Assembly (NCBI RefSeq): GCF_026151205.1
Contig: NC_087081.1
Span: 6,877,246 to 6,941,245 of the forward strand
Reading direction: 5' to 3'
Length of the DNA stretch: 64,000 nt
From: Bolinopsis microptera
Lineage: Eukaryota > Ctenophora > Tentaculata > Lobata > Bolinopsidae
The position numbers were made by a program, and so were the translations under genes. The notes below the pieces were generated by a model that had not been told where the DNA came from, ran no database searches, and saw nothing but the letters and a program-made list of their open reading frames with translations. Shown piece after piece: positions 1 to 64,000 of this stretch. Position 1 is the stretch's first letter; each line of letters opens with the position of its first letter.

Positions 1-125
1 AATTTTCAAGACTTGATGTCATCAATTTATTATCGGAGAAAAAAAGATTTAAATGGCTTTGCTCCAAATCGATTATTTGAAACTCTTACCAACCATCAAA
101 TTTTGAAAGAGAGAACAAAGCTTTC

Positions 126-674
126 GAGCGTGCTAAATCACTCTACGGTCGATCTTCGAGATTGTTCTAAAAGGGCCCCCGACCAGGGACAAAAGGATTT
201 CGCGGCATGTACGAAATCGCGAAATTTCCCATTCTCCGCGACAAATTTTATGTATAGTTTAATGTATAGCCTGTTAAATTTCGCGGTATCGCGAAATTTG
301 GCCAAAATAATCGCGAAATCCTTTTGTCCCTGCCCCCGACAGTTGAAACCAGCTTGAATCGATGTATTTTCGGACGCTGATTCAGAATCACCCCCAATCC
401 CATGACATAGGGCCGGGTTAAAATGCTCCCCTGCCGAGATATTGGCGAAAAACTGTCTTGATCACGTGATTTGACCGTGGAAGGAAGTTGGTCGAATTTT
501 TCTTTAGGGTTAGGGTTTCAGCATATGCTTTTGTTAGGGATTGGGTTAGTGTAGGAGTTGGGATCAGACTAGAGGGTTAGGGTTTCGAATGGTCGTTCAG
601 GGCCAGCTAGAGAACGGGTTGAAAAAGTCACGTGACAGTCGAGTGTAGAGTGATTACTGATTAATCATCATCCC
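126..674 (-). mobile_element. Non-autonomous DNA transposon, copy A, 9-bp target duplication
   Basis: The element is flanked by a perfect 9-bp direct repeat AAAGCTTTC (117-125 and 675-683). Its ends carry the subterminal inverted repeat AATCACTCTAC / GTAGAGTGATT. A second copy in the opposite orientation lies at 7650-8020 and shares most of its length. The interior holds TTAGGG-like runs at about 505-590. A 149-bp hAT-type miniature is inserted at 184-332. A 9-bp duplication suits Mutator-like elements, but no transposase is present, so the family is inference. The second unit of the adjacent tandem repeat (near 889) carries the target sequence uninterrupted, which acts as a paralogous empty site. 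Confidence 0.75.
184..332. mobile_element. hAT-type MITE, copy 1
   Basis: A 149-bp sequence with terminal inverted repeats starting CAGGGACAAAAGGATTTCGCG and ending in the complement. It is flanked by a perfect 8-bp direct repeat CCCCCGAC (176-183 and 333-340). An 8-bp duplication and CAGGG termini are typical of hAT transposons. I see no difference from the copy at 4859-5007. It lies inside the older 9-bp-duplication element, so it inserted later. Confidence 0.85.
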
Positions 675-985
675 AAAGCTTTCAGAATCTAGAGATTATT
701 TGAATCAAATCGAACACAAAGGACCAACATAGATTAAATGTTTGATAATGGCTTAAATCGGTCTTTTCGCAAATGGGTAGGGTTTGCAGTTTAGATAGCC
801 ATGTGGCACGCTGCAACTAAATTATTGAAGAAATTCTTCTCAAATAATTTAGTACGAGAAGAATTTCTCGTACTAAAGAGACAAAGAAAGCTTTCAGAAT
901 CTAGAGATTATCTGATTCAAATCGAACACAAAGAACCAAAATAGATTAATTGTTTGCTAATGGCTTAAATCGGTCTTTTCTTCAA
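675..985 (+). repeat. Diverged direct repeat, two units about 214 bp apart
   Basis: The stretch beginning AAAGCTTTCAGAATCTAGAG at 675 recurs at about 889, running to the shared GGCTTAAATCGGTCTTTTC, with scattered substitutions. Between the units is a perfect small hairpin: 13-bp arms at 848-860 and 865-877 with a 4-nt loop. No coding frame is visible. Confidence 0.7.
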
Positions 986-2280
986 AAAACTATTACGAAA
1001 TTTCTTCAGAAAACTATTACGAAATGTTCTTTTTTGAATTCACTACATCCATCTTATATAACCATGATATTTTGACTCATGGTCAAACTCAAAGGTCTCA
1101 TTGATATTCATGTAAAAAGAAAAAAAATTAAATAAATTTCTAGCTCGAACACAATCCCCTTTACTCATTTCTCAAGACTACTTTAACTACCGTTCACTAA
1201 ACCTTGACTGCGACTTCGTTAACAAGGTTTGGCCGGTAGAGGGTCTGTAGTAGTCCCATTACCTTAGTATTGCTGTACATGTACTGCACAATCCCATTGC
1301 ACAAATTTTAAGAAAAAGTTTTGTCTCGTCAAGCTGATTACGATTCTGTATAAAGTATTTTTTAAAAAACTGACACTTAGAGTTATAATAGGTATTTTAA
1401 GCCTTAAAGTTAAATTTGCCATTTTTGGCCCTTTTTTACATGAATATTTTATCTTACTAAGACCTTTGAGGCCATATTTCGTACCTTAAATCTCAAAATT
1501 GAGATAAATCCGGTTTCAAAAACTTGGACATGATCATCAGCTACACTCACAAGAATTTTTGGAACGATATCTCAAGACTTGTGCTTTTGTGTGATTGGTA
1601 GCATGTACATATTTGTCCACCGTGAAAATTTCTGCTTCTCTCGACCTTATTTGGTTTGTAACTTCGTCATCTATTGTTCAATTATATAATCCTTTAGAGG
1701 GCTTTTTATATGGATTGATATCAGTTTTAAGTAAAAATATCAGTCAAAAACCTTGAAAAATGACTAAAACTACTACAGTGACAGACTTTACCAAATTGAA
1801 AGAAATCTCAAAAAGAAAAAGCGAATCTTTTCGAAAGTGCGTACTGTCGAAATATTTATTATACATTTTCATAGTTTGAAGACAAATCGAGGGTCCAACC
1901 AAAAAAGGTTTAATTAGTGTTATGTATGATGTTATGTATAATTTACTATTTTGTAATCTAGCACCGCAAATATTTAACATTTTGCCGCGAATTTCCGATT
2001 TTCAGCCGCAAATTCACCGCGAAGTTTGAATCTTCTACTGCGAATTGTAATCTCCTGCTTGCTATCTGATCTTTCGGCCTCAAAACACGAACAATTTATT
2101 TCGTTGCTGCAATATCGAATTATCATGACAAGTCTTCAATCCAAAAACCTAGTTTCGTCCCAAGAATAGATTCAATTGTATCCAAAAGAAGCCAAATAAA
2201 TAATAATTCCATACAACAGTCACCACAATCTGGCCTCTCAATGCATTTCTATGATAATTTTATATATTATATATATATAA
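986..2280. other. Gene-free AT-rich stretch
   Basis: No convincing exon on either strand. Around 1981-2050 short CGCGAA-rich words resemble the interior of the hAT-type miniature and may be an old decayed relative. The stretch ends in an AT dinucleotide run (about 2258-2280). Confidence 0.5.
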
Positions 2281-2791
2281 ATTTGACCAAAACCCATAAT
2301 CATGGGTAGAGTGGACCGCTGCCAGTGTCTCTCTTTCCCAAACAAAAGGAAATGATATTAATTTGATTGACCGTTCTCAAATGCAAAATGATACCGAGAA
2401 TGAAATCGGTCGCTCGCTTTTCCCATTCATTCACGGCTTACGAATTGTAATAATTTTCGATTGATTACATGTCAATCAGATGCTGTAAAAATCTCTTTGG
2501 GTTGCGTTCGGGTCGATACCTAGTATTTCGGGGTAAGGGTGGTAGTTATCACTTATTGCATTAGCTGAAGTTTATTGAATCTTTATTGCCGAGTACAGCT
2601 GCCTGCTTTGAGTAGTTCTTCTTAATCTATTACAATTGTAAATGAATGGGAAAAGCGAGCGACCGATTTCATTCTCGGTATCATTTTGCATTTGAGAACG
2701 GTCAATCAAATTAATATCATTTCCTTTTGTTTGGGAAAGAGAGACACTGGCAGCGGTCCACTCTACCCATGATTATGGGTTTTGGTCAAAT
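2281..2791. mobile_element. Foldback element with 151-bp inverted arms
   Basis: Arms 2281-2431 and 2641-2791 are reverse complements with essentially no mismatch that I can find; the spacer is 209 bp. The arm ends are ATTTGACCAAAACC and its complement. No protein frame is present. Such structures are typical of foldback transposons or large MITEs and give a long hairpin if transcribed. The left flank is an AT repeat, so no target duplication can be read. Confidence 0.8.
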
Positions 2792-4190
2792 ATCATCTCT
2801 TTTTGATTATAATGTCAGGGTACTTTATAAAGTCGAAATATAAACTGATATTTTCATTATAATAAGGAGGATGTTTCAACGATTTCGAAATTTTTCCTTT
2901 AAAAACATTTCCTTGTGTTTAGGTAAGCATATCGGTCCATCACTGACTGAATATACCACTTAATACTCATTCAAGTTGATATTAAATTCATATATAATGA
3001 CATTAAACTGTCGTGGCAAAGCAAAATTTGTTGGAAATCACGAATGAGCAAAATTCTCACCTTTCGCACGTGCAAACTTTGAGCGGACGTTGCATGCGCA
3101 TCCAATATTGAATCGCCGTAAATTTTTGCATGTAATTGTTTTATATATAGTTTGATAAGCATGCAAAGTTTCAAAGTATTTCAAGAAGAACTGTAATCAC
3201 AACGGCATTCTCAAGTTGACAGAAAATGACGAAAACAGCAATTTTCAGTGATTTTAGCAATTTTCTATCAATTTGGGCGTGTCCCCACGTGTGCAACTTT
3301 TCGATTTTCAACTTTAAAACTAGCCTAATGCACAATTTATACCTATAGGAAGCAGAACTGAGCTCCACAACCCAAGGAATGGCCCAACACCAAAGAATAC
3401 TAAATCGCAAAATTGACGTTTTTATAAAATAATTCTTCAAAAAAGCACAAACTTCAATGACAAATATCTTTATGAAGGAGCAAGCTAGAAAAACTTTCCG
3501 GTAGATTTTCAGAATGCTTGAACAATTATCTAAGGTGAAAATTTCCTCAGATTTTGAATAAAATTACTCCTTAATGGGTTAAAATTAATTTTAAAAGTTA
3601 TTACTTTGTCAAAAATCAAGTTTTAAAAACGGTTAACTTGATGACGTCATCAAGGGGTGTTTATGACGTCAAATAAAATTTTTATACAATGTAAACTAAA
3701 GTGTAAACAATTATTTTCAAGACCTGTGGTCGGAAATGGCTGTATCTTTTATACTTTTGAATCTATGGACACTTAAATACAGGCTACAATTGACTGGCAA
3801 AGCGTCTGTCCCTGAATATATATGTATATCTGTATGTATGTATATGTCCCGACAATCTGTCGTAAAACAAGGGGTTCTAGAAAACCCATTTCCCGATGCT
3901 CCTGAAACCTGAAACTTTTTTTGCAGTCAATTTGGTCAACGTCTAGACGCCCTGAAAAATTTCAGATCTCTAACTCAATTTTAACATGGTTTTTAGGGCA
4001 CCTGAATATGGCGATTTTGGGTTTTTTACCGAATTTCGTATAACAGTGCTGGCGAGTATTTTATGCAAATTTCTTAAAAGTCTGAACATAACTATTTTTT
4101 ATTCCTGTCATCTTTGACATCAAATTAGAATGGTTTGAACTAAAAATAAATCTGCTGAACGACTTCCGATGAGTCTTGATGCCTGGAAAA
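2792..4190. other. Gene-free stretch
   Basis: AT-rich sequence with no exon I can support. Two TGACGTCA-type words occur near 3640-3670. Confidence 0.5.
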
Positions 4191-4253
4191 CTCCGGCTGG
4201 AGGCGGCGGCCTTCGGCCGCCGCCTCCGGCCGGAGTGCACGCTTCGCGTGCAC
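4191..4253. repeat. Two adjoining GC-rich hairpins
   Basis: Hairpin 1 has 21-bp arms (4191-4211 and 4215-4235, one T-G type mismatch) around a TTC loop. Hairpin 2 follows with perfect 8-bp arms (4235-4242 and 4246-4253), also with a TTC loop. Both loop regions read C-TTC-G. The block is very GC-rich in an AT-rich region. It may be the 3' end of a mobile element or an RNA-structure signal; nothing adjacent decides this. Confidence 0.8.
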
Positions 4254-4276
4254 AAAAGAGGCTTGTAACGTGTACC

Positions 4277-4350
4277 AAAGGGGGTATAATAGTAAAAGGG
4301 GTATAATAGTAAAGGGGGTATAATAGTAAAGGGGGTATAATAGTAAATGG
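4277..4350. repeat. 17-bp minisatellite, about four copies
   Basis: Units of the form GGGGGTATAATAGTAAA repeat about four times directly after the twin GC hairpins. The repeats keep several frames open, but I see no sign that they encode protein. Confidence 0.85.
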
Positions 4351-4858
4351 GGAACATAGTATACCCACAATAAATGCAACGGTCGTGCTTGCCAACACTG
4401 TGATATTTAGATAGTTTTTAGCGGACAGCTTTTTCGCGGCTTTAGTAGTGTAGTATAGCTGCATGGTAGCACGATGAATACTAATTAGGGGATGTCACTA
4501 ATCTGGAAAACATCTAGTACCACGCGAATTTAGAGTTAGAAAGTTAGAACAGACCAGAGCTGCCCATGATTATCCGTGGAATCAACATGCATGTTGATCG
4601 ATTTCCTTTTGATTATTTAATGTTGATACAGCTTAGAGTTTAGTACGTTCGTGTTCTCCTAGAAGATTTTGCAGACATACTTGTTTACCTGAAAATTAAC
4701 ACGTGATCAATCATGGAATTATAGCATATATGGGATATTTGGGGTGATGCATATTTTTATGACGTCACATGTTGTAATGATTATACCACATATGGAAAAA
4801 TTGCATAATTTAATTACGTGTCAGCTTTCAGATAAACAAATAAACCTCGCCTTCCCAC

Positions 4859-5007
4859 CAGGGACAAAAGGATTTCGCGGCATGTACGAAATCGCGAAAT
4901 TTCCCATTCTCCGCGACAAATTTTATGTATAGTTTAATGTATAGCCTGTTAAATTTCGCGGTATCGCGAAATTTGGCCAAAATAATCGCGAAATCCTTTT
5001 GTCCCTG
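4859..5007. mobile_element. hAT-type MITE, copy 2
   Basis: This 149-bp element appears identical to the copy at 184-332. It is flanked by 8-bp direct repeats CTTCCCAC (4851-4858) and CTCCCCAC (5008-5015), one mismatch. Identity of two copies in unrelated flanks points to recent mobilisation. Confidence 0.85.
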
Positions 5008-5435
5008 CTCCCCACCAGAATCTATTGGGGGACTTGTACCTTCCTGGCTTGCCAGGACGGACTTTTCAATCCAATTCAATTCAACCTTCATGTAGATATT
5101 ACACTGCTCAGGAGAAATGTGTCTAGTTACACCAGTACAATTTTTCTTAATCAAGGTTTATTAATATAATTAATTATACATTGTATTCCATTGCCGGCAT
5201 ATTGCAAGATCTGTGCCACTGCTGCGATTTTACTATTCACATTTTAGTTCATACATGTCGGATGTTTCGTTTTGTTTTGAGATAGGATTAGAATTTTGAA
5301 TCGTTCGCTATCGAGAGGATTTATTATATCATGGTGATGATGAAAGTGAATCATTACCTGGTGAAGAGTATGTTTTACATTATTATACTTGTCTAGCTAA
5401 TCAACTATAATGGAACTTGTTCCTGTACTAACCAT

Positions 5436-5565
5436 AGTAACCATAGTAACCATGGTAACCATAGTAACTATGGTAACCATAGTAACCATAGTAACCATAG
5501 TAACCATAGTAACCATAGTAACCATAGTAACCACAGTAACTATAGTAACCATAGTAACCATAGAA
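5436..5565. repeat. 9-bp minisatellite (ACCATAGTA type)
   Basis: About fourteen tandem units of ACCATAGTA with a few variants. The unit length is a multiple of three, so both strands have long but meaningless open frames. Related words recur at 5985-6005, 6054-6070 and inside the 102-bp satellite at 8.7-9.1 kb. Confidence 0.9.
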
Positions 5566-7640
5566 AAAAATCGTGCGTGGTGTATAAGTATAACAACAGC
5601 GTAAGTTTCAAAACTAAAGTTAATTTGTAGCAGCGTGTCAGCTTTTGAAGCTTTACCAAAATGTAAGTGAACTGACTGTATTTTGTTTGGACAATAATAG
5701 CCATGAACTGTGCCTCCTAGCACTAAACATTAACTTTTGAACGATTAAAATTTAGCCAAACCGAAAAAAACACATACAAGTTACTACTTTATTAAGATTT
5801 TGATTATGATTTACTCTGTGAAGCAATATGAGAATTATAATAGTTCCATTGATCCGTGACATCGAGCTTGTGTCGCGTGACTAAATTAGTTTTCGCTGTA
5901 GTATATAAAAAAGTGCTTATTGTTATTATATACACCTGCAATTATGATAGTATCGGTGCAATTATTTCAACAATCACACTTGTGACTATGGTTACTATGG
6001 TTACTTGAGCTTCTTTCTACAGTCTGATCTTTCCTGTCGGTGTATAATCCATTGTAACCATAGTAACCATGATCCATTGATAATGATGTCACTCACCTGA
6101 CACGCAGGTTGCACAATTATCTTAGTCACTCTTCAAACACGCTTGTTAGTCAATTAAAATAATTAGGGCCTTCTTAATCTTGAAATAATGATAATTGTTG
6201 AACTTGTATCCGGCCTTGCAAAGGACTGTTTATTGTCCTTCATCGTGCAGCCTTATTACAGAGCAGCCTTACTACTGAATTCAGTGCAAACTTTCTATAG
6301 TTCTGTCTAATTCTTCTGCAAATTCTGTAAAATTCTAAGAAGTAGGCTTCATGTTAAGCTGAAATCAAGATTATATGTTCCAGTTTCTAGGTTACTAGGT
6401 TACTAGGTTTCTAATTGTTACGTACCAGTCCCCAAACAAACATCGCCGCTCTTCGTTTTGTCTATTCATGTTGCTCTGTCAAATTGTGTCAATTTTGTTT
6501 TATACGTATTTTTGTCCGTGTCTCTTCCATTTTTAAAAGTCCTATCATAACTGCTGAACAAGGATTATTCAATTTCAATAAGTCTCGCCAAAAGTTCAAG
6601 CTTTACTTCTGATACTTCTGCATCAGATAATCTTGCGTCATTACCGTACACTTTACAGCTGTAACGTTCTTCTTTTTACTGATATTCATAGATGTGGATT
6701 CTGGTGGGGAAGTGATCCTTATTCTTTGACACGTGTTAGTAATTTATGGGGTTTAATTATGGTGTTTGATTGTAAACAGTGGAAGTTGATTGGTTAATTG
6801 CTATCACGTGTAAAAAAAAAACACTTTTTGTTGTTATTCATAGCTAAGATGTCGCACCATCGCAATAAGTGAATTATTCCCAGATAAGGATTGTAAGCAG
6901 ACAAATACAACCTGTTCCCATTCAGGTTAACTCTGGTAATTGACCATTGACCCTGTTAACTTTTGTTCACTTCTGTCAACTTCGGCTCACACGGTTCGGA
7001 AATTTTAGAATGTCTGAATTTATCGAGCGGATAGTTGTCTATTTGAAGCTTATTCTATCGTTTGATTATTCTTTTGATTGCCTTCTTGACTCAAGGCATG
7101 TGTCAAATTTACAACATCTAAGTTACTCAATCGAAGAGAAATCAAGCGTTTAATTGACCAACAGTTTGATCAATAATCTGTAGAGGATTCTATTCCGTAT
7201 CCTTACAAACATCGTTATTCTTTATTCTTGATATTGTACGATCAAAAGTCACGTTTGATTGAATTCAGAGAATGTTATTAATAAAGAAATGTCTAAAATA
7301 ATTGAGAAAGGGGTTAGCTAGTTGATTGTTTTTAAAGTCATGAAATAACCGTATTATATGTCACCCAGCTAGGCTGATAATCTGTGATTTGTCCACTTAC
7401 CTTTACGCTAATTAACCCTATAAAATGCACATTTAATATCGATTATGAACATGAAAGAGATCCTTCATCTGCAATAATCGCTAACTGTTAGTTTAGCTTT
7501 TCCCGGAATCGTGTCTCGATTTTCGCTTCTTTATTTTAATTTGTTTAATATCCGTCTGAAATTAATTAAATGACCATGTTCAAAAACCACCGTTCATTAC
7601 AATGATATTTTGATTCTTTTTGATTCGCGGTTTATCTGTC
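5566..7640. other. Gene-free stretch
   Basis: AT-rich sequence without a supportable exon. Short open frames at 6415-6612 and 6947-7153 do not start with ATG and lack splice or codon support. Confidence 0.45.
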
Positions 7641-7649
7641 CGTCCCCGT

Positions 7650-8020
7650 TTGGATGATGATTAATCACTCTACAATCGACTGTCACGTGACTTTTTCAAC
7701 CCGTTCTCTAGCTGGCCCTGAACGACTATTCGAAACCCCAACACTCCAATCTGACCCCAACCCTAACCCTAACTCAATCCCTAACAAAAGCATATGCTGA
7801 AACCCTAACCGGGCCAACCCTGACGAGAAATTAGACCAACTTCCTTATACGGTCACATCACGTGATCGAGACAGTTTTTCGCCAATATCTTGCCAGGGGA
7901 GCATTTGTACCCTATGTCATGAGTGTGATTCGGAATCAGCTTCCGAAAATACATCGATTCAAGTCGGTTTCAACTTTAAGAAAAATTTTGAAAATCGAGA
8001 GTAGAGTGATTCAGCACGCT
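7650..8020 (+). mobile_element. Non-autonomous DNA transposon, copy B, 9-bp target duplication
   Basis: Inverted relative to the copy at 126-674. It is flanked by the 9-bp direct repeat CGTCCCCGT (7641-7649 and 8021-8029). It has the same subterminal AATCACTCTAC inverted repeats and CCCTAA-type runs in the middle (about 7755-7810). No transposase frame is present. Confidence 0.75.
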
Positions 8021-8649
8021 CGTCCCCGTATATAACTTTGAAAATTATCGTTTTTCCTCAACCCACTGTTTCCTTTGCAACCTTTCTTATTCCAATTCTA
8101 TACTTTTCTAAACTAAAGTTTAACTTTATAAACTAACTCCCAACTTTCTTCAAACTTATGTCTGCTTACTTCTTTACTTGTCAACTTGTGCCTGCCCTAA
8201 CCAGTCCGAGCCTTCTCCCAGTCTAAACATTCTTTGTTGCTATTGATTTTATCCAAGTTTTCTTGTTGTATACTTCTCCCAACTCTGTATTATTTGATGA
8301 AAGTTTTGAATCATATAAAGACAGCTGCACTGGAGAGCTTATCACCTCTTAATCTATTTAATTAGTCATAACAAAAATTAATTTATCAAATAAGACGATC
8401 TTCAACCTCTAATTAATCAACTTATTATCCTATTGCGGCCAGGATAAACTATGTATCTGTGGACGCGTAAACTAGTTAGGTGAACAAAGTTGTCAGATGA
8501 ACAAAGTTCACCCACAGCCACTATCTGATCGTTTTAACGATGAACCGATCTTACAAGATTACATTAGAACCTTTGACAAGCCCGCACTGAAGCCGTGAGT
8601 ATGGAGAAATCAGCAGTTTTAGATGACATACATTATATGATCATACCAT

Positions 8650-9140
8650 CTGTTCCAATATCATATTATGGCCATAATATTATCATATCATTATATTGTA
8701 TTTACTGGGGTTGTGCGGGGTCTGGAATTGTGGTAATCATAGTAACCATAGTAACCATTGTAACCAGTCCAGGATTAATAATATTATCATATCATTATAT
8801 TAAATTTACTGGGGTTGTGGGGTCTGGAATTGTGGTAACCATAGTAACCATAGTAACCATTGTAACCAGTCCAGGATTAATAACATTATCATATCATTAT
8901 ATTAAATTTACTGGGGTTGTGGGGTCTGGAATTGTGGTAACCATAGTAACCATTATAGCCATAGTAACCAGTCCAGGATTAATAATATTATCATATCATT
9001 ATATTAAATTTACTGGGGTTGTGTGGTCTGGAATTGTGGTAACCATAGTAACCATTATAACCATAGTAACCAGTCCAGGATTAATAATATTATCATATCA
9101 TTATATTACATTTACTGGGGTTGTGGGGTATGGAAATTGG
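8650..9140 (+). repeat. 102-bp tandem repeat, nearly five units
   Basis: Units start at about 8721, 8823, 8925 and 9027 (spacing exactly 102), with a partial unit after. Each unit combines an AT-rich half with two to four ACCATAGTA-type 9-mers. Because 102 is divisible by three, a frame stays open across 8595-9167; I do not regard it as a gene. Confidence 0.9.
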
Positions 9141-9464
9141 AATTGTGGGATGTTTAACTCAATTTAACATGGTATCACGTGGTTGCAGAGAGTATTCTCT
9201 ACAATTATAAACATTTTATTGAAATATGAATGAGGATTCCACTATATCACTACAGGATTTGAGAAAGATATTGCTTCAACTCTCTTCTACAATACCACTG
9301 TCCTATAGAAGTTTAAAACTATAGTATTGATCAATTCGATAAAATTTATAATAAATTAGAAATTAATCGTATAATTAATTAGATAATTAATTACTTAATC
9401 CCTCAGGTCGGATACCAGCGTAGCTAGTAAACCGCAGTTTGGTGCCCTCTGTCCTGTCGACACG

Positions 9465-9482
9465 ATGGAAATCCAATTCACG
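9465..9482 (+). CDS. Possible tiny first coding exon (MEIQFT)
   Basis: An ATG at 9465 reads MEIQFT and runs directly into a strong donor, ACG|GTGAGT, at 9482/9483. The upstream sequence is gene-like in composition (about 9405-9464). No downstream acceptor exon on the plus strand could be identified, and the GPCR on the other strand begins 1.5 kb away. This is the weakest type of call here and could be chance. Confidence 0.2.
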
Positions 9483-9919
9483 GTGAGTTTCAGTTAGAAA
9501 TTACAAATATTCGGGTAAAACATTCACTTATCTGTCAAATAACAACCACCGCGCTCTAGAGCCGATTTTAAACCGCTTTTAAACCGGCCTATAGCTAGTT
9601 CAGAGCTTTTCTAGATCCAGTCTAATAGCTAGTCTAGATTTGGTCGGTTCTAAAACAGGTCTGACTGTAGAGGGATGGACGGTGTTTGACCTTTAATTCC
9701 CTGACGATCTGCTTAAAATAAAACTATTTGCGTGGCTTACCAAGTATCTAATCAGCGAATATTAAGAAACAATTAACATTATGAGAAAGTCAATAACCGT
9801 CAAATAAACAATAAAAAGGAAAACCAAACTCTTTTACGTTTCGAAAATTGCTAGGTAACCTATTAACTTAGTAGTAACTAAGTAACGAAATGTATACCTA
9901 GTAACAAGGTAAATGTATC

Positions 9920-10990
9920 TCATCCGTGATGCTCTATTTGATAAACGTTGTTAGGTTGAGTAGTAAGCTCCACGTTATTACGTTTCCCTCCAATCCAGGT
10001 AGACCCAGTATTAGTCCCAATAAGTTTCCCTCTCTTCTCCCTGATCATATCCTTAATCTCCGCACTGAAACACACCCTGACCAGCGGGTTAAGTCCAGAT
10101 AACAATATGTAGATACCACACGAGCCTATAAAGTTAATGACAGGGTACCTGGCCTGATACACCTGATAAAGGACACAAAACACCGACATCACCAGGTTAC
10201 CCAGGTTCATGATCCCAATAGCTAGACACCCTTGTCTGAAGGACTTAGCCGAGTTCTCACACAATGTCTCCATCCTGCTGAGCAAGAAGATGGTGAGGCC
10301 GGATAAGAAGAGCCCCGTGAAACCTACCAGGGCGGGGATAGCAGCTACAGGTACTATGAGTAGAGGAGCGTACCCAGGTTCACTGTGACTGTAAACTAGC
10401 TGGCAGTAGAGGAAGAAGTAGACTTTGTGCTCTCTTACCCTCTCTGCTGCGTCTGTGAAGCCCACTGTTATCTCGTAGGATACCATCATGAGAGCAAGCT
10501 GCATGACAGTATATAGACCCAGTATTAGTTTAGTGGGTATTTTACAGAAGGGAAACTTAACGTTAACAAACCGACAGCAGGAGAGGAGAGCTGTTAGCAG
10601 CATTGAGGAGTAACCTGTTGATTTGAAGAGCATGGACTCTACCTGCTCTCCTATTGTCCCGTTTCTAACTGCTGGCAGTACCTCGTTAGAAAACAAACTT
10701 GCAGCTACACGTAGCGGGGAGTAGATGTTAGAAAGGAAGTCTGAGACAGCTAGCATCATGAAAAGGAGCCGAGTTAGCTTGAGTTTAGTGTTCTGATGGT
10801 AGTTGAAGTAGAAGACAACAGGGTTGAGAGAGGTGGAGAGGAGGAAGGAGATGACGATGGTGAGACCGAGGAAGTAGTTAGTGAGCTGCTCAAAAAGGGT
10901 GATGTCACTGCATTCCTCGGAGGTGAGGTGGCTGTAGTAGGTTTTGTATTCTTCAGGAACTGTGCTGGTGTTTACTCTACCGAATATCAT
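9920..10990 (-). CDS. Class A (rhodopsin-like) G-protein-coupled receptor, intronless
   Basis: A single uninterrupted 356-residue frame with an ATG start, predicted to be a seven-helix plasma-membrane receptor. Visible landmarks: two N-glycosylation sequons (Asn7, Asn110); helix 1 with Asn56; helix 2 with the LAVSD-type motif (Asp84); the end of helix 3 reads CCRF, so the conserved Arg (140) is kept while the usual Asp/Glu before it is Cys; helix 7 reads NPLVR (301-305) in place of NPxxY, with Arg for Tyr. A short polar tail follows (about 310-356). Length and single exon fit the many orphan receptors expanded in cnidarians. The altered DRY and NPxxY positions are unusual and may change G-protein coupling. 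The ligand cannot be told from sequence. Its promoter side carries paired X-box-like sites (11376-11428). A related fragment lies at 34227-34508. Confidence 0.85.
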   Translation of the reverse strand: MIFGRVNTSTVPEEYKTYYSHLTSEECSDITLFEQLTNYFLGLTIVISFLLSTSLNPVVFYFNYHQNTKLKLTRLLFMMLAVSDFLSNIYSPLRVAASLFSNEVLPAVRNGTIGEQVESMLFKSTGYSSMLLTALLSCCRFVNVKFPFCKIPTKLILGLYTVMQLALMMVSYEITVGFTDAAERVREHKVYFFLYCQLVYSHSEPGYAPLLIVPVAAIPALVGFTGLFLSGLTIFLLSRMETLCENSAKSFRQGCLAIGIMNLGNLVMSVFCVLYQVYQARYPVINFIGSCGIYILLSGLNPLVRVCFSAEIKDMIREKRGKLIGTNTGSTWIGGKRNNVELTTQPNNVYQIEHHG

Positions 10991-11375
10991 GTTGATATTG
11001 CTGCTGGGTTATGCTTTGTGTTGGTTGTTACTGCATTGTGTCTTGGTAACTGCAGGTAACTAGGAATGCCATCCTGAGATAGAGGTTGAGGTGATTGTGA
11101 GGCTTTTAAATGAATTATTGTGCGAATGTGGTGATGAGAATATTCGAGTTTGAAGAAATTAAAATCACTTCCGATCGATTGAGTTCAATGATAGGATTTT
11201 CCCCTTTAGAAACAGCGACCGGACAAAAAGATAAAAACAGAGCATTAGCCACAAAAACTGAAATGAAAAGCGTGAAAATCGATTAAACCAGATCGAAACA
11301 TAATTATGATGACAAAAACTGATTAAAGAGGGATAACTGCGTCAGGTTCACATGACCACCTGGTGTGTTACTCTG

Positions 11376-11436
11376 TCACGTGGTTACCAAGCAACCAAGC
11401 GTGCGTAACCACGTGGTTACCTAGCAACCAAGCGTA
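11376..11436 (-). promoter_or_regulatory. Duplicated E-box plus X-box module upstream of the GPCR
   Basis: Two near-identical modules (CACGTGGTTACCNAGCAACC) lie about 390-440 bp upstream of the GPCR start codon. Each fuses a CACGTG E-box to a GTTACC-N-AGCAAC palindrome, the form bound by RFX factors (sites at 11383-11395 and 11416-11428). RFX sites are known to drive ciliary and sensory-cell genes; linking this to the receptor is inference from position. Confidence 0.45.
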
Positions 11437-11439
11437 CAT

Positions 11440-12222
11440 TATAGCAACACGTAGTAACGCGTATCTTAAAATGTCTAGCGTGTGCATGCACTGTGTAATT
11501 GTATAACTATCTTCAATTTAGGTGTTGAAATTAGGCATAATACTTCTTTTGTGCCCTAAATTTGCAAAGCCTCAGTACAATCCTGAGTAGAGGCTGTTCC
11601 TGGGGCTAACTCTTATCTTTGCACGTTCAGTTAAACTGTTAAAGCCGGCCAGGTGTTAGGTAAAAGTGATAAATTATTCGGACCTCATGTTTCGATCGAC
11701 CCAGATTGAACAATCGTATTCAAATGATTGATGTTTAATGCCGTAGAAATAGATAAATGACCACAGATGTTCAACCAACAACCCTTTTAAACAGCTGCTG
11801 CTGGCGAGACTAATTGTTTCAGTAAAAATAACTCCAGGGACTCAATGCAGTCTTATGTAGAAGCTATCTTTTAGACTTAGAGTTTCCACTAGAGTTTTAG
11901 AAGAGAAGCCACTTTTAACTATTTTAAATTCTCATGTGACGACATTAACTGCAGTTAAACATTCACAAAAGTGGTTAAAGTTTAACAGAAGGTTTATTTT
12001 ACTATCTGTCTTCACTTCATTGCCATATTTCATCAGGGTTTAAGTAGAACCATAAAACGTAAGAATTGGTCACGCTCAAATAGAGAACAATTTGAAATTC
12101 AGTTTTGACACAGAACAATATTATATGAAGGCGATTATAACACGAGTTGTGAATGACAATATTTAAATAAGAACACAGCAAATAAGCCAAAAGCTGTATA
12201 GGATAGCCCAAAATTAGCTGAG
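11440..12222. other. Gene-free stretch
   Basis: No exon seen on either strand. Confidence 0.45.
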
Positions 12223-12510
12223 TTACCTTACCTTACCTTACCTTACCTTACCTTACCTTACCTTACCTTACCTTACCTTACCTTACCTTACCTTACCTTA
12301 CCTTACCTTACCTTACCTTACCTTACCTTACCTTACCTTACCTTACCTTACCTTACCTTACCTTACCTTACCTTACCTTACCTTACCTTACCTTACCTTA
12401 CCTTACCTTACCTTACCTTACCTTACCTTACCTTACCTTACCTTACCTTACCTTACCTTACCTTACCTTACCTTACCTTACCTTACCTTACCTTACCTTA
12501 CCTTACCTTC
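12223..12510. repeat. (TTACC)n pentanucleotide array, about 57 copies
   Basis: An almost perfect simple repeat of TTACC (GGTAA on the other strand). It is not a rotation of the arthropod telomere unit TTAGG nor of TTAGGG. The near-absence of variants suggests recent expansion. Confidence 0.97.
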
Positions 12511-12521
12511 TCCAATCTACA

Positions 12522-12658
12522 AGGTATAAGTACAATAATTCCTTTCCTGATAAGAGCCTTTCCCTTGTGGCATCAAACGGGATCAATTATAGAAATTTAC
12601 TCAAGAAAACATTTCAACTATGCGACTCATAAATAATATTCCAATCCGGATTTTACAT
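12522..12658 (+). repeat. Dispersed repeat, copy 1 (inverted partner at 21236-21374)
   Basis: About 137 bp matches the reverse complement of 21236-21374 with few differences. The partner lies in an intron of the five-exon minus-strand gene. No inverted termini or target duplication could be read. Confidence 0.75.
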
Positions 12659-13059
12659 ACAATAAAATACTCCGGCACTACGAACACTGAGTTAAACTAT
12701 GTCAGTGGATAATACCATACTAGTAACTAGCTTAATAAATTAGTACTAACTCTAAGTTATAAAAGAGAAAATAAAAGGACAACACTGATAAATTACACTT
12801 CGCCAACAAAGAAGAAGCCGCATTAAAGTATTAAAAACATAATGTAGTAGAAAAAAAAAATGTCAGTTAAACAAAAAATTCAAATTTTATGCCATTTATA
12901 ACAGACAAAACTAAATTAAAAACAAATCAAAGGAATCCTAACGCAATGTGTAACATGGCTGTCGATGTCACTCTTCGACACAGTTGAGTAGTATTAAGTA
13001 AACAAAGTTATAAGGCTGAAATCAATAGCTCATGACATTACTCGCGTTACTCGTCGTTA

Positions 13060-13130
13060 GTGACTTATTAGTGACCTTATTGTCGTTAGTGACTTATTAG
13101 TGACCTTATTGTCGTTAGTGACTGATGAGC
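13060..13130. repeat. 29-bp direct repeat, 2.5 copies
   Basis: The unit begins GTCGTTAGTGACTTATTAGT and repeats at 29-bp spacing. Its surroundings (12660-13530) contain no exon I can support. Confidence 0.8.
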
Positions 13131-13529
13131 AGCTCATCTCACCAGTATTAGTAACTCTATCTGCAGTATTGAAAAGCTATTTCTAAGAAGTTCTTTCAAG
13201 TTCAGAAGTTTATTAATTTCATTAATAGGGTAGGACTGCAGTTAATGTAAGTGAATGAAAATAAGTGATAGCCAGAGATTAAAGTCAAACAGCAAGCAAA
13301 TACAATACAAACGTATATCAGGAGTTCAGGACTAAATATAAAATATAAATAAACACGTGCATTATGAGTTATGACAAATAGGCTCTGCATAGTATCGTGA
13401 ATAATGAATATTCCTAATATTTAAGAACTGCAGCTGCTGACGAGGTACAACTGTATAACATTACACGTGATGAATATGCAAGTGTGTGACTACAAAGTGC
13501 AATAAGAATAAAATATCAAACGAGGCAGT

Positions 13530-13934
13530 TATCCACCTGAGCAATATGTCAAAAAGTGCAAGCTTGTCGACATTCTCCCTTTGTCTCAAAAGTTTGACTT
13601 GAATGATCTTATTTTTTTCCACAAAGTTCTTAACAATTTAATTCCTGTTTCGCTGCCTCACTATCTCTCTTTATATCAGGGCACTTCTCGACTAAGACGT
13701 TGCCACCTCGACAGTCTGTCTATTGTGTCATCAATTTTACCTAAGTTAAGTCAGAATTCACACACCACATGTACCTCAAATAGCCCACTGGCAAAATCAT
13801 TTTTCTACAGAACCCATATACTGTGGAATGGACTCCCTTTACAGGTAAGACAGATTGTGTCTACTAGTCTTTTCAAAGCTGAGGTCACTAAGCATCTATG
13901 GAAATGTTTATTGGATAGTGAAACAACAGTCTAG
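13530..13934 (+). pseudogene. 5'-truncated non-LTR retrotransposon, C-terminal end of the ORF2 polyprotein
   Basis: The open frame gives about 120 residues ending the reverse-transcriptase polyprotein of a LINE. The diagnostic C-terminal features are the FFHKVLNNLIP segment, the SRLRR block and the FFYRTHILWNGLP motif, which recurs at the end of cnidarian and other animal LINE ORF2 proteins. No ATG is associated; the frame is entered from the 5' truncation near 13530. The 3' untranslated part extends to about 14360. A second, more decayed fragment of the same family lies at 52153-52340. Non-functional in transposition since the endonuclease and polymerase core are missing. Confidence 0.8.
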
Positions 13935-14362
13935 CCTAGTCTCTTTGCTCCCCATATAATTATTATTTTTGTTTTATTAATTTTTTATCTACCTTCCTAT
14001 ACTTTCAACATCATATCACACTTCACCCGCACACCTTCTCACACATTAATGACCATTTTAGACCTGTATCTAATGTATCTGGAATTTGACGTATTGAAAT
14101 ACAAATTTTGACTCTATATCCACAGTTATTCACCATGGATTTGTTTGTTATTAAATAGTTTTTCATAAATTTTTGGATTTAGATTAATTCGATGTAATGG
14201 GTCCAAGTTACTGCGGACATAGTTCACTATGTGTTTACCGTGTTTGGGTGCCCATCATATTTTACAGATGGGGGCGATATTTTGAACGATTCTATTTTAT
14301 ATTCATCTATTGCTGTACTCTGTAAAATTTGAAAAGTATTTAATTAAAAAAAAATCACTTGA
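13935..14362 (+). mobile_element. 3' untranslated tail of the truncated LINE
   Basis: Follows the ORF2 stop and ends in an A-rich run (about 14344-14354), as expected of a LINE 3' end. The exact target duplication was not resolved. Confidence 0.5.
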
Positions 14363-15110
14363 GTGAGTCGGAGAATCATATTATGTAAAGATGTAGGTAA
14401 TAAAAATGAGGCTATTCGCCGTAACGGGATACGCTTGAATGGAGAGTTAGTTCGAAACGTATAATCGCATTAGATAAACTAGCAGGAACCCGTCAAACCT
14501 TTAAGACTGGTGTCAAGGCTCTTTGGTGGCCGGATCAGTTTCCTACCCTAAAGTCTCCCAGTAAAAATAATTATTACCTATTTAATTCGCGTTTTTGACA
14601 CCACTTGGGGGTCCAAATTTTGGGTACTAAAATTCTTATTCCTTGGCCGATTTTCGATTTTTTCATGCTGATTTGAAGGCCATTATAGCATTTGAATCAG
14701 TTTAAAAAGTTTCAGTTTTATATCTTGTACGGTTTTTGCGGAAACCCGTGTTAAAGTTGATGCCGTGGTGTCAGTAAAATGGTGCGGATAAATAAATATA
14801 TATATAGTAAGATAGACTATGGTGTATTGTACTATGGTAGTAAGTAGATTGCTAAATAAATAGGACTGTATGAGTATACAACAGGATTCGGAAACTTTTC
14901 ATAAAGTGTAACCAAGCGTTCGAGCTTTATTATACAATGTATACAATGTACATTATACCATCTCACTCCATTTCCTTTAACAGGATTATTTAATAATTAT
15001 TTTATCGAACTGATTCATCAGCCCTTCATCTGAACAAATGGAAAATATCATTAACAGCGTTATAACCGAATTTAATTTGTCACAATTTGTCGCTATGACG
15101 ACAGGATAAT

Positions 15111-15143
<33 letters not shown>

Positions 15144-15512
15144 CCAACCCGATCATTCCGATCATTCCGATCCCGATTTTGGCCTCATCAACCCTCATAT
15201 CGGAAAAATCGGGAAAATTTAAATCTTTCCTCTGAGGTTTCTAGGCGATATAGGTAGCTATTTCTGTACTTAAATATGACAAGAAATCGATTGGTGGTGG
15301 TCCCAGAACCCCAAAATGGTTTCTAGTTCCAAACAAGAATCGTTTCGTCCGAAAAAAAACACACTGTCGTATCAACTCTTGTTTGACAGAAACATCCATC
15401 CCGGTCCACAATTGAAAGAGGTACGGTTGGTAATAACAATCGTAACAAATAGAGAACGCTTTAGTAACTTTTGATTTAAATTGTCTCCACAATTTGTAAC
15501 AGGCTATCTGCA

Positions 15513-15558
15513 GAAATGGGTAGCACGGTTAATGACCATTGACCGTGCTACCCATTTC
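15513..15558. repeat. 17-bp-arm hairpin at the edge of the purine array
   Basis: Perfect arms GAAATGGGTAGCACGGT (15513-15529) and its complement (15542-15558), with a 12-nt loop that is itself partly palindromic. It sits immediately before the purine-rich array starts. Confidence 0.85.
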
Positions 15559-18090
15559 AAGAGGAGGACTGAGGACGGGGAGGAGGAGGACTAAGAGAAC
15601 GCGAGGGCTAAGGACGACGAGGACTGAGGACGAGTACGAGAGCGAGGACGAGGACTGAGGAGGAGGACTGATAAGAAGGAGGAGGAGGACTGAGGATGAC
15701 GAGGAGGAGAAGGAGGACTGGGGGAGGACTGAGGAGGAGGAAGAGGACTGAGGAGGAGGACTGTGGACTGAGGAGAAGGAGGACTGAGGAGGACAGAGGA
15801 GGACCAAGTCGAGGACTAGGAGGATGAGGACGAGGACTAAGGACAAGGACTGGGAGGATGAGGACGAGGATTAAGGACGATGAGGATGAGGACGATGACT
15901 AAGGACGAGGAGGAGGACGACTGAGGAGGAGGACTGATTAGGAGGAGAAGGAGGAGGAGGGTGAGGAGGAGAACTGAGGAGGAGGAGGAGGAGAAGGAGG
16001 AAGACTGAGGAGAAAGAGGAGGACTGGGGAGGACTGAGGAGGAGGAGAAGGACCGAGGAGGACTGAGGAGGAGGAGGAGGACTGAGGAGGAGGAGGACTG
16101 AAGAGGAGAGGGAGGACTGAGGAAGAGGAGCAGCTCATTGGTGAGGAGGAGGAGGACTAAGGACGAGGAGGACTGAGGAGGAGGACGAGAGCGAGGACGA
16201 GGAGGAAGACTGAGGAGGAGGACTGATAAGAAGGAGAAGGACGAGGACGAGGACTGAGGAGGAGGACTGATGATGAAGAGGAGAAGGAGGACTGGGGGAG
16301 GACTGAGGAAGAGGAGGACTTAGGGAGGACTGAGGAGGAGGAGGACTGAGGGAGGACTGAGGAGGATGATGAGTAGGAGGACTGAGGATGAGAAGGAGGA
16401 GAAGGAGGAGGAGGACTGAGGAGGAGGAGGAGGACTTAGGAGTAGGAGGAGAAGAAGGAGAAGGAGAAGGAGGACTGAGGAGGAGGAGGGGAGGACTGAG
16501 GAAGAGGAGGACTTGGGGAGGACTGAGGAGGAGGATGACTGGGGGAGGACTGAGTAGGACGATGAGGAGGAGGACTGAGGATGATGAGGAGAAGGAGGAC
16601 CAGGGGAGGACTGATGAGGAGGAGGACTGGGGAAGGACTGAGGAGGAGGACTTAGGAGTAGGAGGAGAAGGAGGAAAAGGAGGAGAAATAGGAGGAAGAG
16701 AAGGAGGAGGAGGACTTATGAGTAGGAGGAGAATGAGGAGAAGGAGAAGGAGGACTGAAGAGGAGGAGGAGGAGGACTGACGAGGAGGAGAAGGACTGAC
16801 GAGGAGGACTGAGGAGGATGAGGATGAGGAGGAGGAGGAGGATGAGGAGGAGGACTGAGGAGTAGGACTGAGGGGGAGGAAGAGGACTAAAGAGGAGGAT
16901 CAGGAGGAGGCTGAGGAGGAAGAGGACTGAGGAGGAGGAGAAGGAGGAGCAGGACTGAGGAGGAAGACTGAGGAGGATGAGGACGAGGACTAAGGACGAG
17001 GACTAGGAGGATGATAACGAGGGCTAAAGAAGAGGACTGATTAGGAGGAGAAGGAAGAGGAAAAGGAGGAGGAGAAGGAGGAGGATAAGGAGGAGGAGGA
17101 GGAGGAGGATAAGGAGAAGATTGAGGAGGAGGAGGATGACTCAGGAGGAGGACTCAGAAGGTGGAGGAGGACTCAGGAGGACTCAGGAGGAGGACTGAAG
17201 AGGAGGAGGAGGACTGATGAGGAGGAGGAGGACTCAGGAGGAGGAAGAGGACGAGGACGAGGACTAAGGACGAGGACGACTAGTGTAGGACTGAGGATGA
17301 GGACTGATGAGGAGAAGGAGGAGGAGGACTGAGGAGGACGATGAGGAGGAGGAGACTGAGGAGGAGGAGGAGGACTGTTGAGGAGGAGGAGGATGATGAG
17401 GAGGATGACTGTGGACTGAGGAGGAAGACTGAGGAGGACGAGGACGAGGACTAAGGACGAGGAGGAGGAGGACTGATTAGGAGAAGAAGAAAGCGGAGAA
17501 GGAGGAGGAGGATGAGGCTAGGAGGAGAAGGAGGAGAATGAGGAGGAGGACTGGGGGAGGACTGAGGAGGAGAATAAGGAGGACTAAGGATGAGGATGAG
17601 GACGAGGACGATTATGAGGAGGACAGAGGATGAGGACTGATGAGGAGGAGAAGGAGGAGGATGAGGAGGAGGAGGACTGGGGAGGACTGAGGAGGAAGAG
17701 GAGGATGACTGAGGAGGAGGATGAGGAGGAGGACTCAGAAGGAGGACTCAGGAGGTGGAGGAGGATGAGGAGGAGGACTCAGGAGGAGGAGGACGACTAC
17801 GAGGAGGACTCAGGAGGACTGATGGGGAGGAGAAGGAGGAGGAGGATGAGTAGGAGAAATGAGGAGGAGGAGAAGGAGAAGGAGGAGGACTGGGAGTAGG
17901 ACTGAGGAGGAGGAGGGGACTGAGGAGCAGGGTGAGGAGGACTGAGGAGAAGGACGAGGACGAGGACGAGGAGTCAGGAAGAGGACTGAAGAGAACTGAG
18001 GAGGAGAAGGACTCAGGAGGAGAAGGAAGACTTAGGAGGAGGAGGAGGACTGATGAGAAGGAGGAGGAAGACCAGGGAGGAGGAGGAGGA
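15559..18090 (+). repeat. 2.5-kb purine-rich GAGGAGGACTGA minisatellite
   Basis: Irregular tandem array built from GAGGAGGA and GGACTGAGGA words, with almost every base on the plus strand A or G except in the short CT of GACTGA. The frequent TGA breaks reading frames, and the open pieces on both strands (for example 16388-16780 and the antisense 17748-18242) are Glu/Arg/Gly or Ser/Pro low-complexity artefacts. Long purine tracts like this can adopt triplex DNA. Confidence 0.95.
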
Positions 18091-18892
18091 CATGTAAATG
18101 TTTTGTCTGTTTTTGTCTGTTTTTGTCCGTTTTTGTTCGCCCTACTTTTTGTCCGTTTTGAAAATATAGGGTACCGAACGGACACAAAACATGATCCCCC
18201 AGCCAAGCATGTGTTACGATACAAATGTACTTGACTATACATTTAAGTTGCAGTGTACTAGTGATATTATGGTATGTTTAAAGACCGGACCACAAAATAT
18301 AACCCGGTACCTAGTGTTGTACTAATACATAATAACAAGTAACAGGGATAAAATTAATGAGCAGAAACAATCGATCTCACGTCAAAAGGCCAAAGCACTC
18401 GGGTCTGGGAGTACATGACAACTCCAACTAGTAGTGAGTATACTAGCGCCCCTGCAGTGGAAAAACACATAAAACATACTATTGGAATGTCCAATTGGTT
18501 CGTTTTCTCATAACAATATAGCATTATATGGAGGGGTTCTGGTTGAATTATATCACTTCTGAGAGGTTTTAGAGATCGATTCTGTTAATTTCTCAATTTT
18601 CCGATTTTTCCGATTTTTCCGATTCCGATTTTGGCCTCATCAACCCTCATATCGGACATCGGGTTGGACCCCCCCAATGGGGCCTCATGTACAAAAATGA
18701 GAAAAAGTCATAAACTGTAGGAATTCGGTGCAATTAGGCTTTAAAATTTAGAACTACAACGCTTCCAAAGACTCAAAACCAAAGATTATTAATTGATCTA
18801 AGAAATGTCGCATAAATATAAGAAAGTGGTGTCAAATTATGTTGAATTATTAACTGTCTAAGTTAATGAAGTGCACTATTTTTATAATATAG

Positions 18893-19024
18893 GAGTTGCA
18901 CTTATCCATACCAGCTGCCACTGTAGTAGTATCTGACGAGCTCGACTATTTCACGTGGAATTCCGCAATAAACTGGAACATTCCAGACTATTCCACCTGG
19001 AACTACCGATACTCAACTGTCTGA
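18893..19024 (+). CDS. Possible terminal exon, unknown protein (44 codons)
   Basis: After a plausible acceptor (TATAATATAG|GAG) the frame reads 43 residues rich in Trp, Tyr and Asn, including DYFTWNSAINWN and YSTWNYRYSTV, then stops. Composition is protein-like, unlike the flanks. The antisense strand is also open here with a plausible composition (GIPREIVELVRYYYSGSWYG), so the strand is uncertain. No partner exon was found. Confidence 0.25.
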   Translation, partial: ELHLSIPAATVVVSDELDYFTWNSAINWNIPDYSTWNYRYSTV

Positions 19025-19259
19025 TTTCATGTCTAAATCATGCAGTGAAAAGTATCAGAAAATTCACATAAAATAGATTTCGAAAGTTTTGATGATCCAC
19101 GAGTAAGATAATAAGTGATAACGAATAAATCCTACTGCAGTAAAGCTGACGTAATTTTAAGTTCAAGAGATACAGCTGTCCAAGGTTGCATATTGTATAC
19201 TGAAAGTAATTTTGACGGCGTATAATAAACATAATAAATAATCATCATTTAGTCTTAAC

Positions 19260-19592
19260 TTAATATGCGGCAAATATGTGGTAAATATGCGGCAAATGTG
19301 TAGTAAATATTTAGTAAATATGTGGTAACTTGACTTACTCGACTTAGGGCGGCTTCAACGTCCGAACAAAATGTGGTAAATTTGTGGTAAATATGTGGTT
19401 AATATGCGGCAAATGTGTAATAAATATTTAGTAAATATTTAGTAAATATTTAGTAAATATTTAGTAAATATTTAGTAAATATTTAGTAAATATTTAGTAA
19501 ATATTTAGTAAATATTTAGTAAATATTTAGTAAATATTTAGTAAATATTTAGTAAATATTTAGTAAATATTTAGTAAATATTTAGTAAATAT
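19260..19592. repeat. 11-bp palindromic minisatellite (TAAATATTTAG)
   Basis: From about 19425 to 19590 a regular 11-bp unit repeats about fifteen times. Ten of the eleven bases (TAAATATTTA) form a perfect palindrome, so the array is a row of self-complementary words separated by one G. Irregular relatives extend back to 19260. Confidence 0.93.
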
Positions 19593-20006
19593 TGAAGTTG
19601 CGGCATTCTTACACCCACTGAACAGCAATGATAACTCTATTTTGCAGCTGTCATAGGTTGACTGGGGTCATTTAAACAGCGAATAAATAATCTTCATTTA
19701 GATACTGCCGGTTCAGCGATCTTATACTGATTTCTGGACAGCGGAGCTCTGAAAGTCGTGAGGTCTTTAGTTCGAGTATTTGTCAATATTTAGACGGCAG
19801 AGAAGTTAGTTAAACGCTTCGAGGCTTACAATGGCTGAAATTTCACATTTATAACTATATTTTACGCTTCGATGGTTTCTAGCGATCTTATTTCAAACGG
19901 CCACTTTACAGTCTCCGGTTTAGCCGGCCCTAAGTAGGAAAGTAAGAAATTAATACACGATAGTCACTATAAAACAAATCGAACCAATATTTAATCTTTA
20001 TAACCA

Positions 20007-20204
20007 ATGAGGAAAAATACCTCTGTCAGAGATTGTGGACGGTTTTATTTAAATTACAAGCACAAAATGTTCAGAAATTCTGAAAGGTCTCCAATATATT
20101 TTGTTCAAGTGCCTGTTGATGTTATAATTATGTATAACAACAAAGCTTATAAAGGATACCGGAGTGGTCCCAGAGGTATCATTACTGAAATTCATATTTC
20201 TTAA
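20007..20204 (+). CDS. Small open frame, unknown (65 aa)
   Basis: Begins with a true ATG and reads 65 residues, with a basic N-terminal half and the segment AYKGYRSGPRGIITEIHIS at the end. I do not recognise it. There is no splice-site evidence and no promoter I can point to. It could be chance or a retroelement remnant. Confidence 0.2.
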   Translation: MRKNTSVRDCGRFYLNYKHKMFRNSERSPIYFVQVPVDVIIMYNNKAYKGYRSGPRGIITEIHIS

Positions 20205-20350
20205 AACATTTTTCACCTAGAGTCCTAGATACTCAAATTGTTAAAGCTGATCATAGTCACATGTGCAGTAGTTGAAGTAAGCAGAGTATTTTGCAAATGA
20301 CATCATAACTCTCTAGAACTTTCCAGAACTTAAAACTCCCCACAAGTCAG

Positions 20351-21859
20351 CTAAGGTTCAAGTCTGGAGTTGGGTGGGGGTTCAGGTGCTCCATTCCTTG
20401 TCTGCATCCTGCCCAGCACTCTGCTGTAACTCGTCCCTCTACTACCACAGGCTGAAGCAGTTGGTAGCACTATCGGCTTCTCAATATCCATCTTGTTGAG
20501 ACTTCTCTTCAGGTCTATTAGAGATCCAAACAGTTCGCTAGCTTGGTCCACGTGGCACTCCAGACATTGCTCGTTTGTGATAAATCTGGGGATATAGTTT
20601 CTCTTTCACTTTCTCTTGTGATAAACCTGGGGATATAGTTTCCCTTTCTAGCTTACGTAGTATGTCAACGCGATATTTTAGGCAAAAATCCTCTAACAGC
20701 GAAAAAAGCTTCAAAAGTTTAAGAAACTACGAAAAACCAACCTGAAACTGTTGGTCGTCTTGTATTTCCTTCTTTTGTTACGAGGTTCTGTTAACCTCAT
20801 CGTGCGATCTATTTTGTTAATCCTGTTCACCTGGCAAAAAGTCACTTTTATTTTTCTAATTTATAAAACTCTTGAAAATGGGTGATCCATTTCAGAAAAG
20901 GGTTATCACATTCAATATGACGTTAACACGGCTTAGATGCCAAAATCCAACAGATTTGTAATTTGTTTAATAACTAATTAATCAATTAACTAATTAACAG
21001 ACTATCATAATACCCACCTTGTTGCTGTACTGTGCGATTAACAGGTGTCTGGGTAGCTTGTTGAAGTTCGGGTGCAGCCCCTCTGGGACTACCTTCCCTT
21101 GAAATATCGTCCCTCTCTTTATCTGCATACCTGCCGGGGGTTCTTGGGGTGACATTATTTAAAAAGATTATAGTCTGATACTCTAACATACAGTTAGTAG
21201 AAGTGTCATTAGTAAAGATTTTGTTGCACTAACGTGTAAAATCCGGATTGGAATATTATTTATGAGTCGCATAGTTGAAATGTTTTCTTGGGTAAATTTC
21301 TATAATTGATCCCGTTTGATGCGACAAGGAAAAGGCTCTTATCAGGAAAGGAATTATTCGTTGTACTATAAGTTATAACAGTTTACCCTGAAAAGCCTCT
21401 AATTTTCGAATATTTTAAAAGTTGAAAATTGTATCAATGATGAGCTCTTACCTCTAGCTGCTTCTGCCCTCTTTTGTTGATAGCGTTCAAACAGTGTACA
21501 TGTCTCTATCTGATTCCGAGGTAATCCTGAAATAATGAGATTGAGAAAGAATCACTAATAATATCGAGTGCAGTCAGAAAATTGTTGCTAACTAACAAAT
21601 ACAGGCTGCTGTCCTAAAGTTACCAGTTAATACTGGTTAGTCTCGTTATCATTCCAATTAAAACAGAGCAATTAAGCAATTAAAGGATTAACTAATTAAC
21701 TAATTAAGTGAGAGTCTCACCAAATAGAATAGGTGTGTCTGTTTTCTTGGGGGGTTTTGGGTAGGTTTTATACGTTTGTTCAATCTCTGCGAAGGACTGC
21801 TTGGAAAGCGCACTTGTTATTGAAAACTCGCTCGAGAAGGATATCCGCGGGATCTTTAT
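20351..21859 (-). CDS. Five-exon gene of unknown function, 3' part complete
   Basis: Exons in transcript order: 21859-21721, 21526-21452, 21130-21018, 20830-20742, 20585-20351. All four introns have GT...AG ends (GTGAGA/TTTCAG, GTAAGA/CGGCAG, GTGGGT/TGCCAG, GTTGGT/CCCCAG) and codon phase is continuous across every junction, giving at least 217 residues to a stop at 20351. Readable segments in order: IEQTYKTYPKPPKKTDTP; LFERYQQKRAEAAR; RGTIFQGKVVPEGLHPNF; a very basic block EPRNKRRKYK; then NEQCLECHVDQASELFGSL and a Ser/Pro-rich tail. The lone CLEC pair hints at metal binding but is not enough for a domain call. I do not recognise the family. The first coding exon is not identified; 22055-22200 is a candidate. 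The last intron has a duplicated acceptor. Single-transcript evidence would confirm it. Confidence 0.6.
20586..20630 (-). promoter_or_regulatory. Duplicated 3' splice acceptor of the five-exon gene
   Basis: The words CTATATCCCCAG|GTTTATCACAA and CTATATCCCCAG|ATTTATCACAA lie 41 bp apart on the minus strand. Use of the inner acceptor (exon start 20585) gives the long 79-codon last exon. Use of the outer one (20626) shifts the frame and ends after about 36 codons. Both join in legal phase. Confidence 0.55.
21236..21374 (-). repeat. Dispersed repeat, copy 2 (partner at 12522-12658)
   Basis: Reverse complement of 12522-12658 with few differences; it lies in the second intron of the five-exon gene. 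Confidence 0.75.
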
Positions 21860-22054
21860 CTGTAATTGTGGGTTACTGTTCGATCATTCATAATTTGATA
21901 AAATGTAGGCCAGCTTAACTTGTTCTTGATTCAAAGTTTAAACTATGTAATATGTATGATTAATATAAAATAGAGAATTGTATCGATATACAATATTTAC
22001 AACAAGGTTTACATGAATCTGATATTATTATTATCAAGACTTCCAAGACATTGA

Positions 22055-22200
22055 TCATATTCGGACCATTAATCGTTTAGAAGGATCCTCAGTGATTCCT
22101 GGGTGTGGTGTTTTAGACTTGAGTTTTGGCAGCTTGCCATCCCTCTCAACAATATCACGTGACCCCTCCTGGTTAACTTGAGGATTACAAACCATCACCA
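22055..22200 (-). CDS. Candidate upstream exon of the five-exon gene
   Basis: The minus frame reads a charged, protein-like stretch including GSRDIVERDGKLPKLKSKT and PGITEDPSKRLM before a stop at 22055. An acceptor-like AACCAG|G precedes it. A junction after SKRLM would be in phase with the exon at 21859, but the donor there would be a poor GTCCGA. Upstream, an ATG at about 22320 begins MTEFKGSS and may be the gene start. Uncertain. Confidence 0.25.
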
Positions 22201-23339
22201 CCAGACGAAAACAGCTAGAAACCCATGATTCAAACAACAGAAAAGGTACACTGCGACGCAGGACAACACGAACAGCTGTGTAAACTGTAAAGATATCGAC
22301 TGCTGCCCTTAAATTCCGTCATAACAACGACTCTCGATAACTCACAGCGGTCAGCTGTAAGTTAAACCAGTAAAGGTGTTCATCATGAGGTGAGCCGGAC
22401 GGCACGAATGCTTGTTCAAAAGCAATTAATCTAACGGATGTTTTCGTGTAAAGTTGTAAAACTCACCGCGGAACTAGGGGGGAAATGAGGATATGCTCGG
22501 CTGTTCTTCTCGAGCTACATTTACGATATCTTCTAAAAGGAGTATAGAGTGAGCTGCGTGAGGAAACGTGTGATTTTTTGTATGATGTCAAACACAAGGA
22601 TGTGTTTTGTAGAGGATTAAAGGATTCTTAAGAAACTTGAGCTAACATTAAACAAACATTAAACAAACTACGAGTACATCTAGCTTTAATGAAATGTCCG
22701 CTATATCGTGCATCTCCTAAAGCTAAGCCTCCATCAAATATTCAGCGGGACTTTTAGCGTCATCTGACCTCAAATTTTGTCATTCTGCAAATTTAACATG
22801 CTTAGGTTCATAATAAACGGCTACGCTGAAACAAAAACGCATCCGAAACTACAAAAGTTTTGTCGAATTATTCAACTTGGAACAATTAAAAATGCAATAT
22901 GAAATATGCAATATATGCATGGTTACAAGTACAAGTGCTGTGTACTTCTGGTGTTGTTGTTGTTGTGACTAAGTGGCCCGACCGGCCCATTGGCCCAAAC
23001 ATTTCTTTCACTTTGAGCTAGTGTCTTGGAATAGAACTTATTCAAATTTGAAGCAGCTTAAAAGGATGCGGCTTTCTTTTATTAACCTTTGTTCTACCGA
23101 TCAATTGGTTCGATGATTAATATAAAACAATGACTTATTCAATAAAATAAAAGTAAGCTATTAAACAAATAAGTAATTCAAAATAACCGAATATTCTAGG
23201 ATAAGTTAACTCAGAGATGAGACTATTTAAGGAAATGTAATAGTAAATATCCTGATAAGTATTCGGTACTCCGCGTGACTTTCAAGTTCATGACGTAATT
23301 TATAATTCTCCTGGGGTATGTGACATCATCACACTGCTT

Positions 23340-23402
23340 TCGTGATGTCATCACAATACTCACGTGACGTCATCACAATACTCACGTGACGACATCACGT
23401 CT
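23340..23402 (+). promoter_or_regulatory. Tandem CRE and E-box array
   Basis: A 22-bp unit containing CACGTGACGTCATCACAATA repeats about two and a half times. Each unit has a CACGTG E-box overlapping a TGACGTCA cAMP-response element. It lies immediately before the exon at 23422. A similar array is at 25583-25632. Confidence 0.5.
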
Positions 23403-23421
23403 TGATCCACCTTATTTTCAG

Positions 23422-23859
23422 AATGTGGGTAATAAAGGTCGTAAAGGTGCAGATATCGCAGTGTTCACTTCTAAAGGGATCATAAATACTAATGTAACAG
23501 ACGAGTTCAACCCTTTTCAGATCGACACTTTTAGGTTAGTTGTTTGGTTGGATTATTAGATTGTTGTTATTTGTTTACCGTAATTAACTAATTAACTACT
23601 TAGCGTAAATACTCATTCTATTGATTAACTTAATGAATTATTCACAAGGATGCTGGTCAGCGTCCACAGTGTGTCCACGACTATCGATCATAAACAAAAA
23701 TCAAGAAAAGTATTGGAATTTTCTCAGCATCGTATAGCCATCCAAACTGAGAACTTGAGCAATTCAAATTTCGCGTGCGCCAATGATGACTCATGTTTTG
23801 ATTATAAAAGTCCGCAGCTGAAGAATAATAATTTATTGTTTAAGCATGATGATTGCTGA
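23422..23859 (+). CDS. Two 3' exons of an unknown gene
   Basis: Exon 1 (23422-23534) follows the acceptor TTATTTTCAG and ends at donor AG|GTTAGT; it reads 37 codons including GRKGADIAVFTSKGIINTN and ends EFNPFQIDTF plus two bases of an Arg codon. Exon 2 (23649-23859) follows an acceptor TTCACAAG; its first base completes the Arg codon and the frame then runs 69 residues (starting MLVSVHSVST, ending LLFKHDDC) to a stop. The phases agree. The sequence is hydrophilic with no domain I recognise. The exon 1 peptide is related to that of the exon at 24848-25005. The start of the gene is not identified. Confidence 0.45.
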
Positions 23860-24336
23860 GTATATTTATTTCAAGATGTTAATGTTACATGCAGGTCTAT
23901 TAAAAGCGCAATCTAATTTTTCTCTAATCTAGCTTTGAGGCTGGGAAAAGCTAGCCAATCACATAAACTTTCAGCATGATAACATGTTGCATAATAACAT
24001 AATTGCATGATTGCATAGTTAATATGGTAGATACTTAATTTTTCAAGGGAAGAAAAGAAAATAAAACATAACATATATACATGTGCTTAAAAGCTGTGAC
24101 AACCTTATAAAAGGAGGTTATCGGGAAATAACTTAAGCTAATAAAAGTGAAATAACGTAAGGGTGGTGCATAAATAGTAATACTTTATAAATAATTAGAC
24201 AAAATTATCAAATTTATCGTTTTTTTATTATCAACCTAAAAATTCGAATCAAAATTTCTTGTTATAGTATGAACATGTTTATGACTTCATACTTTCTTAC
24301 GGAAGTTATTAAGCTATCTCCACATTGAGGACATTT

Positions 24337-24627
24337 GAGTTCCCTTGGCAACCTTAATTGAAGTTGAGTTCCCTCGGCAACCTTACATGAAGTTGAGTTC
24401 CCTTGGCAACCTTATTTTAAGTTGAGTTCCCTTGGCAATCTTAATTGAAGTTGAGTTCCCTTGAAAACCCTACTTCAAGTCGAGCTCCCTTGGCAACCGT
24501 ACTTGAAGTTGAGTTTCCTAGGCAACCTTACTTTAAGTTGGGTTCCCTTGGCAACCTTACTTGAAGTTAAGTTCCTTTGACAACCTTATTTCAAGTCGAA
24601 GTCCCTTGGCAACTGTAGTTGAACTTC
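24337..24627. repeat. 29-bp minisatellite, ten units
   Basis: Units of about GAGTTCCCTTGGCAACCTTA plus nine further bases repeat at 29-bp spacing with 10-20 percent divergence. The CCTTGGCAACC core resembles half of an X-box. The array lies between the two related exons. Confidence 0.9.
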
Positions 24628-24847
24628 GAGCAGAGTTCATTTGGCAGGTGGTGAAAGATGTATATATTGACTTAAATAAGTCGAATATTCGAGAACTAGA
24701 AGTGTAAAGAATGTACTTGAATGCACCCGTTCAAATGTTAAACACAGGTCTAAAACACTTTGTTTGGGACGTTTTTTAATTTTGTTATCTTAACATTGGC
24801 CTTGTTAATGTTGTGTTGCTCTTTGTTTTCTTGTTCTTGGTGATCAG

Positions 24848-25005
24848 ATCTGGATTTCGATTAAGTATTTTGAAGATCTCTACGTGACGAGCAGAGGTTC
24901 TGCCTTGTGCCCTAGTAACCCTAGCAACCACCTAGCCCTATCCTGTAACCCTAGCAACCAGAATCCATTCCTCTTGATGCAGGCGAATAACTTTGACACC
25001 TTCAG
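24848..25005 (+). CDS. Exon related to 23422-23534, unknown gene
   Basis: Acceptor GTGATCAG|ATC and donor TTCAG|GTAAGT enclose 52 codons plus two bases. The peptide contains KYFEDLYVTSRGSALCPSN, an internal duplication of SNPSN / CNPSN, and ends NPFLLMQANNFDTF(R). The core (DLYVTSRG, then NPF...DTFR) matches ADIAVFTSKG...NPFQIDTFR of the exon at 23422. Both exons begin in phase 0 and end in phase 2, so they cannot be spliced to each other in frame; they fit mutually exclusive exons or two tandem paralogous genes. No acceptor exon downstream was identified. Confidence 0.4.
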
Positions 25006-25582
25006 GTAAGTGACAGTTTGTTGTCAATAAAATAACCTTAGCATTATTATAATATGTATTTCATGAGTCAGGGTAAAATTATAGGCACGAGTAAAAATTG
25101 AGCAGCAACTCATTGTTAAAAAATTATAATTTTTTTGAAATCCTGAAATTCTTTCTGACTAACCCTGTAAGTGATTCCCTTAATTATTAGTAAAGTACTT
25201 GTTGGTTGTACTTCGTAGTAAAGTGAAGCGAGCTGAACGTTTGAACTTCCAATGTTGCAGAAGGGACTGTAACCATGGCGACATGTGCGGTGTGCCTTGA
25301 ACAGGAAACAAAATGTCAAGTTCAACAATGAATAGGGATATGTTGTAAACAATAAAATACAATAAACCAACCGGAATTAAAATAAATTCCCTTACAATTT
25401 ATTGCAATTTATTACAAAGTTACAACTATAATGAATTTGTATAAGATCGGGACTCCGGAGGTTAAATTGCGCAGAGTTATGCCCCTTGTATAATTATCTT
25501 GACGTGGATTTATGGGTTTTACGGATATCGATTTCAGTAAACAATTATTGTAGCCCTGATAATATCGAAAGTGCTGATCACT

Positions 25583-25632
25583 ATAGTTGTGACGTCATCA
25601 CACTACTCACGTGACGTCATGACACTACTCAC
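25583..25632 (+). promoter_or_regulatory. Second CRE and E-box array
   Basis: TGACGTCATCACACTACTCA and CACGTGACGTCATGACACTA repeats closely resemble the array at 23340-23402, 2.2 kb upstream. No exon could be placed after it. Confidence 0.45.
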
Positions 25633-27095
25633 TATAGTTGACATTGTTGTGTCCGTTGCTGTAATCTCAGTGAATATTTTCTTTTTAATTCATCTAAAAA
25701 TATCCCCCACTAAAAATTGTTCCTATCGTTTTATTTGAACCTTTATTTGAGGTTTGCCCTGTTGTCAGCCTTTTTTTACTTTGAACCACCGCAAACTAAG
25801 CTATTTGTTACGTGGCAAGTAATGAAGTAAAGTGAATAACCTCTTATAAGTATTAAACTAACATTTGGCGACGAAATATCGCTTCTTTAAGTTATTTGTT
25901 CCATCGTTGAAAATGCTGGAAATTGTCCTGACGACGCCTTATATTTCTTCGAACTGAGCTTGTTAAAAAGAACAAAGCAACAGCAATTTATTGGTTACTA
26001 CTAAGCGTCTATTACCTGTCTTCGAGACAAAAGAAGTTGGCTCATTAGTAAATAGTAATTATGTTCTAATATAGCCGTGTAATTAGAATATTATTTCGGT
26101 TTAAAAGGGCTGGCAAACTGCTAACTGTCGTTATATATTATATCTGAATCTGTTCAAACACGAAGATTAAACTCAGTTAATTCAGTTAATTCCTTTCTTA
26201 TATATAACTTATAAATAACTTTATATAACTTATAAATTCTGAGAGGTCTGGAGCCCAGACTCTGACTCTTGCTCTCACAATAATATTATCTTCCTAACAA
26301 CATAATTATTATATAATTATTCGATTGTTTTATCCCATTCCCAATATTGAATATCTAGATCTGAATTGGACAACCCTAGCCTACAATTTAAAGAATTGTT
26401 AAGGGGCTGATTTCTCTCTCAAATTAGTCTTTGCTCAGGGCGTATTATTTCTAGGAAAGTGAATAATTACCAATTATGCTAGACTCTCCCCCCTTGACTT
26501 GACTCTAAAATCATCTCGGTTTGGGGTTGACAATTGCACCGACTGTCGCGATCACTTTTTGTCGGTTTGAATCAATCTGAAATTTTGCATCGATAAAATC
26601 CTGTCAAGACCTCCTAAATTATATGTCTCAAAGTTTAATCTTTTGTTTCCAGCTAGCCGACTAATGCTATAATTTTGTGTGGGTCTGAACTTGCCGACTT
26701 ATAGATAAGATATATAGGATTCCTTAGAACATTAACAAATGAAAACACAGGTGTGATATGCTGGGGGCCTACGGACCCCCTTCATCCAGTTTCAAACTTG
26801 TCACCCTGATTACACATAGCGTAGTAGTGACATTGTTTGCCATGTCCCGAAAATGAAGCTAAAGAGATATATAAATATAAATATTACGATATTAATACAG
26901 CAATGTTAGATTGTTTTATATCCCAAATATCCCATTTTTAGTATCTAGATGTGAATCGGACGACCCTATAGCCTTCATTGTTGCGAAGCTTTGTTGAGCC
27001 GCTGATTGTAGTTGTAATGGCCGTTTTTATATCTAATATCATATCTTTTCAAACATTTTCGCTATTTGATGATATGCATTGATCTGACGAATTTT
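25633..27095. other. Gene-free stretch with a diverged direct repeat
   Basis: No exon seen. About 90 bp at 26310-26400 (GATTGTTTTATCCCATTCCC onward) recurs in decayed form at 26910-26990, about 600 bp apart. Confidence 0.5.
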
Positions 27096-27108
27096 TCATT
27101 TGAAGGTT

Positions 27109-27737
27109 TTTTTTTTTTTTTTTTTTTTGTGGAGGGCGCTCACTTTACCTCCCCGGATTAGCAGGGAGGCTACGTCCGCCTTGTGGCTAACGTCTGATGG
27201 AGCTCCTTTGGACTGCAGGCTTTGTACCTTTTGCTCTGCTTGGCATGGGGTTCGCAGAGCCCGGTACGTCCAAAAGACATAACATAGTTATGACCCGGTA
27301 GATCGGCGATGACCCTAAGGTTATCTGCCATAATGATCCGTCATCGGGAGACTCCATAGAACCCGTCTGGAGTCAGGTGTCGAAACACCCTCCCGGAAAA
27401 GGTAGTGCGTTACTTCGAGGAACTACCACCGCATTATGCTAGCGGGCCTGCCCTGGTGATCCTCGAGGTTGTGTTGTGCTTTTAGTATTTAGGAGGATCG
27501 AGTTGAGATAATATTAAACTCGAGCCCTGGTGTGATGTTCCTTTGGTTTATCTTTGGTTTCAAGTATTTAAGTTTTGATGTACCTTTGTTTCAGATTCTT
27601 TTGTTATGCTGCGCGCGGCTGTCTCGCGCTCTCGTGGAGTGCTGATTTTGGTCCTTTGTATAATAATAATGATGAGAGATTGAGTTGTTTTTGTATTTAC
27701 ATTGGGAAGACTGAGATGGTAGCCGAGGATGGCTGAC
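27109..27737 (-). mobile_element. Retroposed SINE- or LINE-tail-like insertion
   Basis: A 629-bp insertion flanked by a 13-bp direct repeat TCATTTGAAGGTT (27096-27108 and 27738-27750). On the minus strand it ends in a run of about 20 A. It is markedly more GC-rich than its surroundings and contains no long frame. The 3' third (27128-27300) has several short inverted repeats. Target duplication plus poly(A) shows L1-style retroposition; I could not recognise a tRNA, 5S or 7SL head, so SINE versus truncated LINE is open. Confidence 0.8.
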
Positions 27738-27750
27738 TCATTTGAAGGTT

Positions 27751-30700
27751 ATTCGGCTATATTGTGAGCGTAGCGGTCAGATTTTTGATAAAAGTACAGG
27801 AAGAATTACAAAAATAAATTCCATCAGAATATGCAGGAAGAATTACAAAAATAACTAGAAATACAATTCTTCCACTAAACGGAACGTGATGAAACATTTG
27901 GACTTTTTCAAGTTCCCACACTTGAAGGTGGCCAATTTTCAGCACTCGGTCATGTCGAAGATCAAAGTAAATTGATCTTGGACAAGTCAAAGTTAATTAA
28001 AACTAGACCTGCTTGAACTGAGAAGTTGGTGTGATCCCAATCCCAAAGGTTAGAACTCAACTAGTAAGACGCATCATATTCTTTGAGAATTCTTTGGCTT
28101 TATAGTTTTTGCAAGCTAGACTCATAGTTAGCTTCATCATAAAATGTTTAAACGTTTTAAGAGCTTACTTTGGTGTTAGTTGGACACGCTGCACTGTAAC
28201 TAATAAAAAAGTGTTATATATTGAAGTCTATATATTTTAAACCTTAAGTTTATTTTAAATTCGGTTCTTTTTAATAAAAAGTGGTTCGGCCAATTTTGGT
28301 ATTGTGCTAGTATAGAATATAAATGCATCAATGTCGTGTGACCTGATCCGATCACCAAGAAATTGGCCGACCGTCAACATTTCAGCCCCACATTGTCAAT
28401 AAAAGAACAATTTTTCTTCTCTAGTCTCCCTTAAATTCAGTTAATCAATCAATGATCTTCAGAAATATTTTCCAAATTACGTTAAATTTATCAGCCAGTT
28501 TCACCTCAAGATTAGAAGATTACTTTTTATCCACATGTCATGTCAGGCACGTGTAATTTCAGGCACATGTACTTAGAGTAGATTATTTACTTTCTACAGG
28601 CCATTAAGTCAACTTTTGTACAACCTCTCATGGTATTCATGTGTCAACTTCACTTCGATTTTATGTCCTCTCCGCATCGGTTGAACGGTATCTGAGGCTG
28701 AGTTTTTAGTTCGAATTTAGCTCTAACTCGGGAGAATACTTATTTTACAAATTAAAACTGTCCTCACTTACATCCAGTCAGAAGAGAATTGCAATTTCAG
28801 TTTTACAATTTCACTGGTATGTGACTCAAAACACGACTTAAACAGCGTGTGTAGGGAGACGTTGTCATGGAGATTACCCTCTGTCAACAACAAAGTTAGA
28901 TAATATCTCCTGCGCTGTGTCCGGCTTCAAAAGTTGCAACATTTCGAGTTTCACAACTGCAATACCTTAAAATAGTAACCTGTCTTCACAGTTTATCAGT
29001 TTATGATAACAAATTTCTCTAATTTTTTGTCAGTGAAATCATTTTCATGATATAACGCTAATCGTGGCTTATAACTTTACGGATGTGTCGAAAAGAATAA
29101 TGTGTTGAAAAATAGGTTGACAGGTGCAAATCTTGATAATTCCTAAATCGCATTTTTGTTCTACTTTATTTTAAAATTGTAGGTTTCAATTTTCCAGGAA
29201 TAAGTCTGATTTCGTTTTTTGGACCTTATGTAATCATGGAAGTTAGGGCCAACATTTAGCCAGCTAAGGTTAGACATTGCTGCGTTGGTAAATGTGCATT
29301 TCTGTTTTGTAGACTATACCAAGGTGCACCTTTATTCATTAAATGAAATGCGCAATTGGAATTTGAGCTCCAATGCAATCCTTTAATTTGATTTAGTTTT
29401 GAAAAGCTGTTGTAGACTTTGTCATTTGTATAGACTTTTATTTTTGATGGGACTTTTATTAATTTAGTTTTTCCAAAACAGAGATCGAAGACATTTTATT
29501 TTTAACTATTCTTAAGCTATAAATTAACCAACTTCTATTTGTAAGTTAGGATGTAACCTAAGTTCTAATTGTAAGTTTCCGTGCTGTCTAGTCACATCAA
29601 TCTACGTGAATTAATGTATTCGGTAATGGATACCCTTATTTTTGCCGTAATTATAGTACTACGGTAAATTAAGTACTACGGTAAATTAGGTTTTTAGTGT
29701 TACGATATGTACAGAATTGATAACAAAAGTTGATGTAATCATGGTTTTGGCTTTTGATTCACCAGTTCTTAGTAGTATTAAAAATGCATTTAAACAGTTT
29801 TATGAAGTAATACATGGCCTTATATCCCAAAAATGCCAGTCTATATAATAGGAAGACTATCAGCTAATAGTAACCAATTATTACAAGACAACTTTAACGT
29901 AAGCATAACACTACAATGACAGGGTAGTATAGTTGATTAACTTGATTCCTCACGTCACTGTTACGAGCTTCTGAATACTAGTACATACTACATATTTGGC
30001 TGTGGCAATTTGCGAGGGTCCACGTTTTGTGCCCGTAGCCGCATGACTTTATTTGTTACTGGTTATTTAGAGTTATACTTATATTTATATAGTTGGGGCC
30101 CTTATAGGGGACCATCTCGATCAGCTAAAATCCGTCAAAAATGTGTGCTGATCTCGAATTTTTAAGTTTTATGCCCATATAATTGACAATACTGAATACT
30201 GTATTATATAGTACATAATATATTGTTGTATTAAACACTTTCGGCGAACATGCTTATTCCCAGAAAATAAATCTTTGCTTCTCTTTTATTGAGGAAAAGA
30301 AGAGGTCTGGTAATCCAGGTAGGCCGGTTAAGATTAGCACAATTGACGGTACAGAGAGGTTTTATTTATTACAAATTTGAATATCTTAACCCCACTGAAG
30401 TGACTGATTCATCATTATAATCAATAAAATGATAGTACAGCAGGCTATCGGTTCGATCTTGACTGTACCTTTGCTGCAGTTTTTGTGAAAATCGATAAGG
30501 TTGTACTGTAATATCGTGTGGTTAACGTTTTTCAGTTTCAGACCTTTCCACTGAGTAATTCCTAATTACTAAAATCTGCCGAGATTTATTGAACTCCAAC
30601 TACAAATATTGGTGATTTTAGTATTCTTGGAACGAAAAATTCACGAAGTTTAAAAAAAGTCATTTTTCTCCATGTATATGCAATTTTATCACTTTTGGCG

Positions 30701-32080
30701 AAAAATTTTTTTTTGAATTTTCGAAATGTCTCAAAAGTGAAATATTTTCAAAGTTTTTCATAAAACTACTTTTCTCCGTGTTTTAAGCTATTCCGATCAT
30801 TTTGAGCCAATAAACAATTTTTGCTAATTAGTTAATTGATAATTATCCAATTAACTAATTGTCTGACGTAAAAAAGTTTTTCCTCCTGATAAGATGAACA
30901 CCCTCGATTAATCCGCAACCTTTTACGATTTTCACAACTTAAGATATTCGACAAATAAAAGTGGCAAAAATTGGCCTTAAGACACGTGGCAAAGTTTTGA
31001 AAAGTTTGGAAAAGTTTGGAAAAGTTCGGAAAAGTTGGTCAGCCATAAAGGGCACCTAATGGCGCTCAAAAATGTCAAAAATCCTTAAAAAGCTTCTTGT
31101 GTTGGTAAATAGATTTTTTTAGACGGATCTGTCTGTACTAATATATATGTTTAACTTTACCATTTGTGGATGATTTTGAAGAAGGTTATATCGGTTAATA
31201 CTTAATATGTTGATCAAAGAGCTTTGTAATCGTAGAACTGATCGCTTGTTTATTTGTTGAGCCGAAAAAGTTGTTAAAACATATGTGGGTGTTCCCGATA
31301 AAAGATTTATTCATCAAAGAGCTTAAAAACCGATCAGAGCGTGATTCTGACGTTAGCTGTTGTGGGTTGGATTAGACGTTTGTTTTTATGCGTACTTGAT
31401 CGAGGAATGAGTACTAACCACTATTTCAAAGCTGCCTAGACAGCATGTGTTAGTCACGTAATTTTATCAATCGCTCATCCGTTTTCTTCAGTCTTATAAA
31501 TTGTCTCTTCAATTTTATTCAATTTTATTATCTTCAAGCTTGAGTGGTAGCCGCTTCAATTAAGTTTAGACCTATGAATAGATAAAAGCGTTAGTGACAA
31601 TTTACTATTAAGATTCAGACTCTTATTTTTATCAACTATCATTTCCTTCGCCATTGATTGTCATTTTCATTGAAGATCTTAAAACGGAAGTCAGCTTACC
31701 ATCTTCAGCTTGTCTACCAGCTAAGCAACGTGGAAACTCTCAAGCAAGGTTATTAGTTGTCATTATTTCCACGGATATTTGACAGTTTGCCAGGGTCGGC
31801 TATTTCTGTTTGAGTTTAAAATGCAGCTACATGTTGTGAAGTGTTGTTTATAGTAAGTCACTTTCCTTATCAATAACATTTCAGATATAAACGCTATAAT
31901 TCTAAACAAGCTATTTTTACTGAACTTCATCATTAGCTGCATTTGTAGTTTGTACGGCCTTCCTGACAAATTAACGAACAGAAAACAGTTGTTTGTAAAT
32001 TATTTCAGATTATTTTCGTAAAGTTTCAAATTCCACACCATTCGTCTGATCTCCTTCCTCTTAGAATACAACTATAATCA
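27751..32080. other. 4.3-kb gene-free stretch
   Basis: AT-rich sequence without an exon I can support on either strand. Near 30990-31035 a short GAAAAGTTTG repeat is present. Confidence 0.45.
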
Positions 32081-32344
32081 TTGGGCAGTGACGCATATTT
32101 CCATTTCAAAATCGTGTTACGAAGGCCGTTAGAACCGAATAGGGGGTGCAAGATATTCACAATAGTACCATTTACGTGGAACAACATAAAATGCTCCACA
32201 CTAGTGCTTAGTTCAGATGATATCTTAGTTATTTCAGTTATTTTCGTGCGAACAAATGCGTCACAATTTCATCAGGTGGCGTAGTTTATACTCACTTTGA
32301 TATCGGTCTCGTTAAATTAGAGAGACTTCGGAAATTTGGGCTAG

Positions 32345-32600
32345 GCACACTTGGGGCACACTTGGGGCACACTTGGGGCACACTTGGGGCACACTTGGGG
32401 CACAAAATTGTATTTCCTGGGGCACAGTATTGGGGCACAGTTGGGGCGAAAAGTTACTTGGGGCACACTTGGGACTTCTTATTTTAACTAAACTGTAGAG
32501 ACTCCAATATATAGTGAAGATGTGTTGTGTAAAGTCTCCAATATAGTGAAGATGTGTTGTGTAAAGTCTCCAATATAGTGAAGATGTGTTGTGTAGAGTC
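32345..32600. repeat. 11-bp and about 33-bp minisatellites side by side
   Basis: Six TTGGGGCACAC units (32345-32404) and scattered relatives to 32470 are followed by three units of about 33 bp containing AATATAGTGAAGATGTGTTG (about 32500-32600). Confidence 0.88.
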
Positions 32601-33029
32601 AGTGGTTTCCCAATTGTCACCTTCAAACCCAAACGTGATAACTTGTAAGCACGGTATTAGGCTTAGGTTTAGTAGAACAAATCAAACATGAGTGAGTCAC
32701 GTGATGCGAATGTGTTTTTCAGTGGGCGTGGAGTGGGCGTGGAGTGTGATCAGACGGACTGATTCCAGACCTATACGTAATAGTTATATCACCATTCACA
32801 AGCTGAAATGATGAATATTAATAAGTGTTAAAAATGTGGGTATATAATTATAATACGGGGTACGTAAGCTTTTGATTCTACATATCTCTGCCTCATTGAA
32901 CATTGATTGTCTCAATTGATTGTCTCAATTGTCTCAATATCAGTCGGTCGTTTTGATACCTTTGAAGTTTGAACTCATTAAAAATAGAGTAATTGAGTGA
33001 TTGAGCAGAGATATTCTGTTTCAAACCTT

Positions 33030-33126
33030 CCTTTACGTACACCCTTAATCTCCTGTCTCTATCTGGTACTCTGAGACAGAAACACCCTTAATCTCCTGTC
33101 TCTATCTTGTACTCTGAGACAGAAAA
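33030..33126. repeat. About 45-bp direct duplication
   Basis: The sequence CCTTAATCTCCTGTCTCTAT through ACTCTGAGACAGAAA occurs twice in tandem with one substitution. Confidence 0.85.
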
Positions 33127-33403
33127 AGATGAAAGAAGCAGAAATAGTCGACTCCGCAGTTAGCACATACTTGTAACGGACTTTTGTCGGATTACCTTTG
33201 TGAGTATTGGTATTGCTACAGTTCTAGATGGTAAATAAGTTATAACTCATCGGCATATCATCCTGGAAACTCACTTGAATGGCTTGATCTAAAGGTGAAA
33301 ACTGGAGGTGGAGTGACCCATAATAGTGCAGTGTTTTTCTGGATGCAACATTTTTTGATGTCCTGACAAATTTTTTTGTCTCTCAACTTTTTTGGTGTAG
33401 TTT

Positions 33404-33670
33404 TTACCTTATTTGGTTGTGTTGCCATGGTAATATCACCTGTTGTCTATTCGGATTGTTTGAAGCATATTTCTGATTAGTTTTTGTTAGACACTGTGAG
33501 TTTAACCAGAAGCAATCAAATATTTGTTTCAAACGATGTGTATATTTATAGAAGCAACATATGTTGCCAAATGGTATTATGTAGACTTTTGAGTGAACAG
33601 TCTGTGAGTCTGGGAGTACTATAGAGATGGCTAGGTCTTTCTCATTTGATTTCAGCTCTAGACATTTCAT
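33404..33670 (-). CDS. Small open frame, unknown (88 aa)
   Basis: ATG-initiated frame of 88 residues with ordinary composition (MKCLELKSNEKDLAISIVL at the start). Not recognised. An overlapping plus-strand frame, also with a true ATG (33627-33851), makes the coding strand uncertain. Confidence 0.2.
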   Translation of the reverse strand: MKCLELKSNEKDLAISIVLPDSQTVHSKVYIIPFGNICCFYKYTHRLKQIFDCFWLNSQCLTKTNQKYASNNPNRQQVILPWQHNQIR

Positions 33671-33883
33671 TATGAGTCACAAATTGGACTATTCTATCAC
33701 GAGCTTTCCATTTCAAGCATTTTCTTTAAATTCTCAACCAGTTTATTTGAGGTGTTTTATAATTGTAAACTCTCAACTCCTATCCGGATTCTTTCAAATA
33801 GCCAAAGAACCAAGAAAGTTCGAGCTTGGCGAGACTCTGATACCGAAATAAAGTCGCTGATCAAACCTTGAATACCACGAACA

Positions 33884-34985
33884 TGAACTGTTTTCTTATC
33901 ACGTGTCTTGGTCTAACCAATCATACCGCTAGATTCTGCCCTGGGATTTCCTTTAAACCCTGAATAACACTTGAAGTTGAATAAGACTCGTGGTTGTCCG
34001 TCAATTTACGCGTAGTCTCTGTAGATTAACACGTAGCTTTAGCAGTCTCCCTCTCAGCTGTTCATCTTATGTGCTTATCTAGAGAGACAGTATTTAGTAT
34101 CAGTATAATAAACTTGCTCTGCTCTAGCATTGAATAATAAAGTATTAATTTCGTTAATATTTTTGTTTCATGGTTTTCGACATAATGAACGTGGTTTTGC
34201 TTGAATTTTGCACTTATTTTAGTCTCTCATCTCTTCATCTCATGAATGTCAGCCAATCCAAATGCACATAAAAATAAATCGTTACCGGACCACTTTTGAC
34301 CGATACAGGCAAAAATACGTTTATTTAAGTATTTTAGAGTTCCTAGCGTATTGAGTAGAAATACCACGATTCCAATTAATATAATTATCTGTGAACCCCA
34401 AACTCCAATTCTAAAACATTGCACTATAATATCGTAAATATTTGTCGTGGTTGCTGTCATAAACCAACTGATACCTACTTTCATGATAGTCCAGTCATTT
34501 ATGGACATTTATGGAAATGAACCTGCAAATTTTCCAGATTATTAACTACTATATAAACATGCATATGCGGCTTCGTTTAAGCCTATTTTGAAGTCTCTAC
34601 TACCTTTAGAAATAAAGGGTCAGTTGCGTCGTTGGGTCAATATGGGTGTGGCCCTCCTGGGTTTTCCCCACGGTAAAAAAAATGTCTCCAACCGAAAATC
34701 GTTTATTTATACCTTTGAGAAGGTCCGTGCAAAGTTTCGTGAGTATCTGAAGATTTGCAGGTAGATGTCATTAAATGACTGGACTATAACACCTGTTAAA
34801 ACGTAACTTTGATAAGTTTTCCTGCAAATTACGTTAGTGAGAAGTATTTAGCACGTGTTCACCAAACCCATCTTACTGACAACTGGTCATTACACGTGTC
34901 AAACACACCAATCAGAGAGCTGTTTTCTTATCACGTGTCTTGAGCTAACCAATCATAACGCTGGATTCCGCCCACGTGCATGCTT
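33884..34985 (+). repeat. Repeated promoter-like block (two copies)
   Basis: About 60 bp at 33888-33945 (CTGTTTTCTTATCACGTGTC, then CTAACCAATCATA and a GATTC-GCCC tail) recurs at 34921-34974 with few changes. Each copy holds a CACGTG E-box and an ACCAATCA CCAAT-type box in the same order and spacing. They flank the GPCR fragment. Confidence 0.55.
34227..34508 (-). pseudogene. Fragment of a rhodopsin-like GPCR (TM1 and start of TM2)
   Basis: ATG-initiated 93-residue frame. Residues 35-60 form a hydrophobic helix with the LLNTLG pattern of helix 1 (Asn53); after a short basic loop comes NDLFLCAFGLADI (76-88), the helix-2 signature with Asp87. The Asn-to-Asp spacing (34) is within the class A range. 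The frame then stops; no further helices are found downstream on this strand, so it is either a truncated gene or an exon cut off by a frameshift. It is not a close copy of the receptor at 9920-10990. Confidence 0.5.
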
Positions 34986-35037
34986 CTAAGTTTTGCAGAG
35001 ATTTTCTCTTTGGTAAAGATTCTCATAGGATTTCATA

Positions 35038-35830
35038 TTGTCATTACTTCATTAAATTTACTGCAGTGAAGTAATAACAACATTGTTATCACTTATCATG
35101 ACGGTTAACTTTGGCTCAGGTTATTTAGTTTGGTCATGAGAAGAAGAAGTGCACTTAGACACCACTAAATATTGTCTGGAAATTAGCAAACTAAATAGAG
35201 TCGTATTATATTCTTGATCTGCTGCATACCTTAACCTCTTAACCCACACGAGTCGACCGTGTTAAACTCTCGCATAGTTTGGGGTTCAAGCTATCCATGT
35301 TGTTTAACAAGAAATTACAGTGCCAATGATTACGTAAATATTACCATTTTGTAAATGATATCATTAAAAATGAAATCATTCCGAAACAATTTGAAAGTAA
35401 AGTTTTTCTTAAGACTTTAAGACGGCTCATGTGAAAAGGGATTTTCACATTATTAAGTGAATGGTAATATATTGTCATTTCTTTATTAAATTAAGTTGTG
35501 CGGATATAGCAAGTATGACGATTGTCATATTATCTAAGGCTCGACCTATATAAAGGTTAAATATCACTAAGAAATTGGCAGAGTGATTTAAATCGTATTG
35601 ATAACTGTTTTTGCAGTTTTGATTCTTAATACACATATTTTCACTCGAGTCTATACTGATCAACTCTCGACAATTCAAGTTTTTTGGGTTCCAGACCATG
35701 TTTATTTGGGTTTGGTCAATGGTATTTAACAAGCAATTCTGCGTGCTGCAATTTACTGAGAATTACGTAGATAATAGCACTTTGTAAATGATATCACTCC
35801 GACATAATTTGAGAGTAAAGCTTATCTCCC
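35038..35830. repeat. Diverged tandem repeat, units of about 410-430 bp
   Basis: Blocks near 35278-35410 recur at 35690-35820 (shared words include TTTAACAAG, TTTGTAAATGATATCA and AGTAAAG), and the block at 35038 recurs near 35469. An open frame at 35475-35732 (minus) falls in the second unit but has no ATG at its recorded start. Probably an old local duplication. Confidence 0.5.
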
Positions 35831-35859
35831 ACCCGCTTGCCACGAACCCCTCGTCCATC

Positions 35860-38800
35860 AGTCTTGTTAAATCACGGTTAATCATCATTTAAATTATTAC
35901 GCCATGTTTAATTTGTTTATTTCATAGTCGCTATTTCCATTGTCTTAAATCCATATACATTTTAAACTGCAACCTTAAGTTTACCCAGTTTCAAGCTGGC
36001 TAGGTCAGCTGAGGGTTGTTCAAGGCACGAACACTGTGCCATTGAATTCTAAATACCGTACTCCGGACCAACATGCACCTCTGAATTCTGTTTTCCGTTC
36101 ATTTCCCACCTTTTTCTGTCCTCTGCCATGCACTATTTAATTATATAATATATAGTGCTTGGTAGAGAGTTGAAGTGTATGTACTTCTTGTCAAAGTAAA
36201 GATAGACCATTACTTCTTGGTAAAAATAGAGCAGTAACTTGTCCCACTTTTCTTTTCTTTCCAGATTTCTTTCCTTGCTGTTAATTACAATTCATAGCGC
36301 TGGCCATAAAGGTACGTTGATATATCGGTCAGTATACGAGTCGGGAGATTTCACTTCGGGTGAATCTGGGTAGGCGATACAAGCTTGCTTTCTCAATAGA
36401 TTTATTCGGATAACGCATAGTTCTGGAATTAAATATTGATCTTAACTGATTTTATCGAGTTTTTTTTTCTGGAGTCGACTCAGCGAGAAGCAGGATATTA
36501 GTAATCCGGAAATGATTTCGAACTTGTGATAAATAGATGTTCATACTGACACACTAGATCAACGTTAGATCAACCGGTTGATAGCCGGTTAATAGCCTGT
36601 TCGCATTACATCTATTTGCCGATAAGGCTAGTTCACTTATCGCATGTTCTTAAGTAATTACCAAGTGGCTTGATGATAGATTGATCCAAATCATCCAGCC
36701 GTGCGTGCACTGTGTGGGAAGTAACTAGTGGTAACAAAGGTAATCAGGTACCATAGTTACACAGTTACCAGGTTTCCATGGTACCTATATAGCCATATGC
36801 TGTAATTCTCCGAGACGTGTGAATTTTGCTGAATTTTTTCACACTTTTGTCGGTATTTCTGTTCTATATTTTGCAAGCTGCAAATTGGCCACGTTGGGTT
36901 CTTGCATTTTCCGTGTCTTGCACGAGACGTTTCCTAGCGACTTACCGGGGACATACAGTTTCTGCTCCCAGAAAAAAAAATCGAAATCGTCCGATATATA
37001 TTATCGTTATTCGCCCCATTCTTTCTGTTTCTGTTATCTGACGATGTCATTTTGACAGTTCAAATTATTCCTCATCAGAAGGTTCTGAGATGATAAGATG
37101 AAACCATTAGGTAGCGGACATTTGTGTGACTTCCACAACGCAATCAGCACTCATTACACTTGAGCTGAAAAAACAAGGCACTCCAAAGTTTGCTATATTC
37201 TTTATGACTTTATAAAGTCAGTTTCAAATTTCAAAAATAGCTGCTCCAAGCTCAACATGTGCTGTTGGTTGATAAATCGTTAATAGAAAGCTATTAATTC
37301 ACGGCCCATGGCGCCAGCGGCATGAGATCTTATGTTCTATATAAGCCACATATTTTACAACAGAAGCCTAGAATCTGTGCAAGTTTGACAGTTCAGATGC
37401 AGTTTCATTTTCGGCGTTCTCTGTCCCCTCGGGAATTTTAAATTTCCAGCTGTTACATCTTAAAAGCATTTATTAATTTTTATTAATGTTGATATTATTA
37501 AAATGCTATTTATTTATTAAAATAGGTCTTTGAACCACCGGCACCGTTAGGGAAAACAATTATATTTCTGTTCAAATGTGAGCTGTCTATTTCGAACGAG
37601 CGGGAAACCTCATGAGTCATCATGTATGACGTTGATTTCCGATCCTAAGGATTAGTTTTAGCATTGTGTTATTCATTTGGTTTGTTGATGCGGTGATAGT
37701 CGCACCCTTTGGGTGGAATCGTCGTTAAATTTTCCAGCTTTACTTTATTAACTAATAACGTATATAGTTGACAGTTGTTGAAAGTATTAAAGCATAGAAT
37801 TTATGTTAAAACTTATAGGGTCCGGGTGGAAGTCAGGACTAGATTAGGGGCACGTGTTATTCAGTTAAAGATGTTGATAAAGGGTAAATGTAGGGGCCTA
37901 GGGTAAAGGTTTATATGGGTTTGGATGAGAGTTTGAGGTAAGGGATATATTTTAATTTTCAGTTTTGGACGAATCAATTGTTTTATCATCGTAGGAATTT
38001 TTTCTCAAGCACAAATTATCAATTCATTCAATGACTCTTAAAAACTTCTGTTTTCAGTGCATGTTATTGCGAAATTTCAACACCGGATTTTACTGGAACG
38101 AATGAAATAGTTGCAATAACATAAACTTCATTTTCAGACTTTAATGGCCACTAAGTACTTAAGTACATCAAATTCTACTTTATTTGAGACTTGTAGGTTC
38201 ATTCAGTAATGTTTATCCGAGAAATACTTTGACTAGTCCATTCATATGATAATAAATATATTATATTTATAAATAATTATCAGTGAGTACATTACCCTGC
38301 GTGGCCCTACGATCCCATGAGGTCTTTGGCCATTTAACTATATTTATTCAATCTGAGGACCTCCACCCTTTCATCTATAAATCTACATCTGATCAACACT
38401 AATTTAATGTGATAATTGATGGGATTATTTGACGGCAGACCAATGACCGTCTTGAAATCACCATGGCAATCGTACTAATCACCATGGTGATCTTACCATT
38501 GCTCCAAATAAATTTACCACCTGGTTTACTTACTGCAATAATAAATTATGCCGATTTTTTATATCACTAGCCCGTAGTAATATGGTCTATTTTTGTAGGT
38601 CTAACGAAAGATTTTCATTTTTAATCTATTCTATTGTCTCTTTCTCTCGGAAATAACTAACCAACTCGTCTTTTTTAATCTTTTCTATTGACTAAGTTTC
38701 GGAAATGACCATGCGTAGTCGGCTGCGGTTGGAACACTATATTATAAAGCTGCCTATTAAATATAGTATATATTAGCAAATTATCATATTTGGATAAGGG
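35860..38800. other. Gene-free stretch
   Basis: No exon I can support. Overlapping plus-strand frames at 36819-37055 are hydrophobic, do not start with ATG and have no splice support. Confidence 0.4.
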
Positions 38801-39052
38801 TTAAACTAGTAATAGTATACAGATACCTACGTAAATCTTCGCCAGCTCTCTTCTAGAAGAAATCTCACATCTGAACTTGCATTGTTTGTGGCCAGAGGAG
38901 ATATGAAAGTGCTTCAATCCTGGCCTGAGAAAGGAGTGAACTCGTGCTTTGTTTCCATGGTTAAAACTTTTGCTGGAATTCTCCATCTTGTACCATGCAT
39001 GAGCTGGATGCAATTTATTATCCGACCCACTTGGACGTGGTATTCTAATTAT
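38801..39052 (-). CDS. Open stretch of unknown coding strand (84 codons)
   Basis: The minus frame is open for about 84 codons with a protein-like composition, including KHFHISSGHKQCKFRCEIS and SRRELAKIYV. The plus strand is also open over the same bases (ELALFVARGDMKVLQSWPEK). Neither is recognised. It may be a domain-encoding remnant of a mobile element. Confidence 0.25.
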   Translation of the reverse strand: MIRIPRPSGSDNKLHPAHAWYKMENSSKSFNHGNKARVHSFLRPGLKHFHISSGHKQCKFRCEISSRRELAKIYVGICILLLV

Positions 39053-39235
39053 ATACTAGCTTGTAATAGTCTGCATTGCATCTTCTTTTTCCAATTTTAA
39101 CGCAAGTGTACCGACACTTCCAGCTGAATAACGTTCGGCTTTCTAGTATTTCTGAAGAATTTAACAATTTTGTTAAACAACCACACTTCCGACATTTATA
39201 ACCATTGTCATAAACTTTACTTTATTTAGATAACA

Positions 39236-39612
39236 ATGATCAGAATCACATCTCTGTCCCGGCCCAAGAACCGTCTTCCTCCCCTCAAGAAGAACAAGTC
39301 CTCCTCCCGTGTGTTACCCTCTCTCCCCATCCCCCTGAAGAAAAAGAAGAATGTAGTTGAGCCATGTACTATCAGTAGTAATCGTGCCCAGATTCTCTCA
39401 GAGGACTTCAGTCCTACTACATTCCTCCGTAGGAACGGGTTCGGGAACTTCCAGCGAGACCCGGACCAGGACGTGGACTACAGTGACGAGTCGGACAGTG
39501 ATTGTCGTCCCTGTACCCAGGAAAGTGCAACAGATCACTTCCTGAAGAGGGAGGTGAACTTCACAGTGCTGGCGGAGGGATATATCCCTGGGTTTGCCAA
39601 GGACAAGTTCAG
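39236..39612 (+). CDS. Coding exon, basic/acidic protein, unknown
   Basis: ATG at 39236 in a good context (ATAACAATG), with 125 codons plus two bases up to donor TTCAG|GTCAGT. The N-terminal 50 residues are Lys/Pro-rich with repeated LPPLKKNK / IPLKKKKN motifs that could be nuclear-localisation signals; an acidic segment (DVDYSDESDSD) follows; the exon ends REVNFTVLAEG and GFAKDKF(R). An alternative reading is an internal exon after TTTATTTAG at 39229. It ends in phase 2, like the other exons of this region, and its FLK...R end loosely resembles the end of the SPVAT exon. No family recognised. Confidence 0.5.
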
Positions 39613-40308
39613 GTCAGTGTAGCTGCTTTATCTCTTAGTCTTACTGTTTAGTGTCTGTTTACCGATGAATGTATATTTTATCTAGATAAACAGATAACCT
39701 TTTTAAACAAAGTATCGGAGATAATTATCTGTTACGATTACCGGAGTGGATACTGGATAGCCTAGTCAGTGTCTGGTTTATCAGCTTTCTCAACTCGTAT
39801 TCTTACTTTTTGTTGTTATATCACCTAATTCCTTTCATAGTGTTATCAATGATTTCATATCATCAATATTTATCATTTCTAAGTAGCGTGAATTATTATT
39901 AATTGGAAAAATGTAGCCACAAACCACAGCTATTACAATTTTCTTCCACCAGAAAAGGAGGGAGGGGTTATGATACATTTTTTGGTGGGGCGGTTGCCAC
40001 CCATCATGTTAGTAGAATTGAAAGTTCTAAACAAAGTCAAACTTAGTTGTGTTAAAAGTATTTAAGTTAATGAATATTACGCATTTGTTAAAACAGTTAT
40101 AAAAACATCAATAGGGAAACAGATAAATGCACCTGTCACACGAACGGTGCACCCATGCTAATAACATTATTGGTTGTAATAATAATGTTGTAGATACCTC
40201 ATACCAGCTCCCGGTATTGTGGTTGTTCATTAGTTCTCTTGTGTGTCGACACTCTGCTGGTACTACGTCTGCCGTGGATTCTCAACTTAACATTTTATTT
40301 GACTACAG

Positions 40309-41456
40309 ACCTCAGATCTCATAATGAAAAAACCAATGGGTAATGCTGAGGATGTTTTTCTGCCGACATCACCCGTAGCAATATCACCCGTAGCAACATC
40401 ACCCGTAGCAACATCACCTGTAGCAACATCACCTGTAGCAACATCACCTGTAGCAACATCACCTGTAGCAACATCATCCTTAGCAACATCACCTGTAGCA
40501 ACATCACCTGTAGCAACATCACCTGTAGCAATATCACCTGTAGCAACATCACCTGGAGCAACATCACCTGTAGCAACATCACCCGTAGCAATATCACCTG
40601 TGGCAATATCACCTGTAGCAACATCACCTGTAGCAACATCACCTGTAGCAATATCACCTGTAGCAATATCACCTGTAGCAACATCACCTGTAGCAACATC
40701 ATCCTTAGCAACATCACCTGTAGCAACATCACCTGTAGCAACATCACCTGTAGCAATATCACCTGTAGCAACATCACCTGGAGCAACATCACCTGTAGCA
40801 ACATCACCCGTAGCAATATCACCTGTGGCAATATCACCTGTAGCAACATCACCTGTAGCAACATCACCTGTAGCAACATCACCTGTAGCAACATCACCTG
40901 TAGCAACATCACCTGTAGCAACATCACCCGTAGCAATATCACCTGTGGCAATATCACCTGTAGCAACATCACCTGTAGCAACATCACCTGTAGCAACATC
41001 ACCTGTAGTAACATCACCTGTTGCAACATCACCCACCGGCTCTTTACCCAATATCACTGAAATATCACCTACTGTCACATCACCTGTTGAACCCAAAAAG
41101 AAAGCTGCTATTGAAGACAGACCCCAGAACACCTCAACCATCCATCCCTGTAGACGACCCTCCCGCAAGATAAAGATAGTCCAGGACCTGAATACCGGGG
41201 AATGTAACGGAGTTAACAAAAGGAGGAGTTCCTCATTCCACCAACAAGAGGGGAGGAGTTCACGGTGTTCTAGTTTAAAAGAGGAGGCATGTTCTGGATC
41301 TTCTTCTCTCATGGACATGAATCTAGGGAGGGAGCTGGGGGAGAAGGGTCAGCTGGGAGAGAAGAGTCAGGGTAAAGATTTAGAGCGTTTCTTGAAGGTG
41401 GACAGTTCAATGTTTGGTCATCTTCAAATAGACCAGGTGTTGATGGTGGAGTGCAG
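40309..41456 (+). CDS. Coding exon with about 44 SPVAT pentapeptide repeats
   Basis: The acceptor GACTACAG precedes 40309; an ATG at 40324 is also possible. The frame runs to donor TGCAG|GTTGGT at 41456. Residues about 16-238 (from the ATG) are tandem (S-P-V-A-T/I)n, encoded by a 15-bp minisatellite; interspersed variants are SLAT and PGAT. A unique C-terminal part follows: EPKKKAAIEDRP, a basic PCRRPSRKIK block, several Ser clusters, then LERFLKVDSSMF and MVECR. The unique part shows this strand is coding; the antisense frame (GDVAT repeats) is a by-product. Ser/Pro/Thr repeats suggest a disordered linker, possibly phosphorylated or glycosylated. It ends in phase 2. Its start phase does not match the exon at 39236, so the two are not simply adjacent exons. 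Confidence 0.5.
40366..41034 (+). repeat. 15-bp minisatellite inside the SPVAT exon
   Basis: About 44 units of ACATCACCTGTAGCA with a few recurring variants. A block of several units, including the CATCCTTAGCA and CTGGAGCA variants, is repeated as a higher-order unit (about 40470-40620 and 40700-40850), showing expansion by segments. Confidence 0.95.
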
Positions 41457-42540
41457 GTTGGTGTTTTTATTTTTATCTAGTTTTTAATATTTCTATTGGT
41501 TTTTATTATTTTTAATCTTGTGTTTTCAAGGAGGAGTTTTTAGCGTTCTTTGAATACTGATTAAGTGCAGTCAACGCTAAGTTATTTTGCAATTTCTCAG
41601 GTTATAGTTAAAGCATCATTATTCATTAACACAACATAATGTGATGAATGATATACTAACATTTTTAGCGTGAAACGTAAAACTTGACCTGAGCTGGATG
41701 GAAACTCTGGAAAATTAAACATGTTTCAATAGAAACCGGAGGTCTCATACGACTTTACGGGCTTATACGACTTTACTGTCTAAATTTATTTAAAAATTCG
41801 TGAATTGAATAATGTAAGGCTGCTCCCACGATTAAAAACTAAAAAGGGTAAAGTTTCATTTTTTGATTTTACTCATTGTATGGAATTTTTTATTAACTTA
41901 TTTACAAAGCGGTTTTCCATATCCGCACTTTTTTTCACCGATCACACAAGCTCACTATTTTAGCCGCTGAAGAAAACCGTACACTGTGTTAACCTTTTTG
42001 CTATTAGAAGTAGTATAGTGTAAGGCCAAAAAAGGGGCTGACCTTTATCTATGGATTCAAACAATTATATTCATATTGTTTAAACACATTTTAAAGGCCA
42101 ACATAAATCATTTTCGTTGACAATAAAAATAGGTTTGGATTTGCAGTATCTTCAGTTTTAAACTTCAATTTCCCCTGCTAATTCAATTATTTTCTGGTTA
42201 GGTCTGGCAGAGAAATACAGTCAACAGATCACTCAATCAATGAAGTTTAATTGATAATGTGCACCATGGATTCCAATTGATTGACTTAGAAACTATACAG
42301 TCCCTTACTCGAGTAGTTCAACAACACTTGCTGTTAAAGCTCCAAAATTTAACATCTTTGTTGTCCCCCTTTGTTTGAGAAGCTAGATCAAAACTTTGTG
42401 GAGCTTGATCAGTGGAGGGACAGCAGCCTTATTATATTAAATATCTGAGCTCAAAATTTACTCTACGCTAATGGACAAACAATGATCTGAAACATTCCTG
42501 AAATCCCCACAGTTTTCTATAGATATACTTCCACTTTAAT
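41457..42540. other. Gene-free stretch
   Basis: No exon supportable on either strand. Confidence 0.45.
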
Positions 42541-42660
42541 ATCCCCTCATGAGCACCCGTTAGTACTTCTTCGTAATGTCTTCGTTCTTGTAAATTGTAT
42601 ACGGACTAGTGCGTAGTTCAGAGTAAGATCGTTTTCAGTAAAGAGATGAGCCCTCTCCTC

Positions 42661-43225
42661 TCCCACGTGATGCCCATATAAGGAGTGTATAACACCTAGG
42701 TGTTTAGTGTTACTGAGTAGTAGTAGGTGCTTCACGTCCAGTGCCACCTACTATAACATACCCTTATAGTATCCCACTATATCAAACTATCTGCAATACC
42801 AAGCTTGTACCTGTATGGTTCTGCATAAAGCCCTTACAACGTTAGCAACTATTATGTCATAGTAACAACTGTAGTAATCTCCCTAGTGATGACTGTATGT
42901 ATCTTAGATCATTTTGCATTTTCACTGGAACTGAACCACCGATTTGAGAGATATTTTTTGTGTGATATCTCAGGGTTGGCAAATAGAAATTCGCCCAAAC
43001 TTACACAGATTATTCCACCTATAACCATCATACTTTATGGAAAGTTTCAAGAAAATCGTATGGTAGGATCCGACATAAACTATTGTACGAAAATTGAAAA
43101 ACCTAACTTCGGAGTCGCCCAATCACAGTAAAATAGTCTCTACCTCAACATTCCCTGAAGCCGAGGGCTGGTCATCCACGTGATGTCTATATTTAAAGGG
43201 GTGTATTGTTATCACCTCAATTGCT
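42661..43225 (+). promoter_or_regulatory. Two copies of a promoter-like block, about 515 bp apart
   Basis: At 42661 and 43177 the order CCACGTGATG, a TATA-like word (CATATAAGG or TATATTTAAAG), then GTGTAT and a CACCT word is conserved. This is E-box, TATA and initiator spacing. No coding exon with a donor could be assigned to either. The 80-residue ATG frame between them (42889-43131) is unsupported. Confidence 0.4.
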
Positions 43226-43262
43226 GTTGTTTAGCGGTGCAGTGATTTTATGTTACTTTTTG

Positions 43263-43600
43263 TTGCTATAGTAACAAAAACCACTAGTGAACAGTGTTGC
43301 TATAGTAACAGAAACCACAAGTGAACAGTGTTGCTATAGTAACAGAAACCACTAGTGAACAGTGTTGCTATAGTAACAGAAACCACAAGTGAACAGTGTT
43401 GCTATAGTAACAGAAACCACTAGTGAAAAGTGTTGCTATAGTAACAGAAACCACAAGTGAACAGTGTTGCTATAGTAACAGAAACCACAAGTGAACAGTG
43501 TTGCTATAGTAACAGAAACCACAAGTGAACAGTGTTGCTATAGTAACAGAAACCACAAGTGAACAGTGTTGCTATAGTAACAGAAACCACTAGTGAATAT
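43263..43600. repeat. 34-bp minisatellite carrying an X-box-like palindrome
   Basis: About ten units containing GTTGCTATAGTAACAGAAAC and CACTAGTGAACAGT (or CACAAGTG). Each has GTTGCT-AT-AGTAAC, an imperfect palindrome matching the RFX X-box pattern. Divergence between units is very low. Confidence 0.93.
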
Positions 43601-44339
43601 AGTGAATATCCTGCACAACTAAAACTACGGCAGCATACTGCCCAAGTCTAGCCTTGAAGCTGTTTTATTTTAACCTAGAGTGCTGTTATTCAGCAATTGT
43701 TCATTAGGGCGAAACTTATTTAAAAATAGACAGTGCTTGAAAATACGTTGGTTGTATTACTTTAGCAATGTGTCGGCGTGTGTTACCATAGTAACAGTCT
43801 GCATTGTTACCGTGTCAGTTGCTAATTAAAAGCAATTATACAATAATTAAGTTCAATTTCACACTGCTTTAATTCGAAACACCTTTTCCAATAGCTAACA
43901 ATGCTTGTTACCAATATACTGGTTTTCTTTCCTCGTATCTAGGTTTGATGTATCGTTAATCTTGGCATTTGGTATTTGCATAATATATCGTTATTCGTTC
44001 TGGTGTTGAAACAGTTTGTAAAATCCCTAGCCTCCTTTTAGTAGAAGTGATACGAAGAATTTCATTGACGAAGATTGAAATGCTTTAAAGATTCTGCTGA
44101 AGCGGAATTAGAGATAACTTATCTTATCGGACTTTATTTAGAGTTTAGACGAACATTACGTGGACGCTTGAGGGCATTCACTAATCCACTGTTTAGTTCT
44201 GGTGTAGAAGAGACCTGTTCTGGTGTAGAAGAGACCTGTTCTGGTGTGTTACCATAGCAATATTGGTGTGATGATAACCTCAAAAACAACACTTAAACAT
44301 GCGAGGTGAGACAAGTGCAAATAAACTACTAATTCAAGC

Positions 44340-44820
44340 GTGACAAATTTAATATACAAATATTAAACAACTTTAATAGGCTTTATTCCTGATATTACAA
44401 AAAAGCTTAAATTGCTGGATACTTTATTTTTGTCGCTTTCGTAGAACAACTAATTCCAACAATACAAATCTATTACATTTATTGACTATTATTATCTGAT
44501 GGGATGGAAAACAGGTGTAGCTAGTCCACACCTTGGCTTGTATTGTTGTTTAACTTCAACTTGAAATTTTAAGCGTGATAAATAGTTTTTCAACCTTTCA
44601 AACACAAAGTGAGAAATTTTTACAAAATTATACAAATGTTAGACTTTATTTCTGATATAACAAGAAAGCTCAAAGTGCTCGTTACTTTTTTTCGTCGTTT
44701 TCGAAGAAAGTTTCGAATATTTCAAAGAAATTCCAAGCTTGTATTGTTGTTAAACTTGATTAACTTAAAATGTTAAGCGTGATAAATAGTTTTTCAAACA
44801 CAAAGTGAGAAATTTTTACA
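44340..44820. repeat. Diverged tandem duplication of about 205-265 bp
   Basis: Segments at 44350-44440 and 44615-44730, and 44530-44590 and 44735-44805 (both with AAGCGTGATAAATAGTTTTT), are related. The word AGGTGTAGC-AGTCCACACC at 44514 recurs at 62885 and in part at 63148. Confidence 0.6.
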
Positions 44821-44979
44821 AATCTGAAAGGCCACCAAAATTAAATTGAGTATTATTATAATTTGTTGCTAGGCAACGTCTCTGAACTCCAGCAGATGCG
44901 GCGTGCAACAAACAAAACAGAGTTTTTAAGAAATATCATCAAATATTTAGTCATTTAGGCTATCTGACTGCTTAGCAAG

Positions 44980-45168
44980 TAGCTGTGACGTAGCTGTGAC
45001 GTAGCTGTGACGTAGCTGTGACGTGACTCCCTCGCTGACAGTAGTAATAACAAGACACTGATTGCAACACTGTATATTACTAGCATTATCTTATTATAGT
45101 ATTATAACAGTGCGAGGTCTATCCTGCTTGTTCTCCTTCAGTCTAAAGTTGCGAACTGTACATATAAA
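44980..45168 (+). promoter_or_regulatory. CRE-like repeat and TATA box
   Basis: Four tandem 11-bp units TAGCTGTGACG (44980-45024) place TGACGT half-sites in phase at one helical turn. A TATAAA box follows at 45163-45168, about 75 bp before the first ATG at 45242. Confidence 0.4.
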
Positions 45169-45241
45169 GAGCTTAACTTGAGTCAAGTGGACGGGGAGAC
45201 CTTCCTGTGCTTATCACCACGTGCATTAATCTCGTAGATAC

Positions 45242-45478
45242 ATGCAGATATGTGAATTAGTTAATATTTGTTACCATAATGTTATAATATGTGTGTGTAG
45301 TCTGGTGTTGAAAGTTTTGATTTTAAACTTTTCGAACATGCCGGTTTTCTTGGATCCAATCATTGCATCGTTTAGTGTTTTCTCAGTTGGTTATGTAAAA
45401 TTTGCTAAACCCGATTTTAAAAAAACTTTAAACTGTCTCCTAGAGGCTATAAAGTATAAACTGACTCTTCAAAACTGA
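45242..45478 (+). CDS. Possible small protein gene (78 aa), unknown
   Basis: The first ATG after the TATA box opens a 78-residue frame, with a hydrophobic N-terminal third (a possible membrane segment, about residues 14-31) and a basic C-terminal half (GYVKFAKPDFKKTLNCLLEA). Position relative to the CRE cluster and TATA is the main support. It could be a chance frame in the leader of the gene ending at 46333. Confidence 0.3.
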   Translation: MQICELVNICYHNVIICVCSLVLKVLILNFSNMPVFLDPIIASFSVFSVGYVKFAKPDFKKTLNCLLEAIKYKLTLQN

Positions 45479-45983
45479 CTTTTTTAAACAGTCTCAAATA
45501 GACAATAACAATAAATAATAAATATAAAATTACTTGTAACACCCTTATGGCCTATACCCTCTGGAAAGTTCTGGTTTAACAATTAAATCTAGGCGAGGAC
45601 GTTACAAGTAGTTACGTTACGCCACGAAGTTAAACAGCACTACGACTAGCACGAAATAATTTGGCAGTGTCTCTTATTTAGATAAAAGTATAATAATTGT
45701 AGTTACGCCTTTTTTGACGTTTCTTCAACGAGAGAGTCGTCAGTTTTGCCTTGATATTTGCTGCTTGTCAATCTGGTCAACATGTAGTTCTATTATCTTA
45801 TTATATGAGCTGTATCTGACTATTAGCTATATAATATAGGATACATAATCCTTGTTGGAGTTATTATTCAAACAACTGAGGTCCATGTTTTAAATACTTT
45901 GCCCTAAAATATTTACTTTTACTTTCTCTTCTTATTCGTCCGCACTAGTATTTGTTTTGTTGTTGTTGATCTGTAAACACAAG

Positions 45984-46333
45984 GTTTACAAGGTTTACAA
46001 GGTTCACAAGTACCTGTATATGGAACACATACGGCGGGAATACGGCGGAAGTGCCGAGCTAATCCTACGAAATGCACGGTAAGTGTTATGTTGTCATGGT
46101 AATGCACGGTAAGTGCTACTGGTATGTTGTTACGGTAACGCTCCTGTCTTCCAAAGACAGTGTCTTTGGTAAGTACTCAGCTTATTGAAAATATTTAATT
46201 CTAGAACAATTTTAAACATTTAAAAGTGTTCTATAAAAATATAAATATGCAACAAGTTTGCAGTTTTAATGAATATGATATGGTTCCTTCAGAAAGACAA
46301 CCTCACCGCGACTATGACCCCACCTACTTCTAA
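45984..46333 (+). CDS. Last two exons of an unknown gene
   Basis: The penultimate exon (about 45984-46078) reads three QGL/QGS units, then VPVYGTHTAGIRRKCRANPT and ends KCT at donor ACG|GTAAGT. The last exon (46205-46333) follows TTAATTCTAG and is in phase 0 with it, reading NNFKHLKVFYKNINM, then SFNEYDMVPSERQPHRDYDP and TYF before the stop. Tyr-containing motifs near the end (NEYDMVP, DYDPTYF) resemble cytoplasmic signalling tails, but that is only a resemblance. Acceptors spaced 9 bp (AAGGTTTAC repeats) precede the penultimate exon. A duplicated donor word at 46101-46112 would add 30 bp and an in-frame stop if used. Confidence 0.4.
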
Positions 46334-46609
46334 ATGGATCTCGTAACGTCATAATCATAATTATGATCTTAATTCTTAAAGTTGATGTCTTGATGAAGGA
46401 GTGTATAATTACCTGCCTCCTAAATCAAGCTACGATTACTTTACTATGGATGCACTCACTCTAAACGGCGTACTGATTTGTTCCCGCTTATTTTCTTGTT
46501 TTTTTTAGTGTGTAGTCAGTGTAGCTTACGTTGCAATTATCAAGCTCTCTTATCTTTTGTAAATTGCGATAAGTTCAGTTTGCTGCTACCGTGTAGTTAG
46601 CCTTTGCGT

Positions 46610-46639
46610 GTGTACTTGTACATTCCTATACAAGTACAC
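46610..46639 (+). repeat. Hairpin next to the ORF1 start codon
   Basis: Perfect 11-bp arms GTGTACTTGTA (46610-46620) and its complement (46629-46639) with an 8-nt loop, ending one base before the ATG at 46641. In RNA this would sit directly in front of the initiation codon. Confidence 0.8.
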
Positions 46640-46640
46640 T

Positions 46641-47552
46641 ATGGAGGATGATCGTAAGGTGACCCAATCTCTGGACCAAATTCAAGGATTCGAGTATGAT
46701 GAACAGACAAAATTGAAGGACAGTGTTACTAAGTGGTTCAATACGCTGGGAAAAGAACTGAAAATCGACGACAGAGATATTTGTGGAGATATGGACAGAG
46801 AAATATTTATGGCTCCAACTGTCTATAAAAAGCATCTGGCACTTCGGCTTGTGGAAGCAATAGACCTCGTTCAACGGCATGAATGCCAGATGGCTAAAAT
46901 GGAGGAGATCATATATTTCTTGAAGACGGAAGCGTTAGAAGACAAGGATAAGTTGATCAGGCTGCAGGGCCAGCTGCTTGTGCAGAAGGACAAAGAACTA
47001 GAGTTGTTTAAGACGTCGGTTAAGAAGACAGTGCAAACAACGGTGGAGTCAGGGATTAAGAGCTACAGTGCAGCTGTACAACAGAACAGTGCAAGTGGTA
47101 CGGTCTGCAACAGTAACATCCTGAAGAAGGTGATGAAGAGTGTGGCTGCAGAGGAGGACAGGAGCAAGAACCTGATTGTGTTTGGGTTGAAAGAAGAAGA
47201 GGGAGAACAGCTTCCAGCGCTAGTAACCGCAGTTCTGGAGGAGATTGGGGAGAAACCTCACTTCGAAGCGACTAGAGTCGGCAGGAAGAGGCCAGGTAGT
47301 ACGACTATCCGACCAGTAAAGATCACTGTCCCAAGCTCTACAGCGGTTCAACAGATTCTGACGAAAACAGGAAGACTGAGGCTAGTTGAGACCCACAAAA
47401 ATGTATGGATCTGTCCAGATAGATCTAGCGAAGAACGAGCAACGAGGAAACATCTGGTTACCGACCTGAAGAAGAAGAGGGTTGAACAGACTCACCTCGA
47501 CCACTATATCCGGTACGGGAAAGTCTGTAGCCGTGATAAGAAACCACCGTGA
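46641..47552 (+). CDS. LINE ORF1-type RNA-binding protein (303 aa)
   Basis: Reads from MEDDRKVTQSL to CSRDKKPP and stop. Layout: an N-terminal region (1-70), a coiled-coil-like heptad segment (about 75-130, with ALEDKDKLIRLQGQLL), a linker, then an RRM-like domain opening KNLIVFGLKEEEGEQ (about 180-200) and a basic C-terminal domain with VWICPDRSSEERATRKHL. This order is that of ORF1 proteins of L1/CR1-like non-LTR elements, which coat element RNA and act as nucleic-acid chaperones. The frame is intact. No ORF2 with endonuclease or polymerase follows; the next 2.3 kb is untranslated sequence. It is therefore a non-autonomous element, a deletion product, or a retained ORF1-only gene. I chose 46641 because an upstream in-frame non-consensus start would place the hairpin inside the coding region. 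Confidence 0.8.
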   Translation: MEDDRKVTQSLDQIQGFEYDEQTKLKDSVTKWFNTLGKELKIDDRDICGDMDREIFMAPTVYKKHLALRLVEAIDLVQRHECQMAKMEEIIYFLKTEALEDKDKLIRLQGQLLVQKDKELELFKTSVKKTVQTTVESGIKSYSAAVQQNSASGTVCNSNILKKVMKSVAAEEDRSKNLIVFGLKEEEGEQLPALVTAVLEEIGEKPHFEATRVGRKRPGSTTIRPVKITVPSSTAVQQILTKTGRLRLVETHKNVWICPDRSSEERATRKHLVTDLKKKRVEQTHLDHYIRYGKVCSRDKKPP

Positions 47553-49874
47553 AGCAATTCATGTCTCTCGGACACTGATCAGTATTTGAATGAGTATTGC
47601 GTATCTTAATAGTTTTCGGACGTTATCTGTATTTGAGAGACAATTTTATAATTTATATACGAGCTATTTCTTGATTGTTTCACACTTCATATTTCATAAT
47701 TTGTTTCACACTTCATATTTCATAATTTTATTACTAGGTGGAGGTGACGTTATTGAGACTTTGGGCGGCCATAAACCTCGTGTTTTAAAAGTTGTCCTCT
47801 GTACTTGTTTCACTGACCCACGCTTTATAGCATTTATACATTTCGGCCCATTTTATATGTTTGTTCGATTTGCTGTACATTTGTATATTTGCTATTTTGT
47901 AAAAGTTTCAAATCAAATCAACAGCTGTGTCGTTACTTACTAACTTACTGGTTATTTTACTTATCTTACTGGTTATACGTCGCTGCCAACTGTCAAGTCT
48001 TGTATAATATGACGTTATAAGATACCACCGCGCTATTTCAACAAATCTTTCAAGTTGATGTGAGCAGAAACTTTCGCTTACCAAATAAAACTTGTTAACT
48101 TACTATTTTACTGCTCGGGTGACTAATCAATGTCAATCTAGAAAAGACCGCCGTGGCTCGTGCTATCACAGGATTATCACAATTGAAACTGAAGCAACAC
48201 GGTTTACGTCGGATCCCTTATCAGTCAAAAATTCTTAACTTTATGAAATTTTAATTACAGTTATTTTTGTAATAAAAATACGCATGAAGTGTCACCATGA
48301 AAATTATAATAATTTAGAGTAATTACAAGTGATCGTTAAAGTCTGGAATTATATTAGAATTTGGTACCCACATCTTTATGTGAAATTTGTGTAATTTTTG
48401 ATTTAATGGTCATATTTGATAACGTTCTAATAACGTTCCTCGTATTCGATGAACGAGTTTTAGATTTTACCATTCGTTGTACGCTATATTGTTTAAAACA
48501 ACCGATTATAGTTCTGGACTTTGCAGAGTCGCATATATTATAATAATAACCGATTTAACGAGTTTCTTTTCTGGAGTCGACTTGAAAAAATAAACTCATT
48601 AAATCAGTAATCATACACGAAAACAGGAAGACTGAGGCTAGTCGAGACCCACAAAAATGTATGGATCTGTCCAGATAGATCTAGCGAAGAACGAGCAACG
48701 AGGAAACATCTGGTTACCGACCTGAAGAAGAAGAGGGTTGAACAGACTCACCTCGACCACTATATCCGGTACGGGAAAGTCTGTAGCCGTGATAAGAAAC
48801 CACCGTGAAGCAATTCATGTCTCTCGGACACTGATCAGTATTTGAATGAGTATTACGTATCTTAATAGTTTTCGGACGTTATCTGTATTTGAGAGACAAT
48901 TTTATAATTTATATACGAGCTATTTCTTGATTGTTTCACACTTCATATTTCATAATTTGTTTCACACTTCATTTTTCATAATTTTATTACTAGGTGGAGG
49001 TGACGTTATTGAGACTTTGGGCGGCCATAAACCTCGTGTTTTAAAAGTTGTCCTCTGTACTTGTTTCACTGACCCACGCTTTATAGCATTTATACATTTC
49101 GGCCCATTTTATATGTTTGTTCGATTTGCTGTACATTTGTATATTTGCTATTTTGTAAAAGTTTCAAATCAAATCAACAGCTGTGTCGTTACTTACTAAC
49201 TTACTGGTTACTTTACTTATCTTACTGGTTATACGTCGCTGCCAACTGTCAAGTCTTGTATAATATGACGTTATAAGATACCACCGCGCTATTTCAACAA
49301 ATCTTTCAAGTTGATGTGAGCAGAAACTTTCGCTTACCAAATAAAACTTGTTAACTTACTATTTTACTGCTCGGGTGACTAATCAATGTCAATCTAGAAA
49401 AGACCGCCGTGGCTCGTGCTATCACAGGATTATCACAATTGAAACTGAAGCAACACGGTTTACGTCGGATCCCTTATCAGTCAAAAATTCTTAACTTTAT
49501 GAAATTTTAATTACAGTTATTTTTGTAATAAAAATACGCATGAAGTGTCACCATGAAAATTATAATAATTTAGAGTAATTACAAGTGATCGTTAAAGTCT
49601 GGAATTATATTAGAATTTGGTACCCACATCTTTATGTGAAATTTGTGTAATTTTTGATTTAATGGTCATATTTGATAACGTTCTAATAACGTTCCTCGTA
49701 TTCGATGAACGAGTTTTAGATTTTACCATTCGTTGTACGCTATATTGTTTAAAACAACCGATTATAGTTCTGGACTTTGCAGAGTCGCATATATTATAAT
49801 AATAACCGATTTAACGAGTTTCTTTTCTGGAGTCGACTTGAAAAAATAAACTCATTAAATCAGTAATTATACAC
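47361..49874 (+). repeat. 1256-bp tandem duplication of the ORF1 tail and 3' region
   Basis: 47361-48616 is repeated head-to-tail at 48617-49872 with about five substitutions. The first unit starts at codon 241 of the ORF1 protein, so the second unit carries an orphan copy of its last 63 codons (to stop at 48808) and the same 3' region. The junction shows only ACAC-type microhomology. Frames inside the 3' region (47590-47943, 48361-48543 and their copies) do not begin with ATG at their recorded starts or are hydrophobic noise. The near-identity means a very recent event or an assembly artefact. Confidence 0.93.
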
Positions 49875-50049
49875 TTTATGCTCATTAAATCAGTAATTAT
49901 ACTCTTTATGCTCATTAACCACTTCCTTAAAGCCGTTCTGTCTTAAAGGAAATTTAAAAAATATTCTAAAAGATCCCTGTTTAATGTTTATACCCTCTCA
50001 CAAAGATCTCTGTTAAAGCGAGAATAAGATCATTGATAGATCTCGTGGC

Positions 50050-50093
50050 ATGGATTTGACTATCAACCCCCAAACTATTGATGAATTTGCTAG
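50050..50093 (+). CDS. Alternative first coding exon 1a (MDLTINPQTIDEFAR)
   Basis: An ATG after a leader with CTGTTAAAGCGAGAATAAGA opens 14 codons plus two bases to the strong donor AG|GTAAGAT. Leader, ATG, exon and donor are duplicated 601 bp downstream (50651). The peptide is short and acidic. It ends in phase 2 like the other exons of the cluster. The downstream exon is not certain; 56874-57185 is compatible in phase. Confidence 0.5.
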
Positions 50094-50650
50094 GTAAGAT
50101 AAGATAGTACAGAAAAATGTGTAGGTATAACTTTATATTTTTATCTGTTCATTTGCTCCATTATTTCCCAGAAAAGGAAATTACAGGACAGTTCTTAACC
50201 TCGTGTCTAGAGACTAGAGGGTGGAATGAGGTTCAAACACTCAAAAACACGTACTGCTTATTTGTAGTATGAAGTATCAACATTCCTCCGTGTTTATACA
50301 CTAGCTTGTTTCAATGACAACATATTACCGGAATTATATATTTCATTTTTCGCTCTCTTGAGTGATTCTATTCATCTATATGATTAATTACTGGGGACGA
50401 ATTATATTAAAATATCATCATTCATCTTATTTGACATTGATTAACTTTGGTAACTCTCTTGAAGCTTTCCTCGTACTATTCGATGAGTTTTATGATTTAT
50501 CTTTTACTATTGGTATACTGTATACATCTATAGGTACACGTAATTAAAGACTTTCCTCAAGATTTTCTGTTTTTTTGACGATTCTTGTTTATAATTATAT
50601 TATTTCGCGGAGATATCTGTTAAAGCGGGAATATTGATACATCTCGTGTC

Positions 50651-50703
50651 ATGGAATTACCTGTTAAGCTAAAGGAGACTTCAACTTTTGACGAACTTGT
50701 TAG
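50651..50703 (+). CDS. Alternative first coding exon 1b (MELPVKLKETSTFDELVR)
   Basis: Paralogue of the exon at 50050. The leaders share AGATNTCTGTTAAAGCG and ATCTCGTG before ATGGA, and the donors share TAG|GTAAGATAA. The peptide ends TFDELVR against TIDEFAR. Conservation of coding end, start and leader with divergence of the middle suggests duplicated functional first exons. Confidence 0.5.
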
Positions 50704-50796
50704 GTAAGATAACATACTTCTTTAAAATCATATTTTTATTGTCAGGTTTCAAAGGTATAATATGGAGATCCTACACCGAATATGAAACCTTGCATT

Positions 50797-51080
50797 ATAA
50801 CATGGACTGTAACATGTGCAGTGTGCACTGTAACATGGACTGTAACATGTGCAGTGTGCACTGTAACATGGACTGTAACATGTGCAGTGTGCGCTGTAAC
50901 ATGGACTGTAACATGTGCTGTGTGCACTGTAACATGGACTGTAACATGTGCAGTGTGTACTGTAACATGAACTGTAACATGGGCAGTGTGCACTGTAACA
51001 TGGACTGTAACATGTGCAGTGTGCACTGTAACATGAACTGTAACATGTGCAGTGTGCACTGTAACATGGACTGTAACATA
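50797..51080. repeat. 33-bp minisatellite in the intron after exon 1b
   Basis: About eight to nine units built from ACTGTAACATGGACTGTAAC and ATGTGCAGTGTGC. At 33 bp it keeps five of six frames open (for example CNMDCNMCSVH repeats); these are artefacts. Confidence 0.93.
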
Positions 51081-51553
51081 GTGCTACAACAAATGTAGCA
51101 AAAGCCCGATACCGAGTCTTCCAACAATTTGCATTTTTTCTAGGATTACCCTGCTCCATTAATACGTAAGAACATAGTGAATGCTACAGCATACACGTGC
51201 TTTATTGATCTGGGATGAGACTTCAGAGGGGAAAAGAGCTATAATGCTTCATTTTATTATAATTTTTCTTGTTACATAATAAGTGTACAATCATAATTCA
51301 TAACCTTGTTTTATTAACCCTATGCTATTGTTAATAATCATATTATTTTTATTGTTACAATATATAAAGTTTAGAAATTGCTAAACAGGTTTTCATGAGG
51401 GGTTATACATAAATTAACTAAGTATAGACCCCACCTCGCTCAATCTTTCTGCTCTACAACTTAGTACTCTCGTTAACATTAGCTGTATAATCTTGATAGT
51501 AGAGGTCAGTAATTGTACTTACTACGGGCCACTCCCTCTGTCTTCAGCCTGCG

Positions 51554-51609
51554 ATGCCGACTGATCCTCTACAGTTACATTTCCCACCACAATTTCTCAC
51601 TCATCTCAC
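51554..51609 (+). CDS. Alternative first coding exon 2 (MPTDPLQLHFPPQFLTHLT)
   Basis: ATG followed by 18 codons plus two bases to the donor CTCAC|GTAAGT. The same phase as the other first exons. Its leader is not related to exons 1a/1b. Confidence 0.35.
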
Positions 51610-52152
51610 GTAAGTTTTCAAGTTCTACAGTTATTTTAACTTTCTACTTAGTTATCCTGTAAATTTAAAGCGATCGAATTTTTAAATTCTATTCAGGGAA
51701 AGGAAAATAACGGCGGTAAATCGGGATTTTACCCAGTGGCCAGATAGCGGCGGACGGTAAATGGAGTAAAATTTTGGCAAAAATTCTAAAACATCATAAA
51801 AATAGACACAAAGAAAACCTTGAATCTTAGTTATCGTATAAATGATTGAGCGGATTTTACTTTCGGCGGAAAAATAGGTGTGACTTTTCATGAACAAAAA
51901 AATAGAATTCCAAGAAATAGAGGTTCGATGATTAATCGATGTTTTCGTTTAATGGCTGTGATGTTTTAGTGTAATGGCATACTTTCAGCATATTGTATCG
52001 ACTAATTCTTCAATATTACAATTTGAATTATTGAATTAGTGGTAATTAAAATGAAATTTATTGTGTAATTATTTTTTACTAAAGTATGTGTCATATGCTT
52101 TATTATTAGAAATTTATTTCTTGCATTCGATTATAATACTCTCTGATATAAA

Positions 52153-52340
52153 CTTATACTCGACAGTTTGTCTATTGTGTCATCAATTTTACCTACTTTA
52201 AGTCAGAGTTCATACGCCACCGCAGTACCTCAAATAATCCACTGTCAAAATCATTTTTCTGCAGAACCCATATTATACTTTGGAATGGACTCCCAGGCCC
52301 TTTACAGGTAAGACAACTAATCTTTTTAAATCAGAGGTCA
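52153..52340 (+). pseudogene. Decayed fragment of the LINE ORF2 tail
   Basis: Matches 13715-13890 (CGACAGTTTGTCTATTGTGT through the TGGAATGGACTCCC motif) with substitutions and small indels, and breaks in frame. Confidence 0.8.
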
Positions 52341-53020
52341 GTCCAAGGAAAAAAGAAAATCGCGATAATTTAGGCAAAAAATAGTGGCGCCGCGACAAGC
52401 CAAAGTAGGGGAAATCGCAGGGAAAATCTTGAAAATCGCGGTGAAAGATAATATTTTTGCAGAGCTAAGATAGATGTCATATATTTGTAAACTATCCAAT
52501 TTTATCGTCCTCCCATTTATTGCTGAAGTCTGAACCCCCTCCCCCCCCCCCCCCCCCCCTTAGTTCCAAAACTCAAGAGAAGAATAATGTGTCTCAAACC
52601 TATGAACACTTGTTCGTACAAGATAAAAGTCGCTGAGAAAGGTAAAATTTAGAGAATGAGTACGTGACGGGAAGTTAAACGGCGCTCATAATTATATTTA
52701 TATATGATTATTATAGTTAGCTACTAATAACATGCTACTAAAGTACTAAGAGAGCAATCGACATTTTGAAAGTCAAAGTTCAGAGTCGAGTTTAGTTCAG
52801 TACCAAGTTTTGACGTTGTGTTAATTCATGTACTTTATTAAATATTTATTATTAAATAGCAATTTACGTTTATTAAAGCAAAACCCGTGATAGGATTTTT
52901 AAATTGTTCTTCTCATAGTGATTGTTGCCGCGAATCACGGACGATTACTGTGATTTTTTATTTTAATCGAATTTATAAGTTAGATTCTTTAAATCACAGT
53001 AGTGAAACTAAATTAGCAAT
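52341..53020. other. Gene-free stretch with a poly-C run
   Basis: Contains a C run of about 20 (52541-52560) and CGCGAAA-type words near 52350-52440 reminiscent of the hAT-type miniature. No exon. Confidence 0.5.
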
Positions 53021-53029
53021 AGACACACG

Positions 53030-53429
53030 ATAACAACACCGAACGACTAAAGACTCAAAGTATCCGGGCGGTGGCTGCAACTGAAAGTTGTATACTTCAC
53101 CCGGTACAACTCAAGCGAGTTCATAACCCTCCCTTGATTCTAAAAACGTTTGACGACAGCAAACCCATCAACCCAAAACCGTTGATGATCTAAAAAGTGT
53201 TACAGAAGGGATAGTCTACTCGCTGAAAGTAGCAGTCACTAATCAGCCTGTAACCCCAGCCGGAAATAATATAAAAACCAGACAAATCAGGGCACCCCGA
53301 CAAAACCTAGATTCCAAGAAAAACTCTGACAGTTCCATTGTTGCCGAGCAACTGTTGGTCCCGTACGTTACAACCACCACACCTACACAACACCTGTTTA
53401 ACTCCCACAATGCTTGTGAAATAAATTAG
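53030..53429 (+). pseudogene. Frameshifted coding remnant, unknown, retroelement-like
   Basis: Two overlapping frames read protein-like sequence in succession: the first contains VQLKRVHNPPLILKTFDDSK and stops at 53192; the second is open from 53154 and reads DDLKSVTEGIVYSLKVAVTN, then APRQNLDSKKNSDSSIVAEQ to a stop at 53429. One frameshift near 53180 would join them. The Thr/Asn/Gln-rich composition resembles LINE ORF1 linkers, but no motif is diagnostic. Confidence 0.35.
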
Positions 53430-55356
53430 GTAACATATATCTGATACCACATTGAAGGTAGCGAAGTGCTGATTGCTTGCTTATATCTGCTGCTGCAGCT
53501 CTGTTTCTCAAGTCTGGACGGCCTTTTTAACTTACTATTTCCATCCGTCTACCAGTATGGTGAGCTTGTTCTTACACCGCCAGTATCCAAACATGCCCGG
53601 AATACGACGTCCGTAGTACTGCCATTTCGCAGGTGTTTACCGGTTACATATTTTAAAGTCGCCCCAGCCGGCGAGTTGGGGGAGTCTAAATTGTGCCAAA
53701 GATTACGCTACATTACTACCGCAATTTAGCTGTGCTCATACCGCGGGATATTTACTTTAATGTGATCTGAAATTTGTACTGGCTCCTCGTATCGATATCT
53801 TTTGCTTTTCTTTCAAGCTTTCAACACTTTTGTTCGTGAAATTGCCCTGCATCTGCCTAGTTATTACCCGTGTGACTGTATGGTTCTAGCGGCAAAATAA
53901 TAAGAATATTCCTTTCTTCCGAACGGTTGTCCGGTCGGTTGTCCGGCTGGTGTTAAGATGAGACGGACGTGCCGATGTGCTTGCATTCTTTTAAAATTAA
54001 CATATCAAGTTCATTTTGATAGTTGACAAATTACCCGAAAAGGCATGATCCGTTGAGATGATTAAACAAATTCTTTTTCGCCTTCTATTTTAAATAATAA
54101 TAGTCAGTCACAACGAGGCCTCCAAATGCTTTGTTGTACAAAAATTACCAATAGTTATCACACCTTTCGGAGAGTATCCCGTTTTGAATGAGTACTAATC
54201 ATTGCTGTTACTCCAAGCAGCTTACAGTTTCCTTACCTTTTGTTAACTTTCCGAACAAATTGTATATAGCTTTGCAATCCTGAGCAGTATGAATTTTATC
54301 AAATGAACAAATTTTAATTGAACAAAATTGGAGGATCACACACGACCTTGTGAATCATTAATGACCTGTATTTACTGCTTCAAAGTCAAACAGGCATTTA
54401 AATCTGAATTAAAGACATATTTACAGTCGTTTTATTATTTAATGGATAAAATTATTCTTAATTACAAGACAATTGTAATTTAGCCGGTCACAAACTAAAA
54501 CTACCTCTCTTCAATTTGCCGGAAAAATTTCTTGCAGTTTTGCGATCGAACGAGAGAAAATGAATTTCAGTTAGACAACAAAATTTCCGGGACCAAATCA
54601 ATGCAGGATCTTTTTGCAATGGCACGTGCATATTTTCAGTTTAAATCGTACTCGTAGTTCATAATAAAATGTTTGAATCTTATAAATCATAATTTAATTT
54701 CTGTATTAAATTAAATTACAGTCATTTTATGAATTAATTTTGACTTTATTGCTACAAGACAACTCGTAATCCAGCCTGGGTCACGCACTGAAGTAACATG
54801 GAAGTTGTGATAACAATTGTTGCCACCTCCTAATTGATTTATAATTGCGTGCAAAAGTTTTATTGCTTTTTTATTGTTAATCTTTGGGGTGAGGTACATT
54901 AACATATTCATTAATTAATGAGGTAATATGTTGGTAGATCTGTCAATTTATTCAATTAGTGCTTTAATCGTCCCTGCTTGTTATTTTGTTATGTAGTATA
55001 ATTGTGCTTGAGTTGATATTTTGTTACGATCTCGTTCTATTGTAGTACCACTTCTGACATCCTCCACTACTTCTAGAGCTCATACAAAGACATCAACCCT
55101 CATCACGTGGTGAACACGTGACGGGTATTTGCACGTGGTAACCTTGGTAACGAGGGGTACCTGTAACAAGCTTCCGAATCTGCTGTATTTCTCAAGAAGC
55201 AGATTATTGCAACACACTCAACTTCTTGACTTCTCAACTGCTGTTATCCAGAAACATAATCTAGACACGGGGCTTGTCAAGGTTTAGCTTGTCTCCTGAA
55301 AAAAAAGGCTGGGATAATTAAATAGTGTTGCTGTAGCTGAACTCTCTCTGTCGGAC

Positions 55357-55457
55357 ATGCCGTTAGGAAGCTGGGCTGAGACCCTGGCTAAGTTGAGACT
55401 ACCGGAGTTGAGACCGGACATGGGCGGAATGTTTGAGAGCTGCCTCCCTGTTTACAG
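55357..55457 (+). CDS. Alternative first coding exon 3a (34 aa)
   Basis: ATG followed by 33 codons plus two bases to donor TACAG|GTAATT. The peptide begins MPLGSWAETLAK and continues RLPELRPDMGGMFESCLPVYR (last residue completed by the next exon). It is paralogous to the exon at 56171, with RLPxxRPxM...F..C.P.YR conserved, and the introns begin with related sequence (TTGTTTCACTTTC). E-box words and a GGTAACCTTGGTAAC word lie 200-250 bp upstream. Confidence 0.55.
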
Positions 55458-56170
55458 GTAATTTGTTGTTTCACTTTCACTTTCACATTTATAATTATGT
55501 GCAGCATGTTGTTTCACCTTCACATATATACCTCTAACACTAAGTTATAAAATAAATAATTTGAATGACAGGATGGATTGCTGGGGCTCACGTATATAAA
55601 ATGTTCAGTTCCTGACCTCGATCGACCATCATATTATTCCAGCTTCACATAATTTATTGTTTAACTAAATTCCAATGATTGCTGTGGTGTCTTTATTGGC
55701 TACTAGCATTGTAGCAGCATGTTATTTCACGTCGAATCTCCAATTGTAAGGATGGAGCTCCTCCCAGAAAGAATTGAGAACTATAGCTGCAAACCATACT
55801 AAAAATTGTATTTAAAATTCGTTTAAATTGCTTATTGCTAGCAATTTTTGGTTTCTCCTTTTCCCACGATCTTTTTACTCCGCATAACATCGGATAGTGT
55901 GTTGTATTACAGTCAAGTATGCATTATGATAACTATGCACTTTTGCATTATCATGACTATTATACTTGCTCGACTCACAAGCAAAGTTATAGTATAATAA
56001 AGGTAGATACAATTGTTATTTCTGCCCGCTTGTACAAGTTGTTCTGTCTAATAATACAAGGTGAAACTCGATAAATTTCTTTTCTACGCTTGCTGTGAGA
56101 AAAGGTTTGGGGTATCTTCCGGTGACAGTGGGGCTTTACAGAGGGTATTCACCATCTGAATGTTGTAACG

Positions 56171-56253
56171 ATGGTCACTCTATATGCGATGAGACTTCCA
56201 AACACTAGACCTGAGATGTCTAGAATCTTCAAGCGCTGTGTCCCCCTGTACAG
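56171..56253 (+). CDS. Alternative first coding exon 3b (28 aa)
   Basis: ATG followed by 27 codons plus two bases to donor TACAG|GTAGCA. The peptide starts MVTLYAMRLPNTRPEM and ends IFKRCVPLYR. It is aligned without gaps to the last 22 residues of exon 3a with about half identical, while codon third positions have changed, which argues for coding constraint. Confidence 0.55.
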
Positions 56254-56375
56254 GTAGCATGTTGTTTCTCTTTTCCATTTATTGGTAATATATTGTTTCA
56301 CTTTAAAATTTGTAGTTGACTTGATTAATTAACTTACATAACTTATAACTTCAGAATTATTAGATATCAAACTTT

Positions 56376-56472
56376 GGCCATCAACTAAAAATTGAACTTT
56401 CAACAATTCAACTGTAACTACTACTAGTAGTTACAGTTGAATTGTTGAAAGTTTAATTTTTAGTTGATGGCC
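56376..56472. repeat. 97-bp near-perfect palindrome
   Basis: Arms of 48 bp (56376-56423 and 56425-56472) around a single C at 56424, with one mismatch. The outer ends are GGCCATCAACTAAAAATT. It lies in the intron after exon 3b. Transcribed in either direction it gives a long perfect hairpin. Confidence 0.9.
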
Positions 56473-56873
56473 TAGTAGTACTAGGTGGTGCCTGGTGGGT
56501 AACTATAAACTGCTATTAAATCTGAAGTCTGAACGACTTTTAACTTAATTTGATAAATTTTGATAAATCAGCCTGCATATTGGCAACTGAAGTAGTCACA
56601 CCGACGTCATATACTTGGTTTATGGGAATTAAACAGAAGTTTAACAAAAATTAAACAAATTTGTACAAACTATACTACCAAGACGTCGCGATCAAAATTA
56701 CATCGATATCAGAGCCCATATATTGGTTTTAATATCTTCATTACGTTATGTCGGGGTCGTTATTGTATGTAGTCACAACATTTACTTCGAGGCTAACCCG
56801 ATTCTCGATACCAAAGCTAAGGTAAGATTTGTAATGTCAATTTCCCGCATTTTGGTTTGAGTAGTAATCACAG

Positions 56874-57185
56874 GTACTTCCTTATCTGCATCTCAATCAT
56901 ATTTTCACCCTACTCCTACATCCTCGCCAGTTTCTCCTACATCTCAGACGGAGACTGGCAGTTAGCTTGCTATCATCAGCTGTGCCTTTCAGTCAAACAT
57001 CAGCTGATCAGCTTACTTCTGAGGACACCATCTGCAGTGAACCTTGTCCCACTCGTTACCATAGCAACAAGCTACATCTACTCGAACCGACATTCGTTGG
57101 CTGGCGGCCAACGTCACCGTTTTATTTATACCAATTCGGAGAAAATTGGAGTCATTATTTCATGTTTGTCTCCTGCAATGTCTAG
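56874..57185 (+). CDS. Candidate phase 2-2 internal exon, frame unresolved
   Basis: Bounded by acceptor AATCACAG and donor TCTAG|GTAAAT; 312 bp with no stop in the phase-2 frame, so it could receive the upstream first exons. That frame reads a hydrophobic start (YFLICISIIFSPYSYILASF) and ends SCLSPAMSR. However a second frame is also open and looks more like soluble protein, with FSQTSADQLTSEDTICSEP and FVGWRPTSPFYLYQFGENW, ending at a stop at 57183. The third frame is open in the first third only (SYFHPTPTSSPVSPTSQTET). A frameshift or a different exon boundary is possible. Confidence 0.3.
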   Translation, partial: VLPYLHLNHIFTLLLHPRQFLLHLRRRLAVSLLSSAVPFSQTSADQLTSEDTICSEPCPTRYHSNKLHLLEPTFVGWRPTSPFYLYQFGENWSHYFMFVSCNV

Positions 57186-57612
57186 GTAAATTGTAAAAGG
57201 ATATTTCTTCGATCTATAATACCTCTGTTACCATAGCAACTACCTCACCTATAATACCTCTAGCAGCAATCTCAGCTGATTGTTCATAAATTAAATGTTT
57301 CCACTTGTTAACAACTATACCCCACATATTAGAACCTGCAATGGATGTTTCTAGAACTGCACTTATATCAAATACCTTCTAGTGGGCTCGCGTGATTCTC
57401 TGTACATATACAAGCCGGACTTATTGCGGTCTAACGGAAAAAAATTTGAAACGTGAGAAAAAGTAGCTACAGCTCCAGGTAACACTAACAGACTATCAAA
57501 AATAATATCTAGTACATTCTTGCAAGAATTTGTAGTCATAAAAAGAGTGTGCTAAGAAAGAAGAAAAACAGTTTTACGCGCTTTTCTTCTAGAATGATGT
57601 TGCTATGGTAAC
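57055..57612 (+). promoter_or_regulatory. Cluster of X-box-like palindromes
   Basis: GTTACCATAGCAAC at 57055-57068 and again at 57227-57240, and GTTGCTATGGTAAC at 57599-57612 fit the RFX X-box pattern. Another is at 43782-43795 (GTTACCATAGTAAC) and one at 44865-44877 (GTTGCTAGGCAAC). Confidence 0.4.
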
Positions 57613-59775
57613 AGCTATACCATGTTGCTAATGCTATGGTAACCAGTACCATGTGAGCACTGAGCACGCTTAACACAACATATACCTCTTTCACTAACTT
57701 TACATGACACTGAATACTTACAATAATTCATGTCGTAGTACGTTACTGCTGAGTGCACACAAGCAACTGTTCTAAAAGCCGCCACTCGTTGTTTTTGTAG
57801 CAGACTACAGTATAGATTATAGAAGGACTTGTTTTTCTTTGATTCGTGTGAAAGTCCGTCTCGTGGGCTGGAAATAGCGCTTGTATAATAAGTGATATTT
57901 CATTGGCGTAGCCTGTGCTATTTCATTGGCTTTTGCGTTTTGTACGAGGGGAACTTTATTTTTGTGTGAAGATTTTATTTTAGTTCGCAGAATTTATTCC
58001 CGTATATTCTCGTATAGACTATGGAAATTTTATTACTTTACGCAGTGGCGGTTTAACACTTATTTCTAACGATTAAAAGTTTCACGTAAAACATTGAACC
58101 TCGCCACTTACGACCACATTTTCGAAATATAAAAAATTCGAATCACTTTGATCGTTTGAAAATGACAAATTCAAGCTATAACTAGATCTTGGGTCAGAAA
58201 TCTGTGAATATGTAATCGTAAAGTAATGTTACTTAAAAATTCGTTATTACTGAGATGTGAGCGACTTTGTGTATTTACGAGGTTTCTCCAATTTAAAATC
58301 CATATTTTACCTCAAATTTTAACACCTTTTGTACACAATTAGCATATTTGACAAACGCAGTAATTCTATTAACATTATCGTGTCCTCCGTATAATCTTTA
58401 CATTATAGTTCAGACTGAGCCAATTTATTAATTAATTAATTGGTAGTTATGACACCTGGTATGTTTTCTATTTGTTCATTCTTTAAGACATCTCTTCAGT
58501 GTAATTGGCTCTATCGTAAATTTAATGCGCTTTGTGTGTCATGCTCAATGAATGGAGCAGACAGTTTAATGTAATTTTTATTGGCGCTATTTTAAATATA
58601 ATGTGGATGATCATGATCATTGAATGGCACAGACAGCTCCATTACATGTAATTTCCGCATCATCGAAACAGCTTTAGAAAGTTTTTAGACAGTTCACAAA
58701 ACAATTATTGATACACAATTCATTGATAATACCCCAATTAGTGATAATACACCAGTCAGAGCTATACTAGCTCATCAGTTTGCACGTGGGAAGTTTAAAG
58801 TGGGCAGTTTGCACGTGGGCAGTTTGCACGTGGGCTGATCGTCTTTATTCCAGACACCTCGTAATGAGCAGTCCCTAATGAGCTGCTGCTTACCTGGATG
58901 AATTCAGGGGTGTTGTCGCTAGATTTACTACCACGTGTCCTAATTACCGTAAGAAAGTCGGCGAATTTCTTGCCAATACATGAACATTGCTGTAGCAGCG
59001 CTCTCTCGTGCGAAACTATTTGCCTTTGCTTAACATTAGTTTCTTTCGCGAATTGTCTCGCGCCATGACGAGTACAAATTTAAAGATTCTCCAGAAATCA
59101 TTTCGCTGCATATTTGTTTTGAGATGATCTAGTTGTAATTGCTGTGAATATTTTCACAACTCGTTTAGATCCGCTCTGAGATGGTCTGTACCTGACTTTT
59201 CTGTGCTGTTGCAAATCCATATGGGAGGTGTAAAAGCTAATTATTATTTATTTCATTTCATATTCTGCGCTTTTTATTAAACGGTTTTTGAACAATTTAA
59301 ATTTCATCCAATCTAAAACTCCCGCTGATTTTCAGACTCAAGCACGGGTTTTCACGAAGGTCGTGAATATTTAAAAACCGTGACTCATGTATGCAAGTAA
59401 AATTATTAACGAAGCGGTTTATTTATATTTCAAATATTAACATTAGTCCTTCATCATTCCACTCGCCATCCGAATAAAAATGTATTTTACATCTACCTAT
59501 GTGGCTAGTTATTGTGAATTAATTAAAATTGATTAAAATCGTACGACATTTTTCTATTAATCCAATCTTTTGTTTTAAACAACAAATTTTTATATTATAT
59601 TTCTACATTGTGCCAGAAGATTGCATGCCAATCCTCCGTGGGTTATCAGTATAGTATTAATAAAATAAATAAATTTCAAATTTAACTATAGTTACAATGA
59701 TATGCAAACCGAATAGATTAACCACACAATGATTGTCTGTGGTTATAACTTAATTAATTGCACGGTATTTTGAAC

Positions 59776-59915
59776 TAACCTACTATCTAGTGATGAAGTG
59801 TGGTCGGATCTCTAAAATTAGTCTAGTTTTTCTGCGGAACTAACCTACTATCTAGTGATGAAGTGGGGTCGGATCTCTAGAATTACTGAATTAGTCTAGT
59901 TTTTCTGCGGAACTG
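59776..59915. repeat. 65-bp direct duplication
   Basis: The sequence AACCTACTATCTAGTGATGA through TAGTTTTTCTGCGGAACT occurs twice in tandem, the second copy with a 10-bp insertion and a few substitutions. Confidence 0.85.
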
Positions 59916-61563
59916 GTGTGACCAATTTTTGTCTAATTCAATCGATTAAACATTGCATTATTAATAAAATATTATTTGCCAGCTTATATCGTTTCAGAAT
60001 ATGTTATGTAGTTTTTTTCACTTCTCACTTACCTTGAGTATCGAGTTTTACTCCTTGACAGTCAACCTTGTTTTTGAAGTTTTTAGCGCAGGTTAGAAAT
60101 CTCATGCACCATGAAGATAGCGGTTAACTTGTCTGTGTCATTAACCATACTCCTTGAACAATCATAGGGAGATGCTAAAGATCTATATACTTATATACGA
60201 CTACTACTACCACTACTAGGTCGGAACTAAGTCAGAGCTAGGTATGATATTCCTGTCCCGCATCAGGGTTTGCAGTTACTATGTAGAGTTTGTTCCAACT
60301 TCCTTCATTGACAGATAGTTTTTCTAGGGCGTCTTGTCTTGCTGTGCTCTACCATGCACCGGTTTCGATAAGATGCATGTGTTTCTCATTATTCCTCAGA
60401 ATTCCGTTAAGAATATAACACTATGTTGTAGTGTTGATGGTGATCAGGATTGGACGGGTCAGTAGCCATCTTCTTATCCATCATATTTTCTTGAATTAGT
60501 CTAGTTTTTTATGCCGATCTTTAGTATATTGATTATCCATTTCATTATCAATACAATCAACTTCGTTAGTTAATTTATTTCGCGTGAAAGTTTTTAGAAT
60601 ATTTTTTCTGATGATATCACTATTTGGTATTTTTGATTTTATGATACCCGTGTTTTTTTAACGTTTTGCTCCGATAAGGAGAAAAAGCTTTTTGATAAGA
60701 GCCGCTCAAAAATGGGCACCGTATTGTGTAAATTATTGGGCATTATATTACTTTCATAATAACTTTCATTATTAATACTTTCAACACTACTATATAACAA
60801 ATAATTTGAGATAACGATGTTTAATAAAATGATGCAAAGACTTATTTCGAAGATCTAATCAACAACGACTTTTAATGTGTAGGAGTACAGCTACAAAATA
60901 TATATATATACAATATCTTATCCGCATAGTAGCAGAGTAGTATTTTTGATCGCAACTATATTCCTTACCATCAGTATCGAGACCTTTTCCTTGGTTGTCA
61001 GTCTTATTTTTGAAGTTTTCAGTAAAGGTTACAAATCTTTTGCATAAACATGGCCGTTAACTGACCGTACAAGTAATCACAGTATTTAACTGAATCTAGA
61101 AAGAGACTAAAGATATAGATCTCTAATGACCTATCTTTATTCCGTTAATAATATATAATTTCATGTGGTCTAACGACTAATAGCCAAAGACTTTAACTAA
61201 TGGAATTATTTATGCAGGAGTAATTTATCAGATATACGAATGTTATAGCGATATAAACGTCATTGTATAATAAAACTAATTTCTCGTGCACCAAGATAAC
61301 CGTAAAGTTGTCGATAACAGGATAACAGTAAATCATCAATCATGATCCATAAACGAACGTTAATTGAGGAACCAAAATATCTATATCTTTAGTACCTCAT
61401 TCGTTTTACTTAAAAATTATAATTTCATGTGGTGTAAACACTAATAGCAGCACGATCTTAAGAAGAGAAGGATCTTCAACTAATGGAGATACACGAATAA
61501 TATAGTGTTGACGTCATAATTAGAGTAGCACTAATTTGAGAATATTCCTAATCACGTTTTCTA

Positions 61564-61608
61564 GTGGTTTCTATAAATGGTTCCTGTACAACCATTTATA
61601 GAAACCAC
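61564..61608. repeat. 19-bp perfect hairpin with 7-nt loop
   Basis: Arms GTGGTTTCTATAAATGGTT (61564-61582) and its complement (61590-61608). A third partial copy of the arm (GTGGTTTCT) follows at 61617. Size is compatible with a small-RNA hairpin or a transposon end. Confidence 0.85.
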
Positions 61609-64000
61609 AAAAAATTGTGGTTTCTTTACACTGGCTTTTTGTCCACCATACCTTTGTCCACCATACCTTTGTCCACTAGTAAACTCTTCTTTGAGATTGA
61701 CGACCTTATCTATGTGTTTCCTTAGAGTCGGATCTAAAGATCATCAACATTCTTTTGGGTTGGATTAATTGAGCCAGGATCCTGAAGGCTATTCAGGATA
61801 ATTTGCATTAATTAACTTCGATGTTTTCGACATATCGTTCGACAATCAAATCACAGCGAACATGTTACCGAGTTATAAGTGCTGCTAGGTGTCACTAGGT
61901 CAATTACTGTCAATCACATCCGATCATATAATTGTCAAACGTCTCCTGCATACTTTAGAAAATTTTCCTAACCAAGCTCTGAGATTGACTCCTATACCTC
62001 TTTGTGTCAGTATGCATGGAGCTTTAGAATTAATACTGTTTTAGTAGTTAAAAGATGGTATAATTCTTTTATTTTAAAACTGTATTTTTTGAAATTCTCG
62101 TGCCATGCTCCGAGTTTTATTAGTATTTTTTATTGTGTGCTAAACAACAAATGAGGCCCGTCTTTTTTTCAGTCTGCTTCCCTCTAAGAACACTAGTTTT
62201 GGGATAATTTAGTTGTTTAAATAATATTTATAATTTGGTAGAATCCTTTAAAAAACAAAATTCTTTTGTTGTTTCCTTGTCTGGCTTCACGGGGACATGT
62301 AATTGCAGAATGCACGGTCTTTATACTTTTATAATATCTGTTTGGTAGCTGCCACCCTAACTAGTCATTACTTATATTATCAATATCTGCACTTTGTTCA
62401 ACTTTATAGTCCAGTTAACGGTCGTTATTATTCATTTATTATTGGAGATTTTTTTAACAAGTTGCAGTGCTAAGATATCAGTATGATTTAGAGAAAGTGT
62501 GCAGTTTACTAGGTAAGGAACAATTAATGTAGTGATAAAGTTTGAACAGCACACGATGATGGGCTGAATGTGAGTTTTGTTTGGGACTTGCTGATAACTA
62601 ACTAGCTAATACTGACTCTTCTATGCGATGTATATTGTCCACATCACGGTTGAGTAGTCGTCATATTCTTAATGTTCAGTCATTGTTAGGGGGTATTGTA
62701 GTGTGTAGTTCGATCTTTTCTGCGTCGATTTGATATTATTTATACTTTCTTGATGTTATCTGTTTTCAATGTTTTCAGTTCATAATAAGTACCAGTTAAT
62801 ATCAACAACCAAATAATCCTAAAAAGTGACAAAATAACCTATGACATATTCAGTATTGAATAATGTAATGGGATGATACTTTAAACAGGTGTAGCCAGTC
62901 CACACCCTGGCTCCATGATATGAAGGACTTGTTTTAATTCTAAATGGGAAGCTCTAATATGACAATGCAGTGACAGGAGTACAGCAATTGTTTATAATGG
63001 CGCGAGCGGTCACCCCCTGTATAAAAGCTCGCCCTTCAGGCACGTGCTTGTACTAATAATAAACTAGTGTTTTAAACTAATTACAACACTACGAATCTAT
63101 TACATTTGTAGAGTATTGGTACGGAAGTGCTTCAACATGGTGGGCTGGTGTAGCAAGTCCTGGCTCCTTAATATAAAGGACTTGCCTTTCAGCTGGTGTT
63201 TATAATTAATGACGCCAGGTACGGGGGTAGTTCATTAATTATTTATTTCATTTTATAAAACTTGACAGCACAATATGGTGTTAATAAACATTTTTATAGA
63301 TTCTTCCACCTAATTTTGGACGAATACATCCTTTGTATTCTTCTTCTTCTTCGTAGGGGGCAGTGGTCTTTACTACTTAGGAATAGATCAAAACCACTAT
63401 AAGATAGAGCATTGTAGTCACTAGTTACAATTATAAAAGGACAGCTAACGAAATACTGAAATAGAGATGAGACTTATTAGAATGAGCTACTGGGTACTGG
63501 GTAGTTCTGTCAGATTACAGAGAGGGAGGGTCTTCTAATAATTTAACATTCTGTGGGTGTATGAAAGTGCACTGTATTAAACCTTACAACTACAATAACT
63601 GTTTACAGAATCAAGTTTAGACAAATGGATACAAATTCTTTCAAAAAATTTCTTTAATGCGAGGTTTAGTAGGTTTTAGAATCTAAGTCGTTGATTAAGA
63701 AAAGAAACAAACCTAGTCAACAGCAGAGCAGAAGTGCAGGTTTCTTGTGAATAATAATCTGTTTGTTGGTAGCACAGTGGGTAAAGTGTCTCAACTTACC
63801 CCACTTCAGAAGAATCAGAAGAAATTGAACCCAACCAATAGAACAATCAACACGGTTCCAATAAGGCTTCACTTTCGCTTAATATCAGTTTCTACAAGAG
63901 AGCTAATTATGTTCTGCAGATTTCTGGGTTCTATAAGTATAACGCTTCTGACTTTTGATTAACACTGTCCTGAAAATAGACACTCTTTCTGCTGTCTAGT

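Follow-up and report, generated by a model that had tools for sequence, protein, structure and literature searches.

Candidate alternative first coding exons for one calmodulin-like calcium-sensor core in the ctenophore Bolinopsis microptera

Vertebrate genes are known in which one calcium-binding core is supplied with several different N-termini. As described in passages of one paper, the KChIP genes (KCNIP1-4) combine common four-EF-hand exons with multiple upstream start sites and alternative 5' exons, and the resulting N-termini are variable and in some cases acylated; a figure legend there gives at most six variants per gene (PMC3973911). Passages on caldendrin/CaBP1 describe a calmodulin-like core that carries long basic or short myristoylatable N-termini, with 17.38 kb separating exon 1 from the common exons downstream (PMC4110014). 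In the protocadherin, UGT1 and GCNT2 clusters, by comparison, the variable exons resemble one another and differ little in length, and each is served by a known promoter that contains a conserved motif.

Here we describe a locus in the ctenophore Bolinopsis microptera whose gene logic resembles that of the KChIP and caldendrin genes. The window is a stretch of 64,000 nucleotides (NC_087081.1, positions 6,877,246 to 6,941,245), and all coordinates are given in its numbering. From the sequence, one calcium-binding core appears to be served by roughly a dozen first exons that are interchangeable and lie scattered across some 60 kb. We give a probability of about 0.8 to the reading of them as alternative first coding exons that belong to a single calmodulin-like Ca2+-sensor gene. 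As far as the excerpts of the two papers go, the locus shares with KChIP genes the common four-EF-hand exons behind alternative 5' exons and the variable N-termini, and with caldendrin/CaBP1 the calmodulin-like core and the two kinds of N-terminus. The numbers differ: up to 12 candidate first exons stand against at most six variants per KChIP gene in that legend, and against three caldendrin/CaBP1 isoforms. Clustered protocadherins had been invoked in a sequence-only reading of the window as an analogy in logic only, and the analogy goes just that far; most of the variable exons here are short and unlike one another and have no convincing shared motif. Literature searches on alternative first exons in calmodulin-like EF-hand genes and in ctenophores yielded no paper that, judged by title, deals with such a gene, a weak absence because only open-licence papers were covered.

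A shared downstream EF-hand core

The sequence-only reading had proposed that five plus-strand exons lead to a common phase-2 acceptor exon. At sequence level such an exon (exon A) is present at 84414, outside the window and 28 kb beyond the last of the five. It heads a core of five plus-strand exons (A to E, 84414-87103) that encodes about 140 residues and four EF hands and has no start codon. Pfam EF-hand_1 is found in four stretches of the core, whose four loops match the canonical EF-hand loop pattern, and the best 60 of 617 PDB matches are all calmodulins or calmodulin fusions. Judged by its sequence, the core is of the calmodulin-like four-EF-hand type. The protein family differs from that of the KChIPs: in neuronal calcium sensors and KChIPs EF-hand 1 does not bind Ca2+, whereas loop 1 of the core (DKNGDNVINVEE) is canonical by sequence. 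CaBPs have a longer central linker and an inactive EF2; in the core, by contrast, loop 2 (DQDNSGTIDFDE) is canonical and the central linker aligns as two residues shorter than that of calmodulin.

The case for exon A is one of homology; its crude exon score (15.5) does not single it out between 57 and 84 kb. A rival phase-2-entry call at 83803-83927, within and past the open reading frame at 83552, scores 19.9, and another at 77443-77548 scores 13.8. Within the core, exons B, C and E have the wrong phase to act as direct acceptors; exon D is compatible in phase, but three EF hands precede it. A KLF-like gene (C2H2 zinc fingers, by eye) at 150267-152704 was also considered as downstream partner. 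The phase-2 exons do not fit this gene, since the first of its exons to be recognised has a phase-0 entry.

Candidate first exons and two duplicate pairs

We list 12 candidate first exons (Table 1). The five exons of the sequence-only reading (50050, 50651, 51554, 55357 and 56171) do start with ATG, keep an open frame and end at a GT donor that leaves two bases of a codon. The paralogy proposed for 1a/1b and 3a/3b was likewise borne out, as both pairs align well above their shuffle maxima. For 1a and 1b, blastn aligns 49972-50118 with 50580-50728 at 68% identity, from the leader through to the intron, with a 9-base in-frame gap within the exon; the local alignment score is 59.5, and none of 200 shuffles exceeded 35.0. 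For 3a and 3b it aligns 55394-55530 with 56190-56314 at 66% identity (score 42.0, shuffle maximum 24.0). Frame and donor are kept in both pairs. Tandem duplication describes these two pairs and not the rest of the list, since self-blastn of the listed exons at E 1e-3 aligned no other pair. The suggested dN/dS check (NG86) gave dN 0.35 and dS 0.64 for 1a/1b (15 codons; ratio about 0.55), and dN 0.35 and dS 1.17 (22 codons) or 0.42 and 1.03 (25 codons) for 3a/3b (ratio 0.30-0.41), values that come from very short exons and carry no significance test.

Table 1. Candidate first exons ahead of the EF-hand core. Donor scores are from a simple matrix.
Exon	Position	Strand	Phase	Donor score	N-terminal residues	Junction residue	Remarks
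24977	24977-25005	+	2	12.9	MQANNFDTF	R	tentative, very short; codon score near 0
37915	37915-37937	+	2	11.4	MGLDESL	R	
39236	39236-39612	+	2	8.9 (fair)	125 codons, ending GFAKDKF	R	codon score 36.7
40324	40324-41456	+	2 only at weak donor	6.9 (poor; GTTGGT at 41457)	377 codons		uncertain
46020	46020-46078	+	2	10.7	MEHIRREYGGSAELILRNA	R	tentative
50050 (1a)	50050-50093	+	2	9.0	MDLTINPQTIDEFA	R	duplicate at 50651, including leader and intron start
50651 (1b)	50651-50703	+	2	9.0	MELPVKLKETSTFDELV	R	duplicate of 50050
51554	51554-51609	+	2	8.2	MPTDPLQLHFPPQFLTHL	T	
52285	52285-52307	+	2	11.5	MDSQALY	R	tentative, very short
55357 (3a)	55357-55457	+	2	8.6	MPLGSWAETLAKLRLPELRPDMGGMFESCLPVY	R	codon score 11.3; duplicate of 56171
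56171 (3b)	56171-56253	+	2	5.8 (weak; GTAGCA)	MVTLYAMRLPNTRPEMSRIFKRCVPLY	R	duplicate of 55357
83552	83552-83823	+		below 8			nearest to core; beyond window end

The encoded N-termini fall into two that are long and basic, that of 39236 among them, one (37915) that fits a myristoylation pattern, and others that are short. Exons at 39236 and 40309 had been said to end in the same phase. This holds for 39236; the 40309/40324 exon is less sure, because donors of comparable strength in its open reading frame give phases 0 and 1 and its sole phase-2 end is the poor donor at 41457. It may begin at an acceptor at 40309 instead. It carries a repeated ATSPV-type stretch, and its one Pfam match, Extensin_1, is repeat-driven and under the family cut-off. 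At E 0.01 Pfam assigned no family to the N-termini of 39236, 55357 and 83552 or to an open reading frame at 46641, and a genome search at E 1 returned no extra copies of the 39236 or 83552 exon. Donors are weak in three of the 12 exons (40324, 56171 and 83552). Several exons have 7-19 codons and codon scores near zero, and some of the shortest may be chance stretches.

Joins to the core and the choice of a front end

All 12 exons (24977 to 83823) join exon A in frame, with a terminal stop only, giving several same-phase ATG exons before one constant exon, as in variable-first-exon genes. The junction codon is arginine in 11 and threonine solely at 51554, and the last residue before it is A, V, L, F, Y or C in every case. 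Related EF-hand loci have a hydrophobic residue at this place in 12 of the 12 distinct loci read, followed by arginine in seven.

Eight of the 12 exons have an in-frame stop upstream (21 nt away at 37915, 6 nt at 39236) with no acceptor scoring above 5 between stop and ATG. In the remaining four (24977, 40324, 51554 and 52285, the last of these absent from the sequence-only reading) acceptor-like sites lie in that interval, including one at 24916 ahead of 24977 and one at 51548 (score 9.3) ahead of 51554; these four might not be first exons. Such sites would suit an arrangement in which some exons are internal, or sit behind an intron in the 5' UTR or a leader added by trans-splicing, and choice is made by splicing from few promoters. 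Leader trans-splicing is common in ctenophores according to a passage of PMC8527503. We regard choice by splicing from few promoters as somewhat unlikely, given the eight exons that lack an upstream acceptor and the likeness of 1a and 1b through their upstream leader, although both are compatible with trans-splicing all the same. No convincing common promoter motif emerged among the many k-mers tested, the best lying upstream of four or five of the 12 exons.

If the exons are alternative starts of one sensor gene, transcription would begin at or near each of them, and each phase-2 donor would be spliced across up to about 60 kb to the single acceptor at 84414, completing a codon of the EF-hand 1 entering helix, for arginine or, once, threonine. 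All products would then share the core, some 140 residues long, and differ in their N-termini, which would have 7-125 residues, or as many as 377 should the 40324 exon be real. These N-termini probably set the location or binding partner of the sensor. Should transcripts confirm the list, the alternative N-termini would be about twice as many as those of the largest KChIP gene (six variants in the figure legend of PMC3973911), and the choice of a Ca2+-sensor front end via the first exon would have arisen outside vertebrates. The exon list offers a concrete basis for a test in existing ctenophore long-read and single-cell data. A bolder proposal, which we consider unlikely, is that an array for first-exon choice arose independently in ctenophores. 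A single calmodulin-like gene would then offer a dozen or more N-termini, different cell types would use different ones, and one Ca2+ sensor would thereby be positioned at many sites, which would carry a protocadherin-like system of choice over to calcium signalling.

Exon excess on the locus strand

The plus strand of the locus (24-84.4 kb) was scanned for ATG exons with 7 or more codons and a donor score of at least 8. Phase 2 accounts for 15 of the 25 exons found, against a shuffle mean of 5.46 and maximum of 12, and 12 of these 15 end in a hydrophobic residue and form an arginine or threonine codon at the junction. The same rule picked four exons in 360.4 kb of control strands, which are not independent genome samples, and a mean of 1.54 (maximum 5) in 200 dinucleotide shuffles. 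The residue rule was fixed after the locus had been viewed; the plain phase-2 count is independent of it. The excess on the locus strand is beyond chance.

This excess in the single compatible phase bears on a reading in which the exons are parts of different genes, or of nested ones, and are never joined to 84414, the EF-hand gene using the 83552 exon only. That exon by itself would complete the gene, further phase-2-entry calls lie in between, and a passage of PMC8527503 describes genes nested within introns as frequent in a ctenophore. The junction codon nevertheless restores the EF-hand family residue, and entry into the more distant KLF-like gene is in phase 0; we hold separate genes to be very unlikely.

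The scan's 12 exons are nine of the listed ones together with 44271, 56748 and the 46641 open reading frame; three listed exons (40324, 56171 and 83552) fall outside it, with donors below 8. The list itself began as 13 candidates in phase 2, located from 15 to 84.4 kb. Four were dropped: 17630 (low complexity), 27197 (last residue T), 41289 (overlapping the 40324 open reading frame in another frame) and 46641, probably a transposon open reading frame by eye, a judgement made on a sequence without a Pfam match. Three from the sequence-only reading that were below the initial threshold (50651, 51554 and 56171) were added. The exons at 44271 and 56748 pass the rule and were kept off the list for their negative codon scores.

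We think it less likely than not that the set of starts is more modest, with only about six exons real (39236, 83552 and the pairs 50050/50651 and 55357/56171) and the rest chance ATG-to-donor stretches. The exons at 24977, 37915, 46020, 51554 and 52285 have just 7-19 codons and codon scores of at most 2.7, and shuffled sequence yields 1.54 such exons by chance; the 12 observed, one of them probably the transposon frame, are nevertheless more than chance fills, as no shuffle gave above 5. Such a set of six would be a narrower version of the one-sensor reading.

A candidate common exon beyond the window

The sequence-only reading had postulated a shared downstream exon with a phase-2 acceptor. 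Flanking sequence was included in the analysis, 50 kb on the upstream side and 100 kb on the downstream side; an exon fitting that prediction lies past the window's end, at 84414 (exon A). Joined, exons A to E encode a core of 140 residues, uninterrupted by an internal stop, in which all four EF loops are canonical; four stretches of it match EF hands in Pfam, and the best 60 of 617 matches in the PDB are calmodulins or calmodulin fusions. Exon A lacks a start codon, and its first base is the third of a codon; it therefore requires an upstream exon ending in phase 2, with two bases of a codon left. Twelve candidates for such an exon were assembled from a phase-2 exon scan and the earlier list, with some scan rows dropped, phase being a selection criterion. 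All 12 read into the core, and the sole stop is the terminal one. At the sequence level, this supports the central proposal that interchangeable first exons would feed one common exon.

Candidate first exons and proposed common exons (scores from our own simple matrix; L-numbers denote DNA pieces outside the window)
Feature	Position	Piece	Strand	Remarks
Candidate	24977		+	
Candidate	37915		+	
Candidate	39236		+	
Candidate	40324		+	
Candidate	46020		+	
Candidate 1a	50050		+	
Candidate 1b	50651		+	
Candidate	51554		+	
Candidate	52285		+	
Candidate 3a	55357		+	
Candidate 3b	56171		+	
Candidate nearest core	83552-83823	L003:9552-9823	+	90 codons, donor 7.6
Exon A	84414-84532	L004:414-532	+	EF-hand 1
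Exon B	84778-84884	L004:778-884	+	EF-hand 2
Exon C	85134-85195	L004:1134-1195	+	EF-hand 3
Exon D	85672-85741	L004:1672-1741	+	weak acceptor, 2.9
Exon E	87041-87103	L004:3041-3103	+	end of EF-hand 4, stop

When the 46 top-scoring exon calls that do not overlap are taken from 0 to 100 kb, exon A, at 15.5, is not outstanding. A call at 83803-83927, within the reading frame of the 83552 exon, scores 19.9 and has the same entry phase, and one at 77443-77548 scores 13.8. Exon A is singled out by its EF-hand homology and the junction residue. A KLF-like zinc-finger gene, recognized by eye at 150267-152704 (L010, outside the window; phase-0 exon at 150267, last exon from 151793), was ruled out as a downstream partner of phase-2 exons because its acceptor is phase 0. 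A 1.4-kb palindrome outside the window (72671-74082), matching its reverse complement at 95% identity, lies downstream of the window exons and upstream of the common exon.

Duplicated pairs and exon starts

The five plus-strand ATG exons at 50-56 kb proved to have the starts, ends and phase 2 ascribed to them, and the two duplicate pairs proposed among them were borne out, both alignments exceeding 200 shuffled alignments. That of 1a and 1b spans leader through donor at 68% identity with a 9-base in-frame gap, and that of 3a and 3b runs from mid-exon into the intron at 66% identity. The NG86 dN/dS ratios, from tiny samples and with no significance test, are not near 1 (about 0.55 over 15 codons for 1a/1b; 0.30 to 0.41 over 22-25 codons for 3a/3b). 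Immediately upstream of exon 1a lies a 1258-base tandem duplication (47361-48618 and 48617-49874; 99.6% identical), either a recent event or an assembly artefact.

Eight of the 12 candidates have an in-frame stop upstream with no acceptor scoring above 5 between stop and ATG, within a search reach of 120 bases; the stop of the 83552 exon is 18 bases upstream. In the other four (24977, 40324, 51554 and 52285) an acceptor-like site falls in that interval, and these could have a 5'-UTR intron or a trans-spliced leader ahead of them. No convincing motif emerged from a k-mer search of the sequence upstream of the candidate first exons. A minisatellite at 40361-41087, within the uncertain first exon 40324-41456, is free of stops in several frames across both strands, and its plus-strand reading gives an ATSPV-type repeat.

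Excess over chance and the junction residue

Under a rule requiring phase 2, a donor scoring 8 or more, a length of 7 codons or more, a hydrophobic last residue and an R or T codon, 12 exons pass in 60.4 kb of the locus plus strand. The control strands, which were the minus strand of the locus together with the flanks and the C6 paralogue region on both strands, yield 4 in 360.4 kb, and 200 dinucleotide shuffles give a mean of 1.54 and a maximum of 5. The 12 comprise nine listed candidates, 44271, 56748 and the 46641 ORF. By phase 2 alone, 15 are observed versus a mean of 5.46 and a maximum of 12 in 200 dinucleotide shuffles. With 46641 omitted, 11 of 14 locus phase-2 exons satisfy the residue rule versus 4 of 31 control exons (Fisher p 3e-5), the rule having been fixed after the locus was seen and the controls being non-independent genome samples. 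One or two short exons may well be chance. The 46641-47549 ORF, of about 300 codons, appears LINE ORF1-like by eye, and its first 290 codons gave no Pfam match.

The junction codon is arginine in 11 of 12 candidates and threonine in one, preceded in every case by A, V, L, F, Y or C; these residues were not used to select the exons but were noticed before the control was made. The corresponding position was read in 12 related, distinct EF-hand loci of the same genome, where a hydrophobic residue is followed by R in seven (C6, C7 at 3.26 Mb, L017, L022, L026, L031, L035/L036) and by E or K in five (L018, L019, L023, L028, L030), so that R is common there, not universal. These residues place the junction within EF-hand 1's entering helix; the first turns of that helix would come from the variable exons. 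Among the matches listed, EF-hand matches in this genome are spread over 12 contigs, none numbered above C13.

Comparison with known genes and neighboring features

The array logic of variable first exons is described for the UGT1, GCNT2 and protocadherin clusters (PMC1885805). In KChIP genes, the common exons for four EF hands are described as preceded by multiple start sites and by alternative 5' exons (PMC3973911); Caldendrin/CaBP1 is described with a calmodulin-like core bearing a long basic N-terminus or short myristoylatable ones (PMC4110014). The ctenophore gene would work like KChIP and Caldendrin/CaBP1 genes. Its EF1 loop is canonical, unlike that of KChIPs, and it is not a KChIP on the sequence features tested. 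CaBPs have an inactive EF2 and a longer central linker; here the EF2 loop is canonical and the linker short, so the core is not a CaBP on the features tested. The predicted gene is most aptly described as calmodulin-like, with a set of candidate first exons that is unusually large.

Elsewhere in the window, 16001-18000 is strongly purine-rich (GC 0.568, GC skew 0.76, AT skew 0.61; GC 0.33-0.43 in the remainder), and a 362-codon minus-strand ORF at 9923-11008 looks by eye like an intronless GPCR. Elsewhere in the genome, EF-hand ORFs lie regularly about 1 kb apart at C5:17.013-17.026 Mb, and are comparably spaced on C13 near 11.08-11.09 Mb and on C1 near 22.0 Mb. The sole one of these searched, a photoprotein-like ORF on C5 (L043), aligns with Mnemiopsin 1 along its full length (E 1.9e-127).
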